Assembly: GCA_019749875.1 (NCBI GenBank)
Contig: JAIEPK010000152.1
Coordinates: forward strand, 1 to 39,658
From: Candidatus Binatia bacterium
GTDB taxonomy: Bacteria > Desulfobacterota > Binatia > UBA12015
Length of the DNA stretch: 39,658 bases
Reading direction: 5' to 3'
The position numbers were made by a program, and so were the translations under genes. Positions 1 to 39,658 of the stretch are shown here, piece after piece. The number at the start of each line of letters is the position of its first letter. Position 1 is the first letter of the stretch. The notes under the pieces were generated by a model. It saw only the letters and a list, made by a program, of their open reading frames with translations, was not told the origin of the DNA and made no database searches.

Positions 1-1
1 G

Positions 2-1012
2 AACCTCGAGCACAGCGCCGGCGGCTCGAGCGGCGGGGCCGCCGCCGCGGTCGCGGCGGGCATCGTGCCGTTCGCGCACGCGAGCGACGGCGGCGGGTCG
101 ATCCGCGGCCCGGGCAGCATGTGCGGCCTCATCGGCCTCAAGCCGACGCGCGGCCGGCTGTCGTTCGGGCCGAGCATCGGGGAGCGCTGGTCGGGCTTCT
201 CGAACGAGTTCGCGATGACGCGCACGATCCGTGACACCGCAGCACTGCTCGATGCCGTCGCGGGCGCGATGCCCGGCGATCCATACACCGCGCCGCCCCC
301 CTCGCGGAGCTTCGCCGAGAGCGCGCAGCGTCCGCCCGGCAAGCTGCGCGTCGCCGTGCTTCGGCACGGCATCCGCGGCATGGAGCTGCACCCGGAGTGC
401 CTCGCGGCGGTCGACCGCGCGGCGCGCGCGCTGACCGACGCCGGTCACGTCGTCGAGGAAGGCTACCCGGCGATCCTCGACGACCACGAGCACGTCGGCC
501 ACTACGTGACCATCGTCGCGAGCAACACCGCGCGCGCGGTCGACGTCTGGGCCGAGCGCGCCGGTCGTGCGGTCACCGAAGACGACATGGAGCCGCTCAC
601 CTGGGCGCTCGCCGGCTACGGCCGCGCGAAGACCGCACCCGAGCTGCTCGCCGCGATCGAGAGCGTGCACCGCCTCGGCCGCCGCGTCGCCGAGTGGTTC
701 GCCGGTGGCTTCGATCTGCTCTTGACGGCAACGCAGAGCCTGCCGCCGCCGCGCCTCGGCGAGATCAGCTCGACGCGCGAGGAGCCGCTGCGGGCGTTCC
801 TGCGCGCCGCCCCGTACGGCGTGAACACGCTGCCGTTCAACCAGTCGGGCATGCCGGCGATCTCGCTGCCGGTGCACTGGACGGCCGACGGGCTGCCGGT
901 CGGCGCCCAGCTGGTCGCGCCGTTCGCACGCGAGGACCTGCTGCTCGCGGTCGGCGCACAGCTCGAGCAGGTCTGCGACTGGCGGACGCGGCGCGCGCCG
1001 ATCCACGCCTGA
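2..1012 (+). CDS. Amidase (amidase-signature family), 5'-truncated by window edge
   Basis: The reading frame is already open at base 2, so the N-terminus lies outside the window; 336 residues are visible. The first residues carry the amidase-signature core: a Gly-Gly-Ser-Ser-Gly-Gly stretch, then [13 protein letters not shown], which holds the cis-Ser and nucleophilic Ser of the Ser-cisSer-Lys triad, followed by [11 protein letters not shown]. The catalytic Lys would be upstream and is not seen. The family hydrolyses amides in the cytoplasm (GatA, indoleacetamide hydrolase, acylamidase). The substrate cannot be read from sequence, and no GatB/GatC partner is nearby, so a stand-alone catabolic amidase is more likely than the tRNA amidotransferase subunit. 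A transposon sits 41 bp downstream of the stop. Confidence 0.9.
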
Positions 1013-1045
1013 GATCGACTCCGCACGCGACGCGGGCGGCGGGCG

Positions 1046-1053
1046 AAAAGGAA
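1046..1053. repeat. Left target-site duplication (AAAAGGAA)
   Basis: The 8 bp AAAAGGAA directly precede the left terminal inverted repeat. They recur exactly at 4404-4411 directly after the right one. Eight-bp duplications are usual for IS1595-family insertions. Confidence 0.93.
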
Positions 1054-1076
1054 GGTGATAATATACTTGCGTAACC
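1054..1076 (+). repeat. Left terminal inverted repeat
   Basis: It starts GGTGATAATATACTTG and ends TAACC. It differs from the right end only at positions 17-18 (CG against GT). The AT-rich GATAATATAC core is the only AT-rich stretch ahead of the transposase and may also supply its -10 element; that is inference. Confidence 0.93.
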
Positions 1077-1101
1077 CCGCGGACTCGGCTACTGTCTCTC
1101 C

Positions 1102-2103
1102 ATGCCGAGGAAGAACCAGCGGACGACGGCCGAACCGATCAGCCTTCAGGAGGCCATTCGGTTCTTCTCCGACGAGGATCGCGCGCACGACTACCTGCTA
1201 GAGCGCCGCTGGCCAGACGCCGAGGTTCGCTGCCCGACGTGCGGCAGCAGCGCCGTGCACTACCTCGCGAAGTACCGCCGCTGGAAGTGCGCGAGCGACC
1301 ACGCGCAGCGCCAGTTCTCGATCAAGGTCGGCACGATCATGGAAGGCAGCCCGCTCCCGCTGGGCAAGTGGCTCGCCGCGATGTGGATGGCCGCGAACTG
1401 CAAGAACGGCGTCAGCAGCTACGAGGTGCACCGCGCGCTCGACATCACACAGAAGAGTGCTTGGTTCATGCTCCAGCGCATCCGCCTCGCGATGCAGGCT
1501 GCCGGAAGCGGCGACGGCAAGTTCGACGGTCACGTTGAGGTCGACGAGACGTTCATCGGCGGCAAGGCGCGCTTCATGCACGCCCACAAGCGCGCCGAGA
1601 AGATCAAGGGCCGTGGCCCGATGGGCAAGGTCGCCGTCATGGGCCTGCTCTCGCGCCACGGCAAGGACGGACACAGCGTCGTCCGCACGACGGTCGTCAA
1701 GGACCGACGCAAGGCCACGCTTCAGCACGAGGTGCGCGCGAACGTCGAGACGGGCTCGTTCGTCTACTCGGATGAGCTGCTGTCGTACCAGGGCCTCGAC
1801 GGCGAGTACGTGCACAACGTCATTAATCACGCCGAGACCTACGTGCGCGGAAACGTGCACACCAACGGCATGGAGAACTTCTGGTCGCTCCTGAAGCGCG
1901 GCATCCGCGGCACGTACGTGAGCGTGGAGCCATTTCACCTCTTCCGCTACCTCGACGAGCAGGCGTTTCGGTTCAACCTGCGCAAGGACAAGGAAGGCGA
2001 CCGCGGGCGCTTCAAGGCGCTGCTCGGTCACGTCGCCGGCAAGCGACTCACCTACCGCACGTTGATCGGGGACGGGCACTCAGCAACCCTCGCGATGGCG
2101 TGA
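1102..2103 (+). CDS. IS1595-family DDE transposase
   Basis: 333 residues, about the usual family length. An N-terminal zinc ribbon is visible (Cys44, Cys47 in CPTCGSS; Cys63 in RRWKC). A helical region with IMEGSPLPLGKW and DITQKSAWFMLQRIR follows. The ISXO2-type catalytic domain has acidic residues Asp148 (VEVDETFIGG), Asp224 (VYSDELLSY) and Glu258 (NGMENFWSLLKRG). These are the standard signatures of IS1595/ISXO2 transposases, which cut and paste using the terminal repeats. The frame is intact and starts at ATG 48 bp inside the left end. It should be able to mobilise the whole element together with its cargo. Confidence 0.96.
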   Translation: MPRKNQRTTAEPISLQEAIRFFSDEDRAHDYLLERRWPDAEVRCPTCGSSAVHYLAKYRRWKCASDHAQRQFSIKVGTIMEGSPLPLGKWLAAMWMAANCKNGVSSYEVHRALDITQKSAWFMLQRIRLAMQAAGSGDGKFDGHVEVDETFIGGKARFMHAHKRAEKIKGRGPMGKVAVMGLLSRHGKDGHSVVRTTVVKDRRKATLQHEVRANVETGSFVYSDELLSYQGLDGEYVHNVINHAETYVRGNVHTNGMENFWSLLKRGIRGTYVSVEPFHLFRYLDEQAFRFNLRKDKEGDRGRFKALLGHVAGKRLTYRTLIGDGHSATLAMA

Positions 2104-2165
2104 AGCGGGAGCGGCGCGGCAAGCGGCGCCAGGGCCGATCCTAAAGCGCAACCCCTAACCAGCCG

Positions 2166-2606
2166 ATGGAGTTTGCCGTGACGCCCAAGCAGGTCGAACG
2201 TCTAGACGAAGCGCCCGCGTATCATGCCGAGATCGGCGTTGATCTTCCGCTTGACCGCTGGATCGGTTTTGCGGTCAAGGTGCTGCGCGACGCGGGAATA
2301 GAGACCTACGAGTCGTGCGAGGGGGGGAAGGGTCACGCCTTCCCAGAGCCGACAATCCGGTTTCACGGCACGAGTACGACCGGCTTTCATGCATTCAACA
2401 TCGCAATGGAGCACGCGTTGCCGGTGTATGCGGTTCGTCGCGCATGGTCTGTGACCGACGGCGAGCTGACTGGGCCGAACTGGGAGATGGTCTTTCATCC
2501 GCGCCGCACGCTGGTGCGGCGGCAGCAGCAGGCCGAGCGCGCTGGGTTGATGGGAGCGCCGCCGAAGCGACGCCCCCATCGGGTTATTGGTCAGCCCAGT
2601 CGCTGA
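2166..2606 (+). CDS. Small phage-type hypothetical protein (transposon passenger)
   Basis: 146 residues, 62 bp downstream of the transposase on the same strand. The core reads GIETYESCEGGKGHAFPEP, TIRFHG, then AMEHALPVYAVRRAW and GPNWEMVF, a compact alpha/beta pattern. I have seen similar uncharacterised proteins in prophages and other mobile DNA, but no function is known to me. No signal peptide or membrane segment is visible. The single Cys and conserved-looking Glu, Gly and His in the SCEGGxGH stretch could form a small functional site. The RBS is weak, and an in-frame GTG at 2178 is an alternative start. The last 16 bp overlap tail-to-tail with the 51-residue gene on the other strand. Confidence 0.75.
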   Translation: MEFAVTPKQVERLDEAPAYHAEIGVDLPLDRWIGFAVKVLRDAGIETYESCEGGKGHAFPEPTIRFHGTSTTGFHAFNIAMEHALPVYAVRRAWSVTDGELTGPNWEMVFHPRRTLVRRQQQAERAGLMGAPPKRRPHRVIGQPSR

Positions 2607-2746
2607 CAGTGCTCACACTTCCGGCGGCCACCGGTCCCCTGTCGCTTGTAGTAGGACTCGATGTTGTTGCCTTCGGTGCAGGCCGTGTCGTCGTGGTAGA
2701 CGGGCCGATCCGTCGCCTTGACGGAGTGCCAGGGATAGATTTTCAT
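2591..2746 (-). CDS. 51-residue zinc-ribbon-like protein (transposon passenger)
   Basis: ATG at 2746 is preceded on this strand by AGGACAGAACGGAA. The product is 51 residues: PVYHDDTACTEGNNIESYY in the middle and GGRRKCEHC near the end. His18, Cys23, Cys44 and Cys47 could bind one zinc ion. Very small proteins with the pattern Cys-x-x-Gly-Asn-Asn-Ile ... Gly-x-Gly-Gly-x-x-x-Cys-x-x-Cys are common in phages and integrative elements. Function is unknown; DNA or RNA binding is a guess. It is the distal member of the leftward-reading cargo genes and lies about 340 bp beyond the stop of the preceding one. Confidence 0.7.
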   Translation of the reverse strand: MKIYPWHSVKATDRPVYHDDTACTEGNNIESYYKRQGTGGRRKCEHCQRLG

Positions 2747-2771
2747 TTCCGTTCTGTCCTAACAGTTGAAG

Positions 2772-3073
2772 GCGCCCGCGGGCGCAATTGAAGAATTCGC
2801 ACTCGTTGCCGTCGCGTCTCGCCCGCTCGTGGCGTGAGCCCTGAAGCCCGCGCCACGAGCGCGACGGAGACCTAGATCATGGTGAAGCTCGGTCGTACCG
2901 CATGCGGGTCGCTCGCTTTCCCAAGACGTACGGAGCCTGCGCGTACGTCTTGACAGGGGCGCCCCTGGATGGGCTAGATACGAGGTAGTAGGGCCTCGGT
3001 GATCTAGTTCAGGCGCCGATCGCTTTCGGGAAGCCGGGCCGTGACGGTGGTCAGACCGTTGCGAGCCCGGCTT
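2772..3073. repeat. Cluster of six inverted repeats in the transposon's 339-bp gene-free tract
   Basis: Between the small zinc-ribbon gene and the winged-helix gene no further ORF is convincing, but the DNA is packed with dyads. They are: a 14-bp palindrome at 2772-2785; a two-part stem of 7 bp (2809-2815 with 2861-2867) and 10 bp (2825-2834 with 2851-2860); a perfect 11-bp stem at 2922-2932 with 2942-2952; a 12-bp palindrome AGGGGCGCCCCT at 2955-2966; a 6-bp outer stem at 2974-2979 with 3002-3007 that contains an inner CGAGG/CCTCG stem; and a 9-bp stem at 3031-3039 with 3065-3073. Possible roles are a structured RNA, tandem terminators or protein-binding sites. Confidence 0.75.
3031..3073 (-). 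terminator. Possible terminator of the leftward cargo operon
   Basis: A 9-bp stem AAGCCGGGC/GCCCGGCTT encloses a smaller ACGGT/ACCGT stem. It lies 12 bp past the stop of the winged-helix gene. No run of T follows, so factor-independent activity is uncertain. Confidence 0.45.
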
Positions 3074-3085
3074 TCTGCGTCTGCT

Positions 3086-3604
3086 TTATGTCATGGTACG
3101 TGCCCAGACTCCGTCATCCGAACGGGTCACTTTGCCGGCCTGCTTGAGTCCAACAAGGCCAAAGTGGACGACGCGCCCCGGCATCTTGTCGTCGAAGGAG
3201 TAGCCTCGCCTCCTGGCGTAGTGAACGATCTCGCCAAGGGTCATACCCCGCGTGCCCTCTAGCGCATCTAGGATGATGTCGCTGAGCGACTGCGGCTCGT
3301 CGTGCGGGGCGTGCTCTGCGCGGAACTCAAGAGCTAACGGCAGCGTGGCGCCGTTCGATGCAGTCGCGCTGCTGGCCTTGATCTCGATCAAGATCAGCCG
3401 CTTCAGAGCCTCCTCCTTTTCTGCCAGCACTGAGATGGCCGCCTCGTGGGCCTTGCGCTCTGTGCGCGTCTGGTCGAGCTGCTTCTCCAGCACCACTACG
3501 AAGTCGGTGCGGTTCTCAATGTCGTGCGCCACGCCGGCACTAAAGCGCTCTTCCCCCACTCTTGTCAAGACAGTGAGGAAAGTGGCCACGCACTGCGCCA
3601 CCAC
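3086..3604 (-). CDS. Coiled-coil plus winged-helix DNA-binding-like protein (transposon passenger)
   Basis: 172 residues. The middle (about 35-75) is rich in heptad-like charged and hydrophobic residues (LEKQLDQTRTERKAHEAA) and probably forms a coiled coil. The C-terminus (about 105-165) reads SLSDIILDALEGTRGMTLGEI ... GYSFDDK ... HFGLVGLKQAGKV ... DDGVW. This is the helix-turn-helix-wing pattern of small winged-helix domains in mobile elements. A stop lies 15 bp upstream in frame, so the start must be GTG at 3604 or the adjacent GTG. It may regulate the element's own genes; this is inferred from fold only. It is third in the leftward operon after the 133- and 64-residue genes. Confidence 0.7.
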   Translation of the reverse strand: MVAQCVATFLTVLTRVGEERFSAGVAHDIENRTDFVVVLEKQLDQTRTERKAHEAAISVLAEKEEALKRLILIEIKASSATASNGATLPLALEFRAEHAPHDEPQSLSDIILDALEGTRGMTLGEIVHYARRRGYSFDDKMPGRVVHFGLVGLKQAGKVTRSDDGVWARTMT

Positions 3605-3690
3605 TTGCCAAAGCTTCGCTCAAATCGGTCGATCGCCCTACTCGTAGCGAGGTGCAGGCTGACGAGCAAGCCGGGGCCGCAGTGGGTCGC

Positions 3691-3885
3691 CTACTGTGCC
3701 CGGCGTGTCGTCCGGGACTTCACGGGGGGCTTAGCTTGACGTTGCTTGTCCAGCGCTTCCCGCGGCACCGCCAGCACGCCTCGCACGACCTGATCGAACT
3801 TCCTCGCGGCGTCTTGGCCTTCGTGGAAGTGGTCGGGCTCGATCCTACCTGAAGCTGCGCGCACTGAGTCGGCGGGTTTTGGCAT
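3691..3885 (-). CDS. 64-residue small protein (transposon passenger)
   Basis: Starts at ATG 3885, ten bases after the stop of the 133-residue gene on the same strand, so it is probably co-transcribed and perhaps translationally coupled. The centre reads AARKFDQVVRGVLAVPREAL, followed by a basic tail (KSRTTRRAQ). Short proteins with a KFDxxVRxVLxVPKxxL pattern are very common in prophages and integrative elements and lack a known function. A GTG 42 bp upstream could extend it but would run into the preceding gene. Confidence 0.65.
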   Translation of the reverse strand: MPKPADSVRAASGRIEPDHFHEGQDAARKFDQVVRGVLAVPREALDKQRQAKPPVKSRTTRRAQ

Positions 3886-3895
3886 GGGTGAGAGC

Positions 3896-4297
3896 CTACC
3901 ACTGCCGATGTGCGCTGTTAACCGCACCGCTCTGGGGCTCGTACCAGCCGTCTGGGTATCGCCCGAGGACTAGCCCGAACAGCTCTTCACGAGGGAGTTG
4001 TCCGCGGCGCACCCGCCACATGCCTAGGACGGCGCGCGATCCGAACGAGCAGACTCCGATCCACAGGAGCCCGAAGCCCATCAGCGCACCGGTGTAAAGC
4101 AGACCGCCCGACTGGTCGCGGATGGGCACGCACATGCACGGATCGAGTTTGAACCACTCGTACAGGACATGTCCGGTGATGAACCAGAGCGGCGACGAGA
4201 GGCCGATCCCGGCGAGGAACGCGAAGGTGAGCGTCTGGCGATGCTCGGCGCGCAGATCGCGGAAGCGCAGGGCGTTGCGCCAAACCTGCGTGATCAT
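3896..4297 (-). CDS. Two-helix membrane protein (transposon passenger)
   Basis: 133 residues with two long hydrophobic stretches, about 22-46 (TLTFAFLAGIGLSSPLWFI) and 64-94 (GGLLYTGALMGFGLLWIGVC). A short loop with Cys54 and Cys56 separates them, and the C-terminal tail is polar. No signal peptide is visible. ATG 4297 has GGTGG five bases upstream on this strand. It is the first gene of the leftward cargo operon, starting about 106 bp inside the right end of the element. I do not recognise a family. Confidence 0.65.
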   Translation of the reverse strand: MITQVWRNALRFRDLRAEHRQTLTFAFLAGIGLSSPLWFITGHVLYEWFKLDPCMCVPIRDQSGGLLYTGALMGFGLLWIGVCSFGSRAVLGMWRVRRGQLPREELFGLVLGRYPDGWYEPQSGAVNSAHRQW

Positions 4298-4380
4298 GAT
4301 CCACCGGTACGGTCACGGCGGAGGTCACTCAAGGGCGTCGCATTGATCGCGAGGCTATAGCGACCGCCTACTTGACTCTG

Positions 4381-4403
4381 GGTTAACCAAGTATATTATC
4401 ACC
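4381..4403 (-). repeat. Right terminal inverted repeat
   Basis: Read on the complementary strand it starts GGTGATAATATACTTG and ends TAACC, matching the left end at 21 of 23 positions. The outer end is at base 4403. Confidence 0.93.
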
Positions 4404-4411
4404 AAAAGGAA
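4404..4411. repeat. Right target-site duplication (AAAAGGAA)
   Basis: Exact copy of 1046-1053, immediately outside the right terminal inverted repeat. Confidence 0.93.
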
Positions 4412-4465
4412 CGCGCGACGGCGCGCGTGCGGTGGACCCGGGTCGGGCGAGGACGCGCGCGTCCG

Positions 4466-5983
4466 CTAGCGCACGATCTCGCGCAACGCGATGCAGGCGA
4501 GGTTCGCGAACATCTGTACGACCGGCAGGTCCGCCCGCGTCACCGGCGGCGTACCGGTCCGCATCGCGACGATCACCCCCACGGCCTTCGAGCGCACGAC
4601 CAGCGGCTGCACGATGAACGAGCTCGCGGCGATGCGCGGCACCGGTGCGCCCGGCGGCACCAGCATCATCGTCGTCCCGCGCTCGACCACGCGCGGCGTC
4701 GCATCGAGGACGACCTCCGCGATCAGCCCGGCCCCGCGACGGAGCGGGGCGGCGACACGACCGCCCTCGCGCTCGAGGTCGGTTCCGTAGCAGAAGCGCG
4801 CGACGACCTGCTCGCGTCCCTTCGCCACCAGGCCGAGCACCACCACGTCGAAGCCGCCGCTGCGTGCGATCCCCTCGACGACGGCCGTCAAGTTATGGTT
4901 GACGTCGCCGTCGTCGAGGATCGCTCCCGTCACCTCGACCGCGACGTCGACCGCGAGGACCGGGTCGCCGCGGCGCTCTGCCGGCAGCACTGCCGGTGCG
5001 GTCCCGGCCGGCAGTGCGACCGTCTCGTCCGCCGTGTGCGCCTGCGGCACCTGCACCATGACGCCGCCGGCCGGCGACACGCTCATCGGCCGGCGGTCGC
5101 GTGACGGCAGCAGGCCGAGCATGCGCGTGTGCGCAGGCATCTCCTCGTCCACCGCGTCGAGCGCATCGGCAAGACGCTGCGGCGACAGCTCGAGCTCGGC
5201 TTCGAGGCGCTCGATGCGCGTGCCGTCGATCGGCACGCCGAGCTCCCTCGCCCGCGTGTGCAGGTCCGCCAGCTCGACCACCGCGGAGAGCTGCTCGGCG
5301 AGCGTGCCGTGCACGGTGCGCAGGTCGCCCGTGCGCCGCTGGAAGTGGTGGACGTACGTGTCGGGCAGGCTCCAGTGACGCAGCACCTCGGTCGCGACGC
5401 GGTCCGGGGACACCCCCGCGACCGCCGTCACCGCCTCCTCGAGCGTATGGCTCCCCTCGCGCTCGAGCGTCAGCGCACGCAGCAGCACGTCCGGATAGAA
5501 CGCCGCCACCCAGAGCAAGCCGAGATTCGCGAACAGGCCGAGCAGGTACGCCTGCTCCGGCGGAACGCTGCCCACGCGCGTGGCGATCGCCTGCGCGGTG
5601 AGCGCGCAGCGCAGCGCGCGGCGCAGATTGTCGTGCACGACCTGATCGTTGGGCTTGCCGCGCGTCAGGTGCTGGATGAGCAGCAGGCCGGTCGCGATCT
5701 CGCGCACGCGCTCGAAGCCGATCAGCACGATGGCGCGCGTGATGGTCGACACCGCTTCGCCGCGCGCGCCGTAGGCGACCGAGTTCACCACGCGCAGGAT
5801 CTTCGCCGACAACCCCGGATCCTGCAGGATCGCGTGCGCGAGGCCGAGCGTGCTGCAGTGCTCCTTGCTCAGCAGGTGGTTCAGGCGCTCGATCGCCTGT
5901 GGGTTGGCACCGAGATCGCCCTGCTCGCGGATCTCCTCGAGGATCCGTGGGGCGCGTTCACCGTGCGCGGCCTGTGGTTGCAT
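4466..5983 (-). CDS. HDOD-domain signalling protein with C-terminal GAF-like domain
   Basis: 505 residues from ATG 5983, chosen because AGGAGAT stands six bases upstream; the frame extends 45 codons further but with poor composition. Residues about 25-215 form an HDOD domain: LAHAILQDPGLSAKILRVVNS, TITRAIVLIGFERVREIA, AYLLGLFANLGLLW. In active HD hydrolases the last segment would carry His-Asp, but here it is Ala-Asn, as in most HDOD proteins, which are non-catalytic scaffolds. The region from about 385 to the end resembles a GAF sensor (AGLIAEVVLDATPRVV ... FIVQPLVVRSKAVGVIVA). HDOD proteins usually link signalling inputs to motility, second messengers or competence. The gene stands alone beside the transposon's right end. 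Confidence 0.85.
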   Translation of the reverse strand: MQPQAAHGERAPRILEEIREQGDLGANPQAIERLNHLLSKEHCSTLGLAHAILQDPGLSAKILRVVNSVAYGARGEAVSTITRAIVLIGFERVREIATGLLLIQHLTRGKPNDQVVHDNLRRALRCALTAQAIATRVGSVPPEQAYLLGLFANLGLLWVAAFYPDVLLRALTLEREGSHTLEEAVTAVAGVSPDRVATEVLRHWSLPDTYVHHFQRRTGDLRTVHGTLAEQLSAVVELADLHTRARELGVPIDGTRIERLEAELELSPQRLADALDAVDEEMPAHTRMLGLLPSRDRRPMSVSPAGGVMVQVPQAHTADETVALPAGTAPAVLPAERRGDPVLAVDVAVEVTGAILDDGDVNHNLTAVVEGIARSGGFDVVVLGLVAKGREQVVARFCYGTDLEREGGRVAAPLRRGAGLIAEVVLDATPRVVERGTTMMLVPPGAPVPRIAASSFIVQPLVVRSKAVGVIVAMRTGTPPVTRADLPVVQMFANLACIALREIVR

Positions 5984-6180
5984 CGCGATCTCCTGGCCCG
6001 GCAACCGTTCGACCCGTGGCGCACGGAACTTGAGCAGATTTCCGCAGCCCCGACGGAGGATCGCGCACCTGCGCTGTCGAAAGGCACACGGCTCGTTCGA
6101 CTGTTGGGCGAATCGCAAGCAACCGGACGAGGGCGCCGCGAGACGGCACGCGCCTCTACCGCACCAACGGAGGAACGAAG

Positions 6181-6624
6181 ATGCGCTTCATGATCCTGAT
6201 CCGCGCGACGGCAGAGACCGAATCGGGCGCCATTCCCGACCCCGAGATGTTCACGGCCATGAGCCGCTACAACGAGGAGCTGGTGCAGGCAGGCGTCATG
6301 CTGAACGGCGACGGCCTGCACCCGAGCGCACGCGGGGCGCGCGTCCGCTTCTCGGGCGACTCGCGCACGGTGGTCCCTGGCCCGTTCCCCACCGGGGAGA
6401 TGATCGCCGGCTTCTGGATCTGGCGCTGCGACTCGCTCGCCGACGCGATCGCCTGGGTGGAGCGCTGCCCGAACCCGACGCACGGCGAGAGCGAGATCGA
6501 GATCCGCCAGCTGTTCGACGCCGAGGACTTCGGCGATGCCGTTCCCGAGGACGTCCGCGCGGCGGAGGCGCGCATGCGGGAGGAGATCACGGCACGCGAG
6601 GCGAAGCGTGGCGGCGCGTCCTGA
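6181..6624 (+). CDS. YCII-related (DGPF-type) protein
   Basis: 147 residues beginning MRFMILIRATAETESG, with MFTAMSRYNEELVQAGVML, then VPGPFPTGEMIAGFWIWRCDSLADAIAWVERCP. This is the ferredoxin-like YCII/PhnB-DGPF fold often found beside ECF sigma factors. Its enzymatic role is unknown. The RBS CGGAGGAACGAAG precedes the ATG. It is first in a run of overlapping genes leading into the DNA ligase, so it may be co-transcribed with repair functions. The usual ECF sigma partner is not present here. Confidence 0.85.
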   Translation: MRFMILIRATAETESGAIPDPEMFTAMSRYNEELVQAGVMLNGDGLHPSARGARVRFSGDSRTVVPGPFPTGEMIAGFWIWRCDSLADAIAWVERCPNPTHGESEIEIRQLFDAEDFGDAVPEDVRAAEARMREEITAREAKRGGAS

Positions 6625-6817
6625 CGACGCCGCGGCCGTACTCCGGGCGTGCGCGCCGCGGGGCACGCTCCGCTGGCGGGTGGTGGTCGTCGACGAGGAG
6701 CGACGCCTGGACGCGCACCTGCGGGACCTGCTCGTCCACGCGCTGCCTGCGCTCGCCGAGCGCCTTGCGTCACGTGCCGTGTGCGACGATGGTGCGGCGG
6801 TGCGAGGAGAACGATGA
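6608..6817 (+). CDS. Small 69-residue protein coupled to the DNA ligase gene
   Basis: GTG at 6608 lies inside the end of the YCII gene (17-bp overlap) with GAGG six bases upstream. The stop TGA at 6815-6817 overlaps the ligase ATG in an ATGA junction. The product begins VAARPDDAAAVLRACAPRG and continues LRWRVVVVDEERRLDAHLRD, a plausible soluble alpha/beta protein. No family is recognised. The tight overlaps on both sides are the main support for a real gene; otherwise this would be an unexplained 189-bp gap. Confidence 0.5.
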   Translation: MAARPDDAAAVLRACAPRGTLRWRVVVVDEERRLDAHLRDLLVHALPALAERLASRAVCDDGAAVRGER

Positions 6818-7899
6818 ACCTGCCCGTCGCCCCACCCGTCCTGCCCATGCTCGCGAAGCGCGTCGCCGAGGTCCCCGCGAAGGACGGCTTCCTCTTCGAG
6901 CCGAAGTGGGACGGCTTCCGCACGCTGGTCTTTCGCGATGGCGACGACGTGCTGCTGCAGAGCCGCGACGAGAAGCCGCTCAATCGCTACTTCCCGGAGC
7001 TCCTGCCGCCGCTGCTGGCCCAGCTGCCCGAGCGCTGCGTGCTGGACGGCGAGATCGTCGTCGCGCAGAGCGGGCGCCTCGAGTTCGAGCTGCTGCAGCA
7101 GCGCATCCATCCGGCGGCATCGCGCGTCAAGCTGCTGTCGCAGCAGATCCCGGCGTCGATCGTGTTCTTCGACCTTCTGTGCGCGGGCGACCGCGACCTG
7201 CGCGGCGTCGCGTTCGCCGAGCGTCGCGCGGAGCTGGAGCGCGTCGTCGCCGAGGTCGAGCCGCCGCTGCATCTCACGCCGAGCACGCGCGAGCACGCGG
7301 TTGCGTCGGACTGGTTTCGCCGTTTCGAGGGTGCCGGCTTCGACGGCGTGATCGCGAAGCCGGTCGGCGGTGCGTACGAGCCCAACAAGCGCGCCATGCT
7401 CAAGGTCAAGCACGAGCGCGAGTGCGACTGCGTGGTCGCCGGCTTCCGCTGGCACAAGAACGGCGAGGGCACAGCGATCGGCTCGTTGCTGCTCGGCCTC
7501 TTCGCCGACGACGGCGAGCTGCAGCACGTCGGCGTGGTCGCGAGCTTCACCATGGACAAGCGGAAGGAGCTGGTCGACTTCCTGGCGCCGTACCGCAACG
7601 ACGCGCTCGCCGGTCACCCGTGGGCCGGCTGGGCCGAGAGCAACCACGTCGAGAATCCCGACGCGCAGCGCATGCCCGGCGCGGTGAGCCGCTGGACCGG
7701 CGGCAAGGACCTGTCGTGGGAGCCGCTGCGGCCCGAGCTCGTGGTCGAGGTGGCGTACGACCACATGCAGGGGCGCCGCTTCCGCCACACCGCGCAGTTC
7801 CGCCGCTGGCGGACCGACAAGGCGCCGCGCGACTGCACCTACGCGCAGCTGGAAGTGGTGGCGCCGGAGGAGCTGGCGGCGATCTTCGCGAGTCGTTGA
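6814..7899 (+). CDS. ligC: ATP-dependent DNA ligase, LigC type
   Basis: 361 residues, the length typical of LigC (about 350-360). The nucleotidyl-transferase motif I is EPKWDGFR with Lys31 as the adenylated residue. Motif III is around CVLDGEIVV and VFFDLLC, motif IV is FDGVIAKPV and motif V is AMLKVKHERECDCVVAGFRW. A C-terminal OB-fold follows. The enzyme seals nicks using ATP and is associated with bacterial end joining and base-excision repair. The ATG has GAGGAGA upstream and overlaps the stop of the preceding small ORF. It converges on the LigD polymerase-domain gene. No Ku gene is in the window. Confidence 0.93.
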   Translation: MNLPVAPPVLPMLAKRVAEVPAKDGFLFEPKWDGFRTLVFRDGDDVLLQSRDEKPLNRYFPELLPPLLAQLPERCVLDGEIVVAQSGRLEFELLQQRIHPAASRVKLLSQQIPASIVFFDLLCAGDRDLRGVAFAERRAELERVVAEVEPPLHLTPSTREHAVASDWFRRFEGAGFDGVIAKPVGGAYEPNKRAMLKVKHERECDCVVAGFRWHKNGEGTAIGSLLLGLFADDGELQHVGVVASFTMDKRKELVDFLAPYRNDALAGHPWAGWAESNHVENPDAQRMPGAVSRWTGGKDLSWEPLRPELVVEVAYDHMQGRRFRHTAQFRRWRTDKAPRDCTYAQLEVVAPEELAAIFASR

Positions 7900-7924
7900 C
7901 GCGAGGGGGCACGCGCTCCCTCCC

Positions 7925-7947
7925 CCCAACGGGCAAAGCCCGTTGGG
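7925..7947. terminator. Hairpin between convergent ligC and ligD
   Basis: A perfect 10-bp stem CCCAACGGGC/GCCCGTTGGG with an AAA loop lies between two convergent stops. It has no T-run, but its placement suits a bidirectional terminator. Confidence 0.6.
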
Positions 7948-8013
7948 CCCCCACTCCCCGCGCTCCCTCCGGTCGGCCGCGCGCGTCGCGCGCAGTCTCC
8001 GTGGAGGTGATCG

Positions 8014-9348
8014 TCAGCGCGTCGGGTCGTCGTCCGGGTCCGGCGTCTCCTGCTGTGGACGCAGCTCCTCGGGAACATGACGCAGGTTCACGCGTACCCG
8101 CGTCCACGTCGACGAGCGCCCACGCATCGAGTCGACCAGCACGTCCTCGATCGTCACGTGGGACGCCGCTTCCGGATGGCGTGCCTTCCAGCGCTCGAGC
8201 CCGTCGAGCGCGGCTGCCTTGTCCGGCGAGTTCGCGACGGTGACCAGCGGCATCTTCGTGCGCGGCGTCCGCGACGCGGTGCGCTTCTTCTTGACGCCGG
8301 TCGCGACGTCGCCGTCCTGCCGCTCGCCGTCCGCCGGCTTCGCCTTCCGCGCCCGCGACGGTGCGACGCGCGCGCCCTCGCCTTCCATCTTGCGGTAGTG
8401 CGGCGGCCACGGCGCGTCGCCGAGACCCTGTGCTTCGTCGCGCTCGGCGAGCTCGAGCAGCATGTCGAGCGAGCCGGGAGCGTGATCCATCTCCGCGTGC
8501 GGGTCGCCGATCGCCGCGAAGCGTGCGGGCACGGTGGCGACGGTGAAGTCCGCCGCGTCGCAGTCCGGCACCTCGTCCCACGTGAGCGGCGTCGACACGC
8601 GCGCGTCGGGCAGCGGACGCACGGAGTACGCGGAGCACGTCGTGCGGTCTTTCGCGTTCTGGTTGTAGTCGAGGAACACGCCGTGACGCTCCTCCTTCCA
8701 CCACTTCGAGGTGGCGAGATCCGGCACGCGGCGCTCGATCTCGCGCGACAGCGCGAGTGCCGCGCGCCGCACCTCGGTGAAGGTCCAGCGCGGCTGGATG
8801 CGCACGTTCACGTGCATGCCGCGCGAGCCGCTGGTCTTCGGCCAGCCGGTGAGCCCGAGCTCCTCCAGGAGCGCTTTCACCTCGAGCGCCACGCGGCGCA
8901 CGTCGTCCCACGCGACGCCGGGAGTCGGATCGAGATCGACGCGCAGCTCGTTCGGGTGGTCGAGGTCGCCACTCAGCACCGGGTGCGGATGCAGCTCGAT
9001 GCAGCCCAGGTTCACGATCCAGGCGAGCCCCGCCGCGTCGTCGACCACGACCTCCTCCGCGGTGCGCCCCGACGGGAACGACAGCGTCACGGTGCGGATC
9101 CACTCCGGCCGGCTCTCGGGCGCGCGCTTCTGGTAGAAGGCCTCCGCGTGCGCGCCGTCGACGAAGCGCTTGAGCACGATCGGGCGATCGCGGATGCCGT
9201 TCAGCGCCCCGTCCGCGACCGACAGGTAGTACGCGACCAGCTCCAGCTTGGTGAGCCGAGCTTGTTCGGAGAAGTACGGCTTGCTCGGGTTGGTGATGCG
9301 GACTTCGCGACCCGCGACCTCGAGAACTCTCGCCTCTTCCTTGGCCAC
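8014..9348 (-). CDS. ligD: Stand-alone LigD polymerase-domain protein (archaeo-eukaryotic primase fold)
   Basis: 444 residues from GTG 9348. Residues about 10-300 are a LigD Pol domain: ITNPSKPYF near the N-terminus, NELRVDLDPTPG with catalytic Asp138 and Asp140, SGSRGMHVNVRI with His179, and FLDYNQNAKDRT with a further Asp at 227. This family fills and extends ends in non-homologous end joining, preferring ribonucleotides. No ligase or nuclease domain is fused. Instead there is a basic linker (about 325-380) and a small C-terminal module with DVLVDSMRGRSSTWTRVRVNL. The ligase function is probably supplied by the convergent LigC. The start is 24 bp from that of the divergent polX, and no good RBS is visible. 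Confidence 0.92.
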   Translation of the reverse strand: MAKEEARVLEVAGREVRITNPSKPYFSEQARLTKLELVAYYLSVADGALNGIRDRPIVLKRFVDGAHAEAFYQKRAPESRPEWIRTVTLSFPSGRTAEEVVVDDAAGLAWIVNLGCIELHPHPVLSGDLDHPNELRVDLDPTPGVAWDDVRRVALEVKALLEELGLTGWPKTSGSRGMHVNVRIQPRWTFTEVRRAALALSREIERRVPDLATSKWWKEERHGVFLDYNQNAKDRTTCSAYSVRPLPDARVSTPLTWDEVPDCDAADFTVATVPARFAAIGDPHAEMDHAPGSLDMLLELAERDEAQGLGDAPWPPHYRKMEGEGARVAPSRARKAKPADGERQDGDVATGVKKKRTASRTPRTKMPLVTVANSPDKAAALDGLERWKARHPEAASHVTIEDVLVDSMRGRSSTWTRVRVNLRHVPEELRPQQETPDPDDDPTR

Positions 9349-9372
9349 GGGGACAGACGCTACACCTGATCC

Positions 9373-11118
9373 ATGGCCGACACGAAGCAGGACGTGCTCG
9401 ACATGCTGCGCGATCTCGCCGAGCTGACGATGCTCGACGAGGGCGACCCACAGTCGTTCCGCGTGCGCGCGTACGAGAGTGCCGTGCAGGCGGTCGCCGC
9501 CCAGGCGAACGACCTCGGCACCCTGACCGCGAAGGATCTGCAGAAGATCGAGGGCATCGGCAAGAGCACCGCGGAGAAGATCCGCGAGCTGCTCGAGACC
9601 GGACGGGTGGCGAAGCTCGAGGACCTGCGCGCGAAGCACCCGGCGAGCGTGGTGGCGCTGCTGCGCATCCCCGGGCTCGGTCCGAAGGCCGTGAAGAAGC
9701 TCCGCGCCGAGCTGCGCATCGAGTCGATCGACGACCTGCGCCACGCGCTCGCCGGCCACAAGCTGCGCGAGCTGCCGGGCTTCGGTGCGAAGTCCGAGGA
9801 CAAGCTCGCGCAGGCGCTCGCCCGCCTCGACGAGCAGGGCGAGGTCGGCCGCACGCCGATCTCGGTCGCGCTGCCGCTCGCGAACCGCATCGTGGCACAC
9901 CTGCGCGACGTGCAGGGCGTCCTGCACGCCGAGTTCTGCGGCTCGCTGCGCCGCTTCGCGGAGACCATCGGCGACGTCGACGTCGTCGTCGCCGCGACCG
10001 ATCCCGAGCCGGTGATGGACGCGCTCACCGGCATGACGACGCTCGTCGACCGCGTGCTCGGACGCGGTGCCGCGAAGACCAGCATCGTGACCAGGCGCGG
10101 CACGCAGGTCGACCTGCGCGTGGTCTCGCCGCACCAGCTCGGCGCGGCGCTGCTCTACTTCACGGGCTCGAAGGGCCACAACATCAAGCTTCGCCAGCGC
10201 GCGCTCGCGCGTGGCTTGACGCTCAACGAGTACGCTCTGTCGAAGATCGACGGCGGCGACGTCGTCGCGAGCGAGACCGAGGCGCAGATCTACGAGGCGC
10301 TCGGGCTGTCGTGGATCCCGCCCGTGCTGCGCGAGGATCAGGGCGAGATCGAGGCCGCCGACAAGGGGCTGCTACCGGCACCGCTCGGCGATGTGATCGG
10401 CGACTTCCACTGCCACACGTCCGTGTCCGGCGACGGACGTTCGTCGCTCGACGAGGTGGTGGCCGCCGCCATCGCGCGCGGCGTGCGCGTGCTCGCGATC
10501 ACCGAGCACGCGGAGCGGACCGTCTCCGGGGTCGGACGGGACGTGCTCCTCGCCCAGCGCGACGCGATTCATGCGATGCGGAAGAAGCTCGGCGACCGGC
10601 TCGTCCTGCTGCACGGCGTCGAGCTCAACATCGATCGTGACGGCGGGCTCGACTGGGATCCCGAGTTCCGCGCCACGTTCGACTGGTGCCTCGCGTCGAT
10701 CCACGACCACTTCGACCTCGATCGCGCGACGCAAACGCGGCGCGTGGTGCGCGCGATGCAGGACCCGTCGGTGCGCATGATCGGCCACCTGTCGGCGCGC
10801 ATGATCGGCGCCCGACCGCCGATCGAGCTCGACCTCGACGCCGTGTTCGACGCGGCGGAGCAGACCGGCACCGCGCTCGAGATCAACGGCGGGCTGCCGC
10901 GCCTCGACCTGTCCGTCGAGACGCTGCGCCGAGCGCGTGCGCGGAAGTTCCCGATCGTCCTGACCAGCGACGCGCACCGTGCCGAGGAGCTGCAGCGCGT
11001 GGACTACGCGGCACGCAACGCGGAGAAGGCCTGGCTCGACCGCGAGCGCGTCGCGAACACGTGGGGGGCTGCGCGGCTCGCGGCGTGGGCGACGGGCGGG
11101 AAGAACGCCGGCACGTGA
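9373..11118 (+). CDS. polX: DNA polymerase X family protein with PHP domain
   Basis: 581 residues, the typical length of bacterial PolX. An N-terminal helix-hairpin-helix region (IEGIGKSTAEKI about 59-70; IPGLGPKAVKK about 99-109; LPGFGAKSE) is followed by the nucleotidyltransferase core FCGSLRRFAETIGDVDVVV with Asp201 and Asp203 and a third acid in TQVDLRV (Asp247). GSKGHNIKLRQRA is the dNTP-binding fingers and thumb. The C-terminal PHP domain has DFHCHTSVSGDG (344-355), TEHA (377-380) and SDAHR near residue 544, consistent with metal-dependent 3'-5' exonuclease or AP-site activity. It is used in gap-filling repair. It is divergent from ligD, so the two are probably functionally linked. Confidence 0.95.
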   Translation: MADTKQDVLDMLRDLAELTMLDEGDPQSFRVRAYESAVQAVAAQANDLGTLTAKDLQKIEGIGKSTAEKIRELLETGRVAKLEDLRAKHPASVVALLRIPGLGPKAVKKLRAELRIESIDDLRHALAGHKLRELPGFGAKSEDKLAQALARLDEQGEVGRTPISVALPLANRIVAHLRDVQGVLHAEFCGSLRRFAETIGDVDVVVAATDPEPVMDALTGMTTLVDRVLGRGAAKTSIVTRRGTQVDLRVVSPHQLGAALLYFTGSKGHNIKLRQRALARGLTLNEYALSKIDGGDVVASETEAQIYEALGLSWIPPVLREDQGEIEAADKGLLPAPLGDVIGDFHCHTSVSGDGRSSLDEVVAAAIARGVRVLAITEHAERTVSGVGRDVLLAQRDAIHAMRKKLGDRLVLLHGVELNIDRDGGLDWDPEFRATFDWCLASIHDHFDLDRATQTRRVVRAMQDPSVRMIGHLSARMIGARPPIELDLDAVFDAAEQTGTALEINGGLPRLDLSVETLRRARARKFPIVLTSDAHRAEELQRVDYAARNAEKAWLDRERVANTWGAARLAAWATGGKNAGT

Positions 11119-11133
11119 AGCTCAATGGATGAA

Positions 11134-11152
11134 CTGGTCAATGTCTGGTCAA
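11134..11152. promoter_or_regulatory. Direct repeat CTGGTCAA ahead of the toxin-antitoxin genes
   Basis: CTGGTCAA occurs at 11134-11141 and 11145-11152, an 11-bp period or one helical turn, directly before the antitoxin start. This suits binding by an autoregulating antitoxin-toxin complex; the role is inferred. Confidence 0.5.
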
Positions 11153-11153
11153 A

Positions 11154-11426
11154 ATGATGGCGATGTCCACCGTGACCGCCTTCGAGGCCAAGACCCGGTT
11201 CGGCGAGATTCTCGAACGCGTCGCGCGGGGCGAGGAGATCGTCATCACGCGGCACGACAAGGCCGTCGCGCGGATCGTCCCGGAGGGCCGGCCGCGCTCT
11301 TCGCAGGTCGAGCGCGCGGCCGCACGGCTGGTCGAGCTGCGCGGCCGCATCCGGGCGCGCACGCGCGGACGCGCCACGCTGACCGACGACGAGGTGCGCG
11401 CGGCGATCGAGCAGGGTCGCCGGTGA
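11154..11426 (+). CDS. Phd/YefM-type antitoxin (VapB role)
   Basis: 90 residues from ATG 11154. In-frame ATGs at 11157 and 11163 are alternatives, and the last gives the usual MSTVTAFEAKTRFGE start. The Phd/YefM fold is shown by TAFEAKTRFGEILERVARGE, EIVITRHDKAVARIVP. The C-terminal half is basic then acidic (LTDDEVRAAIEQGRR) and would wrap the toxin. It is expected to bind its own promoter and neutralise the PIN toxin. The stop overlaps the toxin start in a GTGA junction, giving translational coupling. No clear RBS is present; direct repeats abut the start. Confidence 0.9.
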   Translation: MMAMSTVTAFEAKTRFGEILERVARGEEIVITRHDKAVARIVPEGRPRSSQVERAAARLVELRGRIRARTRGRATLTDDEVRAAIEQGRR

Positions 11427-11842
11427 CCGCTCGCTTCGTCATCGACGCCTCGATCGCCGTCGCGTGGGTGCACCCTGCCCAGGCCACTCGTGACACCGAT
11501 CGGCTCCTCGACGAGGTTGCTCGAGACGCTCGCTTTGCCGTACCTGCCCTGTGGATGCTCGAGGTGGTGAACGCGCTGCTCGTTCTCGAGCGGCGACGCA
11601 AGCTCAGGAGCGACGAGCGAGCGGAGGCGCTCGAGACGCTCCTCGCGCTCGGGCCGGCGGTCGACGAGGACGGCGCGCGGAGTGCCTTCGGACGCGTCTC
11701 GGATCTCGCGGTCGAGCACGGTCTGAGCGTGTACGACGCGACGTACCTCGAGCTGTCGCTGCGCGAGAAACTACCGCTCGTCACCAAGGACGTCGGGCTG
11801 CGGGCCGCGGCGCGCCGCGCCGCCGTTCCGCTGCATCCCTGA
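11423..11842 (+). CDS. vapC: PIN-domain ribonuclease toxin (VapC type)
   Basis: 139 residues from GTG 11423, within the antitoxin stop. The PIN acidic residues are visible: FVIDASIAVAWV (first Asp), WMLEVVNALL (Glu), VYDATYLELS (Asp) and LVTKD (last Asp). VapC toxins are Mg-dependent endoribonucleases that cut tRNA or rRNA and arrest growth until bound by the antitoxin. Length and motif spacing are normal, so it is probably active. The pair sits between polX and a P450 without disturbing either. Confidence 0.92.
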   Translation: MTARFVIDASIAVAWVHPAQATRDTDRLLDEVARDARFAVPALWMLEVVNALLVLERRRKLRSDERAEALETLLALGPAVDEDGARSAFGRVSDLAVEHGLSVYDATYLELSLREKLPLVTKDVGLRAAARRAAVPLHP

Positions 11843-11906
11843 GCCCAACGCAGAATCGCATCGGCTGCCCCGGGCGCAAAGCAATCCGGTGTGGCCCGGA
11901 GGACGG

Positions 11907-13154
11907 ATGAACCTGCGCGACATCGATCTCACCGACGCCGACGTCTTCGAGCGCGGCGTGCCGCACGACGCCTTCACGACGCTCCGTCGCGAAGCGCCCG
12001 TCTACTGGCACGAGGAGAAGGACGGACCCGGCTTCTTCGCGATCACCAAGTACGCCGACCTGCGCCAGGTCTCGACCAACCCCGAGATCTTCTCGTCGGA
12101 GCGCAAGGCGACCCTGCGCGTGGATCCGCCGGAGATCGTGCTCGAGATGATCCGCAACATGATGCTCAACATGGATCCGCCGAAGCATCGGCGGTATCGC
12201 GCGCTCATCAACAAGGCGTTCACGCCGCGCATGGTGCAGAGCCTGCACGGCATGGTGGCCGACACCGTCACGCGCATCATCGACGACGTCATCGAGCGCG
12301 GCGAGTGCGACTTCGTCGAGGACGTCGCGGCGATCCTGCCGATGGAGGTGATCTGCGAGATGATGGGCGTGCCGCGGGAAGACCGGCGGCAGGTCTATCT
12401 CATCGGCAACAAGCTGGTCGGCTTCGAGGACCCGGAGCTGCAGCCCGACGGTCAGGCGGTCGACGTGCAGAACGCCGATGCCGCGGAAGCGTTCGGCGAG
12501 ATGTTCGTCTACGCGCACAAGCTGCGCGAGCAGGCGCTCGCCGATCCGAAGGACAACCTCGCGACCGCACTCCTGCACGCCGAGCTCGACGGCGAGAAGC
12601 TCAGCGCCGAGGATTTCCAGTGGTGGTTCCAGCTGCTGCTGGTCGCGGGCAACGAGACCACGCGCACCGTGACATCCAACGGCATGCTCGACCTGATCGC
12701 CCACCCCGACCAGATGGCGCGCCTGCGTGACGACCCGTCACTGGTGCCGAGCGCCGTCGAGGAGATCCTGCGCTTCAATCCGCCGGTGCACGCGTTCCGC
12801 CGTCAAACCACGCGCGCGACCGAGATCCGCGGCGTCGAGATCCCCGCCGATGCGAAGATCCTGATGTGGTACCCGTCGGTGAACCGCGACGAGGAGGTGT
12901 TCGAGGACGCACAGCGCTTCGACGTCGGGCGCACGCCGAACGACCACCTGAGCTTCGGCATCGGCGAGCACTTCTGCCTGGGCGCGAACCTCGCTCGCCT
13001 CGAGCTGCGCGAGATCTTCAAAGGCATCGTCGCGCGCCTGCACGACGTCGAGCTGGCGGCGCCACCGCGCCGCCTGCGCTCGACGTTCGTGAACGGCGTC
13101 AAGGAGATGCGCGTCACGTTCCGGCCGGAAACGCGCGGCGGCGCGACCAGGTGA
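11907..13154 (+). CDS. Cytochrome P450 (CYP125/CYP124-like group)
   Basis: 415 residues from ATG 11907, with GGAGG five bases upstream. The heme ligand motif is FGIGEHFCLGANLARLE with Cys357. The I-helix oxygen-activation motif is LLVAGNETTRT, and the K-helix ExxR is in VEEILRFNPP. The N-terminus lacks a membrane anchor, so this is a soluble class I P450 needing ferredoxin and a reductase; neither is in the window. Overall wording (PGFFAITKYADLRQVS, MLNMDPPKHRRYRALINKAF) resembles P450s hydroxylating sterol side chains or methyl-branched lipids. The substrate is therefore guessed as lipid-like. It converges on an SDR gene three bases away. Confidence 0.94.
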   Translation: MNLRDIDLTDADVFERGVPHDAFTTLRREAPVYWHEEKDGPGFFAITKYADLRQVSTNPEIFSSERKATLRVDPPEIVLEMIRNMMLNMDPPKHRRYRALINKAFTPRMVQSLHGMVADTVTRIIDDVIERGECDFVEDVAAILPMEVICEMMGVPREDRRQVYLIGNKLVGFEDPELQPDGQAVDVQNADAAEAFGEMFVYAHKLREQALADPKDNLATALLHAELDGEKLSAEDFQWWFQLLLVAGNETTRTVTSNGMLDLIAHPDQMARLRDDPSLVPSAVEEILRFNPPVHAFRRQTTRATEIRGVEIPADAKILMWYPSVNRDEEVFEDAQRFDVGRTPNDHLSFGIGEHFCLGANLARLELREIFKGIVARLHDVELAAPPRRLRSTFVNGVKEMRVTFRPETRGGATR

Positions 13155-13157
13155 CGA

Positions 13158-13901
13158 TCACACGCCGAAGCCCCCGTCGATGGCGAGGCATGCGCCGGTG
13201 ACGTAGCCCGCCTCGGGCCTCGTCAAGTACGAGACGAAGCCCGCGATCTCCGCCGCGCTGCCATAGCGTCCGAGCGCGCTGGCGCGACGCAGCTCGTCGG
13301 CGAACGCACCGACGGACGGGTTCATGTCGGTGTCGACCGGTCCGGGCAGCAGCGCGTTGACGGTGATGCCGCGCGGTCCGACGTCGCGTGCGAGGCTCGC
13401 CGTCAGCCCCGCCAGCGCGGCCTTGGTGAGGACGTAGAGCACCGCTCCCGGAAACGGCACGCGCTCGCTGTTGATGCTGCCGATGTTGACGATCCGACCG
13501 CCCTCGCCCATGTGCCGCAGCGCCTCCTGCGCCGCGACGAAGACTCCTCGGACGTTCACCGCGACCATGCGGTCGAACTCGTCGAGGGTCAGCTCCGCGA
13601 AGGGCTTCACGAGCAGCATGCCGGCGTTGTTCACCAGCACGTCGACGCGTCCGAAGCGCGCCACGGTCGCGGCGACCGACGCGCGCACCTGATCCGCGTC
13701 GCCCGCGTCCGCATGCACCGCGAGCGCTCGTCCACCCGCCGCCTCGATCCGCCGCACGACGTCGTGCGCGGCATCCTTCGACCCGGCATACGTGAGCGCG
13801 ACCGATGCGCCGTCCGCTGCGAGGCGCTCCGCGATCGCCGCGCCGATGCCGCGCGACCCACCGGTGACCAGCGCGACCTTGCCCTCGAGATGTCCAGCCA
13901 T
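13158..13901 (-). CDS. Short-chain dehydrogenase/reductase (FabG-like)
   Basis: 247 residues, classical SDR length. Cofactor motif TGGSRGIG (13-20), NNAG (91-94), Asn117, catalytic Ser in GSINS (142/145), Tyr156 and Lys160 (YVLTK) are all present. The C-terminal RPEAGYVTGACLAIDGGFG is typical of FabG and 3-oxoacyl or sugar dehydrogenases. It oxidises or reduces an alcohol/ketone with NAD(P)(H) in the cytoplasm. The ATG has a perfect AGGAGG. It is transcribed convergently with the P450 and divergently from the DUF924 gene. Confidence 0.94.
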   Translation of the reverse strand: MAGHLEGKVALVTGGSRGIGAAIAERLAADGASVALTYAGSKDAAHDVVRRIEAAGGRALAVHADAGDADQVRASVAATVARFGRVDVLVNNAGMLLVKPFAELTLDEFDRMVAVNVRGVFVAAQEALRHMGEGGRIVNIGSINSERVPFPGAVLYVLTKAALAGLTASLARDVGPRGITVNALLPGPVDTDMNPSVGAFADELRRASALGRYGSAAEIAGFVSYLTRPEAGYVTGACLAIDGGFGV

Positions 13902-14015
13902 GAATCCTCCTGCAGGCAGCGCCCGCGCTCCCTCCGCGTCGGCGACTACGCGATGGCGGCGCGCTCGAGTCAACGCGTCTCGGCGGGGCGCGAGCGGTTG
14001 GCAATCCGCCCCCGC

Positions 14016-14669
14016 ATGCGCAGAGTGAGGATCGTGCAAGACCACGACGTGACGCCGGGCCCGTCGAGAGACGGCGCCGATCCCGAGCGGCTGCGGCGCT
14101 TCTGGTTCGGCGATGCGGCCATCGACGACGCAGCCGCCGCACGACGCGTGGCGACCTGGTTCGAAGCGAGCGACGCGTTCGACTCCGCGTGCGCGAGCCG
14201 GTTCTCGGACTGGCCGGATCGTGCACGACGCGGCGACTTCGCCGCGTGGGCTGCGACCCCGAGCGGCGCGCTCGCGCTCGTCCTCGCGCTCGACCAGCTG
14301 CCGCGCAATCTCTTTCGAGGGACCGCGCACGCGTTCGCGTACGACGACGCTGCCATCGAAACGGCGAGCGCGGCGGTCGAGCGCGGCTTCGACCGCGCGC
14401 TCGCGCCGATCGAGGCGTCCTTCCTCTATCTGCCGTTCGAGCATGCCGAGAGCGTCGCGCTGCAGGAGCGGTCGGTGGCGCTCTTCGAGGCGCTTCAGGG
14501 CCGCGCTCCGGCGACGCTCACGGACGCGTTCGCGAGCTTCGCCGGATACGCGCGCCGCCACCGCGACGTCATCGTGCGCTTCGGACGCTTCCCGCACCGC
14601 AACGCGGCGCTGGGCCGCACGAGCACGACCGACGAGGACGCCTGGCTCGCGGAGGGGAGCGGCTTCTGA
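14016..14669 (+). CDS. DUF924 family protein
   Basis: 217 residues. The family pattern is clear: LRRFWFGD at the start, then TWFEASDAFDSACASRF, ALALVLALDQLPRNLFRG, AHAFAYD, FLYLPFEHAES, RHRDVIVRFGRFPHRNAALGR. DUF924 proteins are all-helical, TPR-like, and of unknown function. The start is uncertain: ATG 14016 has no obvious RBS, and GTG 14034 follows an AGG closely. The next 288 bp to the beta-helix gene show no convincing gene. Confidence 0.88.
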   Translation: MRRVRIVQDHDVTPGPSRDGADPERLRRFWFGDAAIDDAAAARRVATWFEASDAFDSACASRFSDWPDRARRGDFAAWAATPSGALALVLALDQLPRNLFRGTAHAFAYDDAAIETASAAVERGFDRALAPIEASFLYLPFEHAESVALQERSVALFEALQGRAPATLTDAFASFAGYARRHRDVIVRFGRFPHRNAALGRTSTTDEDAWLAEGSGF

Positions 14670-14957
14670 CGCACCTCCGCGGTCGAGCGGCGGCGACGCG
14701 ACGCACGCGGTGCCGACGCCGATCGATACGGTCGCGGCAGCGTGCTCCACCTCGCCCCCGCGCACAGGTCGTCGTCCCGGATCCGGCCACGAGCCTCGTT
14801 CTGCGAGACACGGCACGCCGAGCAGCGGCGAGCGTACCTGGTCCCGGGAAGACGAGGCTGGCGCGATGGCGTTCGCTCTGCGCGCTTCAGTGCGCCGCGA
14901 GCGCGTCCGATGTCTCCGTACAGCCGGAGGGTGTCCGGCGCAGCGAAGGAGACGAGG

Positions 14958-17030
14958 ATGCGCATGCCGACGTCGGAGGCTCGCGGCACGGCGGTGGTCG
15001 TGCTCGGCGTACTGCTCGTGGCCGGCGGCGTGGTCGTCACACCGGGTCGCGCCGACACCGCGCCCTCGGCGTGCCTGCTCCGCTACTGGGTCGCACCCGA
15101 CGGCAGCGACGCCGCGTCCGGCGATCGCGCGCATCCGTTCCGCACGCTCGAGCGCGCCCGCGACGCCGCACGCGGAGCACCGGACCGAGACGCGTGTGGA
15201 GTCGAGGTCGTGCTGCGCGGCGGCGACTACCGGCTCGCGCAGACCTTCGTTCTCGACCCACGCGACGGTGGCGGCGACGAACGCGAGGTCGTCTACCGGG
15301 CCGCGCCCGGCGAGCAGCCTCGGCTGCTCGGCAGCGTCCCGGTGGAGGACTGGGAGCCGTGGGATGCCGGACGCGGCATCGTGCGCGCCTTCGTCGGAAC
15401 GTCGGCGGCGACGCGACAGCTCTGGGTGAACGGCGTGCGCGCGCAGCGCGCACGCACGGAAGCGTACAATCCGTACCTCGTGCCGACGGACGACGGCTAC
15501 CGGCTCGAACAGCCGGGCGTCGCGACGCCGCCGTGGAGCCAGCCGACCGACGTCGAGATCTTCACCATCGCGCAGTGGAAGATCATGAGCTGCCCGGTCG
15601 GCGCCGTCGTCGGCGCCGAGATCGTCATGGCCCAGCCCTGCTGGAAGAACGCGAACGTCTTCCCCGCGCCGTGGAACTTCCGCGTCGTGAGCTGGCTCGA
15701 GAACGCGTACGAGTTCATCGACGAGCCGGGCGAATGGTACCTCGACGGACACTCGGGCTGGCTCTACTACCGCCCGCGTCCCGGCGAGGACATGACGACC
15801 GCCGAGGTCGAGCTGCCGGTGCTCGAGACACTGCTCCACGTCCGCGGCGAGCTCGACCGGCCGGTCTCGCACCTTCGCTTCGAGGGTCTGACGTTCGCGT
15901 ACGCCACGTGGCTGCGGCCGAGCGGACCGGAAGGCTACGTTGCCGACCAGAGCGGCTTCACCGTCACGGGCGAAGACCACGAGCCGAACCTGATCGGCCA
16001 CGTCGAGTACGTGACGCGAACTCCCGGCAACGTGCGCCTGGTCCACGCGCGCCACACGGCCTTCACCGGCAACACGTTCATGCACCTCGGCGGCGTCGCG
16101 CTCGACTTCGACACCGGCAGCCAGAACGACGCCATCGTCAACAACGTCTTCGGCGACGTCTCGTCGGCGGCGATCCAGCTCGGCGGCGTCGCGAAGCGGG
16201 ACCACCATCCCGATTTCGCGGCGCAGGTGACGCGCGACAACGAGATCGCAAACAACCTGATCGAGTCGACGGGCCAGGACTACTGGGACGCGGCCGGCAT
16301 CTTCGTCGGCTTCACCACGCGCTCGACCGTGCGCAACAACGACGTCCTCGACACGCCGTGGAGCGGCATCGCCATCGGCTGGGGGTGGGGCCTGTTCGAC
16401 GAAGGCGGCTTTCCCGGACTCCCGCATGCCACGCAGGGCATGTGGGGCGACTGGAAGACGCCCAGCACGAGCCGCGAGAACCGCATCGTCGCGAACTTCT
16501 TCCGCGGCAACATGTCGAAGCTCTGGGACGGCGGCGCGATCTACTCGAACGGCGCGCAGGGCACGTCGTTCGACGACGGCGAGCTGATCGCGGGCAACGT
16601 CGCAACCGACAAGCGTCCGGCAGCGGGCAGCAACACCTTCTACACCGACGGCGGCAGTCGCTGGGTGACGCTCCACGAGAACGTGTCGCTCGAGAACATC
16701 CAGGGTCACATGGACTTCGGTCCGTGCGGGCTGCCGTCGTCGTGGGACGATCTCTGCTTCCTCGAGCTCCCCTACGGCCTCGATGCGGGCGGCTGCGTAC
16801 CCTACGGCGACATCCGCTACGTCGACAACTACTTCGGAGCGTTCGGGTTCTTCGACATCTGCATCGTGGACGTGCCGCCGGTCGTCGACGTGACCGAGCG
16901 CGACAATCACCTGGTTTCGAGCGCCGCCGAGGTTCCCGCGCGCATCCTCCGTGCGGCCGGACGTCGCGGCACGGACGCGGGACGCATCGACCCGATCCAT
17001 GGCGGCGGAGGTCTCCCGATCGTCCGCTGA
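14958..17030 (+). CDS. Secreted right-handed beta-helix protein (GH141-like)
   Basis: 690 residues from ATG 14958, with AAGGAG six bases upstream. The N-terminus is a Sec signal (TAVVVLGVLLVAGGVVV, cleavage probably near GRADTA). The mature start YWVAPDGSDAASGDRAHPF is the usual opening of polysaccharide-acting beta-helix proteins. QLWVNGVRAQRART and GEWYLDGHSGWLYYRP are reminiscent of GH141-type glycosidases. The rest is repeated NNxF/NNDV-type coil motifs (for example NDAIVNNVFGDVSSAAIQLGG). It probably binds or cleaves an extracellular polysaccharide; the catalytic residues cannot be named. It stands alone, followed convergently by a TetR gene. Confidence 0.85.
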   Translation: MRMPTSEARGTAVVVLGVLLVAGGVVVTPGRADTAPSACLLRYWVAPDGSDAASGDRAHPFRTLERARDAARGAPDRDACGVEVVLRGGDYRLAQTFVLDPRDGGGDEREVVYRAAPGEQPRLLGSVPVEDWEPWDAGRGIVRAFVGTSAATRQLWVNGVRAQRARTEAYNPYLVPTDDGYRLEQPGVATPPWSQPTDVEIFTIAQWKIMSCPVGAVVGAEIVMAQPCWKNANVFPAPWNFRVVSWLENAYEFIDEPGEWYLDGHSGWLYYRPRPGEDMTTAEVELPVLETLLHVRGELDRPVSHLRFEGLTFAYATWLRPSGPEGYVADQSGFTVTGEDHEPNLIGHVEYVTRTPGNVRLVHARHTAFTGNTFMHLGGVALDFDTGSQNDAIVNNVFGDVSSAAIQLGGVAKRDHHPDFAAQVTRDNEIANNLIESTGQDYWDAAGIFVGFTTRSTVRNNDVLDTPWSGIAIGWGWGLFDEGGFPGLPHATQGMWGDWKTPSTSRENRIVANFFRGNMSKLWDGGAIYSNGAQGTSFDDGELIAGNVATDKRPAAGSNTFYTDGGSRWVTLHENVSLENIQGHMDFGPCGLPSSWDDLCFLELPYGLDAGGCVPYGDIRYVDNYFGAFGFFDICIVDVPPVVDVTERDNHLVSSAAEVPARILRAAGRRGTDAGRIDPIHGGGGLPIVR

Positions 17031-17043
17031 CCACGACAGATCG

Positions 17044-17595
17044 TCAAGCAAGCTTCGCGACGTCGAGGATCGGCCGCGTCGAGCGCCGCACGCGCGCCAG
17101 CAGCAGCGCTCCCTCCATCGCCGCGACCACGAGCTGCGCCTTCGTCCGCGCCTCGCGCGGCTCGACACCGGCGCGCTCGAAGACGCCGCCGATCACCTCG
17201 ATCCAGCCGTCGATCGCCTGCGCTCCCGCGGCCGTGATCGTCGGCGACGCAGGCGCCGTCTCGAGCAGCGTGGTCGCGACCGGACATCCGGAGCGAAAGT
17301 CCGAGTCTGCCATCCAGCCCGCCATCGTGCGCGCGTAGGCGCGCAGGAAAGCCGACGGGTCGGCGTGCTTGACCGCGTGCGCTTCGAGCATCTCGCGCAC
17401 GAGGCCGCCCGCGAGCGTCACCGCCGCCTCGCCGAGCGCCTCCTTGCCGCTCGGAAAGTAGTGGTAGAGCGACCCCTTGGGCGCGCCGCTCTCGGCGACG
17501 ATCTGCTGCAGGCCGGTCGACGCGTAGCCCTGCCGCCGGAACAGCCGCATCGCCGTGCGGACCAGGTTCTCCTTGTGCGTCGCGACGTCGCCCAC
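17044..17595 (-). CDS. TetR-family repressor (LmrA/YxaF-like)
   Basis: 183 residues from GTG 17595. The N-terminal helix-turn-helix is LVRTAMRLFRRQGYASTGLQQI, then GAPKGSLYHYFPSGKEAL. The C-terminal ligand domain has FRSGCPVATTLLETAP, characteristic of the LmrA/YxaF/QacR-like subgroup. It is divergent from the enoyl-CoA isomerase-like gene, with a 16-bp dyad between them, so it probably represses that gene and itself. The inducer is unknown; an acyl-CoA or small aromatic would fit the surroundings. Confidence 0.92.
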   Translation of the reverse strand: MGDVATHKENLVRTAMRLFRRQGYASTGLQQIVAESGAPKGSLYHYFPSGKEALGEAAVTLAGGLVREMLEAHAVKHADPSAFLRAYARTMAGWMADSDFRSGCPVATTLLETAPASPTITAAGAQAIDGWIEVIGGVFERAGVEPREARTKAQLVVAAMEGALLLARVRRSTRPILDVAKLA

Positions 17596-17615
17596 GCTCG
17601 CCCCCTTGTCTCGAT

Positions 17616-17631
17616 TATGACGATCGGTCTA
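17616..17631. promoter_or_regulatory. Probable TetR operator
   Basis: TATGACGATCGGTCTA lies between the divergent TetR and crotonase genes. It matches the perfect palindrome TAGACCGATCGGTCTA at 13 of 16 positions, the form expected for LmrA/YxaF-type repressors. Assignment is by position and symmetry. Confidence 0.6.
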
Positions 17632-17662
17632 CATGTGGCAGACATCCTGCCAGGAGGAAAGC

Positions 17663-18352
17663 ATGGGAGACCGGACGAAGCTCGAGATCGCAGGCGGCGT
17701 GGCGTGGCTCACGCTCGACGACGGCAAGGTGAACGCGCTGTCGACCGAGATGCTGGCCGAGATCGCAGCCGCGCTCGACGCGGCCCAGTCGGCGGGCGCG
17801 GTCGTGGTGCTGCGCGGGCGCGACGGCATGTTCTCGGCCGGCTTCGATCTGAAGACCTTCAAGAAGGGCCCCGCGGAGACCGTCGAGATGCTGCGCGCCG
17901 GCGCCGACGTCATCGTGCGCCTGCTCGGCTTCCCGCGCCCGGTCCTGAGCCTGTGCACCGGCCACGCCTACCCGGCCGGAGCGTTCCTGATCATGTCGTC
18001 CGACGTTCGCCTCTGCGTCGACGGCCCCTGGCGCATCGGCATGAACGAGGTCGCGATCGGGCTCACCCTGCCGTACTTCGCGATCGAGCTCGCGCGCCAC
18101 CGCTTGACGCCGCCCGGGTTCGCGCGCCTCACCACCGGCGCGCTCTTCCCGCCGGACGAGGCGCGCCACTTCGGCTACGTCGACCGCATCGTGGCGCCCG
18201 GCGCGGCGGAGGACGCCGTGCGCGCCGAGGTGGAGCGCCTGCTGGCACTCGACATGCCGAGCTTCGTCGCCACCAAGGCACGCGTGAACGAGCAGGCCAT
18301 CCGCGCGATCCGCGACGCGGTCGACGGCGAGCTGAAGAGCGTCGCCGCCTGA
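17663..18352 (+). CDS. Crotonase-fold enzyme, Delta3-Delta2-enoyl-CoA isomerase-like
   Basis: 229 residues from ATG 17663, preceded by AGGAGGAA. Oxyanion-hole segment RDGMFSAGFDLKTF and the second turn GHAYPAGAFLIMSSDVRLC are typical of the crotonase fold. Where enoyl-CoA hydratases have a first catalytic Glu, this protein has a non-acidic segment (PAGAFLI). The second Glu is kept as Glu129 in RIGMNEVAIG. One Glu, PAGxxLI and the GMNEVxIG motif match isomerases of the ECI type, which move double bonds so unsaturated acyl-CoAs can enter beta-oxidation. It is controlled by the divergent TetR gene. Confidence 0.85.
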   Translation: MGDRTKLEIAGGVAWLTLDDGKVNALSTEMLAEIAAALDAAQSAGAVVVLRGRDGMFSAGFDLKTFKKGPAETVEMLRAGADVIVRLLGFPRPVLSLCTGHAYPAGAFLIMSSDVRLCVDGPWRIGMNEVAIGLTLPYFAIELARHRLTPPGFARLTTGALFPPDEARHFGYVDRIVAPGAAEDAVRAEVERLLALDMPSFVATKARVNEQAIRAIRDAVDGELKSVAA

Positions 18353-18386
18353 CGCCGATCGGCTCGCCGCGACGACGTCGCCGTCG

Positions 18387-19550
18387 TCAGAGCAGGTCGG
18401 TCGGGATGGTCTCGACGCCGAGCGCGACCTTCCCCGCCGCCTGCGCCGCGCGGTCGAAGTCGAACATGACGTGACCGCGCATCACCTGCAGGTCGCGCAG
18501 CTGTCGCTGCAGCGGCGACGACAGGAACGACGCACTGGCTCCCGCCGCGGCGGCGAGGCCGTTGACCGCCTGGTTGGCGAGCCGCACCACGTCGGCCGCG
18601 GCGAGGCGGATCGCGGCGAGGTCCTCGACCGGTGCGGCGGTGCCGAGCGGACCGATGCGCTCCAGCGTTCGGATCGCGTCTTGCCACACGAGGCGCGCCG
18701 CACGCACCGTGGCGAGCGCCTCGCCGCAGCGCAGGTGCGTCGCCGGCACCTCGAGCTGCTTCTGCACGCCGTACGACTGCATCTTCGCCGCCATGCGGGC
18801 GCGGAACGCATCGAGCGCGGCTTCGGCCGCGCCGAGCGCCGGCGTCGCTGCGACCAGCACGAGGGTCTGCACGAGCGGCCAGGCGACGCTGGTACCGGCA
18901 TGCAGCGCCTCGCCAGGTGCTTGACCCATCTTGATGCGCCACATCTCGAGCGTGCGGTGCGCGGGCACGAACGCGTCGCGCACGACGACCGCGTTCGATC
19001 CGGTCGCCGCCATCCCCGACACGTGCCACACGTCCTCGACCTCGACCTCGGCGCGCGGCAAGACGCAGAAGCGCGGCCCGGATTCGCGGTCCATGCCGGT
19101 GACCATCACCCAGTCGGCGTGCATCACACCGGTCGCCCACTCCCAGCGGCCGCGCACGCGGAAGCCGCCGTCGCAGGGCTCGGCCTTGCCGGTCGGCGCG
19201 AGCGGTGCGGGAGCCAGCGGGATCGCGCCGTTCGCGAACAGCTCCTCCTGGAAGCGCGGCTCGAAGCGGCACAGGAGCCAGGAGTGCAGGCTCAGGAACG
19301 ACAGCGTCCATGCGCTCGACGCGCAGCCGTGCGCGAGACGCCGCGTCGCCTCGAGGAACTCGGCGACCTCGGCGCCGGCGCCGCCCCAGTGCTTCGGGGT
19401 GAGCATCGCGAGGAAGCCGGCCTCGTCCGCGTCGCGCAGCGTCGCCTCGGGCAGGCGGCGCAGCGCCTCGGCCTCGGCCGCGCGCTCCGCGAGACGCGGC
19501 ACCAGCGCGTCGATGCGTGCGAGGATCTCGTCCGTGCTCGTCGGTCGCAT
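18387..19550 (-). CDS. Acyl-CoA-dehydrogenase-fold flavin monooxygenase (group D, HsaA/DszC-like)
   Basis: 387 residues. The N-terminal helical domain has LRDADEAGFLAMLTPKHWGG. The central beta domain has RVRGRWEWATGVMHADWVMV, and VWHVSGMAATGSNAVVVRDAF is the pattern of HsaA/HpaB-like and DszC-like flavoprotein monooxygenases rather than true acyl-CoA dehydrogenases, whose catalytic Glu is not evident. The C-terminal bundle has FLSSPLQRQLRDLQVMRGH. Such enzymes use reduced FMN or FAD from a separate reductase to hydroxylate phenols or oxidise sulfur or nitrogen. No reductase is nearby. It lies 26 bp downstream of the alpha/beta hydrolase on the same strand, so the two are probably co-transcribed. 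Confidence 0.85.
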   Translation of the reverse strand: MRPTSTDEILARIDALVPRLAERAAEAEALRRLPEATLRDADEAGFLAMLTPKHWGGAGAEVAEFLEATRRLAHGCASSAWTLSFLSLHSWLLCRFEPRFQEELFANGAIPLAPAPLAPTGKAEPCDGGFRVRGRWEWATGVMHADWVMVTGMDRESGPRFCVLPRAEVEVEDVWHVSGMAATGSNAVVVRDAFVPAHRTLEMWRIKMGQAPGEALHAGTSVAWPLVQTLVLVAATPALGAAEAALDAFRARMAAKMQSYGVQKQLEVPATHLRCGEALATVRAARLVWQDAIRTLERIGPLGTAAPVEDLAAIRLAAADVVRLANQAVNGLAAAAGASASFLSSPLQRQLRDLQVMRGHVMFDFDRAAQAAGKVALGVETIPTDLL

Positions 19551-19576
19551 GGTCGCGTCGCAGCTCCCGTCGCCGC

Positions 19577-20728
19577 TCAGAAGCCGTGCCGCGCGATCCA
19601 GCCGCCGACGGTCGCGACGGCGGTCGGCAGCAGGTCGGGACGCTCGATGTAGTAGTGATCCGCGCCGTCGACCTGCACGATCTCCTTGTCCGTGCTCGCC
19701 ACGGCGTCGAAGAGCCGCTGCGCGTGGCTCGGCGTGCACGCGAGGTCGGCGCGGTTGTTGATGACGAGCACGGGGCACGAGATGCGCGACGCGTTGCCGA
19801 GCCCGTCGGCACGACTATCGTCGTAGCTCCACTGCGACAGCCACGAGCGCAGCGTGGTGAAGCGCGCGAGACCGACCGGACCGTCGTTCGCGATGCGCGG
19901 CTCGCCGAGATAGCAGGTGTACGGCTTGCGATCGGACGGATCCTGCGTCGGATCGGTCCAGCGCACGTCGCACATCGTGCCGTAGACCACGAACGGGCGC
20001 TCCATGTTCTCGTCGCCCGCGGCCTTCAGCTCGGCGAGCGTCTGCTTGACGCGTGCGGTGATGCGCCGGTTGCGCGCGATCTGTGCGGCGCGGAAGCGCT
20101 CGACGAACGAGGCTTCGTACGGCGGCTTCGCGGGACACCGCGGATCGTAGATGTTCAGCTCGGGATCGCGCTCGAAGGGCCGCTCCTCGTCGTGGATCGA
20201 CGGGTCCATCCACTCGGTCAGCGTCACGGACCGGCTGATGTGCGCCGCGAGCAGCAGGATGCCGTCCGCGGGCTCGAGCCCGGCGCCGACGAGATCGCAC
20301 GCGTCGCCGGCGGGAGTCGCCGAGATCGTCGGGTGCTCGGCTTGATCCTGGTAGAACAGCGACAGCGAGCCGCCGCCCGACCAGCCGCCGAGCAGGACCT
20401 TCTCGTAGCCGAAGCGCTTCTTCAGATCCTTGACGCAGGCGCCGAGGTCGAGGACGCACTTCTCGAGGATCAGCGCGGTGTCGTTCCCCCGATAGCGCGG
20501 GTTGCAGTAGACGACGTGGTGGCCGCCGTACGCGAGCGCGGTCACCAGCGGCAGGAACGATCCGCCCCCGATCGGGTGCGAGAACAGGATCACGGTCTTC
20601 GCGTCGCCGCTCTCCGGACGGATGCGCATGCACTCGACGAAGACCATGCCCGACGGGCCGCCGTAGACGTCCTTCAGCGGGCTCTTGTCCTCGTGCACGA
20701 AGCCGTACGCCTCTCGCACCACCGCCAT
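19577..20728 (-). CDS. Alpha/beta hydrolase
   Basis: 383 residues from ATG 20728, with GGAGGT seven bases upstream. The nucleophile elbow is GGWSGGG with Ser117. The acid is probably in VLVINNRADLACTPSH and the His in VDGADHYY near the C-terminus. The oxyanion strand is ILFSHPIGGG. A large insertion between strands 6 and 7 forms a lid. Substrate is unknown, although pairing with a flavin monooxygenase and a nearby VOC metal enzyme suggests hydrolysis of a ring-cleavage product or ester. It is first gene of a leftward operon, divergent from the second TetR. Confidence 0.88.
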   Translation of the reverse strand: MAVVREAYGFVHEDKSPLKDVYGGPSGMVFVECMRIRPESGDAKTVILFSHPIGGGSFLPLVTALAYGGHHVVYCNPRYRGNDTALILEKCVLDLGACVKDLKKRFGYEKVLLGGWSGGGSLSLFYQDQAEHPTISATPAGDACDLVGAGLEPADGILLLAAHISRSVTLTEWMDPSIHDEERPFERDPELNIYDPRCPAKPPYEASFVERFRAAQIARNRRITARVKQTLAELKAAGDENMERPFVVYGTMCDVRWTDPTQDPSDRKPYTCYLGEPRIANDGPVGLARFTTLRSWLSQWSYDDSRADGLGNASRISCPVLVINNRADLACTPSHAQRLFDAVASTDKEIVQVDGADHYYIERPDLLPTAVATVGGWIARHGF

Positions 20729-20772
20729 GGCTCGACCTCCGATGAAAAGCTGATCACAGAATCAGAAATTCT

Positions 20773-20786
20773 TGAGTGCTCGGTCA
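20773..20786. promoter_or_regulatory. Probable TetR operator in divergent spacer
   Basis: TGAGTGCTCGGTCA is an imperfect dyad: outer TGA/TCA arms are perfect and inner positions partly match. It lies between the hydrolase and TetR starts. Half-sites TGAGTG and TGACCG are of the kind bound by TetR regulators. Confidence 0.45.
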
Positions 20787-20807
20787 GAAGCGTGTATCCG
20801 AAACGCG

Positions 20808-21494
20808 ATGGCGCTGTCGAGCACCGCGACGGTCGTGCCGCTCGGCAAGGGCGAGCGAACCGCCGCCCGAATCCGTGAGATCGCGCTCGACCAGTTCTCG
20901 CGCCTCGGCTTCGAGCGCGTCACCATGGCCGGCATCGCGGACGCGGCCGGCGTCTCGCAGGCGACGCTGCACCATCACTTCGGCGACAAGGATCAGCTGT
21001 GGCGCGCCGCGATGCTCGGGCTCGCGAACGTCATCGCGGAAGAGGAGCGCCTGCTCGCCGCGGCGCAGGACGCACCGGCGATCACGCAGCTCCGCATGGC
21101 GATGCGCCTCTTCCTGCAGATCAGCTGGAAGCATCCGGCGCTCGGCCGGATCGTCGCGCTCGAGGGCATGGCCGGCGGCGAGCGCCTCGCGTGGCTGAAC
21201 GAGCACCTGCTCGGCGGCCGCAACCGGCGCCTCGCGGCGCTGGTGCGGCGCGCGATCGCCGACCGCGAGCTGAAGCCCTTTCCGCCCGAGCAGGTGGTCG
21301 TCACGCTGCAGGCGGGGGCGGTCGGGATCATCAACCTGCGGCCGCTCCTGCAGGTGAACTTCGGCGTGGATCCGGACACGCCGCGCGGACGTACGGCACA
21401 CGAGGAGCTCGTCCTCGACGGCCTGTTCGCGGGTCTGCTCACGGACGGCACCGGCGTCAAGAAAAAGCTCGGCACCAGGAGGACACGGCGATGA
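20808..21494 (+). CDS. TetR-family repressor
   Basis: 228 residues from ATG 20808. The open frame reaches back to a TTG at 20772, but that would run through the putative operator, so the internal ATG is preferred. Helix-turn-helix: IREIALDQFSRLGFERVTMAG, then AAGVSQATLHHHFGDKDQLW. The ligand domain is helical with no known signature. The tail is basic (KKKLGTRRTRR). It overlaps the VOC gene by 4 bp and diverges from the hydrolase-monooxygenase pair, so it probably controls both directions. Confidence 0.92.
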   Translation: MALSSTATVVPLGKGERTAARIREIALDQFSRLGFERVTMAGIADAAGVSQATLHHHFGDKDQLWRAAMLGLANVIAEEERLLAAAQDAPAITQLRMAMRLFLQISWKHPALGRIVALEGMAGGERLAWLNEHLLGGRNRRLAALVRRAIADRELKPFPPEQVVVTLQAGAVGIINLRPLLQVNFGVDPDTPRGRTAHEELVLDGLFAGLLTDGTGVKKKLGTRRTRR

Positions 21495-22180
21495 GCCAGC
21501 AGCCGACGGGAATCCACCACATCGCGATCATGTGCGGCGACATCAAGAAGCACATTGCCTTCTTCTCCGAGGTCGTGGGCTTTCCGCTGGTGGCGCTGTT
21601 CGACATGCACGGCGTGCCGGGCGGCCTGCACGCGTTCCTGCGCATGAACGACTTCGGCTACTTCTCGCTGGTCCAGCTGCCCGACGTCGACCGCATCCCG
21701 ATCGAGATCGGCGTCACCCACTCGGGATCTGGTGCCGCGCCGTGCGCCGCGGGGACGCTGCAGCACCTCGCGTTCCGCGCGACCGACGAGGCGGAGCTGC
21801 TCGCGATGCGCGACCGCATCCGCAGCCACGGCGTGAACGTCATCGGGCCGATCGATCACGGCATGTGCAAGTCGATCTACTTCGCGGGCCCCGACCGCAT
21901 GACGCTCGAGGTCGCGACGTCCGCGGCCCCGGTCGCCGCCGAGCGCTGGATCGATCCGGCGGTGCTCGCGAAGGCCGGCATCTCACCCGAGGAGGCCGCG
22001 CGCTTCACGGCGCCCGCGCCGTACGCCGGTCCGGGCAACGTCGCGCAGCCGCCGTACGATCCCACGAAGCCGCACCTCGACTATCCCGAGAAGGTCTATC
22101 GCGACATCCTGGCGACACCGGACCACGTGATCACGGAGTCGGCGTCGTACGCGGAGCCGCCGGTCCCCGCGGCCGGCTGA
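21491..22180 (+). CDS. VOC-superfamily metal enzyme (extradiol dioxygenase/glyoxalase-like)
   Basis: 229 residues from ATG 21491, with AGGAGG upstream; the start overlaps the TetR stop (ATGA). Likely metal ligands are His10 (TGIHHIAIMCGD), His92 (LQHLAFRATDE) and Glu140 (RMTLEVATS), the two-His-one-Glu set of VOC enzymes, with the usual beta-alpha-beta-beta-beta halves. It is too short for a two-module type I extradiol dioxygenase, so a one-module dioxygenase, isomerase or lyase is possible. A further 85 residues after the core (KAGISPEEAARF ... PHLDYPEKVYRD) are unusual. The co-regulated monooxygenase and hydrolase suggest aromatic or lipid catabolism. Confidence 0.88.
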   Translation: MSQQPTGIHHIAIMCGDIKKHIAFFSEVVGFPLVALFDMHGVPGGLHAFLRMNDFGYFSLVQLPDVDRIPIEIGVTHSGSGAAPCAAGTLQHLAFRATDEAELLAMRDRIRSHGVNVIGPIDHGMCKSIYFAGPDRMTLEVATSAAPVAAERWIDPAVLAKAGISPEEAARFTAPAPYAGPGNVAQPPYDPTKPHLDYPEKVYRDILATPDHVITESASYAEPPVPAAG

Positions 22181-22206
22181 GCCGCACCGCCGCTTGCGGG
22201 TGCGGC
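22181..22206 (+). terminator. Hairpin after the TetR-VOC operon
   Basis: The 8-bp stem GCCGCACC/GGTGCGGC begins at the base after the VOC stop, with a 10-base loop. No T-run follows, so termination efficiency is uncertain. Confidence 0.5.
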
Positions 22207-22247
22207 GGCAGAAGGTCGGTTGACCGGACGCTCGCCGAGCGCGAGAG

Positions 22248-23639
22248 ATGACCCTCCGTCACACGGGAGGTGCTCCGATTCTCCGCTTCACTGGTTTCCT
22301 TCGCGCGGCGCTCGCCGCCGCGCTGCTGCTCACCGCGGCAGCCTGCGGCAACAGCTCGTCGACGAGCGACGCGCCCCCCGAGCAGCTCGCCGCCGACGGC
22401 TTCGTGTTCGGCTATCCGCTCGTCGTCACCGAGCGGACGATGCAGGCCTTCGCGCCGGTGGTCGGCATCAACGAGCCGTTCACGCAGAAGGCGCGCAGCA
22501 ATCCGTCGAGCCGCATCGTGGTCGCGCCCAACACCGACACGCTGTACGCGATCGCGGTGCTCGATCTGCGCGCGGGTCCGCTGCTGCTGACGCTGCCCGC
22601 GATCCCCGATCGCTACCACACCTTCCAGCTGCTCGACGCCTGGACCGAGTCGTTCGCCTACCTCGGCACGCGCACGACGGGCGGTGCCGCCGGAACCTGG
22701 CTCCTCGTCCCGCCCGGCTGGAGCGGCGACGTCCCGGCCGGCACGACGCGCATCGACGTCCCGACGCCGCAGGCCTTCCTGCTCGGACGCGTGCTGGTGC
22801 AGGACGACGCCGACGTCGCGAACGTCGTCGCGCTGACCTCGCAGGTGACGATCACGCCACTCGATCCGGGCGCGCCCGCGACACCGCCGCTCGGCACGAA
22901 CCCGGGCCCACCCGCCGAGACAGGCCGCAACGGGCTCGCGTTCTGGGACGAGCTCGGCGACGCGCTCGCGATCAATCCACCGACGACCGAACTGCAGCGC
23001 GCTCTGCTGGCGCGACTCGAGGCGCTCGGCGTGGGGCCCGGTCGTCATCCGTCGACGGAGGTCACCGATCCCGCGATCCGCGCCGCGCTCGAGGCCGGCA
23101 TCGCGCTCGGCGACGCGCGCATCGACGAGATCATCGCCGCGACCGGCACGGTCAACGGATGGCGCATCCGCACGGACATCGGGACGTACGGCGACGACCT
23201 CGACACGCGCGCCGCCATCGCGCGCAGCGGCTGGGGCGCGAACGTACCGGAGGAGGCCGTCTACCCGAACGCCGTCGCCGCCGCCGACGGCGCCACGCTC
23301 GACGGCACGAACCTCTATCGGATCCACTTCGCAGCCGACGCGCTGCCTCCGGCGCGCGCCTTCTGGTCCTTGACGCTGTACGGACCGGATCGCTTCTTCG
23401 TCGAGAACGATCTGCATCGCTACGCGCTCGGCGACCGCTCGCCCGCGCTCGCGTACGGCGCGGACGGCTCGCTCGACCTTTGGATCGGCAACACGCCGCC
23501 GCCCGGACGCGAAGCCAACTGGCTGCCCGCACCGGCCGGTGAGTTCTCGCTGATGCTGCGGCTCTACCTGCCGACCGACGACGTGCTGGCCGGTCGCTGG
23601 ACGCCGCCGTCGGTCGAGCGCGTGGACGGTACGCCGTGA
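22248..23639 (+). CDS. DUF1254/DUF1214 lipoprotein
   Basis: 463 residues. The N-terminus has a hydrophobic signal ALAAALLLTAAACG with a probable lipidated Cys. The DUF1254 half has FVFGYPLVVTERTM, VVAPNTDTLYAIAVLDL and YHTFQLLDAWTESFAYLG. The DUF1214 half has NLYRIHFAADALPPARAFWSLTLYG and LDLWIGNTPPPG. These two domains occur together in envelope proteins of many environmental bacteria; their biochemical role is not established. The gene overlaps the PPOX-fold gene in a GTGA junction, so the two are translated as an operon. Confidence 0.9.
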   Translation: MTLRHTGGAPILRFTGFLRAALAAALLLTAAACGNSSSTSDAPPEQLAADGFVFGYPLVVTERTMQAFAPVVGINEPFTQKARSNPSSRIVVAPNTDTLYAIAVLDLRAGPLLLTLPAIPDRYHTFQLLDAWTESFAYLGTRTTGGAAGTWLLVPPGWSGDVPAGTTRIDVPTPQAFLLGRVLVQDDADVANVVALTSQVTITPLDPGAPATPPLGTNPGPPAETGRNGLAFWDELGDALAINPPTTELQRALLARLEALGVGPGRHPSTEVTDPAIRAALEAGIALGDARIDEIIAATGTVNGWRIRTDIGTYGDDLDTRAAIARSGWGANVPEEAVYPNAVAAADGATLDGTNLYRIHFAADALPPARAFWSLTLYGPDRFFVENDLHRYALGDRSPALAYGADGSLDLWIGNTPPPGREANWLPAPAGEFSLMLRLYLPTDDVLAGRWTPPSVERVDGTP

Positions 23640-24046
23640 GCATCCCGGTCGCACTCGACGAGCTGCGCGCCGCCCTCGCCGAGCGTCCGTCCGCGGCCTA
23701 CCTGCTCACGGTGTCCGACGACGGGCGCCCGCACGCCGTCCACGTCGCGGTCGCGTGGGACGGCGATCGCCTCGCCGCCGCGGTCGGGCGTCGCACGGCA
23801 GCGAACGCGGCGGCGCGTCCAGCAGCCGTGGCGCTCGTCTTCCCGGTGCGCACCCCCGACGACTACAGCCTCATCGTCGACGGCATCGCGACGGCCGCGC
23901 ACGCCGACGCGAACGCCCCTACGCCGCGCGTGGTCGTCCGCCCGACGAAGGCCGTCCTGCACCGCCCTGCAGCCGCACCCGTTCCGGGCTCGGCGTGTGG
24001 CTCGGACTGCGTCCCGCTGCTCGACCCGACGCGCCCGCGCGGCTGA
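23636..24046 (+). CDS. PPOX-fold (pyridoxamine-phosphate-oxidase-like) flavin/F420-binding protein
   Basis: 136 residues from GTG 23636, overlapping the upstream stop by 4 bp. The split-barrel pattern is visible: LAERPSAAYLLTVSDDGRPHA, VHVAVAWDGDRLAAAVG, TAANAAARPAAVALVFP, then YSLIVDGIATA. Proteins of this type bind FMN, F420 or heme and act as small oxidoreductases or cofactor-handling proteins. The C-terminal region has two Cys (SACGSDCVPLLDP). Function with the DUF1254 lipoprotein is unknown. Confidence 0.8.
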   Translation: MSIPVALDELRAALAERPSAAYLLTVSDDGRPHAVHVAVAWDGDRLAAAVGRRTAANAAARPAAVALVFPVRTPDDYSLIVDGIATAAHADANAPTPRVVVRPTKAVLHRPAAAPVPGSACGSDCVPLLDPTRPRG

Positions 24047-24420
24047 GACGCCGCGTCGAGCAGCGTGCGCGCGCTCCGCGTGCTCGACCGGGGCCCATCA
24101 TCTCGCGGAGCCCCCGCTCGATCATGGCGGCGATCGCCGGCGCGACGCGACACGGCAGCGAACCACACGAGGCAGCACTCGCTGCTGCCGTTGGGGAACG
24201 CCCTGGCGGATGCGGTCCGTGACGCCACCACCGATCGCAGGCTGCAGCGCGCGGCCGAGCCCGTGCCGGCGACGAAGCCGCAGGCCAAGGGCCTGTGCCA
24301 GCGCCGCGACGTCGCGGAGGGCGACCTCGGGGAACCTTCCGCAGCGAGGTCGCCTCACGCACCTCGGCCGTCGAGCCGATATCCTTCGCGTGACGCCGCG
24401 AGGTGTCCGGGAGGCCAACG
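24047..24420. other. 374-bp spacer with no supported gene
   Basis: Several frames are open here, but all have the Arg/Ala/Pro-rich composition of GC-driven shadows and none shows a domain. The last bases contain the GGGAGG ribosome site of the thaumatin-like gene. A decayed gene is possible but cannot be shown. Confidence 0.6.
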
Positions 24421-25347
24421 ATGAAGATCCTTGCCGTGATCGAGCGACGGGTTGCGATCCGCATTCTCGGGGCTCTGCTGGCAGTGGCGTTCTGCGCCGC
24501 ATGTGGTGGCGGGAGCAGCGGCAGCGGCTCCGGGGGTCAAACCATCGGGGATCCTGAGCCCGCCGAGCCAACCCCCGCTCCGACCCCGGCGATCACCGCC
24601 GGCAACGTCATCTTTGTGAACTACTGCTTGATGGACCTCACGATCTACTCGACCGGCCCGTCGATCGGCACGCTCGCCGCGAACGGCGGCACCGTCACCA
24701 TCCCCGTGTCCTCGTTCAATCAGGGCGGCCAGAACCTCATCATCCCCTACCCCGACACGACCACGGGGGAGTGTCCGGCGTCGTACTGCGACGGGTGGAC
24801 GGACCTCGGTGGCACACCCGGCACCGTCCAGCGCGAAGGCTACATGTGGGACGGAACGAATTCGACCTACGCCGCGTACTGCAATCCCAACCTCAGCGGT
24901 CGTGGCATCTGCGCGCAGCAGATGAACTGCTGCGGGCCCAACATGGTTCAGGATGGAACCTTCGGCACGCACTGGGAGTTCACGCCAGCGGGCGGTGGGG
25001 GCAACGACTACCCGAACCTCAGCACCAACTACGGAACGGGCCCCGATTCCCCGCCCAACCTCTGCCCGGTCGGCGCACCGAACAACTGCGTGAGCGCCGC
25101 GGCGAACATCTTCTTCAACGTGCCGATCCAGTGGACGACGAACCTGCCGTGCTCGTTCACCAGCGGAGGCACGCAGGTGACCGGGCTACAGTGCTTCACC
25201 GCCGACTGCAGCGACGCGTACCAGTATCCGATCGACGACAAGCAGTGCGCGTGCACGTCGAGCGCGCAGCGTGGCTACCTGGTCGAGTACTGCCCCGCAG
25301 GATCGACGATGCCACTGCCACCGACGGCGATGCCGGCGGCGGAGTGA
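24421..25347 (+). CDS. Thaumatin-like lipoprotein
   Basis: 308 residues from ATG 24421, chosen because GGGAGG lies just upstream. The signal ILGALLAVAFCAACGGG has its probable lipidated Cys at position 28, followed by a Ser/Gly linker and a Pro-rich stretch. The mature part opens NVIFVNYCLMDLTIY, like the first strands of thaumatins. Near the end it has CFTADCSDAYQYPIDD, then YLVEYCPAG, the classical thaumatin C-terminal signature. Many Cys residues suggest disulfides outside the cytoplasm. Plant and fungal thaumatins bind or cleave beta-glucans; in bacteria the role is unclear. Confidence 0.8.
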   Translation: MKILAVIERRVAIRILGALLAVAFCAACGGGSSGSGSGGQTIGDPEPAEPTPAPTPAITAGNVIFVNYCLMDLTIYSTGPSIGTLAANGGTVTIPVSSFNQGGQNLIIPYPDTTTGECPASYCDGWTDLGGTPGTVQREGYMWDGTNSTYAAYCNPNLSGRGICAQQMNCCGPNMVQDGTFGTHWEFTPAGGGGNDYPNLSTNYGTGPDSPPNLCPVGAPNNCVSAAANIFFNVPIQWTTNLPCSFTSGGTQVTGLQCFTADCSDAYQYPIDDKQCACTSSAQRGYLVEYCPAGSTMPLPPTAMPAAE

Positions 25348-25388
25348 CGGTGGAACTGACGCACCCAGCGCGGTAGCGTCGGATCGAG

Positions 25389-26681
25389 ATGGACGTTCTT
25401 CGCACGCTGCGCTGGATGGTGCGTGCCGAGTGGCCGGTGCGGCTCTTGTCGCCGGCGATCGGCCGCTACAACCCTTTCCACCCGAGCTTCCGGAAGGACC
25501 CCTACCGCGTCTACCGCCGGCTCCAGACCGATGCGCCGGTGTACTACAGCCGGGCGCTGCGCGGCTTCGTCCTGAGCCGTCACGAGCACGTCGCGCGCGT
25601 CCTCGCCGACCCGCGCATGATCTGCGACCGCCGTCAATCCAAGGTCGCGCAGGACTTCGCGGTGTTCGACTCGATGCGCCCCGACTTCGCGCAGGCGGTG
25701 GTACGGAGCCTGCTGATGCTCGACGCACCGGACCACACCCGCCTCCGACGGCTCGTCAGCCGCGCCTTCACGCCGCGCGTGGTCGAGCGCCTGTCGGACG
25801 GCATCGCGGCGCGCGTGTCGGCGTTGCTCGACGCGATGGAGCGCAAGCCCGATCCCGACGTGATCCGCGACCTGGCCGATCCGCTGCCGCTCGCGGTGAT
25901 CGCCGACCTGCTCGGCATCCCCGAGGAAGACCGCGCGCACCTGAAGGCGTGGTCGAACGACTTCGTCGGGCTGCTCGATCCGATCCAGTCGGAGGCCGAC
26001 CCCGCGGGCATGGAGCGTGCGTTCGACGAGCTGCGCGCCGTCATGCACCGCGTGTTCGCGGCGCGGCGCCGCGAGCCGCGCGAGGATCTGGTGTCGGGGC
26101 TGGTCCAGGCGGGGGAGCAGGGCGACGTGCTGTCGGAAGCCGAGCTCGACTCGCTGTGCGTGCTGCTGCTCGTCGCCGGCAACGAGACCACCACCAATCT
26201 CATCGGCAACGGCACGCTGGCGTTGCTGCAGCACCCCGCGCAGCGCCGCATTCTCCTGGACGGACCGGAAGCGGCACGACGCGCAGTCGAGGAGCTGCTG
26301 CGCTACGACGGCCCGATCCAGGCGACCGACCGGGTGGCGTCGGAAGACCTCGAGATCGAGGGCCGCCCGGTGAAGAAGGGTGAGATCGTCGCTCTGCTGC
26401 TGGGCGCCGCCAATCGCGATCCCGCGGTCTTCGCACGGCCCGACGAGCTCGACTTGACGCGTGCGGACAATCCGCATCTCGCGTTCGGACACGGCGTGCA
26501 CTTCTGCCTCGGTGCGCAGCTCGCGCGACTGGAAGGCCGGCACGCGCTGGTGGCCCTCTTCGAGCGCTACCCCGAGCTCGCGGCGAACGGCGCGGCCGGG
26601 CCGTGGAAGCGGTCGATCGTGCTGCGCGGCCTGTCGTCGCTGCCGGTACGGCTCACCGGACGCGCGCGCGTCGCGGCCTGA
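25389..26681 (+). CDS. Cytochrome P450 (first gene of P450-TDO-ligase operon)
   Basis: 430 residues. Heme-binding loop FGHGVHFCLGAQLARLE with Cys373, I-helix LLLVAGNETTTNLIGN, ExxR in VEELLRYDGPI. No transmembrane anchor, so it is a soluble class I P450 needing an external ferredoxin. It is quite different in detail from the P450 at 11907. The TDO-like gene starts 40 bp downstream and the adenylating ligase follows, so it probably hydroxylates the substrate or product of those enzymes. Confidence 0.94.
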   Translation: MDVLRTLRWMVRAEWPVRLLSPAIGRYNPFHPSFRKDPYRVYRRLQTDAPVYYSRALRGFVLSRHEHVARVLADPRMICDRRQSKVAQDFAVFDSMRPDFAQAVVRSLLMLDAPDHTRLRRLVSRAFTPRVVERLSDGIAARVSALLDAMERKPDPDVIRDLADPLPLAVIADLLGIPEEDRAHLKAWSNDFVGLLDPIQSEADPAGMERAFDELRAVMHRVFAARRREPREDLVSGLVQAGEQGDVLSEAELDSLCVLLLVAGNETTTNLIGNGTLALLQHPAQRRILLDGPEAARRAVEELLRYDGPIQATDRVASEDLEIEGRPVKKGEIVALLLGAANRDPAVFARPDELDLTRADNPHLAFGHGVHFCLGAQLARLEGRHALVALFERYPELAANGAAGPWKRSIVLRGLSSLPVRLTGRARVAA

Positions 26682-26721
26682 CCCGACCGGGCCGCGACGC
26701 GCAGCCGAACGAGGACCAGCG

Positions 26722-27426
26722 ATGCCCGAGGCGAGCGATTACGAGCGCTATCTGCACACCGCCGAGCTGCTCGCGCTGCAGAAGCCCGCGGCCGAGCGCG
26801 TGCACCGCGACGAGCTGCTCTTCCAGGTGGTGCACCAGTCGTCCGAGCTGTGGCTCAAGCTCGCGGCGTTCGAGACCGCGGCGGCGGCGGTCCGGCTTCG
26901 AGACGGCGATCTCGCGGGTGCCGCGCCGCTGCTGCAACGCGCGCTCCTGGGACTGCGCCTCATCACCGAGCAGCTCGAGATGCTCGAGCACATCGCACCG
27001 CGCGACTACCACCTTCTGCGCTCGGCGCTCGGCCAGGGCAGCGGCTTCGACTCGCCCGGGTTCCGCGCGCTGCAGGAGGTCGCGCGCGACGTCGGCGCCG
27101 CGTTCCTCGCGCACCTGCAGTTGCACGCGCTGCCACTGGCGGCGCTCTATGCGGAGCCCGAGCGCGCGCCCGAAGCGTACCGCGTCGCCGAGCTGCTCAC
27201 CGACTGGGACCAGCAGCTCGGACTGTGGCGTGCGCGCCATCTGAACGTCGTCGAGCGCCTGATCGGCGGCGCGGCCGTCGGGACGCAGGGCACGCCGATC
27301 GCGCTGCTGCGCGAGCTCGGCGCGCAGCGCGCGTTTCCCGCGCTGTGGGCCGCGCGCGACGAGCTTGCGCGTGCCATGAGCGCCCAGCGCCCGCCGCAGC
27401 CGCAGCGCGCGCACCCCCCACGTTGA
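26722..27426 (+). CDS. Tryptophan 2,3-dioxygenase-like heme protein
   Basis: 234 residues, somewhat shorter than KynA (about 280). The N-terminal motif YERYLHTAELLALQ is followed by ELLFQVVHQSSELWLK, where His38 corresponds to the active-site His of the HQTSELW motif. SALGQGSGFDSPGFR matches the SGFQS loop, with Arg100 before it as the likely carboxylate-binding Arg. ARHLNVVERLIG supplies the heme-ligating His173, and VGTQGT corresponds to the GTGGT loop. The family opens indole rings with O2. KynA is normally followed by kynureninase or formamidase; neither is here. Sandwiched between a P450 and a ligase, it may act on a specialised indole or aromatic substrate. Confidence 0.85.
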   Translation: MPEASDYERYLHTAELLALQKPAAERVHRDELLFQVVHQSSELWLKLAAFETAAAAVRLRDGDLAGAAPLLQRALLGLRLITEQLEMLEHIAPRDYHLLRSALGQGSGFDSPGFRALQEVARDVGAAFLAHLQLHALPLAALYAEPERAPEAYRVAELLTDWDQQLGLWRARHLNVVERLIGGAAVGTQGTPIALLRELGAQRAFPALWAARDELARAMSAQRPPQPQRAHPPR

Positions 27427-27442
27427 CGCCGGCTTCGACGCG

Positions 27443-28843
27443 ATGACGGCGTCGCTCGCAGCTCCGGCACGCGCCACCCTGCCGTCACGGCTCTCCTGGA
27501 CGGCCTTCACCCTGCAGGAGGTCGTGCGCGGCTGGCGCCTGCCCTACGCACCCGCCGCGCGGATCGATGCGCTGCAGGCACGACGCGTGCGCGCGATCGT
27601 CGCCCACGCGTACGCGACCGTCCCCTTCTACCGCGACGCAATGAACGAGCGCGGGCTCGTCCCGGGCGATATCCGCAGCGCTGCCGACCTGTCGCTGCTG
27701 CCGCTCGTGACGGGCGCCGCTCTCGCCGCCGATCCGTGGCGCTTCCGCTCCACCGCGGTCGCGCACGAGCCGCTGCTCGAGCTGACGACGTCGGGCACCA
27801 CCGGGCACGCCAAGCGCATCTGGTGGGACCGCGCGGCGGTCTTTCGCGCGCGCGCCGCCGGCGTCCACCAGCGGCGCATCATCAGCGAGATCCTCGGCAG
27901 ATCGCGCGGCTCGCGCGTGCTGCTGGTCGTGCGCCGCGGCGGCACCGGCGACGACGTGCGCGCGTTCCATGACGCGCACTCCCTGCTCGCCGATCCGAGT
28001 GCTTCGGGGATCGCCGCCATCTCCCCCGAGGACGCTTTCGAGCACAACCGGAGCATCGTCAATCACCTGCGTCCCGACGTGCTGATGGGGTTCGGGTCGT
28101 ACGTCGGCGCGCTCTATCGCTGGGCGCAGCGGAGCGGACGCGCGATCCATGTCCCGAAGCTCGTCTGGCACGGCGGCGAGCAGCTGCCGGACGTCGATGC
28201 CGAGCTGCTCGCGCAGCGCTTCGGGATCGCGGTGCGCTCGTCCTATCAAGCGTGCGAGGCGCTGCGCATCGCCGTCGAGTGCCCTCCGGGCGGTGGGCTG
28301 CACGTCTACGCGGATCAGGTCGTGGTCCGCATCGCCGACGATGCGGGACGAACGGTCGCACCCGGGCAGCGCGGCCAGGTGGTGCTGTCCTGCTTGACGA
28401 ATCGCGCGACCGTGCTGCTGAACTACGCGATCGGCGACGTCGCGAGCATGGCGAGCGAGCCGTGCGCCTGCGGGCGCACGCTGCCCCGCCTCGAGCGCCT
28501 CGAGGGCCGCGCCGACGACCTGGTGCGCTTGCCGGACGGCGAGGTCGCACACGACTCCGTGCTGCTGTCGCGTCTCTACGCGGTGCCCGGGGTCGTTCGG
28601 CTGCAGCTCGTGCAGGAGACGCTCGACAGATTCACGATCCGCGTCGCACACACGGCAGAGCTCGACGAAGCGACGCTGCGCGAGCGCCTGACGAGCGCGC
28701 TCCGCGATGCACTCGGCGGGCGCGACGTGCGAATCGACGTGGCGATCGCCGATCGCCTCGCGCCCGACGCGAGCGGCAAGTTCCGCACGGTCGTGTCGCG
28801 GGTGCGCGACGGCGCGACGACGGTCGATTCCGCGACACGCTGA
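27443..28843 (+). CDS. PaaK-like adenylate-forming ligase
   Basis: 466 residues, starting 16 bp after the dioxygenase. The ATP-binding motif is LELTTSGTTGHAK. VWHGGEQLPD and SSYQACEALRIAVEC form the substrate and adenine site. LLNYAIGDVASM and CACGRTLPRLERLEGR match the A7-A8 region of the phenylacetate-CoA ligase group, and the C-terminal Lys is in SGKFRTV. It activates a carboxylic acid as an acyl-AMP and transfers it to CoA or another acceptor. Linkage to a TDO-like protein suggests the acid could be an anthranilate- or kynurenine-type product, which is inference. A UUCG hairpin follows the stop. Confidence 0.88.
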   Translation: MTASLAAPARATLPSRLSWTAFTLQEVVRGWRLPYAPAARIDALQARRVRAIVAHAYATVPFYRDAMNERGLVPGDIRSAADLSLLPLVTGAALAADPWRFRSTAVAHEPLLELTTSGTTGHAKRIWWDRAAVFRARAAGVHQRRIISEILGRSRGSRVLLVVRRGGTGDDVRAFHDAHSLLADPSASGIAAISPEDAFEHNRSIVNHLRPDVLMGFGSYVGALYRWAQRSGRAIHVPKLVWHGGEQLPDVDAELLAQRFGIAVRSSYQACEALRIAVECPPGGGLHVYADQVVVRIADDAGRTVAPGQRGQVVLSCLTNRATVLLNYAIGDVASMASEPCACGRTLPRLERLEGRADDLVRLPDGEVAHDSVLLSRLYAVPGVVRLQLVQETLDRFTIRVAHTAELDEATLRERLTSALRDALGGRDVRIDVAIADRLAPDASGKFRTVVSRVRDGATTVDSATR

Positions 28844-28855
28844 GCGACGAGATCG

Positions 28856-28873
28856 ACAGGATTTCGATCCTGT
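28856..28873 (+). terminator. UUCG-loop hairpin after the P450-TDO-ligase operon
   Basis: A perfect 7-bp stem ACAGGAT/ATCCTGT with a TTCG loop lies 12 bp past the ligase stop. Only two T follow. Likely the operon's terminator. Confidence 0.6.
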
Positions 28874-28894
28874 TCGGGCGCGCGTCTGGCTGAC

Positions 28895-28907
28895 CGGACA
28901 GTGTCCG
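28895..28907. promoter_or_regulatory. Perfect dyad CGGACA-g-TGTCCG
   Basis: A 6-bp perfect inverted repeat with a one-base centre lies in the 224-bp spacer upstream of the secreted protein gene. It could be a small operator; no regulator is assigned. Confidence 0.35.
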
Positions 28908-29067
28908 AAAAGTAGGGCATTGCATTCTGTCCACCACCAGCGCTTATCTCGCGCGGCCGTGATCGTCGGGGGATCCGCGAACGGCCGTCACAGCCGAGCG
29001 TCGGCCTCGCATGTCCGCGAGCCGGCGCGACGGAAACGAGCTGCAAACGAAATGGGGGGGAATCGTC

Positions 29068-29799
29068 ATGAAACGGTCGATGGCTTGGCAGTGCGCCTTG
29101 GCTGCAGCGGCGCTGGTCGTCTCGTCGGTGTGCTCGGCAGGGGCGGCGACGGTTCTGAATGATCCCTGCACGGACCTCGCGAGCTGGCAGGCGATCTGGA
29201 CGCAGACCGACGGCAGCGCGCCGACGGTGATCAACATCTGCTCGATCAGCTCCACGAGCACCGCAGCGGCGTTCGAGGCGCATTCGACGGTGACGACCGC
29301 GCCAGCTCGCATCACGCTGTCGTTCACGCACAGCTCGTTCAATCCGTCGACGGGCTCGGCGTTCGACGGTGCGAACGTCCTCGCGCGTCGCTCCGCGACC
29401 GGCACGACGCAGTACATGTTCAGCCTGAGTCGGCGTGACGGCAAGATCATGATCAAGAAGAAATCTCCGGGAGGCTCGGGCGCTTGCGCGGGGAGCTGCA
29501 GCATCAAGCAGACGACCTTCGCGCCGCCGGTCGGCGTACCGCAGGCGGTGACGGCGACCGTCAAGACGGAGGCCACCACCTGCTCCAATGGCCAGCCCAA
29601 GGTGACGCTCACCTTGAAGGTCGGCAGCTCGACCACGCTGACCGTCACCGATTGCGGACAGATCGACACGTCGAGCTCTGCACCGACGTGCCCCGGAGCG
29701 TCGTGCGTCCCGCCCATCACGGCGGCCGGACAGATCGGCATCACGGCGTACGGATCGTCGTACACCTACGACAACCTGCTGGTGACGGATCTGCCGTAG
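29068..29799 (+). CDS. Secreted protein of unknown function
   Basis: 243 residues from ATG 29068, preceded by a G-run RBS (GGGGGGAA). Signal peptide: positively charged start, then CALAAAALVVSSVCSAGA with a likely cut after GAA. The mature part is Ser/Thr-rich and beta-like (ARITLSFTHSSFNP, TTQYMFSLSRRDGKIMIKKK, KVTLTLKVGSSTTLTVTDCG) with several Cys, and ends with AGQIGITAYGSSYTYDNLLV. That ending resembles the last strands of concanavalin/LamG-like jelly rolls. It may bind an extracellular ligand. It faces the metalloprotease across a strong hairpin. Confidence 0.75.
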   Translation: MKRSMAWQCALAAAALVVSSVCSAGAATVLNDPCTDLASWQAIWTQTDGSAPTVINICSISSTSTAAAFEAHSTVTTAPARITLSFTHSSFNPSTGSAFDGANVLARRSATGTTQYMFSLSRRDGKIMIKKKSPGGSGACAGSCSIKQTTFAPPVGVPQAVTATVKTEATTCSNGQPKVTLTLKVGSSTTLTVTDCGQIDTSSSAPTCPGASCVPPITAAGQIGITAYGSSYTYDNLLVTDLP

Positions 29800-29834
29800 A
29801 GCTCCGCCCCGTCATCCCGATCCGTCGCGCTCAC

Positions 29835-29866
29835 CGCTGCGGCGCTTCGTCGAAGCGGCCGCAGCG
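29835..29866. terminator. Strong bidirectional hairpin between convergent secreted-protein genes
   Basis: CGCTGCGGC then GCTTCG pair with CGAAGC then GCCGCAGCG, a 15-bp stem with a one-base loop and a single-base bulge. It sits between the convergent stops at 29799 and 29912. Confidence 0.7.
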
Positions 29867-29911
29867 TCGAGCGAGGCGGCGGCTCTGGATGGCGGCGCCG
29901 GCCGCCGCAGC

Positions 29912-31570
29912 TCAGGGGCCCTTGGCCTTGAACTGCTCGGCGTCGTTGTGCGTGACCAGCGACGAGAACGTCGTCTGCCAGCACCTCGTGCCCACGCCAT
30001 CGCTGCCGATCAGCTGGACCGTCACCGGCGGCGTGAGCGCCGGGGCGGGTGGTCCGAGCGTCAAGCCCTTGCCCTGGATCCGCACCTGCGCGCGCCCGTC
30101 GGCGCCGGCCTTCAGCTGCAGCTGCGTGATGCCGTCGCCGTTGCCCTTGCTCGCGTACGCGTAGCCCTTGGTGCCGAGCGACTTCCAGCACGGCCGCGCG
30201 CCGCACGTCGAGCCGCCCGCGACGTGCGAGACGTGCAGCGGCTGTGCGTTGCCGGACGCGTCGTAGACGCACAGCTCGAAGCGCGTCGTGACACTCGGCG
30301 GATCGCCGAAGTCCGCAATCGCGGTCGCGGCCCCGCGGCCCCAGACCCACTGCAGCTGGTCCTTCGCGTCGTCGGCGCGGTCGAGGATCGACACGCTCGC
30401 CCCGAGCGGCTGGCTCTGCAGGAAGCAGCTCGCGGCCGGCTCCGGTGCGACCCCGCACAGCGACTCGCCCGCGAGCGCGACGTCGTAGCCGATCAGATCG
30501 AGCGCGCGCAGGTCGGCGAGCGTGATCGGCTCGACCGTCGCCGACGCGAGCGTCGGGTCCATGACGCCGACGAACGACCCGGTGAGCACGTCGTCCTTCC
30601 AGTGGCTCGCCTGCCGGCCGTCGCCGTTCTGCAGCCCGGTCGACAGGCGCCACTCGCCGTCGACGTCGTCGACGATCGCGTCCGCCCCCGGGATCATGCT
30701 GCGCGCGAAGCTCGCGAACTGCGCCGGACTCGACGGATCGCGCGACGTGCCGTTGGCGAAGCGCTCGAGGTCGAGCGTGTTCGGCCACACCAGCCCGCCG
30801 CCCGATCCGTCGACGAAATCGACGCTCGACAGGAACCCGAGCGCGTGCCCGAGCTCGTGCACCGCCGTGGTCTCGAAGTCGATCGTGCCGGGGCTCACTC
30901 CGTCGGCGTTGTCGAGGTCGAAGCTGAACGTGCTGTTGAAGGTGATGGTCGCGTCGGTCGCGCCGAAGAGCGCGTCGAGATCGGCGAACCCGAGCGCCTT
31001 CAGATTGGCCTTGGTACCGAGGACGTTGCCCGTCAAGTCAAAGCCGGCCGGCAGCGACACGGCGAATTGCGCCGCCGGCGGCAGTGCGGCGAGGATGCGG
31101 TCGTCGCCGTCGGCTACGGCGTCCGCCACCATCGCGTCGCGGATCGCGTCGTACGGTCCCTGCAGCAGCACCGACGACGACTGGCCGATGATTCCCGGGT
31201 TGCCGATGTCGGCGAAGTCGGCGGCGATGGTCACCACGATCGGATCGGCGATCACCGCTTCCCACTGCGCCGCAGCGCGCTCGAACGCGGCGAGCGCCGC
31301 GGGATTCGCTGCGAGGCCGGCGCCGGGCACCAGCACGATGTCGAAGCCCGCGAGCGCGGCGCGCGCGCTCCCCTTGGCCCACGCCGCCTGCAGCTGCGAT
31401 CGCGTGACCTGCAGGGGCAGCGGCGTCATCGGCGTCGCGGCGCTGGCGCACGGGACACCGTCGTCCGCGTGCGCCGGCATCACCGCCAGCAAGGTCAGCG
31501 CGAAGATCGCGCCACGAACGCCGCGCCAACGCGCTCTCGCCGCGATCCAGCGAATCATGTGGGGTTGCAC
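29912..31570 (-). CDS. Secreted zinc metalloprotease (NF038122 type)
   Basis: 552 residues from GTG 31570, chosen because GGAG stands six bases upstream; an ATG four codons later is the alternative. Signal peptide AIFALTLLAVMPAHADD. The zinc-binding motif HELGHALGF occupies residues 238-246, preceded by GTIDFETTAV, the hallmark of the NF038122 metalloprotease family. The propeptide-like N-terminal region includes AALAAFERAAAQWEAVIADP. The C-terminal part (about 385-552) is a separate beta-rich domain with Cys pairs (GGSTCGARPCWKSLG). It is probably an exported metzincin-like peptidase. It is read towards the secreted protein gene. Confidence 0.9.
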   Translation of the reverse strand: MQPHMIRWIAARARWRGVRGAIFALTLLAVMPAHADDGVPCASAATPMTPLPLQVTRSQLQAAWAKGSARAALAGFDIVLVPGAGLAANPAALAAFERAAAQWEAVIADPIVVTIAADFADIGNPGIIGQSSSVLLQGPYDAIRDAMVADAVADGDDRILAALPPAAQFAVSLPAGFDLTGNVLGTKANLKALGFADLDALFGATDATITFNSTFSFDLDNADGVSPGTIDFETTAVHELGHALGFLSSVDFVDGSGGGLVWPNTLDLERFANGTSRDPSSPAQFASFARSMIPGADAIVDDVDGEWRLSTGLQNGDGRQASHWKDDVLTGSFVGVMDPTLASATVEPITLADLRALDLIGYDVALAGESLCGVAPEPAASCFLQSQPLGASVSILDRADDAKDQLQWVWGRGAATAIADFGDPPSVTTRFELCVYDASGNAQPLHVSHVAGGSTCGARPCWKSLGTKGYAYASKGNGDGITQLQLKAGADGRAQVRIQGKGLTLGPPAPALTPPVTVQLIGSDGVGTRCWQTTFSSLVTHNDAEQFKAKGP

Positions 31571-31743
31571 GTGACGCTCCGTTCGTGGCCGTCACCGATG
31601 GAGGCTTGCCGCGGCTCGGCCACGCGAGAGACGCCGTCGGCATTTCGGATCGCCCCGCTCCGCGGACGACGGGGCCGACCATTCCCCGCCGGCCGCCGGA
31701 ACGCAACCATTCTCGCCGACGCGCCGACGTGCGCGCCGTGCGG

Positions 31744-32262
31744 CTACCAGTCGCCGATCTCGTCCCAGCCCTTGACGCCGATGAAGTCGGCTTTCCCGAG
31801 CGCCACCCCGTTGTGGCGCAGGATCGCGTACGCCATGCTCACGTGGAAGTAGAAGTTCGGCGTGGCGATGCGTGTCAGGTAGGCGTCGCCGCCGACCGAG
31901 CGACCCTGCATCCATGCCGGCGCGACGCGTCGCTCCCCACCGCCCGCGAAGTCGCTCTCCTTGAAGCCCTCGACGTACGCCCGCGCCTTCGCGATGCGCG
32001 CGCGCAGCTCGGCGATGGTCTTCTCGGTGTCGGGGTGCGAGGGCGCGGTCTGGCCGGCGAGATAGGCCGCCGCATACTTCGCCGCGTCGCACGCCGACTG
32101 CACCTGCTGCACCAGCGCATACTGGTCGGGCGCGAGCCGCGCCTGCGTGAAGATCTCCGGGGCGAACTTCTTCGCTTCGGCGTGCGCGATGGCTGCCTGC
32201 AGCCAGGCGTCGAGATTGCTCAGCATCCGTGCGTACTGCGTGATCGTCGCGTGGATCGACAT
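31744..32262 (-). CDS. DUF1993 family protein
   Basis: 172 residues from ATG 32262, with GGAGGGAG upstream. MSIHATITQYARMLSNLDAWL, FTQARLAPDQYALVQQVQSACD, then TPNFYFHVSMAYAILRHNGV and GKADFIG are the family's pattern. DUF1993 proteins adopt a four-helix DinB-like fold and are small cytoplasmic proteins of unknown function. The spacer of 173 bp to the protease start and 242 bp to the fumarase start show no further gene. Confidence 0.9.
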   Translation of the reverse strand: MSIHATITQYARMLSNLDAWLQAAIAHAEAKKFAPEIFTQARLAPDQYALVQQVQSACDAAKYAAAYLAGQTAPSHPDTEKTIAELRARIAKARAYVEGFKESDFAGGGERRVAPAWMQGRSVGGDAYLTRIATPNFYFHVSMAYAILRHNGVALGKADFIGVKGWDEIGDW

Positions 32263-32504
32263 GCTCGGCTCCCTCCGGCGGACGTCCGTCGTCCGCTCAT
32301 CGAGCGCGCACACCACATGACCGGCGCGACTGTGGCAATGACCTCGACCGCGATGCCACCGGTCGTGACCAGCGCACCGGCCCCGGGGATCGCGCCTGCG
32401 ACCCGGGGCGGCGCGCACGCCTCGCCGGCTTGCGAGGACGCGCTCCGTATGGTGCCCCGCCGCTGTAGCGCGGACCCCGCGCCAACCCGACCGAGGAGCG
32501 AGCG

Positions 32505-34115
<1,611 letters not shown>

Positions 34116-34122
34116 CAGTCGG

Positions 34123-34151
34123 TTGACCAGCCACGGCGTCGCGGGTAGCAT
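34123..34151 (+). promoter_or_regulatory. Promoter of the ParD-like/zeta toxin-antitoxin operon
   Basis: TTGACC (34123-34128) and TAGCAT (34146-34151) are separated by exactly 17 bp, a good sigma-70-type promoter. The -10 lies inside the inverted repeat at 34143-34161. Confidence 0.7.
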
Positions 34152-34161
34152 TTTACTACCC
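34143..34161. promoter_or_regulatory. Operator dyad of the toxin-antitoxin operon
   Basis: GGGTAG and CTACCC form a perfect 6-bp inverted repeat around the AT-rich centre CATTTTA. It covers the -10 element 11 bp ahead of the antitoxin ATG, as expected for autorepression. Confidence 0.7.
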
Positions 34162-34172
34162 AAGGGTTCGCG

Positions 34173-34544
34173 ATGGGACAGCCGATCAAGATCAGCGAAG
34201 ACCTGGCGCTCGCCGCGCGCGAGGAGGCAGACGTCTGCGAGCGCTCGATCGCCTCGCAGGTCGAGCACTGGGCGCGGATCGGGAGGGCCGTCGAGCTCGT
34301 GCTGGGTCACGGCCAGGTCGTCGCGCTGAAGCGGCGCGCCGCGCTGCCCGAGTTCACCGACGCGATGCGCGAGGCGGCGAGTGAAGCCGGCCAGCGCAAG
34401 GCGCTCAGGCACATCTCGAAGCTGGGCAGCCCGCGCTTCGGCGTCGACCCGGATCACCCCGGCTTCCTGATCCGCATCGATCCGGACGGCTCCCGAACGC
34501 GCGGCCGCTTCGTCAATCGACAGTTCGTTGCCGCCGAAGACTAG
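34173..34544 (+). CDS. ParD-like antitoxin
   Basis: 123 residues from ATG 34173, AGGG six bases upstream. The N-terminal half MGQPIKISEDLALAAREEAD, then RSIASQVEHWARIGRAVE, is the ribbon-helix-helix-type pattern of the ParD-like (PF11903) antitoxins. The C-terminal part (SPRFGVDPDHPGFLIRIDPD) is a small extra segment that may bind the toxin. It is expected to bind the GGGTAG/CTACCC operator. Its 3' end overlaps the zeta-type gene by 17 bp, so the two are translated together. Confidence 0.85.
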   Translation: MGQPIKISEDLALAAREEADVCERSIASQVEHWARIGRAVELVLGHGQVVALKRRAALPEFTDAMREAASEAGQRKALRHISKLGSPRFGVDPDHPGFLIRIDPDGSRTRGRFVNRQFVAAED

Positions 34545-35157
34545 ACCAGACCTGCCCGCCGGCCGCTGGCTGATCGTGATCGCCGGACCGAACGGCGCCG
34601 GCAAGTCCACGTTCTTCGATCTCTACCTCCGACCGCGCGGCTTCCGCTTCGTCAATGCGGACCTGATCGCCGCAGGGATCGCCGGCGACGATCCTGCAGC
34701 GCTCGCGTATCGCGCCGCCGAGCTCGCGGACATCGAGCGCCGCGCGCTGATTGCGCGCGGCGACACCTTCGTCATGGAGACCGTACTTTCCGATCCGCAT
34801 GGAGCCAAGCTGGGCCTTCTCCGCGACGCGAAGGACGCAGGCTACCACGTCGCCCTGCTGTTCATCGGTATCGAGAGTCCCGAGCTGAGCAGCGCCCGCG
34901 TGGCACAGCGGGTGGCTCTCGGCGGGCACGACGTGCCAGACGAGAAGATCGTGGCCCGCTTTCCGCGCACGCTCGCGAACGCAGCGCACGCCCTCCGCCT
35001 GGCCGACGCCGGATGGATCTTCGACAACGCAGATGCGTCGATGCCCTACCGGCTGCTGGCGACGGCTCGCGACGGCCGGCTCACGGATCGTCGTCCGCCG
35101 CTACCGGCCTGGTGCCGCAAGCTCACACGAGGGCTCGTCGCACCCCGATCGCGCTGA
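34528..35157 (+). CDS. Zeta-toxin-family P-loop kinase
   Basis: 209 residues from TTG 34528, inside the antitoxin's end; no ATG lies between there and the Walker A motif. Walker A is GPNGAGKST (20-28). FVNADLIAAG places Asp45 where zeta/PezT toxins have the catalytic Asp, and FVMETVLSDP (Glu84) forms the UNAG-binding segment. Zeta toxins phosphorylate UDP-N-acetylglucosamine and block peptidoglycan synthesis. The usual epsilon antitoxin is replaced here by a ParD-like protein. The gene converges on the lipocalin-like gene, six bases apart. Confidence 0.88.
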   Translation: MPPKTRPDLPAGRWLIVIAGPNGAGKSTFFDLYLRPRGFRFVNADLIAAGIAGDDPAALAYRAAELADIERRALIARGDTFVMETVLSDPHGAKLGLLRDAKDAGYHVALLFIGIESPELSSARVAQRVALGGHDVPDEKIVARFPRTLANAAHALRLADAGWIFDNADASMPYRLLATARDGRLTDRRPPLPAWCRKLTRGLVAPRSR

Positions 35158-35163
35158 ACGCGG

Positions 35164-36507
35164 TCACAGATCCTGCTCGTTCCACGCCGTCCCGCGCACG
35201 CGCCGCCCGCGGAACGTCCCCTCCGCGACCGCCGCCCCCTCGTACACGGGTGATCCCACCACCGGAAACTCCTGCGCGTCCATCAGCGACTCGATCGTGA
35301 GGTCCGCGTCGAACGACGGGATCTCCACGCGCAGCTTCATGAAGTAGGTCGCGCCCGAGACCGGGCTCGTCCAGGTGCGCTCGATCGGCGTGACGAAGGT
35401 CGGTACGAACCAGATCGCACCGCTCGCGTCCTGGATCGTCGCCGTGCTCGGACGACGCTCGCCGAGCGCGGGCAGCCCGTCCTGCAGCGTCGCGTAATTC
35501 GAGAGACACGTGCCGTCATCGAGCTGCATGTCCTGCAGGTACCACTTGACGGGGTTCGCCGCGGTGCCGAACGCGCCGTACTCGTGGTCCATCCACGTCG
35601 TGCCCTCGACGGAGAACACTTCGCCGCCGAGCTCGATCGTGCCGCTCGCGGCGAGGCGCGTGAGCGAGAAGTAGAAGTTGTTGGTCTTGAGATCGGTTCC
35701 GCTGCCGCCGGGATTGATGCCGGTGCCCCAGACGAAGAACGGGCGGCCCTGCTGCGAGAAGCGGAGATCGAAATGCACCTCCGTCAAGCTGGGATCGTCG
35801 ACCAGCAGCGCCTGGACGTGGATGTCCTGGGTGGGATCGGCCTGCGGCGCGCGCATCGACACGTAGGTGTAGAGCGCACGCACCACCGCACCGCTGCCGC
35901 CACCGCCGACGAGCCGCACCTCGGGCTCGGACGCGTAGCCCCGACCGGGGCTCACCAGCACGACGTTCGCGACGCCACCGCTCGCGTCGAGCGTCGCGAG
36001 CGCGGCGGCTCCGCTGCCGCCGCCACCGACGATCTCCACCTGCGGCGCCGACGTGTAGCCGCTGCCCGGCGACACCACGTGGAACGCCGACAGCCGGCTC
36101 TCCGGATCGCCGAGGCGCGCGTACCAGTCCTTGCCGGGATCGCTCTCGGCCCAGCGGCTCGGATCGAAGGTCAGCGGCACGTACGGCGTCGTGCGCTGGT
36201 AGTGCGTGTCGCGCGCGACGTCGGACAGCATCACCTGCGTGAAGGCGAAGCCTTGCCCCGCAAACGACGCCGCGTTGATCTCGAACCCGAACACGCGCTC
36301 GCCGGCGCGCAGCGTGCCGATGTGCCACCACCACTCGGTCGGCGCACCGGGGTGCGCGTACATGTCCTTCGGCAGCGACAGCACGACGTCGGACGGCGGT
36401 ACGGGCTGCGGCTCGCCGCTCGACGAGTCGCCACAACCGACGAGGTTCGCGAGTGGTGCGAATGCGACCGCGGATGCTGCGGTGGCGAGAAAGCGGCGAC
36501 GACGCAT
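35164..36507 (-). CDS. Tat-exported lipocalin-like (AttH/CrtC-type) lipoprotein with inserted repeats
   Basis: 447 residues from ATG 36507, with GGAGGAATC upstream. MRRRRFLATAASAV is a twin-arginine signal, and LVGC gives a lipobox Cys25. PTEWWWHIGTLRAGERVFGF and GTTWMDHEYGAFGT are signatures of the lipocalin-like AttH/carotenoid-hydratase fold, which binds hydrophobic ligands. An insertion at about 145-210 breaks the fold. It holds two copies of a glycine-rich repeat (PGSGYTSAPQVEIVGGGGSG and PGRGYASEPEVRLVGGGGSG) spaced 40 residues apart, a motif otherwise seen in large surface proteins. The mature protein should sit folded on the periplasmic face or outer membrane. Confidence 0.88.
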   Translation of the reverse strand: MRRRRFLATAASAVAFAPLANLVGCGDSSSGEPQPVPPSDVVLSLPKDMYAHPGAPTEWWWHIGTLRAGERVFGFEINAASFAGQGFAFTQVMLSDVARDTHYQRTTPYVPLTFDPSRWAESDPGKDWYARLGDPESRLSAFHVVSPGSGYTSAPQVEIVGGGGSGAAALATLDASGGVANVVLVSPGRGYASEPEVRLVGGGGSGAVVRALYTYVSMRAPQADPTQDIHVQALLVDDPSLTEVHFDLRFSQQGRPFFVWGTGINPGGSGTDLKTNNFYFSLTRLAASGTIELGGEVFSVEGTTWMDHEYGAFGTAANPVKWYLQDMQLDDGTCLSNYATLQDGLPALGERRPSTATIQDASGAIWFVPTFVTPIERTWTSPVSGATYFMKLRVEIPSFDADLTIESLMDAQEFPVVGSPVYEGAAVAEGTFRGRRVRGTAWNEQDL

Positions 36508-36829
36508 GATTCCTCCGAGCCTCGGGTGGCCGCGCCACCGGGTTCAGGGGGCGCATCGGTCGCTCTGGTGGCGAGGTTAAGCGCCGCCGCTCACCCGACG
36601 CCGGACACGATGCCCGACCTGGATCGTGCTCGCCGCCCAGCCCAGCCCCGTGGCTCGGGCCGACGTTCGGGGCATCCGCCCCGAGCACGTTGGGCGCTTG
36701 CCCCACGCCCGGACGGCACCGCGGAAGAACGCCTGCGAAATCGAGGACGCGACCGCGGTACGCGCGTTGCGATCGCCGCCGATCCAACCGAACGGGCCGA
36801 CGTGCCCGGGGGAAGGAGGCGATTCTCGA
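36508..36829. other. 322-bp divergent spacer
   Basis: Holds the ribosome sites of the flanking divergent genes and a perfect 7-bp hairpin TCGGGGC/GCCCCGA with a four-base loop at 36667-36684. No convincing gene, promoter or RNA is visible. Confidence 0.55.
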
Positions 36830-38380
36830 ATGATCTGGAAACACGGCAAGGGCTCTCACCAGAGGCGGCGGAGGCGGTACGCGACGCTCGCGGCACTCGC
36901 GCTCGGCGTGCTGGCGGCACCGACGCTGGCGCGCGCACAGTCGGCGATCATCTACGGCTCGCTCGGCAACTTCGACATCTCGAACGACACGGGGAGGACC
37001 TGCCACGGCTTCCAGATCGAGGTCGAGGGTCTGCCGCCCGATCAGGTGCCGTACTTCTTCACCGCGCAGCGCTACGGCACGCCGACGGTCACCGCGACCG
37101 CGACCGGCTCGCTGGTACGCTGGGCCAGCACGTACGACGCGTCGAACGGAACGTGGGGGGAGCGCACGCTGCCGCACACCGTCCCCTGGTTCCCCGGCCA
37201 GTGCTACTCGTGGAACCCCGGCACGTACCAGGACTCCGGTTGCGAGCACTTCGGCGTGGGAACGATCGCGAACCCGACCGGTGCCCTCTCGCACTGGCTG
37301 TGTGAAGACCCGGCGCAACCGGGCGTGCTCGTCCCGACCGACCTGCCCACCGCGGTCCCGCTGCCCACGTACTACGTGCAGCCGCCGGTGCAGGCCGGCA
37401 ACCCGCCGCAGCTCGTGGTGGAGGTTCAGGCGCCCGAGCCTGCCGAGGCCCCGAGCCTGTACGGCGAGGCGCAGTGGATCCGGATCTTCGTGCAGCAGCT
37501 GCCGAACGAGGTGAACCTCGACCAGCTGGTCGCCGACAACCCGGCCGTCGTGCCGATGGACCCGGCGCAGCTCGAGAGCAACTGGGACGTCATCCAGGAC
37601 GAGCCCGCCGCGGGCGGCAACGGCAAGCGCAAGCGCAAGCGGAACACCGGCAACCTGCTGCCGACCACGCGCTCGGTCGTACGCCGCATCGAGATGTATG
37701 CCTACACGGGCGCGTACGATCCGATCACCAACGAGGCGCTATGCGCGGACCTCACCTGCACGACGCCGGGCGTGGACGAGCTCGGCGAGCTGATCTCGGT
37801 GCAGATGACCGCGGCCAACGTTCAGTCGGACTCGGTGACGGTCACCAAGACCGGCAACGGCAACGTCGACTCGGCCGACAAGCGCATCGCCTGCGGCAAC
37901 AAGTGCGTCGCCCCATACGACGCCGGCACCCCGGTCGTCCTGACGGCCAAGGCCGGCAGCGGCAGCCAGTTCGCCGGCTGGAGCGGCGCCTGCGCGGCGG
38001 CCGGCCTGCAGACCTCGTGCACCGTGCTCGCCAACGGTCACGTCGACGTCGGCGCCCTGTTCACGCTGATCCCCGCCGGTGGTGGCGGTGGCGGTGGCGG
38101 CGGCGGAGGTGGCGGTGGTGGCGGCACCACGACCTCGAACGTCACGCTCTCGGTGAAGACCTCGGGCGGCAAGGGCCTGATCACCGGCACGGGCGGGATC
38201 AACTGCGGCAGCAAGTGCTCGGCGAGCGTCGCCAAGGGCACCAGCGTGACCGTCACCGCGACCCCGGAGGCCGGCTTCGTGTTCTCAAGCTGGACCGGCG
38301 CCTGCACCGGCAACACGCCGACCTGCACCACGACCGTCAACGCGAGCGGCACGGCCCAGGCGAACTTCGTCAAGCAGTGA
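36830..38380 (+). CDS. Secreted protein with two InlB-type repeats and a 16-glycine linker
   Basis: 516 residues from ATG 36830 (AAGGAGG about 10 bases upstream). Signal peptide: basic start, then LAALALGVLAAPTLARAQS. The N-terminal domain (about 38-320) has many aromatic residues and Cys (CHGFQIEVEGLPPDQVPYFF, CYSWNPGTYQDSGCEHFG) and is of unknown type. Two divergent InlB/bacterial-repeat domains follow. One is at about 334-413 (ACGNKCVAPYDAGTPVVLTA, FAGWSGAC) and one from about 437 to the end (NCGSKCSASVAKGTSVTVTA, FSSWTGAC). They are joined by 16 consecutive Gly (417-432). Each repeat carries a conserved CGxKC pair. A cell-surface or adhesive role is likely. A strong terminator follows. 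Confidence 0.85.
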   Translation: MIWKHGKGSHQRRRRRYATLAALALGVLAAPTLARAQSAIIYGSLGNFDISNDTGRTCHGFQIEVEGLPPDQVPYFFTAQRYGTPTVTATATGSLVRWASTYDASNGTWGERTLPHTVPWFPGQCYSWNPGTYQDSGCEHFGVGTIANPTGALSHWLCEDPAQPGVLVPTDLPTAVPLPTYYVQPPVQAGNPPQLVVEVQAPEPAEAPSLYGEAQWIRIFVQQLPNEVNLDQLVADNPAVVPMDPAQLESNWDVIQDEPAAGGNGKRKRKRNTGNLLPTTRSVVRRIEMYAYTGAYDPITNEALCADLTCTTPGVDELGELISVQMTAANVQSDSVTVTKTGNGNVDSADKRIACGNKCVAPYDAGTPVVLTAKAGSGSQFAGWSGACAAAGLQTSCTVLANGHVDVGALFTLIPAGGGGGGGGGGGGGGGGTTTSNVTLSVKTSGGKGLITGTGGINCGSKCSASVAKGTSVTVTATPEAGFVFSSWTGACTGNTPTCTTTVNASGTAQANFVKQ

Positions 38381-38405
38381 CGCGCCCACCTGCGGCGTGA
38401 CACGG

Positions 38406-38447
38406 GGGGCGTGGCGTCCCGCGCGGAGGGCGCGGACGCCACGCCCC
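38406..38447 (+). terminator. Strong intrinsic terminator
   Basis: Perfect 14-bp stem GGGGCGTGGCGTCC/GGACGCCACGCCCC with a 14-base loop, followed by TTT. It lies 25 bp past the secreted protein's stop and ahead of a convergent lipoprotein gene. Confidence 0.85.
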
Positions 38448-38481
38448 TTTCGCGTCTTCGGCAGGCTCGCCGAGCACCGCC

Positions 38482-38925
38482 TCAGCGCGCGATCGCGACG
38501 GCCTTGTACGTCGTGACGGCGTCGTTGCGCGCCATCAGCGCCGAGAAGTCCGCCTGCCCGCCGTTCGCGGGGATGGTCTCCGCGAGCGGCGGCGTCGTGA
38601 CGGTCGAGACCACGCGCCCCGTCGCGTCCATGGCGTCGACACGGATCGAGAGCTGGCTCACCGCCTTGTCGCCGTGATTGACGATCGTGCCGACGACCTT
38701 CTCGGTCGCGGGATCACCGGACTCCTCGTCGTGCAGGTTCACGATCGAGATGTCGGTCATCGGCGGCAACGGCGTCACCACCGTCTCGCGCACCTGGCGC
38801 GTGCTGCTCTGGACCTCGCGCCGCTCGGCCGAGCACGACGCGAGCAGCGGCAGCACCGCCGCGATCATGGCCACGCGCGCGATGCCGCATGGCCGCCAAC
38901 GGATCTCTCCGGCTCGATTCTTCAT
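38482..38925 (-). CDS. Small lipoprotein with FxLYD-like domain
   Basis: 147 residues from ATG 38925. The signal VAMIAAVLPLLASCSAE has the lipobox LASC. The mature domain is a short beta sandwich: DISIVNLHDEESGD, EKVVGTIVNHGDKAVSQLSI, VDAMDATGRVVSTVTT, ETIPANGGQADFSA. This resembles the FxLYD/DUF3426-type periplasmic domain, which is common but uncharacterised. Located 42 bp downstream of the partial gene at 38968 on the same strand. Confidence 0.75.
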   Translation of the reverse strand: MKNRAGEIRWRPCGIARVAMIAAVLPLLASCSAERREVQSSTRQVRETVVTPLPPMTDISIVNLHDEESGDPATEKVVGTIVNHGDKAVSQLSIRVDAMDATGRVVSTVTTPPLAETIPANGGQADFSALMARNDAVTTYKAVAIAR

Positions 38926-38967
38926 GGATCGATGGTACCGAGGTCGTTCCGGAGGCAAAGAGGGGGG

Positions 38968-39658
38968 TCACTTTTCGCTTGGCGCGCCCTCGTCGATCCG
39001 CCAGGTGACCGGGTAGGTCGGGTCCTCGCGGTAGGTGCAGATCCGGCCGGTGACGATGCTGTTCGACAGGTGGTGCCCGAGGCGCGGGCAGTCGCCCTGG
39101 ATCCGGTCGATGACCTTGCGCAGCGCACGGGTCGCGTTGAGCCGCGCGCGCTCGGCGAGCGATCCGGCACGCCGCTGCGCAGCCCGCGGCGGGCCCGCTC
39201 CGATCACACGCGCGAGCTCGTCGGCGATCTCCTCGATCTCGTTGCGCAGCATCTCGGCGCGCCCGACGTCGTTGTGCTCCTCCGCCTCGGCGAGCTCGTC
39301 GCGCAGCTCGGCGAGCCGCTCGCGATCGACACCCCGCGCGTCGGCGTCGAGAGCGCGCGCACCTGCGACCTCCGCCGTTGCGTCTGCACCGACCACGTCG
39401 AGCGCGTGCAGCTCGCGCCCCGGCTCGCGCAGCAGCGTGACGAGATAGTGCAGGCCCTTCATGTCGCGCAGCCGGACCGACTCGTCACCGTGCGCGATCG
39501 ACCAGACGTCGCCTTCGCGGCGCAGCGTCGCCGTCCCGACCGCCGTCGGCATCGACGCCTTCGGCACGGACTCGAGCTCGGTCCTCGCCGTGGTCGTGCC
39601 GTGCTCGGCGTCGTCGAGCGTGCGCCGGAGCTCACCGAGGCCGAGCTCGCGCGCGGTC
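38968..39658 (-). CDS. C-terminal part of a large regulator-like protein, truncated by window edge
   Basis: The frame is open to the last base of the window, so the N-terminus lies outside; about 229 residues are visible. TARELGLGELRRTLDDAEHG looks like the end of a TPR helix array. VWSIAHGDESVRLRDMKGLH and YLVTLLREPGRELHALDV form a small domain that I have seen at the C-terminus of AAA-TPR signalling proteins or adenylate-cyclase-like regulators. A long coiled coil (RLAELRDELAEAEEHNDVG, MLRNEIEEIADEL) follows, then SLAERARLNATRALRKVID. A GTG at 39567 could start a shorter protein, but continuity upstream favours a truncated larger gene. Confidence 0.75.
   Translation of the reverse strand, partial: TARELGLGELRRTLDDAEHGTTTARTELESVPKASMPTAVGTATLRREGDVWSIAHGDESVRLRDMKGLHYLVTLLREPGRELHALDVVGADATAEVAGARALDADARGVDRERLAELRDELAEAEEHNDVGRAEMLRNEIEEIADELARVIGAGPPRAAQRRAGSLAERARLNATRALRKVIDRIQGDCPRLGHHLSNSIVTGRICTYREDPTYPVTWRIDEGAPSEK

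Follow-up and report, generated by a model that had tools for sequence, protein, structure and literature searches.

Positions 1054 to 4403 of the 39,658-nucleotide stretch analyzed here (the window) constitute a complete 3.35-kb transposon of the IS1595 family with passenger genes inside it, an arrangement termed tIS. One of these genes, p64, represents a previously undescribed small-protein family that almost always appears beside this transposase clade as its fixed partner, most other cargo being exchanged; the transposon type itself is known. We consider it highly likely that the best overall explanation, which takes in the readings of p64 and of the cargo set out below, is a complete and probably autonomous passenger transposon whose insertion, between genes for an amidase and an HDOD/GAF protein, took place once the lineage had diverged from that of the sequenced sister species.

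Element ends, transposase, and insertion site

The terminal inverted repeats, GGTGATAATATACTTGCGTAACCC at 1054 to 1077 (plus strand) and its partner at 4380 to 4403 (minus strand), agree at 22 of 24 positions, including all of the first 16, and are flanked by an exact 8-bp direct duplication, AAAAGGAA, read directly at 1046 to 1053 and 4404 to 4411. When the first 9 kb of the window were scanned for pairs of 24-nt arms that agree at 22 or more positions and have identical flanking 8-mers, this was the sole qualifying pair, and zero pairs qualified in 20 shuffles in which dinucleotide blocks were permuted. The preliminary description had reported clean ends matching at 21 of 23 positions, which is the same repeat taken one base shorter, and an exact 8-bp duplication; both claims stand, as do the positions and strands of its five cargo open reading frames (ORFs). 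The element has a lower G+C content than its surroundings (0.638 versus 0.708), and its ends are present once in the host draft genome.

The transposase (333 amino acids [aa]; 1102 to 2103, plus strand) was identified by matches to PF12762 (E value, 1.4e-39; 136 bits against a curated cutoff of 27), NF033547 (6.5e-53; 179.8 bits against 75), and the N-terminal zinc ribbon PF12760 (1.6e-9; 38 bits against 25.4). Its zinc-ribbon residues (C44/C47/C63) and D-D-E-K residues are intact, and they are invariant or almost so in an alignment of 56 transposases, D148, D224, and E258 being invariant and K265 present in 98%. Transposases of the IS1595 family bind the element ends, cut in a staggered fashion, and join the element to an A/T-rich target, which leaves an 8-bp repeat. 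Here, the enzyme would bind the 24-bp ends and, after a staggered cut, insert the element into an A/T-rich target to yield the observed duplication.

In a genome of the same genus (G001), the counterparts of the flanking amidase gene (88%) and HDOD gene (77%) are adjacent on contig C83, with neither element nor cargo at the junction. This empty site argues for past movement of the element. Other copies with matching ends were also found: three elements in Acidobacteria (L046, L121, and L127) have exactly the same 16-bp ends. The preliminary proposal of an IS1595-family transposon with nonresistance cargo could have failed on either point, had relatives carried the cargo at this locus but not the transposase and ends, or had matching ends been lacking elsewhere, and it is borne out on both.

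An exact-pattern scan of genome contigs for the ends returned mostly A/T-rich chance matches, and loci were retained only where an IS1595 transposase was present. In total, 36 complete elements of 1.6 to 4.3 kb were recovered from the class and from Acidobacteria, where such elements are common; their ends are identical or similar to those described here, and they carry 8-bp duplications. Inverted repeats with an 8-bp target duplication, as expected of IS1595 elements, are found in this element and in its sisters alike; as expected of a tIS, five ORFs share the terminal repeats with the transposase, and the 35 further elements carry varying cargo.

A small basic protein family tied to the transposase

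The p64 gene (3691 to 3885, minus strand) encodes a small basic protein of 64 aa. With this member left out of the family profile, p64 was still recovered at an E value of 1.5e-6 among the 586 ORFs of the window, the next best ORF scoring 0.068. Family members are about 43 to 75 aa long and rich in lysine and arginine. The family has no match in Pfam, NCBIfam, or PHROGs, and none of 25 members examined individually belongs to a Pfam or NCBIfam family; the libraries and open papers searched do not describe a constant small protein of this clade, and Siguier et al. 2009 might mention such ORFs. Structure prediction gave a pair of short helices with low confidence (pLDDT, 65.6) and is of little informative value.

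At 31 of 36 close-clade loci, a family member is found no more than 1.6 kb from the transposase, with no match in the remaining bases, and members occur in 24 of the 36 complete elements at an E value of <0.01, a 25th match being weak. Across 148 genomes of the class, 28 of 31 members have an IS1595 transposase, intact or as a remnant, at a distance of 2.5 kb or less, where about 0.2% would be expected. The sole match from another class of the phylum adjoins a transposase, and in Acidobacteria 16 of 26 matches do so, with four more having a transposase within about 4 kb on the same contig. Matches without a nearby transposase number three of 31 in the class and one in Acidobacteria. Nonautonomous elements were considered for transposase-less p64 genes and rejected: no ends were found, and the four genes just mentioned proved to share a contig with a transposase.

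p64 tracks the transposase and not any single cargo gene, so its function is most likely for the transposon itself: it would assist or regulate transposition by binding DNA or the transposase, a role to which we give somewhat less than an even chance. The first competing explanation places p64 among the cargo proteins, for instance as a general antitoxin or immunity factor holding a carried toxic or defense gene in check, with no part in transposition. In keeping with this, p64 is often codirectional with cargo genes and directly downstream of them, and in L127 and L169 there is overlap at the 3′ end; at L259, near a contig end and with no transposase found, a p64-type gene directly follows a PIN-like ORF. 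Its downstream place in the cargo set, seen often (here and in L027, L033, L086, and L127), would also fit a cargo-linked role. However, the gene may stand directly behind the transposase or downstream within the cargo set, on either strand, and in many elements (L026, L028, L030, and L032) it immediately follows the transposase in the same orientation and the cargo is convergent. Moreover, p64 remains while cargo families vary (DUF3800, GmrSD, AIPR, HNH, and membrane proteins). We judge this cargo-protein explanation rather unlikely.

Alternatively, the element could be a passenger transposon of the ordinary sort, all of its small genes, among them p64, being neutral hitchhikers passed on by vertical descent. 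Passenger-gene elements of the IS1595 family have long been known (PMC5704250, PMC11891212), and cargo is generally variable. Nevertheless, p64 members are only about 15 to 35% identical pairwise and occur in more than one phylum, and since their motif is kept over such distances, the family would be under selection; because its placement and orientation with respect to the transposase vary, p64 is also not the mere inert tail of one ancestral element. Neutral hitchhiking seems improbable.

In distant IS1595 clades, other small proteins occupy the place of p64. A single superfamily uniting them was rejected, and because profile comparison gave no support for one, we treat them as distinct families sharing one role. 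IS1595-type transposons in general could have three layers, namely, the transposase, a lineage-specific small basic protein acting with it (p64 in this clade and, elsewhere, no fewer than four or five unrelated small families), and exchangeable defense or toxin-antitoxin cargo. We offer this generalization as speculative and doubtful.

Passenger genes here and in sister elements

Besides p64, the passenger set would comprise a mobile gene pair together with genes for a membrane protein and for a protein combining a coiled coil with a winged helix. The pair consists of c146 (146 aa; 2166 to 2606, plus strand) and the convergent zn51 (2591 to 2746, minus strand), a putative zinc-binding microprotein of 51 aa with no Pfam match. 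Relatives of c146 have the same convergent neighbor in L220, L222, and L227, and relatives of zn51 with 43 to 59% identity occur in these loci and in L305 and L307. The convergent pair turns up again in an IS1595 element and next to an IS1-like transposase, from which we infer a mobile pair distinct from the remaining cargo. The 146-aa protein had been called phage type, a label that we drop, as neither 50,697 phage records nor the PHROGs contain a match to this protein.

The 172-aa protein (3086 to 3604, minus strand) is predicted to have a long coiled coil and a C-terminal winged helix. Its AlphaFold2 model (mean pLDDT, 75.6), the one good model among five, matched H1/forkhead-type winged helices in Foldseek with a probability of 1.00 (best E value, 0.0096); similarity to DUF5817_CT (0.0045) was under the cutoff. 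The first gene of the leftward set encodes a 133-aa protein (3896 to 4297, minus strand) with two hydrophobic helices, called from the ORF and its hydrophobic stretches, and it has no family match in the profile libraries, PHROGs, or PADLOC-DB. Close relatives of both genes are absent from the sets searched.

Between zn51 and the 172-aa gene, a 321-nt intergenic block (2760 to 3080) has strong predicted secondary structure on both strands (z scores against 100 shuffles, −5.0 for plus and −4.4 for minus). No Rfam match was found, which rules out a known RNA family; promoter and terminator consensus matches did not exceed those in shuffles; and no homologue is present in 143 genomes of the class, plasmids, or the other elements at hand.

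Cargo differs among all 36 complete elements, recurring families excepted. Sister cargo is rich in defense or toxin-antitoxin genes and often defense-like: it includes GmrSD, AIPR, DUF3800 (five times), HNH, PIN_10 with DUF433, SocA-like, HTH_3, and HARE-HTH. For the present element, an annotated defense system was ruled out, as no cargo protein had a defense match in PADLOC-DB at E values up to 1. By analogy with its sisters, the passenger set other than p64 may be of defense, toxin-antitoxin, or regulatory type, although we think this less likely than not. The preliminary suggestion of a small defense, regulation, or maintenance module is thus favored by the sister cargo and disfavored by the cargo itself. 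That the five genes are a nonresistance cargo holds, but they are not one module, p64 being the partner of the transposase and c146/zn51 a separate pair.

Implications and relation to known elements

Annotation usually drops small ORFs behind transposases. A family that keeps company with an entire transposase clade in more than one phylum would probably be a working component of the transposon; if p64 is such a component, removing this one small gene offers a simple handle on how IS1595-type elements carry cargo far longer than the transposase gene. The recurring GmrSD, AIPR, DUF3800, PIN, and toxin-antitoxin-like passengers suggest that short transposons spread small defense modules, more of which could be found by reading the content between IS1595 ends. 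Were the three-layer organization true, these elements would be a widespread, unrecognized vehicle for such modules, equipped with its own transposition cofactor.

The element can be compared with three kinds of known systems. IS1-like elements resemble it in that the transposase ORF is accompanied by the c146/zn51 pair in L222 and by zn51 only in L305; their transposase belongs to another family, as assigned by eye from the ORF, and they have no p64. MTnSag1 (tISSag10) and tISCpe8, as summarized in PMC5704250, share with it an IS1595-family transposase, terminal repeats (of 25 bp in their case), 8-bp repeats, and passenger genes, but they are described there as mobilizable, with lincomycin resistance in tISCpe8, whereas no resistance gene is present here. 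That our element is likewise mobilizable in trans between cells, with the strongly structured block as transfer origin or regulatory RNA, is very unlikely, given that the block has neither homologue nor Rfam match and the element has no relaxase gene. The element also resembles the IS1595-family transposons with passenger genes named tIS, or transporter IS (Siguier et al. 2009, as relayed in PMC5704250 and PMC11891212). Like these, it combines a zinc ribbon and ISXO2-type DDE transposase with ends of about 24 bp starting with GG and an 8-bp A/T-rich duplication, and, by analogy with those accounts, its passenger genes are probably dispensable for transposition. It differs from them in carrying cargo of neither resistance nor metabolism and in belonging to a clade with a constant small protein family.

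Ends, transposase, and empty site of the element

The element spans positions 1054 to 4403 (3,350 bp) of the window, which is one entire contig of a 7.78-Mb host draft genome. Its left end, GGTGATAATATACTTGCGTAACCC, and its right end on the opposite strand, GGTGATAATATACTTGGTTAACCC, match at 22 of 24 positions, and exact copies of AAAAGGAA flank the element on both sides; an end pair of equal quality was absent from 20 shuffles of the region. The first gene encodes an IS1595-family transposase (333 amino acids [aa]) in which zinc-ribbon residues C44, C47, and C63 and residues D148, D224, E258, and K265, invariant or nearly so in an alignment of 56 relatives, are all intact. The ends, the flanking copies, and the intact transposase bear out the preliminary description of a complete IS1595-family element. 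These ends were found once only in the host draft genome, and the G+C content is 63.8%, versus 70.8% in the remaining window. A second host IS1595 transposase (G000 contig C674, 6199 to 7134; locus L038) is 36% identical to that of the window.

On contig C83 of a genome of the same genus (G001), the amidase gene of the left flank (88% identical DNA) adjoins the HDOD/GAF gene of the right flank (77%) across a short spacer that lacks the element. The empty site is clear from these flanks; a single literal AAAAGGAA was not seen there because the spacer has diverged.

Relatives were found by transposase search, after which the surrounding DNA was cut out. An element was counted as complete if its transposase was enclosed by 16-bp inverted ends (≤4 mismatches) and by an exact duplication of 8 bp. 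The 36 complete elements, including that of the window, measure 1.6 to 4.3 kb; none is as short as a bare insertion sequence, and all have passenger space. The consensus of the ends in the window's clade is GGnnATwATATACTTGACTnACC. Four elements come from Acidobacteria, as named in the collection (L046, L086, L121, and L127), and three of these carry the window's first 16 bases exactly at both ends, providing the matching ends elsewhere whose absence would have counted against the preliminary description.

A small protein linked to the transposase clade

The small basic protein p64 (64 aa; 3691 to 3885, minus strand) was first connected to relatives by a pairwise match to L026 (E = 0.002), then by a motif in seven elements, and then by a profile. 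Family members are about 43 to 75 aa long, with a variable N terminus, a helix of the pattern F..F...mr.ll.VPK.E, and a basic tail. A leave-one-out profile placed the window p64 top among 586 window open reading frames (ORFs) (E = 1.5e-6; runner-up, 0.068). Pfam and NCBIfam gave no match worth naming for 25 members, and PHROG gave none for the window p64. AlphaFold2, supplied with eight sequences, predicted helices at residues 20 to 38 and 42 to 51 with modest confidence.

At E < 0.01, 24 of the 36 complete elements have a family member, and one more shows a weaker match; the complete elements lacking it are those with more distant transposases (34 to 40% identity). Of the 36 transposase loci in the close clade, whether or not the ends were complete, 31 carried p64 no more than 1.6 kb away, and these loci gave no further matches. 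Of the other five, two (L037 and L182) sit at the end of a contig, and a third (L050) has a truncated transposase. Across 148 genomes of the class Binatia, the seven-member first profile gave 31 matches, 28 of them no farther than 2.5 kb from an IS1595 transposase or remnant, where chance would predict about 0.2% (our estimate from transposase density). Of the other three, two are near parA/parB-like genes and one is beside an ORF that resembles DUF3800 (by eye), a type often found as cargo. The sole match outside the class among 247 phylum genomes (G243) adjoins a transposase. Ten further genomes, reached via pattern-scan loci and all but one labeled Acidobacteria, yielded 26 matches: 16 adjoin a transposase, 4 more have a PF12762 match on their contig at a distance of up to about 4 kb, 5 lie near contig ends, and 1 is unexplained. 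The p64-like ORFs at about position 1500 of L210 and at 3201 to 3395 of L211, which adjoin a parA- or parB-like gene and have no transposase beside them, may be chance matches.

The placement of the gene varies. It follows the transposase immediately and in the same orientation in L026, L028, and L032; in L086, L127, and L169 it is on the opposite strand, downstream of a cargo gene; and in L027, L033, and the window it occupies the far side of the cargo. p64 is linked to the transposase clade rather than to a particular type of cargo and is conserved over long distances. We infer, with a little less than even confidence, that it assists or regulates transposition. The main rival, a cargo-linked antitoxin-like protein, appears rather unlikely. 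An ORF of the p64 type that immediately follows a PIN-like ORF in L259 (953 to 1650; near a contig end), where no transposase was found, would fit such an antitoxin-like role.

Clustering of small ORFs from elements whose transposases are more distant revealed other small families in the position of p64. At least five besides p64 each recur in their own IS1595 transposase clade: YQPTKAEKEE...PE.(V/L)..LTRPV (five loci: L035, L185, L193, L201, and L205), TPE.VARALL...PK (three: L191, L194, and L196), GDWK.AMKKALKKK.PDAGWPK (three: L036, L203, and L220), a CxxC protein, KKIIHFFCRPCAEYHLKTHPHYRAMKRR (four: L198, L200, L202, and L204), and F.EAARELxxDxD...F...L..IA (alphaproteobacterial plasmid copies, L224 to L227). 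Tested representatives had no credible Pfam match, and profile comparison did not join these families to p64. Because they share its position yet their profiles do not join, the role of p64 may be general, with proteins that differ between clades.

Passenger genes and a structured intergenic block

The 146-aa gene c146 (2166 to 2606, plus strand) and zn51, encoding a putative zinc-binding microprotein of 51 aa (2591 to 2746, minus strand), are convergent neighbors, and the convergent pair recurs in three loci. L220 is an IS1595 element of 5.7 kb whose 16-bp ends match perfectly and which has a GAGCAATT duplication, and besides the pair it carries an HNH gene and a DNA methyltransferase (the latter by eye); in L222 the pair lies beside an IS1-like transposase ORF (3565 to 4512; by eye); and L227 is a Mesorhizobium plasmid with a transposase remnant 3 kb away. 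zn51 occurs without c146 in L305, adjoining another IS1-like transposase ORF (1726 to 2592; by eye), and in L307. This recurrence in other elements and on a plasmid shows the pair to be a traveling two-gene module, and zn51, with c146 in L222, is apparently cargo common to the IS1 and IS1595 families. A distant zn51 relative (36%) in the host (G000 contig C576, 19037 to 19189; L309) had no transposase in the adjoining stretch examined. The label "phage-type" previously given to the c146 product is not supported, as no likeness appeared in the phage and PHROG collections searched.

Between the 51-aa and 172-aa genes, intergenic positions 2760 to 3080 folded much more strongly than shuffles, with z scores of −5.0 (plus strand) and −4.4 (minus strand); the predicted fold is multibranched, with a closing stem of GGCGCC. 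The block matched no Rfam family, and no relatives were found in the class genomes, plasmids, or other elements searched. The block is a candidate noncoding RNA or transfer origin.

The 172-aa protein, with weak relatives in two class genomes, is predicted to form a long coiled coil with a winged helix at its C-terminal end, an architecture resembling the HARE-HTH cargo of L170. In that sister IS1595 element (4436 to 6606), a tRNA-Pro (cgg) gene at 6210 to 6283 lies inside the ends beside the HARE-HTH protein. For the 133-aa protein, which has two hydrophobic helices, the libraries searched yielded no relatives. Sister cargo named by Pfam comprises DUF3800 in five elements (two just under the curated cutoff), GmrSD, AIPR, HNH, PIN_10 with DUF433, SocA/Panacea, HTH_3, and HARE-HTH. 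Because sister cargo is of such types, our best guess, by association, is that the window cargo would have a defense, toxin-antitoxin, or regulatory role. The earlier interpretation was partly right, its defense or regulation module being supported only by this association.

Relation to known IS1595-family transposons

IS1595-family elements are already known to carry passenger genes; such elements were named tIS (Siguier et al. 2009, as cited in PMC5704250 and PMC11891212). MTnSag1 and tISCpe8 are mobilizable, with 25-bp ends and 8-bp repeats (PMC5704250), and the 8-bp repeats of ISApl4 are A/T-rich (PMC12561309). In the literature searched, which did not extend to Siguier et al. 2009, we found, provisionally, no description of the constant small partner or of the defense-rich cargo. 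The window element agrees with tIS in all testable features and is itself an additional example of this known type, while p64 as a constant partner makes its transposase clade a variant deserving specialist attention.

Follow-up and report, generated by a model that had tools for sequence, protein, structure and literature searches.

The gene-free tract at positions 2747 to 3085 belongs to the passenger DNA of a transporter insertion sequence of the IS1595 family and is non-coding, and its excess of hairpins goes beyond what base composition accounts for. We infer, with a probability of about 0.4, that the tract is an array of plus-strand hairpins that would end transcripts before they enter the convergent gene p172. 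The original prediction had described a dense stack of inverted repeats in this gene-free interval and had placed it inside a transposon. All of the dyads that it listed were found, its bounds are exact, and inverted ends and a target duplication do bracket the tract.

The mobile element is complete and occupies positions 1054-4403 of the window, by which we mean the whole 39,658-nucleotide stretch of DNA that was analyzed. Its 24-nt terminal inverted repeats, at 1054-1077 on the plus strand and 4380-4403 on the minus strand, are 92% complementary to each other. They are flanked by identical 8-bp target duplications, AAAAGGAA, at 1046-1053 and 4404-4411. A DDE transposase of 333 amino acids is encoded at 1102-2103 on the plus strand (Pfam DDE_Tnp_IS1595, 1.4e-39; NCBIfam transpos_IS1595, 6.5e-53), and passenger genes lie between it and the right end. 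Passages of PMC3129680, which cites Siguier and others (2009) on IS1595, and of PMC7986276 state that insertion sequences can carry passenger genes, and passages of the same two papers use the term transporter IS (tIS) in connection with IS1595. The present element shares with the transporter IS of this family the IS1595 transposase, the inverted ends, the 8-bp duplication and passenger genes unrelated to transposition; it differs from them in its cargo, the set of p146, p51, tract and p172 being present in no other element examined.

The cargo that follows the transposase consists of p146 (2166-2606, plus strand), p51 (2591-2746, minus), the tract, p172 (3086-3604, minus, 172 codons), p78 (3691-3927, minus) and p133 (3896-4297, minus). 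No function could be assigned to p146, which overlaps p51 tail to tail by 16 nt. The p51 gene, which was absent from the original prediction, has 51 codons and encodes a small cysteine-containing protein. No family was found for p133 in Pfam, PHROGs or NCBIfam, and these three collections revealed no replication or transfer protein among the cargo proteins, leaving the earlier suggestion that the tract is a replication or transfer signal unsupported. For p172, structure prediction gave a coiled coil and a C-terminal winged helix, a result that was confident in one model out of five (mean pLDDT 75.6). Its top Foldseek matches are winged-helix proteins, none of which reaches E 0.001, and in Pfam it resembles DUF5817_CT with a score below the cut-off of that family. 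Virus contigs, genome contigs and plasmids yielded no relatives of p172, and in 148 genomes of the class it matched, besides itself, only two sequences, both weakly and in the C-terminal part.

The tract measures 339 bp and extends from the ATG of p51, which position 2747 adjoins (the ATG is at 2746), to the stop codon of p172, whose first base is position 3086. Upstream of p51 lies a perfect 14-bp palindrome, GCGCCCGCGGGCGC, at 2772-2785. Hairpin H3 (2809-2867, plus strand) follows, with a 7-bp outer stem (2809-2815/2861-2867) and a 16-nt inner stem (2824-2839/2846-2861) in which 14 pairs, or 88%, are Watson-Crick. Hairpin H4 (2922-2952, plus) has a perfect 11-bp stem (2922-2932/2942-2952) and a 9-nt loop. 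The next dyad is a palindrome, CAGGGGCGCCCCTG, at 2954-2967, which is mutually exclusive with the base of H6, a long imperfect hairpin at 2958-3017 (plus) made of several parts with 6, 9 and 6 pairs. The last is the two-part hairpin H7 (3028-3076, plus), with 12 and 9 pairs around a bulged A; it carries CTTTCT on the 3' side of its plus strand and runs into a weak T tract, with 9 nt separating it from the p172 stop codon. The plus-strand fold also contains a possible long-range closure, GGCGCC/GGCGCC. Consensus scans called neither a promoter-like site nor an intrinsic terminator within the tract, the latter because its T runs are short. A tRNA or tmRNA identity was considered and rejected. 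Two short open reading frames are present, one of 24 codons at 2879 and one of 28 codons at 2902, and the latter has no convincing relative among phages (best E 5). The 24-codon frame (2879-2953, plus strand) is preceded by GGAG about 9 nt upstream and terminates at H4, an arrangement that could be due to chance.

Folding statistics uphold the earlier claim that the tract holds more structure than a single terminator needs. Over its whole length, the z-score of the folding energy is -4.5 on the plus strand and -4.0 on the minus strand, and none of 100 dinucleotide shuffles folded as well on either strand. The excess is concentrated in positions 2918-3076, where z falls to -6.1 on the plus strand (0/200 shuffles as good) and to -4.3 on the minus strand; taken as a unit, the first half (2747-2917) does not stand out, with z of -1.1 and -1.0 on the two strands. 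When folding energy was regressed on dinucleotide counts over a 12-base grid on both strands, the plus strand of 2918-3076 had the lowest composition-corrected energy of all 6,584 strand-windows in the 39.7 kb, a value that was not matched by any of the 6,502 lying outside the tract. A scan on a coarser grid took in 261 windows beyond the tract, and not one of them reached z -4 on either strand, but its windows within the tract, which miss the right frame, look ordinary (-2.1, -1.1 and -1.9 on the plus strand). A scan with 200-nt windows also placed its lowest value, -3.6, in the tract. Elsewhere in the 39.7 kb, the strongest excess of structure is that of 38390-38548 on the minus strand. The sum of ungapped hairpins in the tract, 31, was matched by one of 1,000 shuffles; however, in a sequence of 70% G+C, the tract is equaled in ungapped dyads alone by 10 of the 342 other windows, and therefore the number of dyads is less remarkable than the folding.

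The structure also leans towards one strand. Among the imperfect stem pairs, eight read as G.U and one as A.C on the plus strand (one-sided binomial p 0.02), a count made without the long-range pairing I8, which holds neither kind. In H6 and H7 all seven such pairs are G.U on the plus strand, three in the former and four in the latter, with no A.C. Because the stems were outlined partly by the plus-strand fold, which itself tilts to G.U, this bias is a lean rather than a proof. Taken with the stronger folding of the plus strand, the imperfect pairs lean towards an RNA made from that strand. A structured RNA is thus the best supported of the three functions that had been suggested for the tract: the plus-strand excess and the wobble count of 8 to 1 speak for it, and it stays unproven, with no homolog found.

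The searches for relatives covered both the DNA and the structure of the tract. In its own genome the tract DNA matched itself alone, and plasmid and phage records and a further set of 4 genomes gave no match. In three overlapping genome sets, there was no accepted relative among 395 genomes of the phylum; among 193 relatives the element was matched in 47 genomes, mostly in the transposase, and none of the matches listed lay within the tract; and among 396 genomes of a second phylum the cargo was matched in 17, none within the tract. One locus of this last set, L161, has a p51 relative without the tract. A 27-nt match within the tract, from locus L003 of the 395 genomes, was rejected as a chance match to what is apparently coding DNA. 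The 18 whole virus or plasmid records that bear relatives of p146 or p51 gave chance-level matches only. In Rfam 15, no family reached its gathering threshold, and the matches at E up to 10 are at chance level. We also built a covariance model, R1, of 2918-3076, in which a single sequence was entered twice, so that it detects near relatives only. This model was run over the window and 99 loci, over 145 genomes of the class and over 297 of the phylum, and the tract itself was its only match below E 0.1; the next match in the window and loci (E 0.15) is the tract's other strand. In virus contigs, the H4 dyad motif occurs in three stretches, two of them alike, with the match confined to the hairpin; the top motif of H6 occurs in one stretch without wider likeness, and the core motif of H7 in none. 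The literature excerpts that our search returned contain no report of a structured RNA as IS1595 cargo.

In order to see the tract against comparable elements, we scanned a genome collection with the transposase and took the best 80 of 539 relatives, which are mostly named Acidobacteria, with some Chloroflexi, Planctomycetes, Deltaproteobacteria and others. In 69 of these best 80, the left and right ends could be matched to each other, and 52 of the 69 have a perfect 8-bp duplication. The final set of 72 elements comprises 60 of the 69, 11 from relatives within the class and the present element; two duplicates were removed, as were elements in which fewer than three of the eight duplication bases agree and elements no longer than about 1.5 kb. 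The 72 elements are between 1.7 and 4.4 kb long, with medians of 2.65 kb for the element and 1.66 kb for the cargo, and none of the other 71 has cargo DNA in common with the present one at E 1e-6. In 14 of the 72, the cargo contains a 160-nt window whose z is -4.4 or less, and the present element ranks last among these fourteen. A strong hairpin stretch is therefore uncommon in the cargo of this group and is not peculiar to the present element. Windows below z -4 are only a little more frequent in cargo (27 of 1,162) than in the host flanks (16 of 1,173; Fisher p 0.09), so that cargo does not clearly stand apart in this respect. Among the 60 loci scanned for tRNA genes, two carry one in the cargo, Ala cgc in L045 (4889-4965) and Pro cgg in L046 (3210-3283).

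Our preferred reading is that the tract serves as a transcript-ending zone. The 16-nt overlap between the tails of p146 and p51 leaves no spacer there, so that a transcript running rightward out of p146 would first enter gene-free DNA at the tract. Hairpins H3, H4, H6 and H7 (2809-3076) would form a chain of stem-loops in the plus-strand RNA, which would stop rightward transcripts ahead of p172 and shield their 3' ends; transcription, termination and 3'-end protection are all steps that we infer. Read-through in the opposite direction, out of p172, may also be slowed by this zone, and the first bases of the tract probably contain the p51 start signals. Termination is favored by the difference between the strands of 2918-3076 (z -6.1 plus versus -4.3 minus), by the location of H7 9 nt before the p172 stop with CTTTCT at its 3' side, and by the strong hairpin stretches that some other members of the group have in their cargo. 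The missing sequence relatives would likewise suit spacer DNA better than a conserved RNA. The wobble pairs, G.U on the plus strand in 8 of 9 cases, also speak for this reading, with the reservation that the stem outlines are biased towards that strand. Like intrinsic (Rho-independent) terminators, the tract has G+C-rich stems before a convergent gene, and H7 offers the G+C-rich stem-loop; unlike them, it has no canonical T run, the sequence directly behind the H7 stem being CTTTCTGCG, was not called by the consensus scan, and holds several hairpins in series. One hairpin is enough for one terminator, and four are an excess. On this ordinary interpretation, elements of this IS1595 group carry varied cargo, which can include its own transcript-ending structures.

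The same hairpins could instead belong to a stand-alone plus-strand gene for a structured non-coding RNA, at about 2809-3076, an orphan class carried as insertion sequence cargo and acting in trans or in a ribonucleoprotein. This seems unlikely to us, even though the tract includes the most over-structured window of the 39.7 kb, combines a hairpin chain with a possible GGCGCC/GGCGCC closure and has the plus-strand wobble lean, for the tract has no Rfam match above chance, no homolog by DNA or by the one-sequence model of 2918-3076, and no promoter-like site. The bolder form of the idea, in which 2809-3076 represents a structured RNA of a new class, moved as the payload of an IS1595-family element, perhaps together with p146 and p51, and active in trans once in a recipient, strikes us as rather improbable. 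The large orphan bacterial RNAs GOLLD, ROOL and OLE are likewise long and built of many hairpins, but the tract is shorter, matches no Rfam family and has no conserved family that we could find. Were the RNA reading true, it would mean that an insertion sequence moves a structured RNA as cargo. A role for the minus strand, as a structured leader of p51 resembling a riboswitch or attenuator, would agree with the position of the tract immediately before the p51 start codon and with its ability to fold on that strand too. We nevertheless consider such a leader very unlikely, given that the structure is stronger on the opposite strand and that the leaders of p51 relatives are mostly unstructured. 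On the main list of 12 leaders, which includes near-duplicates, 10 have z above -2, as does L007, the other two being L059 and L061 at -2.3 and -2.4. None of the relatives' leaders resembles the tract, and a conserved p51 leader was rejected.

At the level of DNA, the dyads could form an operator array that is bound by p172 or another dimeric regulator and controls p51. Perfect palindromes fit dimers, one of them (2772-2785) lies directly upstream of p51, and the coiled coil and winged helix predicted for p172 agree with the earlier proposal that the tract is the target of a winged-helix protein. It is the dyads that do not behave as an operator family: no half-site shared among them was seen, and neither the region upstream of p172 nor the rest of the element repeats any of them, the nearest approach being a resemblance of 2768-2785 to a stretch of transposase coding sequence at 1993-2010. 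A wobble lean on one strand is also unexpected for DNA sites, and we regard the operator array as quite unlikely. Equally doubtful is a neutral remnant, in which the hairpins would have been inherited along with the captured cargo, possibly out of a phage, and have no present role. The uniqueness of the tract in the searches made, the convergent p146/p51 pairs of virus loci and the tRNA genes in the cargo of two related elements are consistent with such an origin; against it, the stems are intact, with 11 perfect pairs in H4 and 21 pairs in H7, and their imperfections are almost only G.U on one strand, as if pairing had been kept.

Parts of the cargo have a distribution of their own. Relatives of p146 and p51 are adjacent and convergent, tail to tail, in 8 of 16 virus loci fetched, and the pair is also found on a Mesorhizobium plasmid, where p146 is shortened (the pair loci are L059, L061, L062, L063, L067, L068, L070, L072 and L007). 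The pair is perhaps a small mobile module. The tract is absent upstream of the p51 relatives in the virus and Mesorhizobium plasmid loci fetched. The plasmid also holds, within a few kb of the pair, the remnant of a transposase from the same family as the one in the present element. Among the related IS1595 elements, the initial 150-190 cargo bases are about 70-90% identical within L101, L110, L111 and L116 and within L081, L086, L108 and L152, and the sequences then diverge, which suggests that cargo is exchanged downstream of a module that stays fixed. Several related elements (L079, L049, L086, L108, L081, L137 and others) contain short stretches, often directly behind the transposase, that are similar to the C-terminal half of p78 with weak E-values, and p78 is possibly an accessory gene of this IS1595 group.
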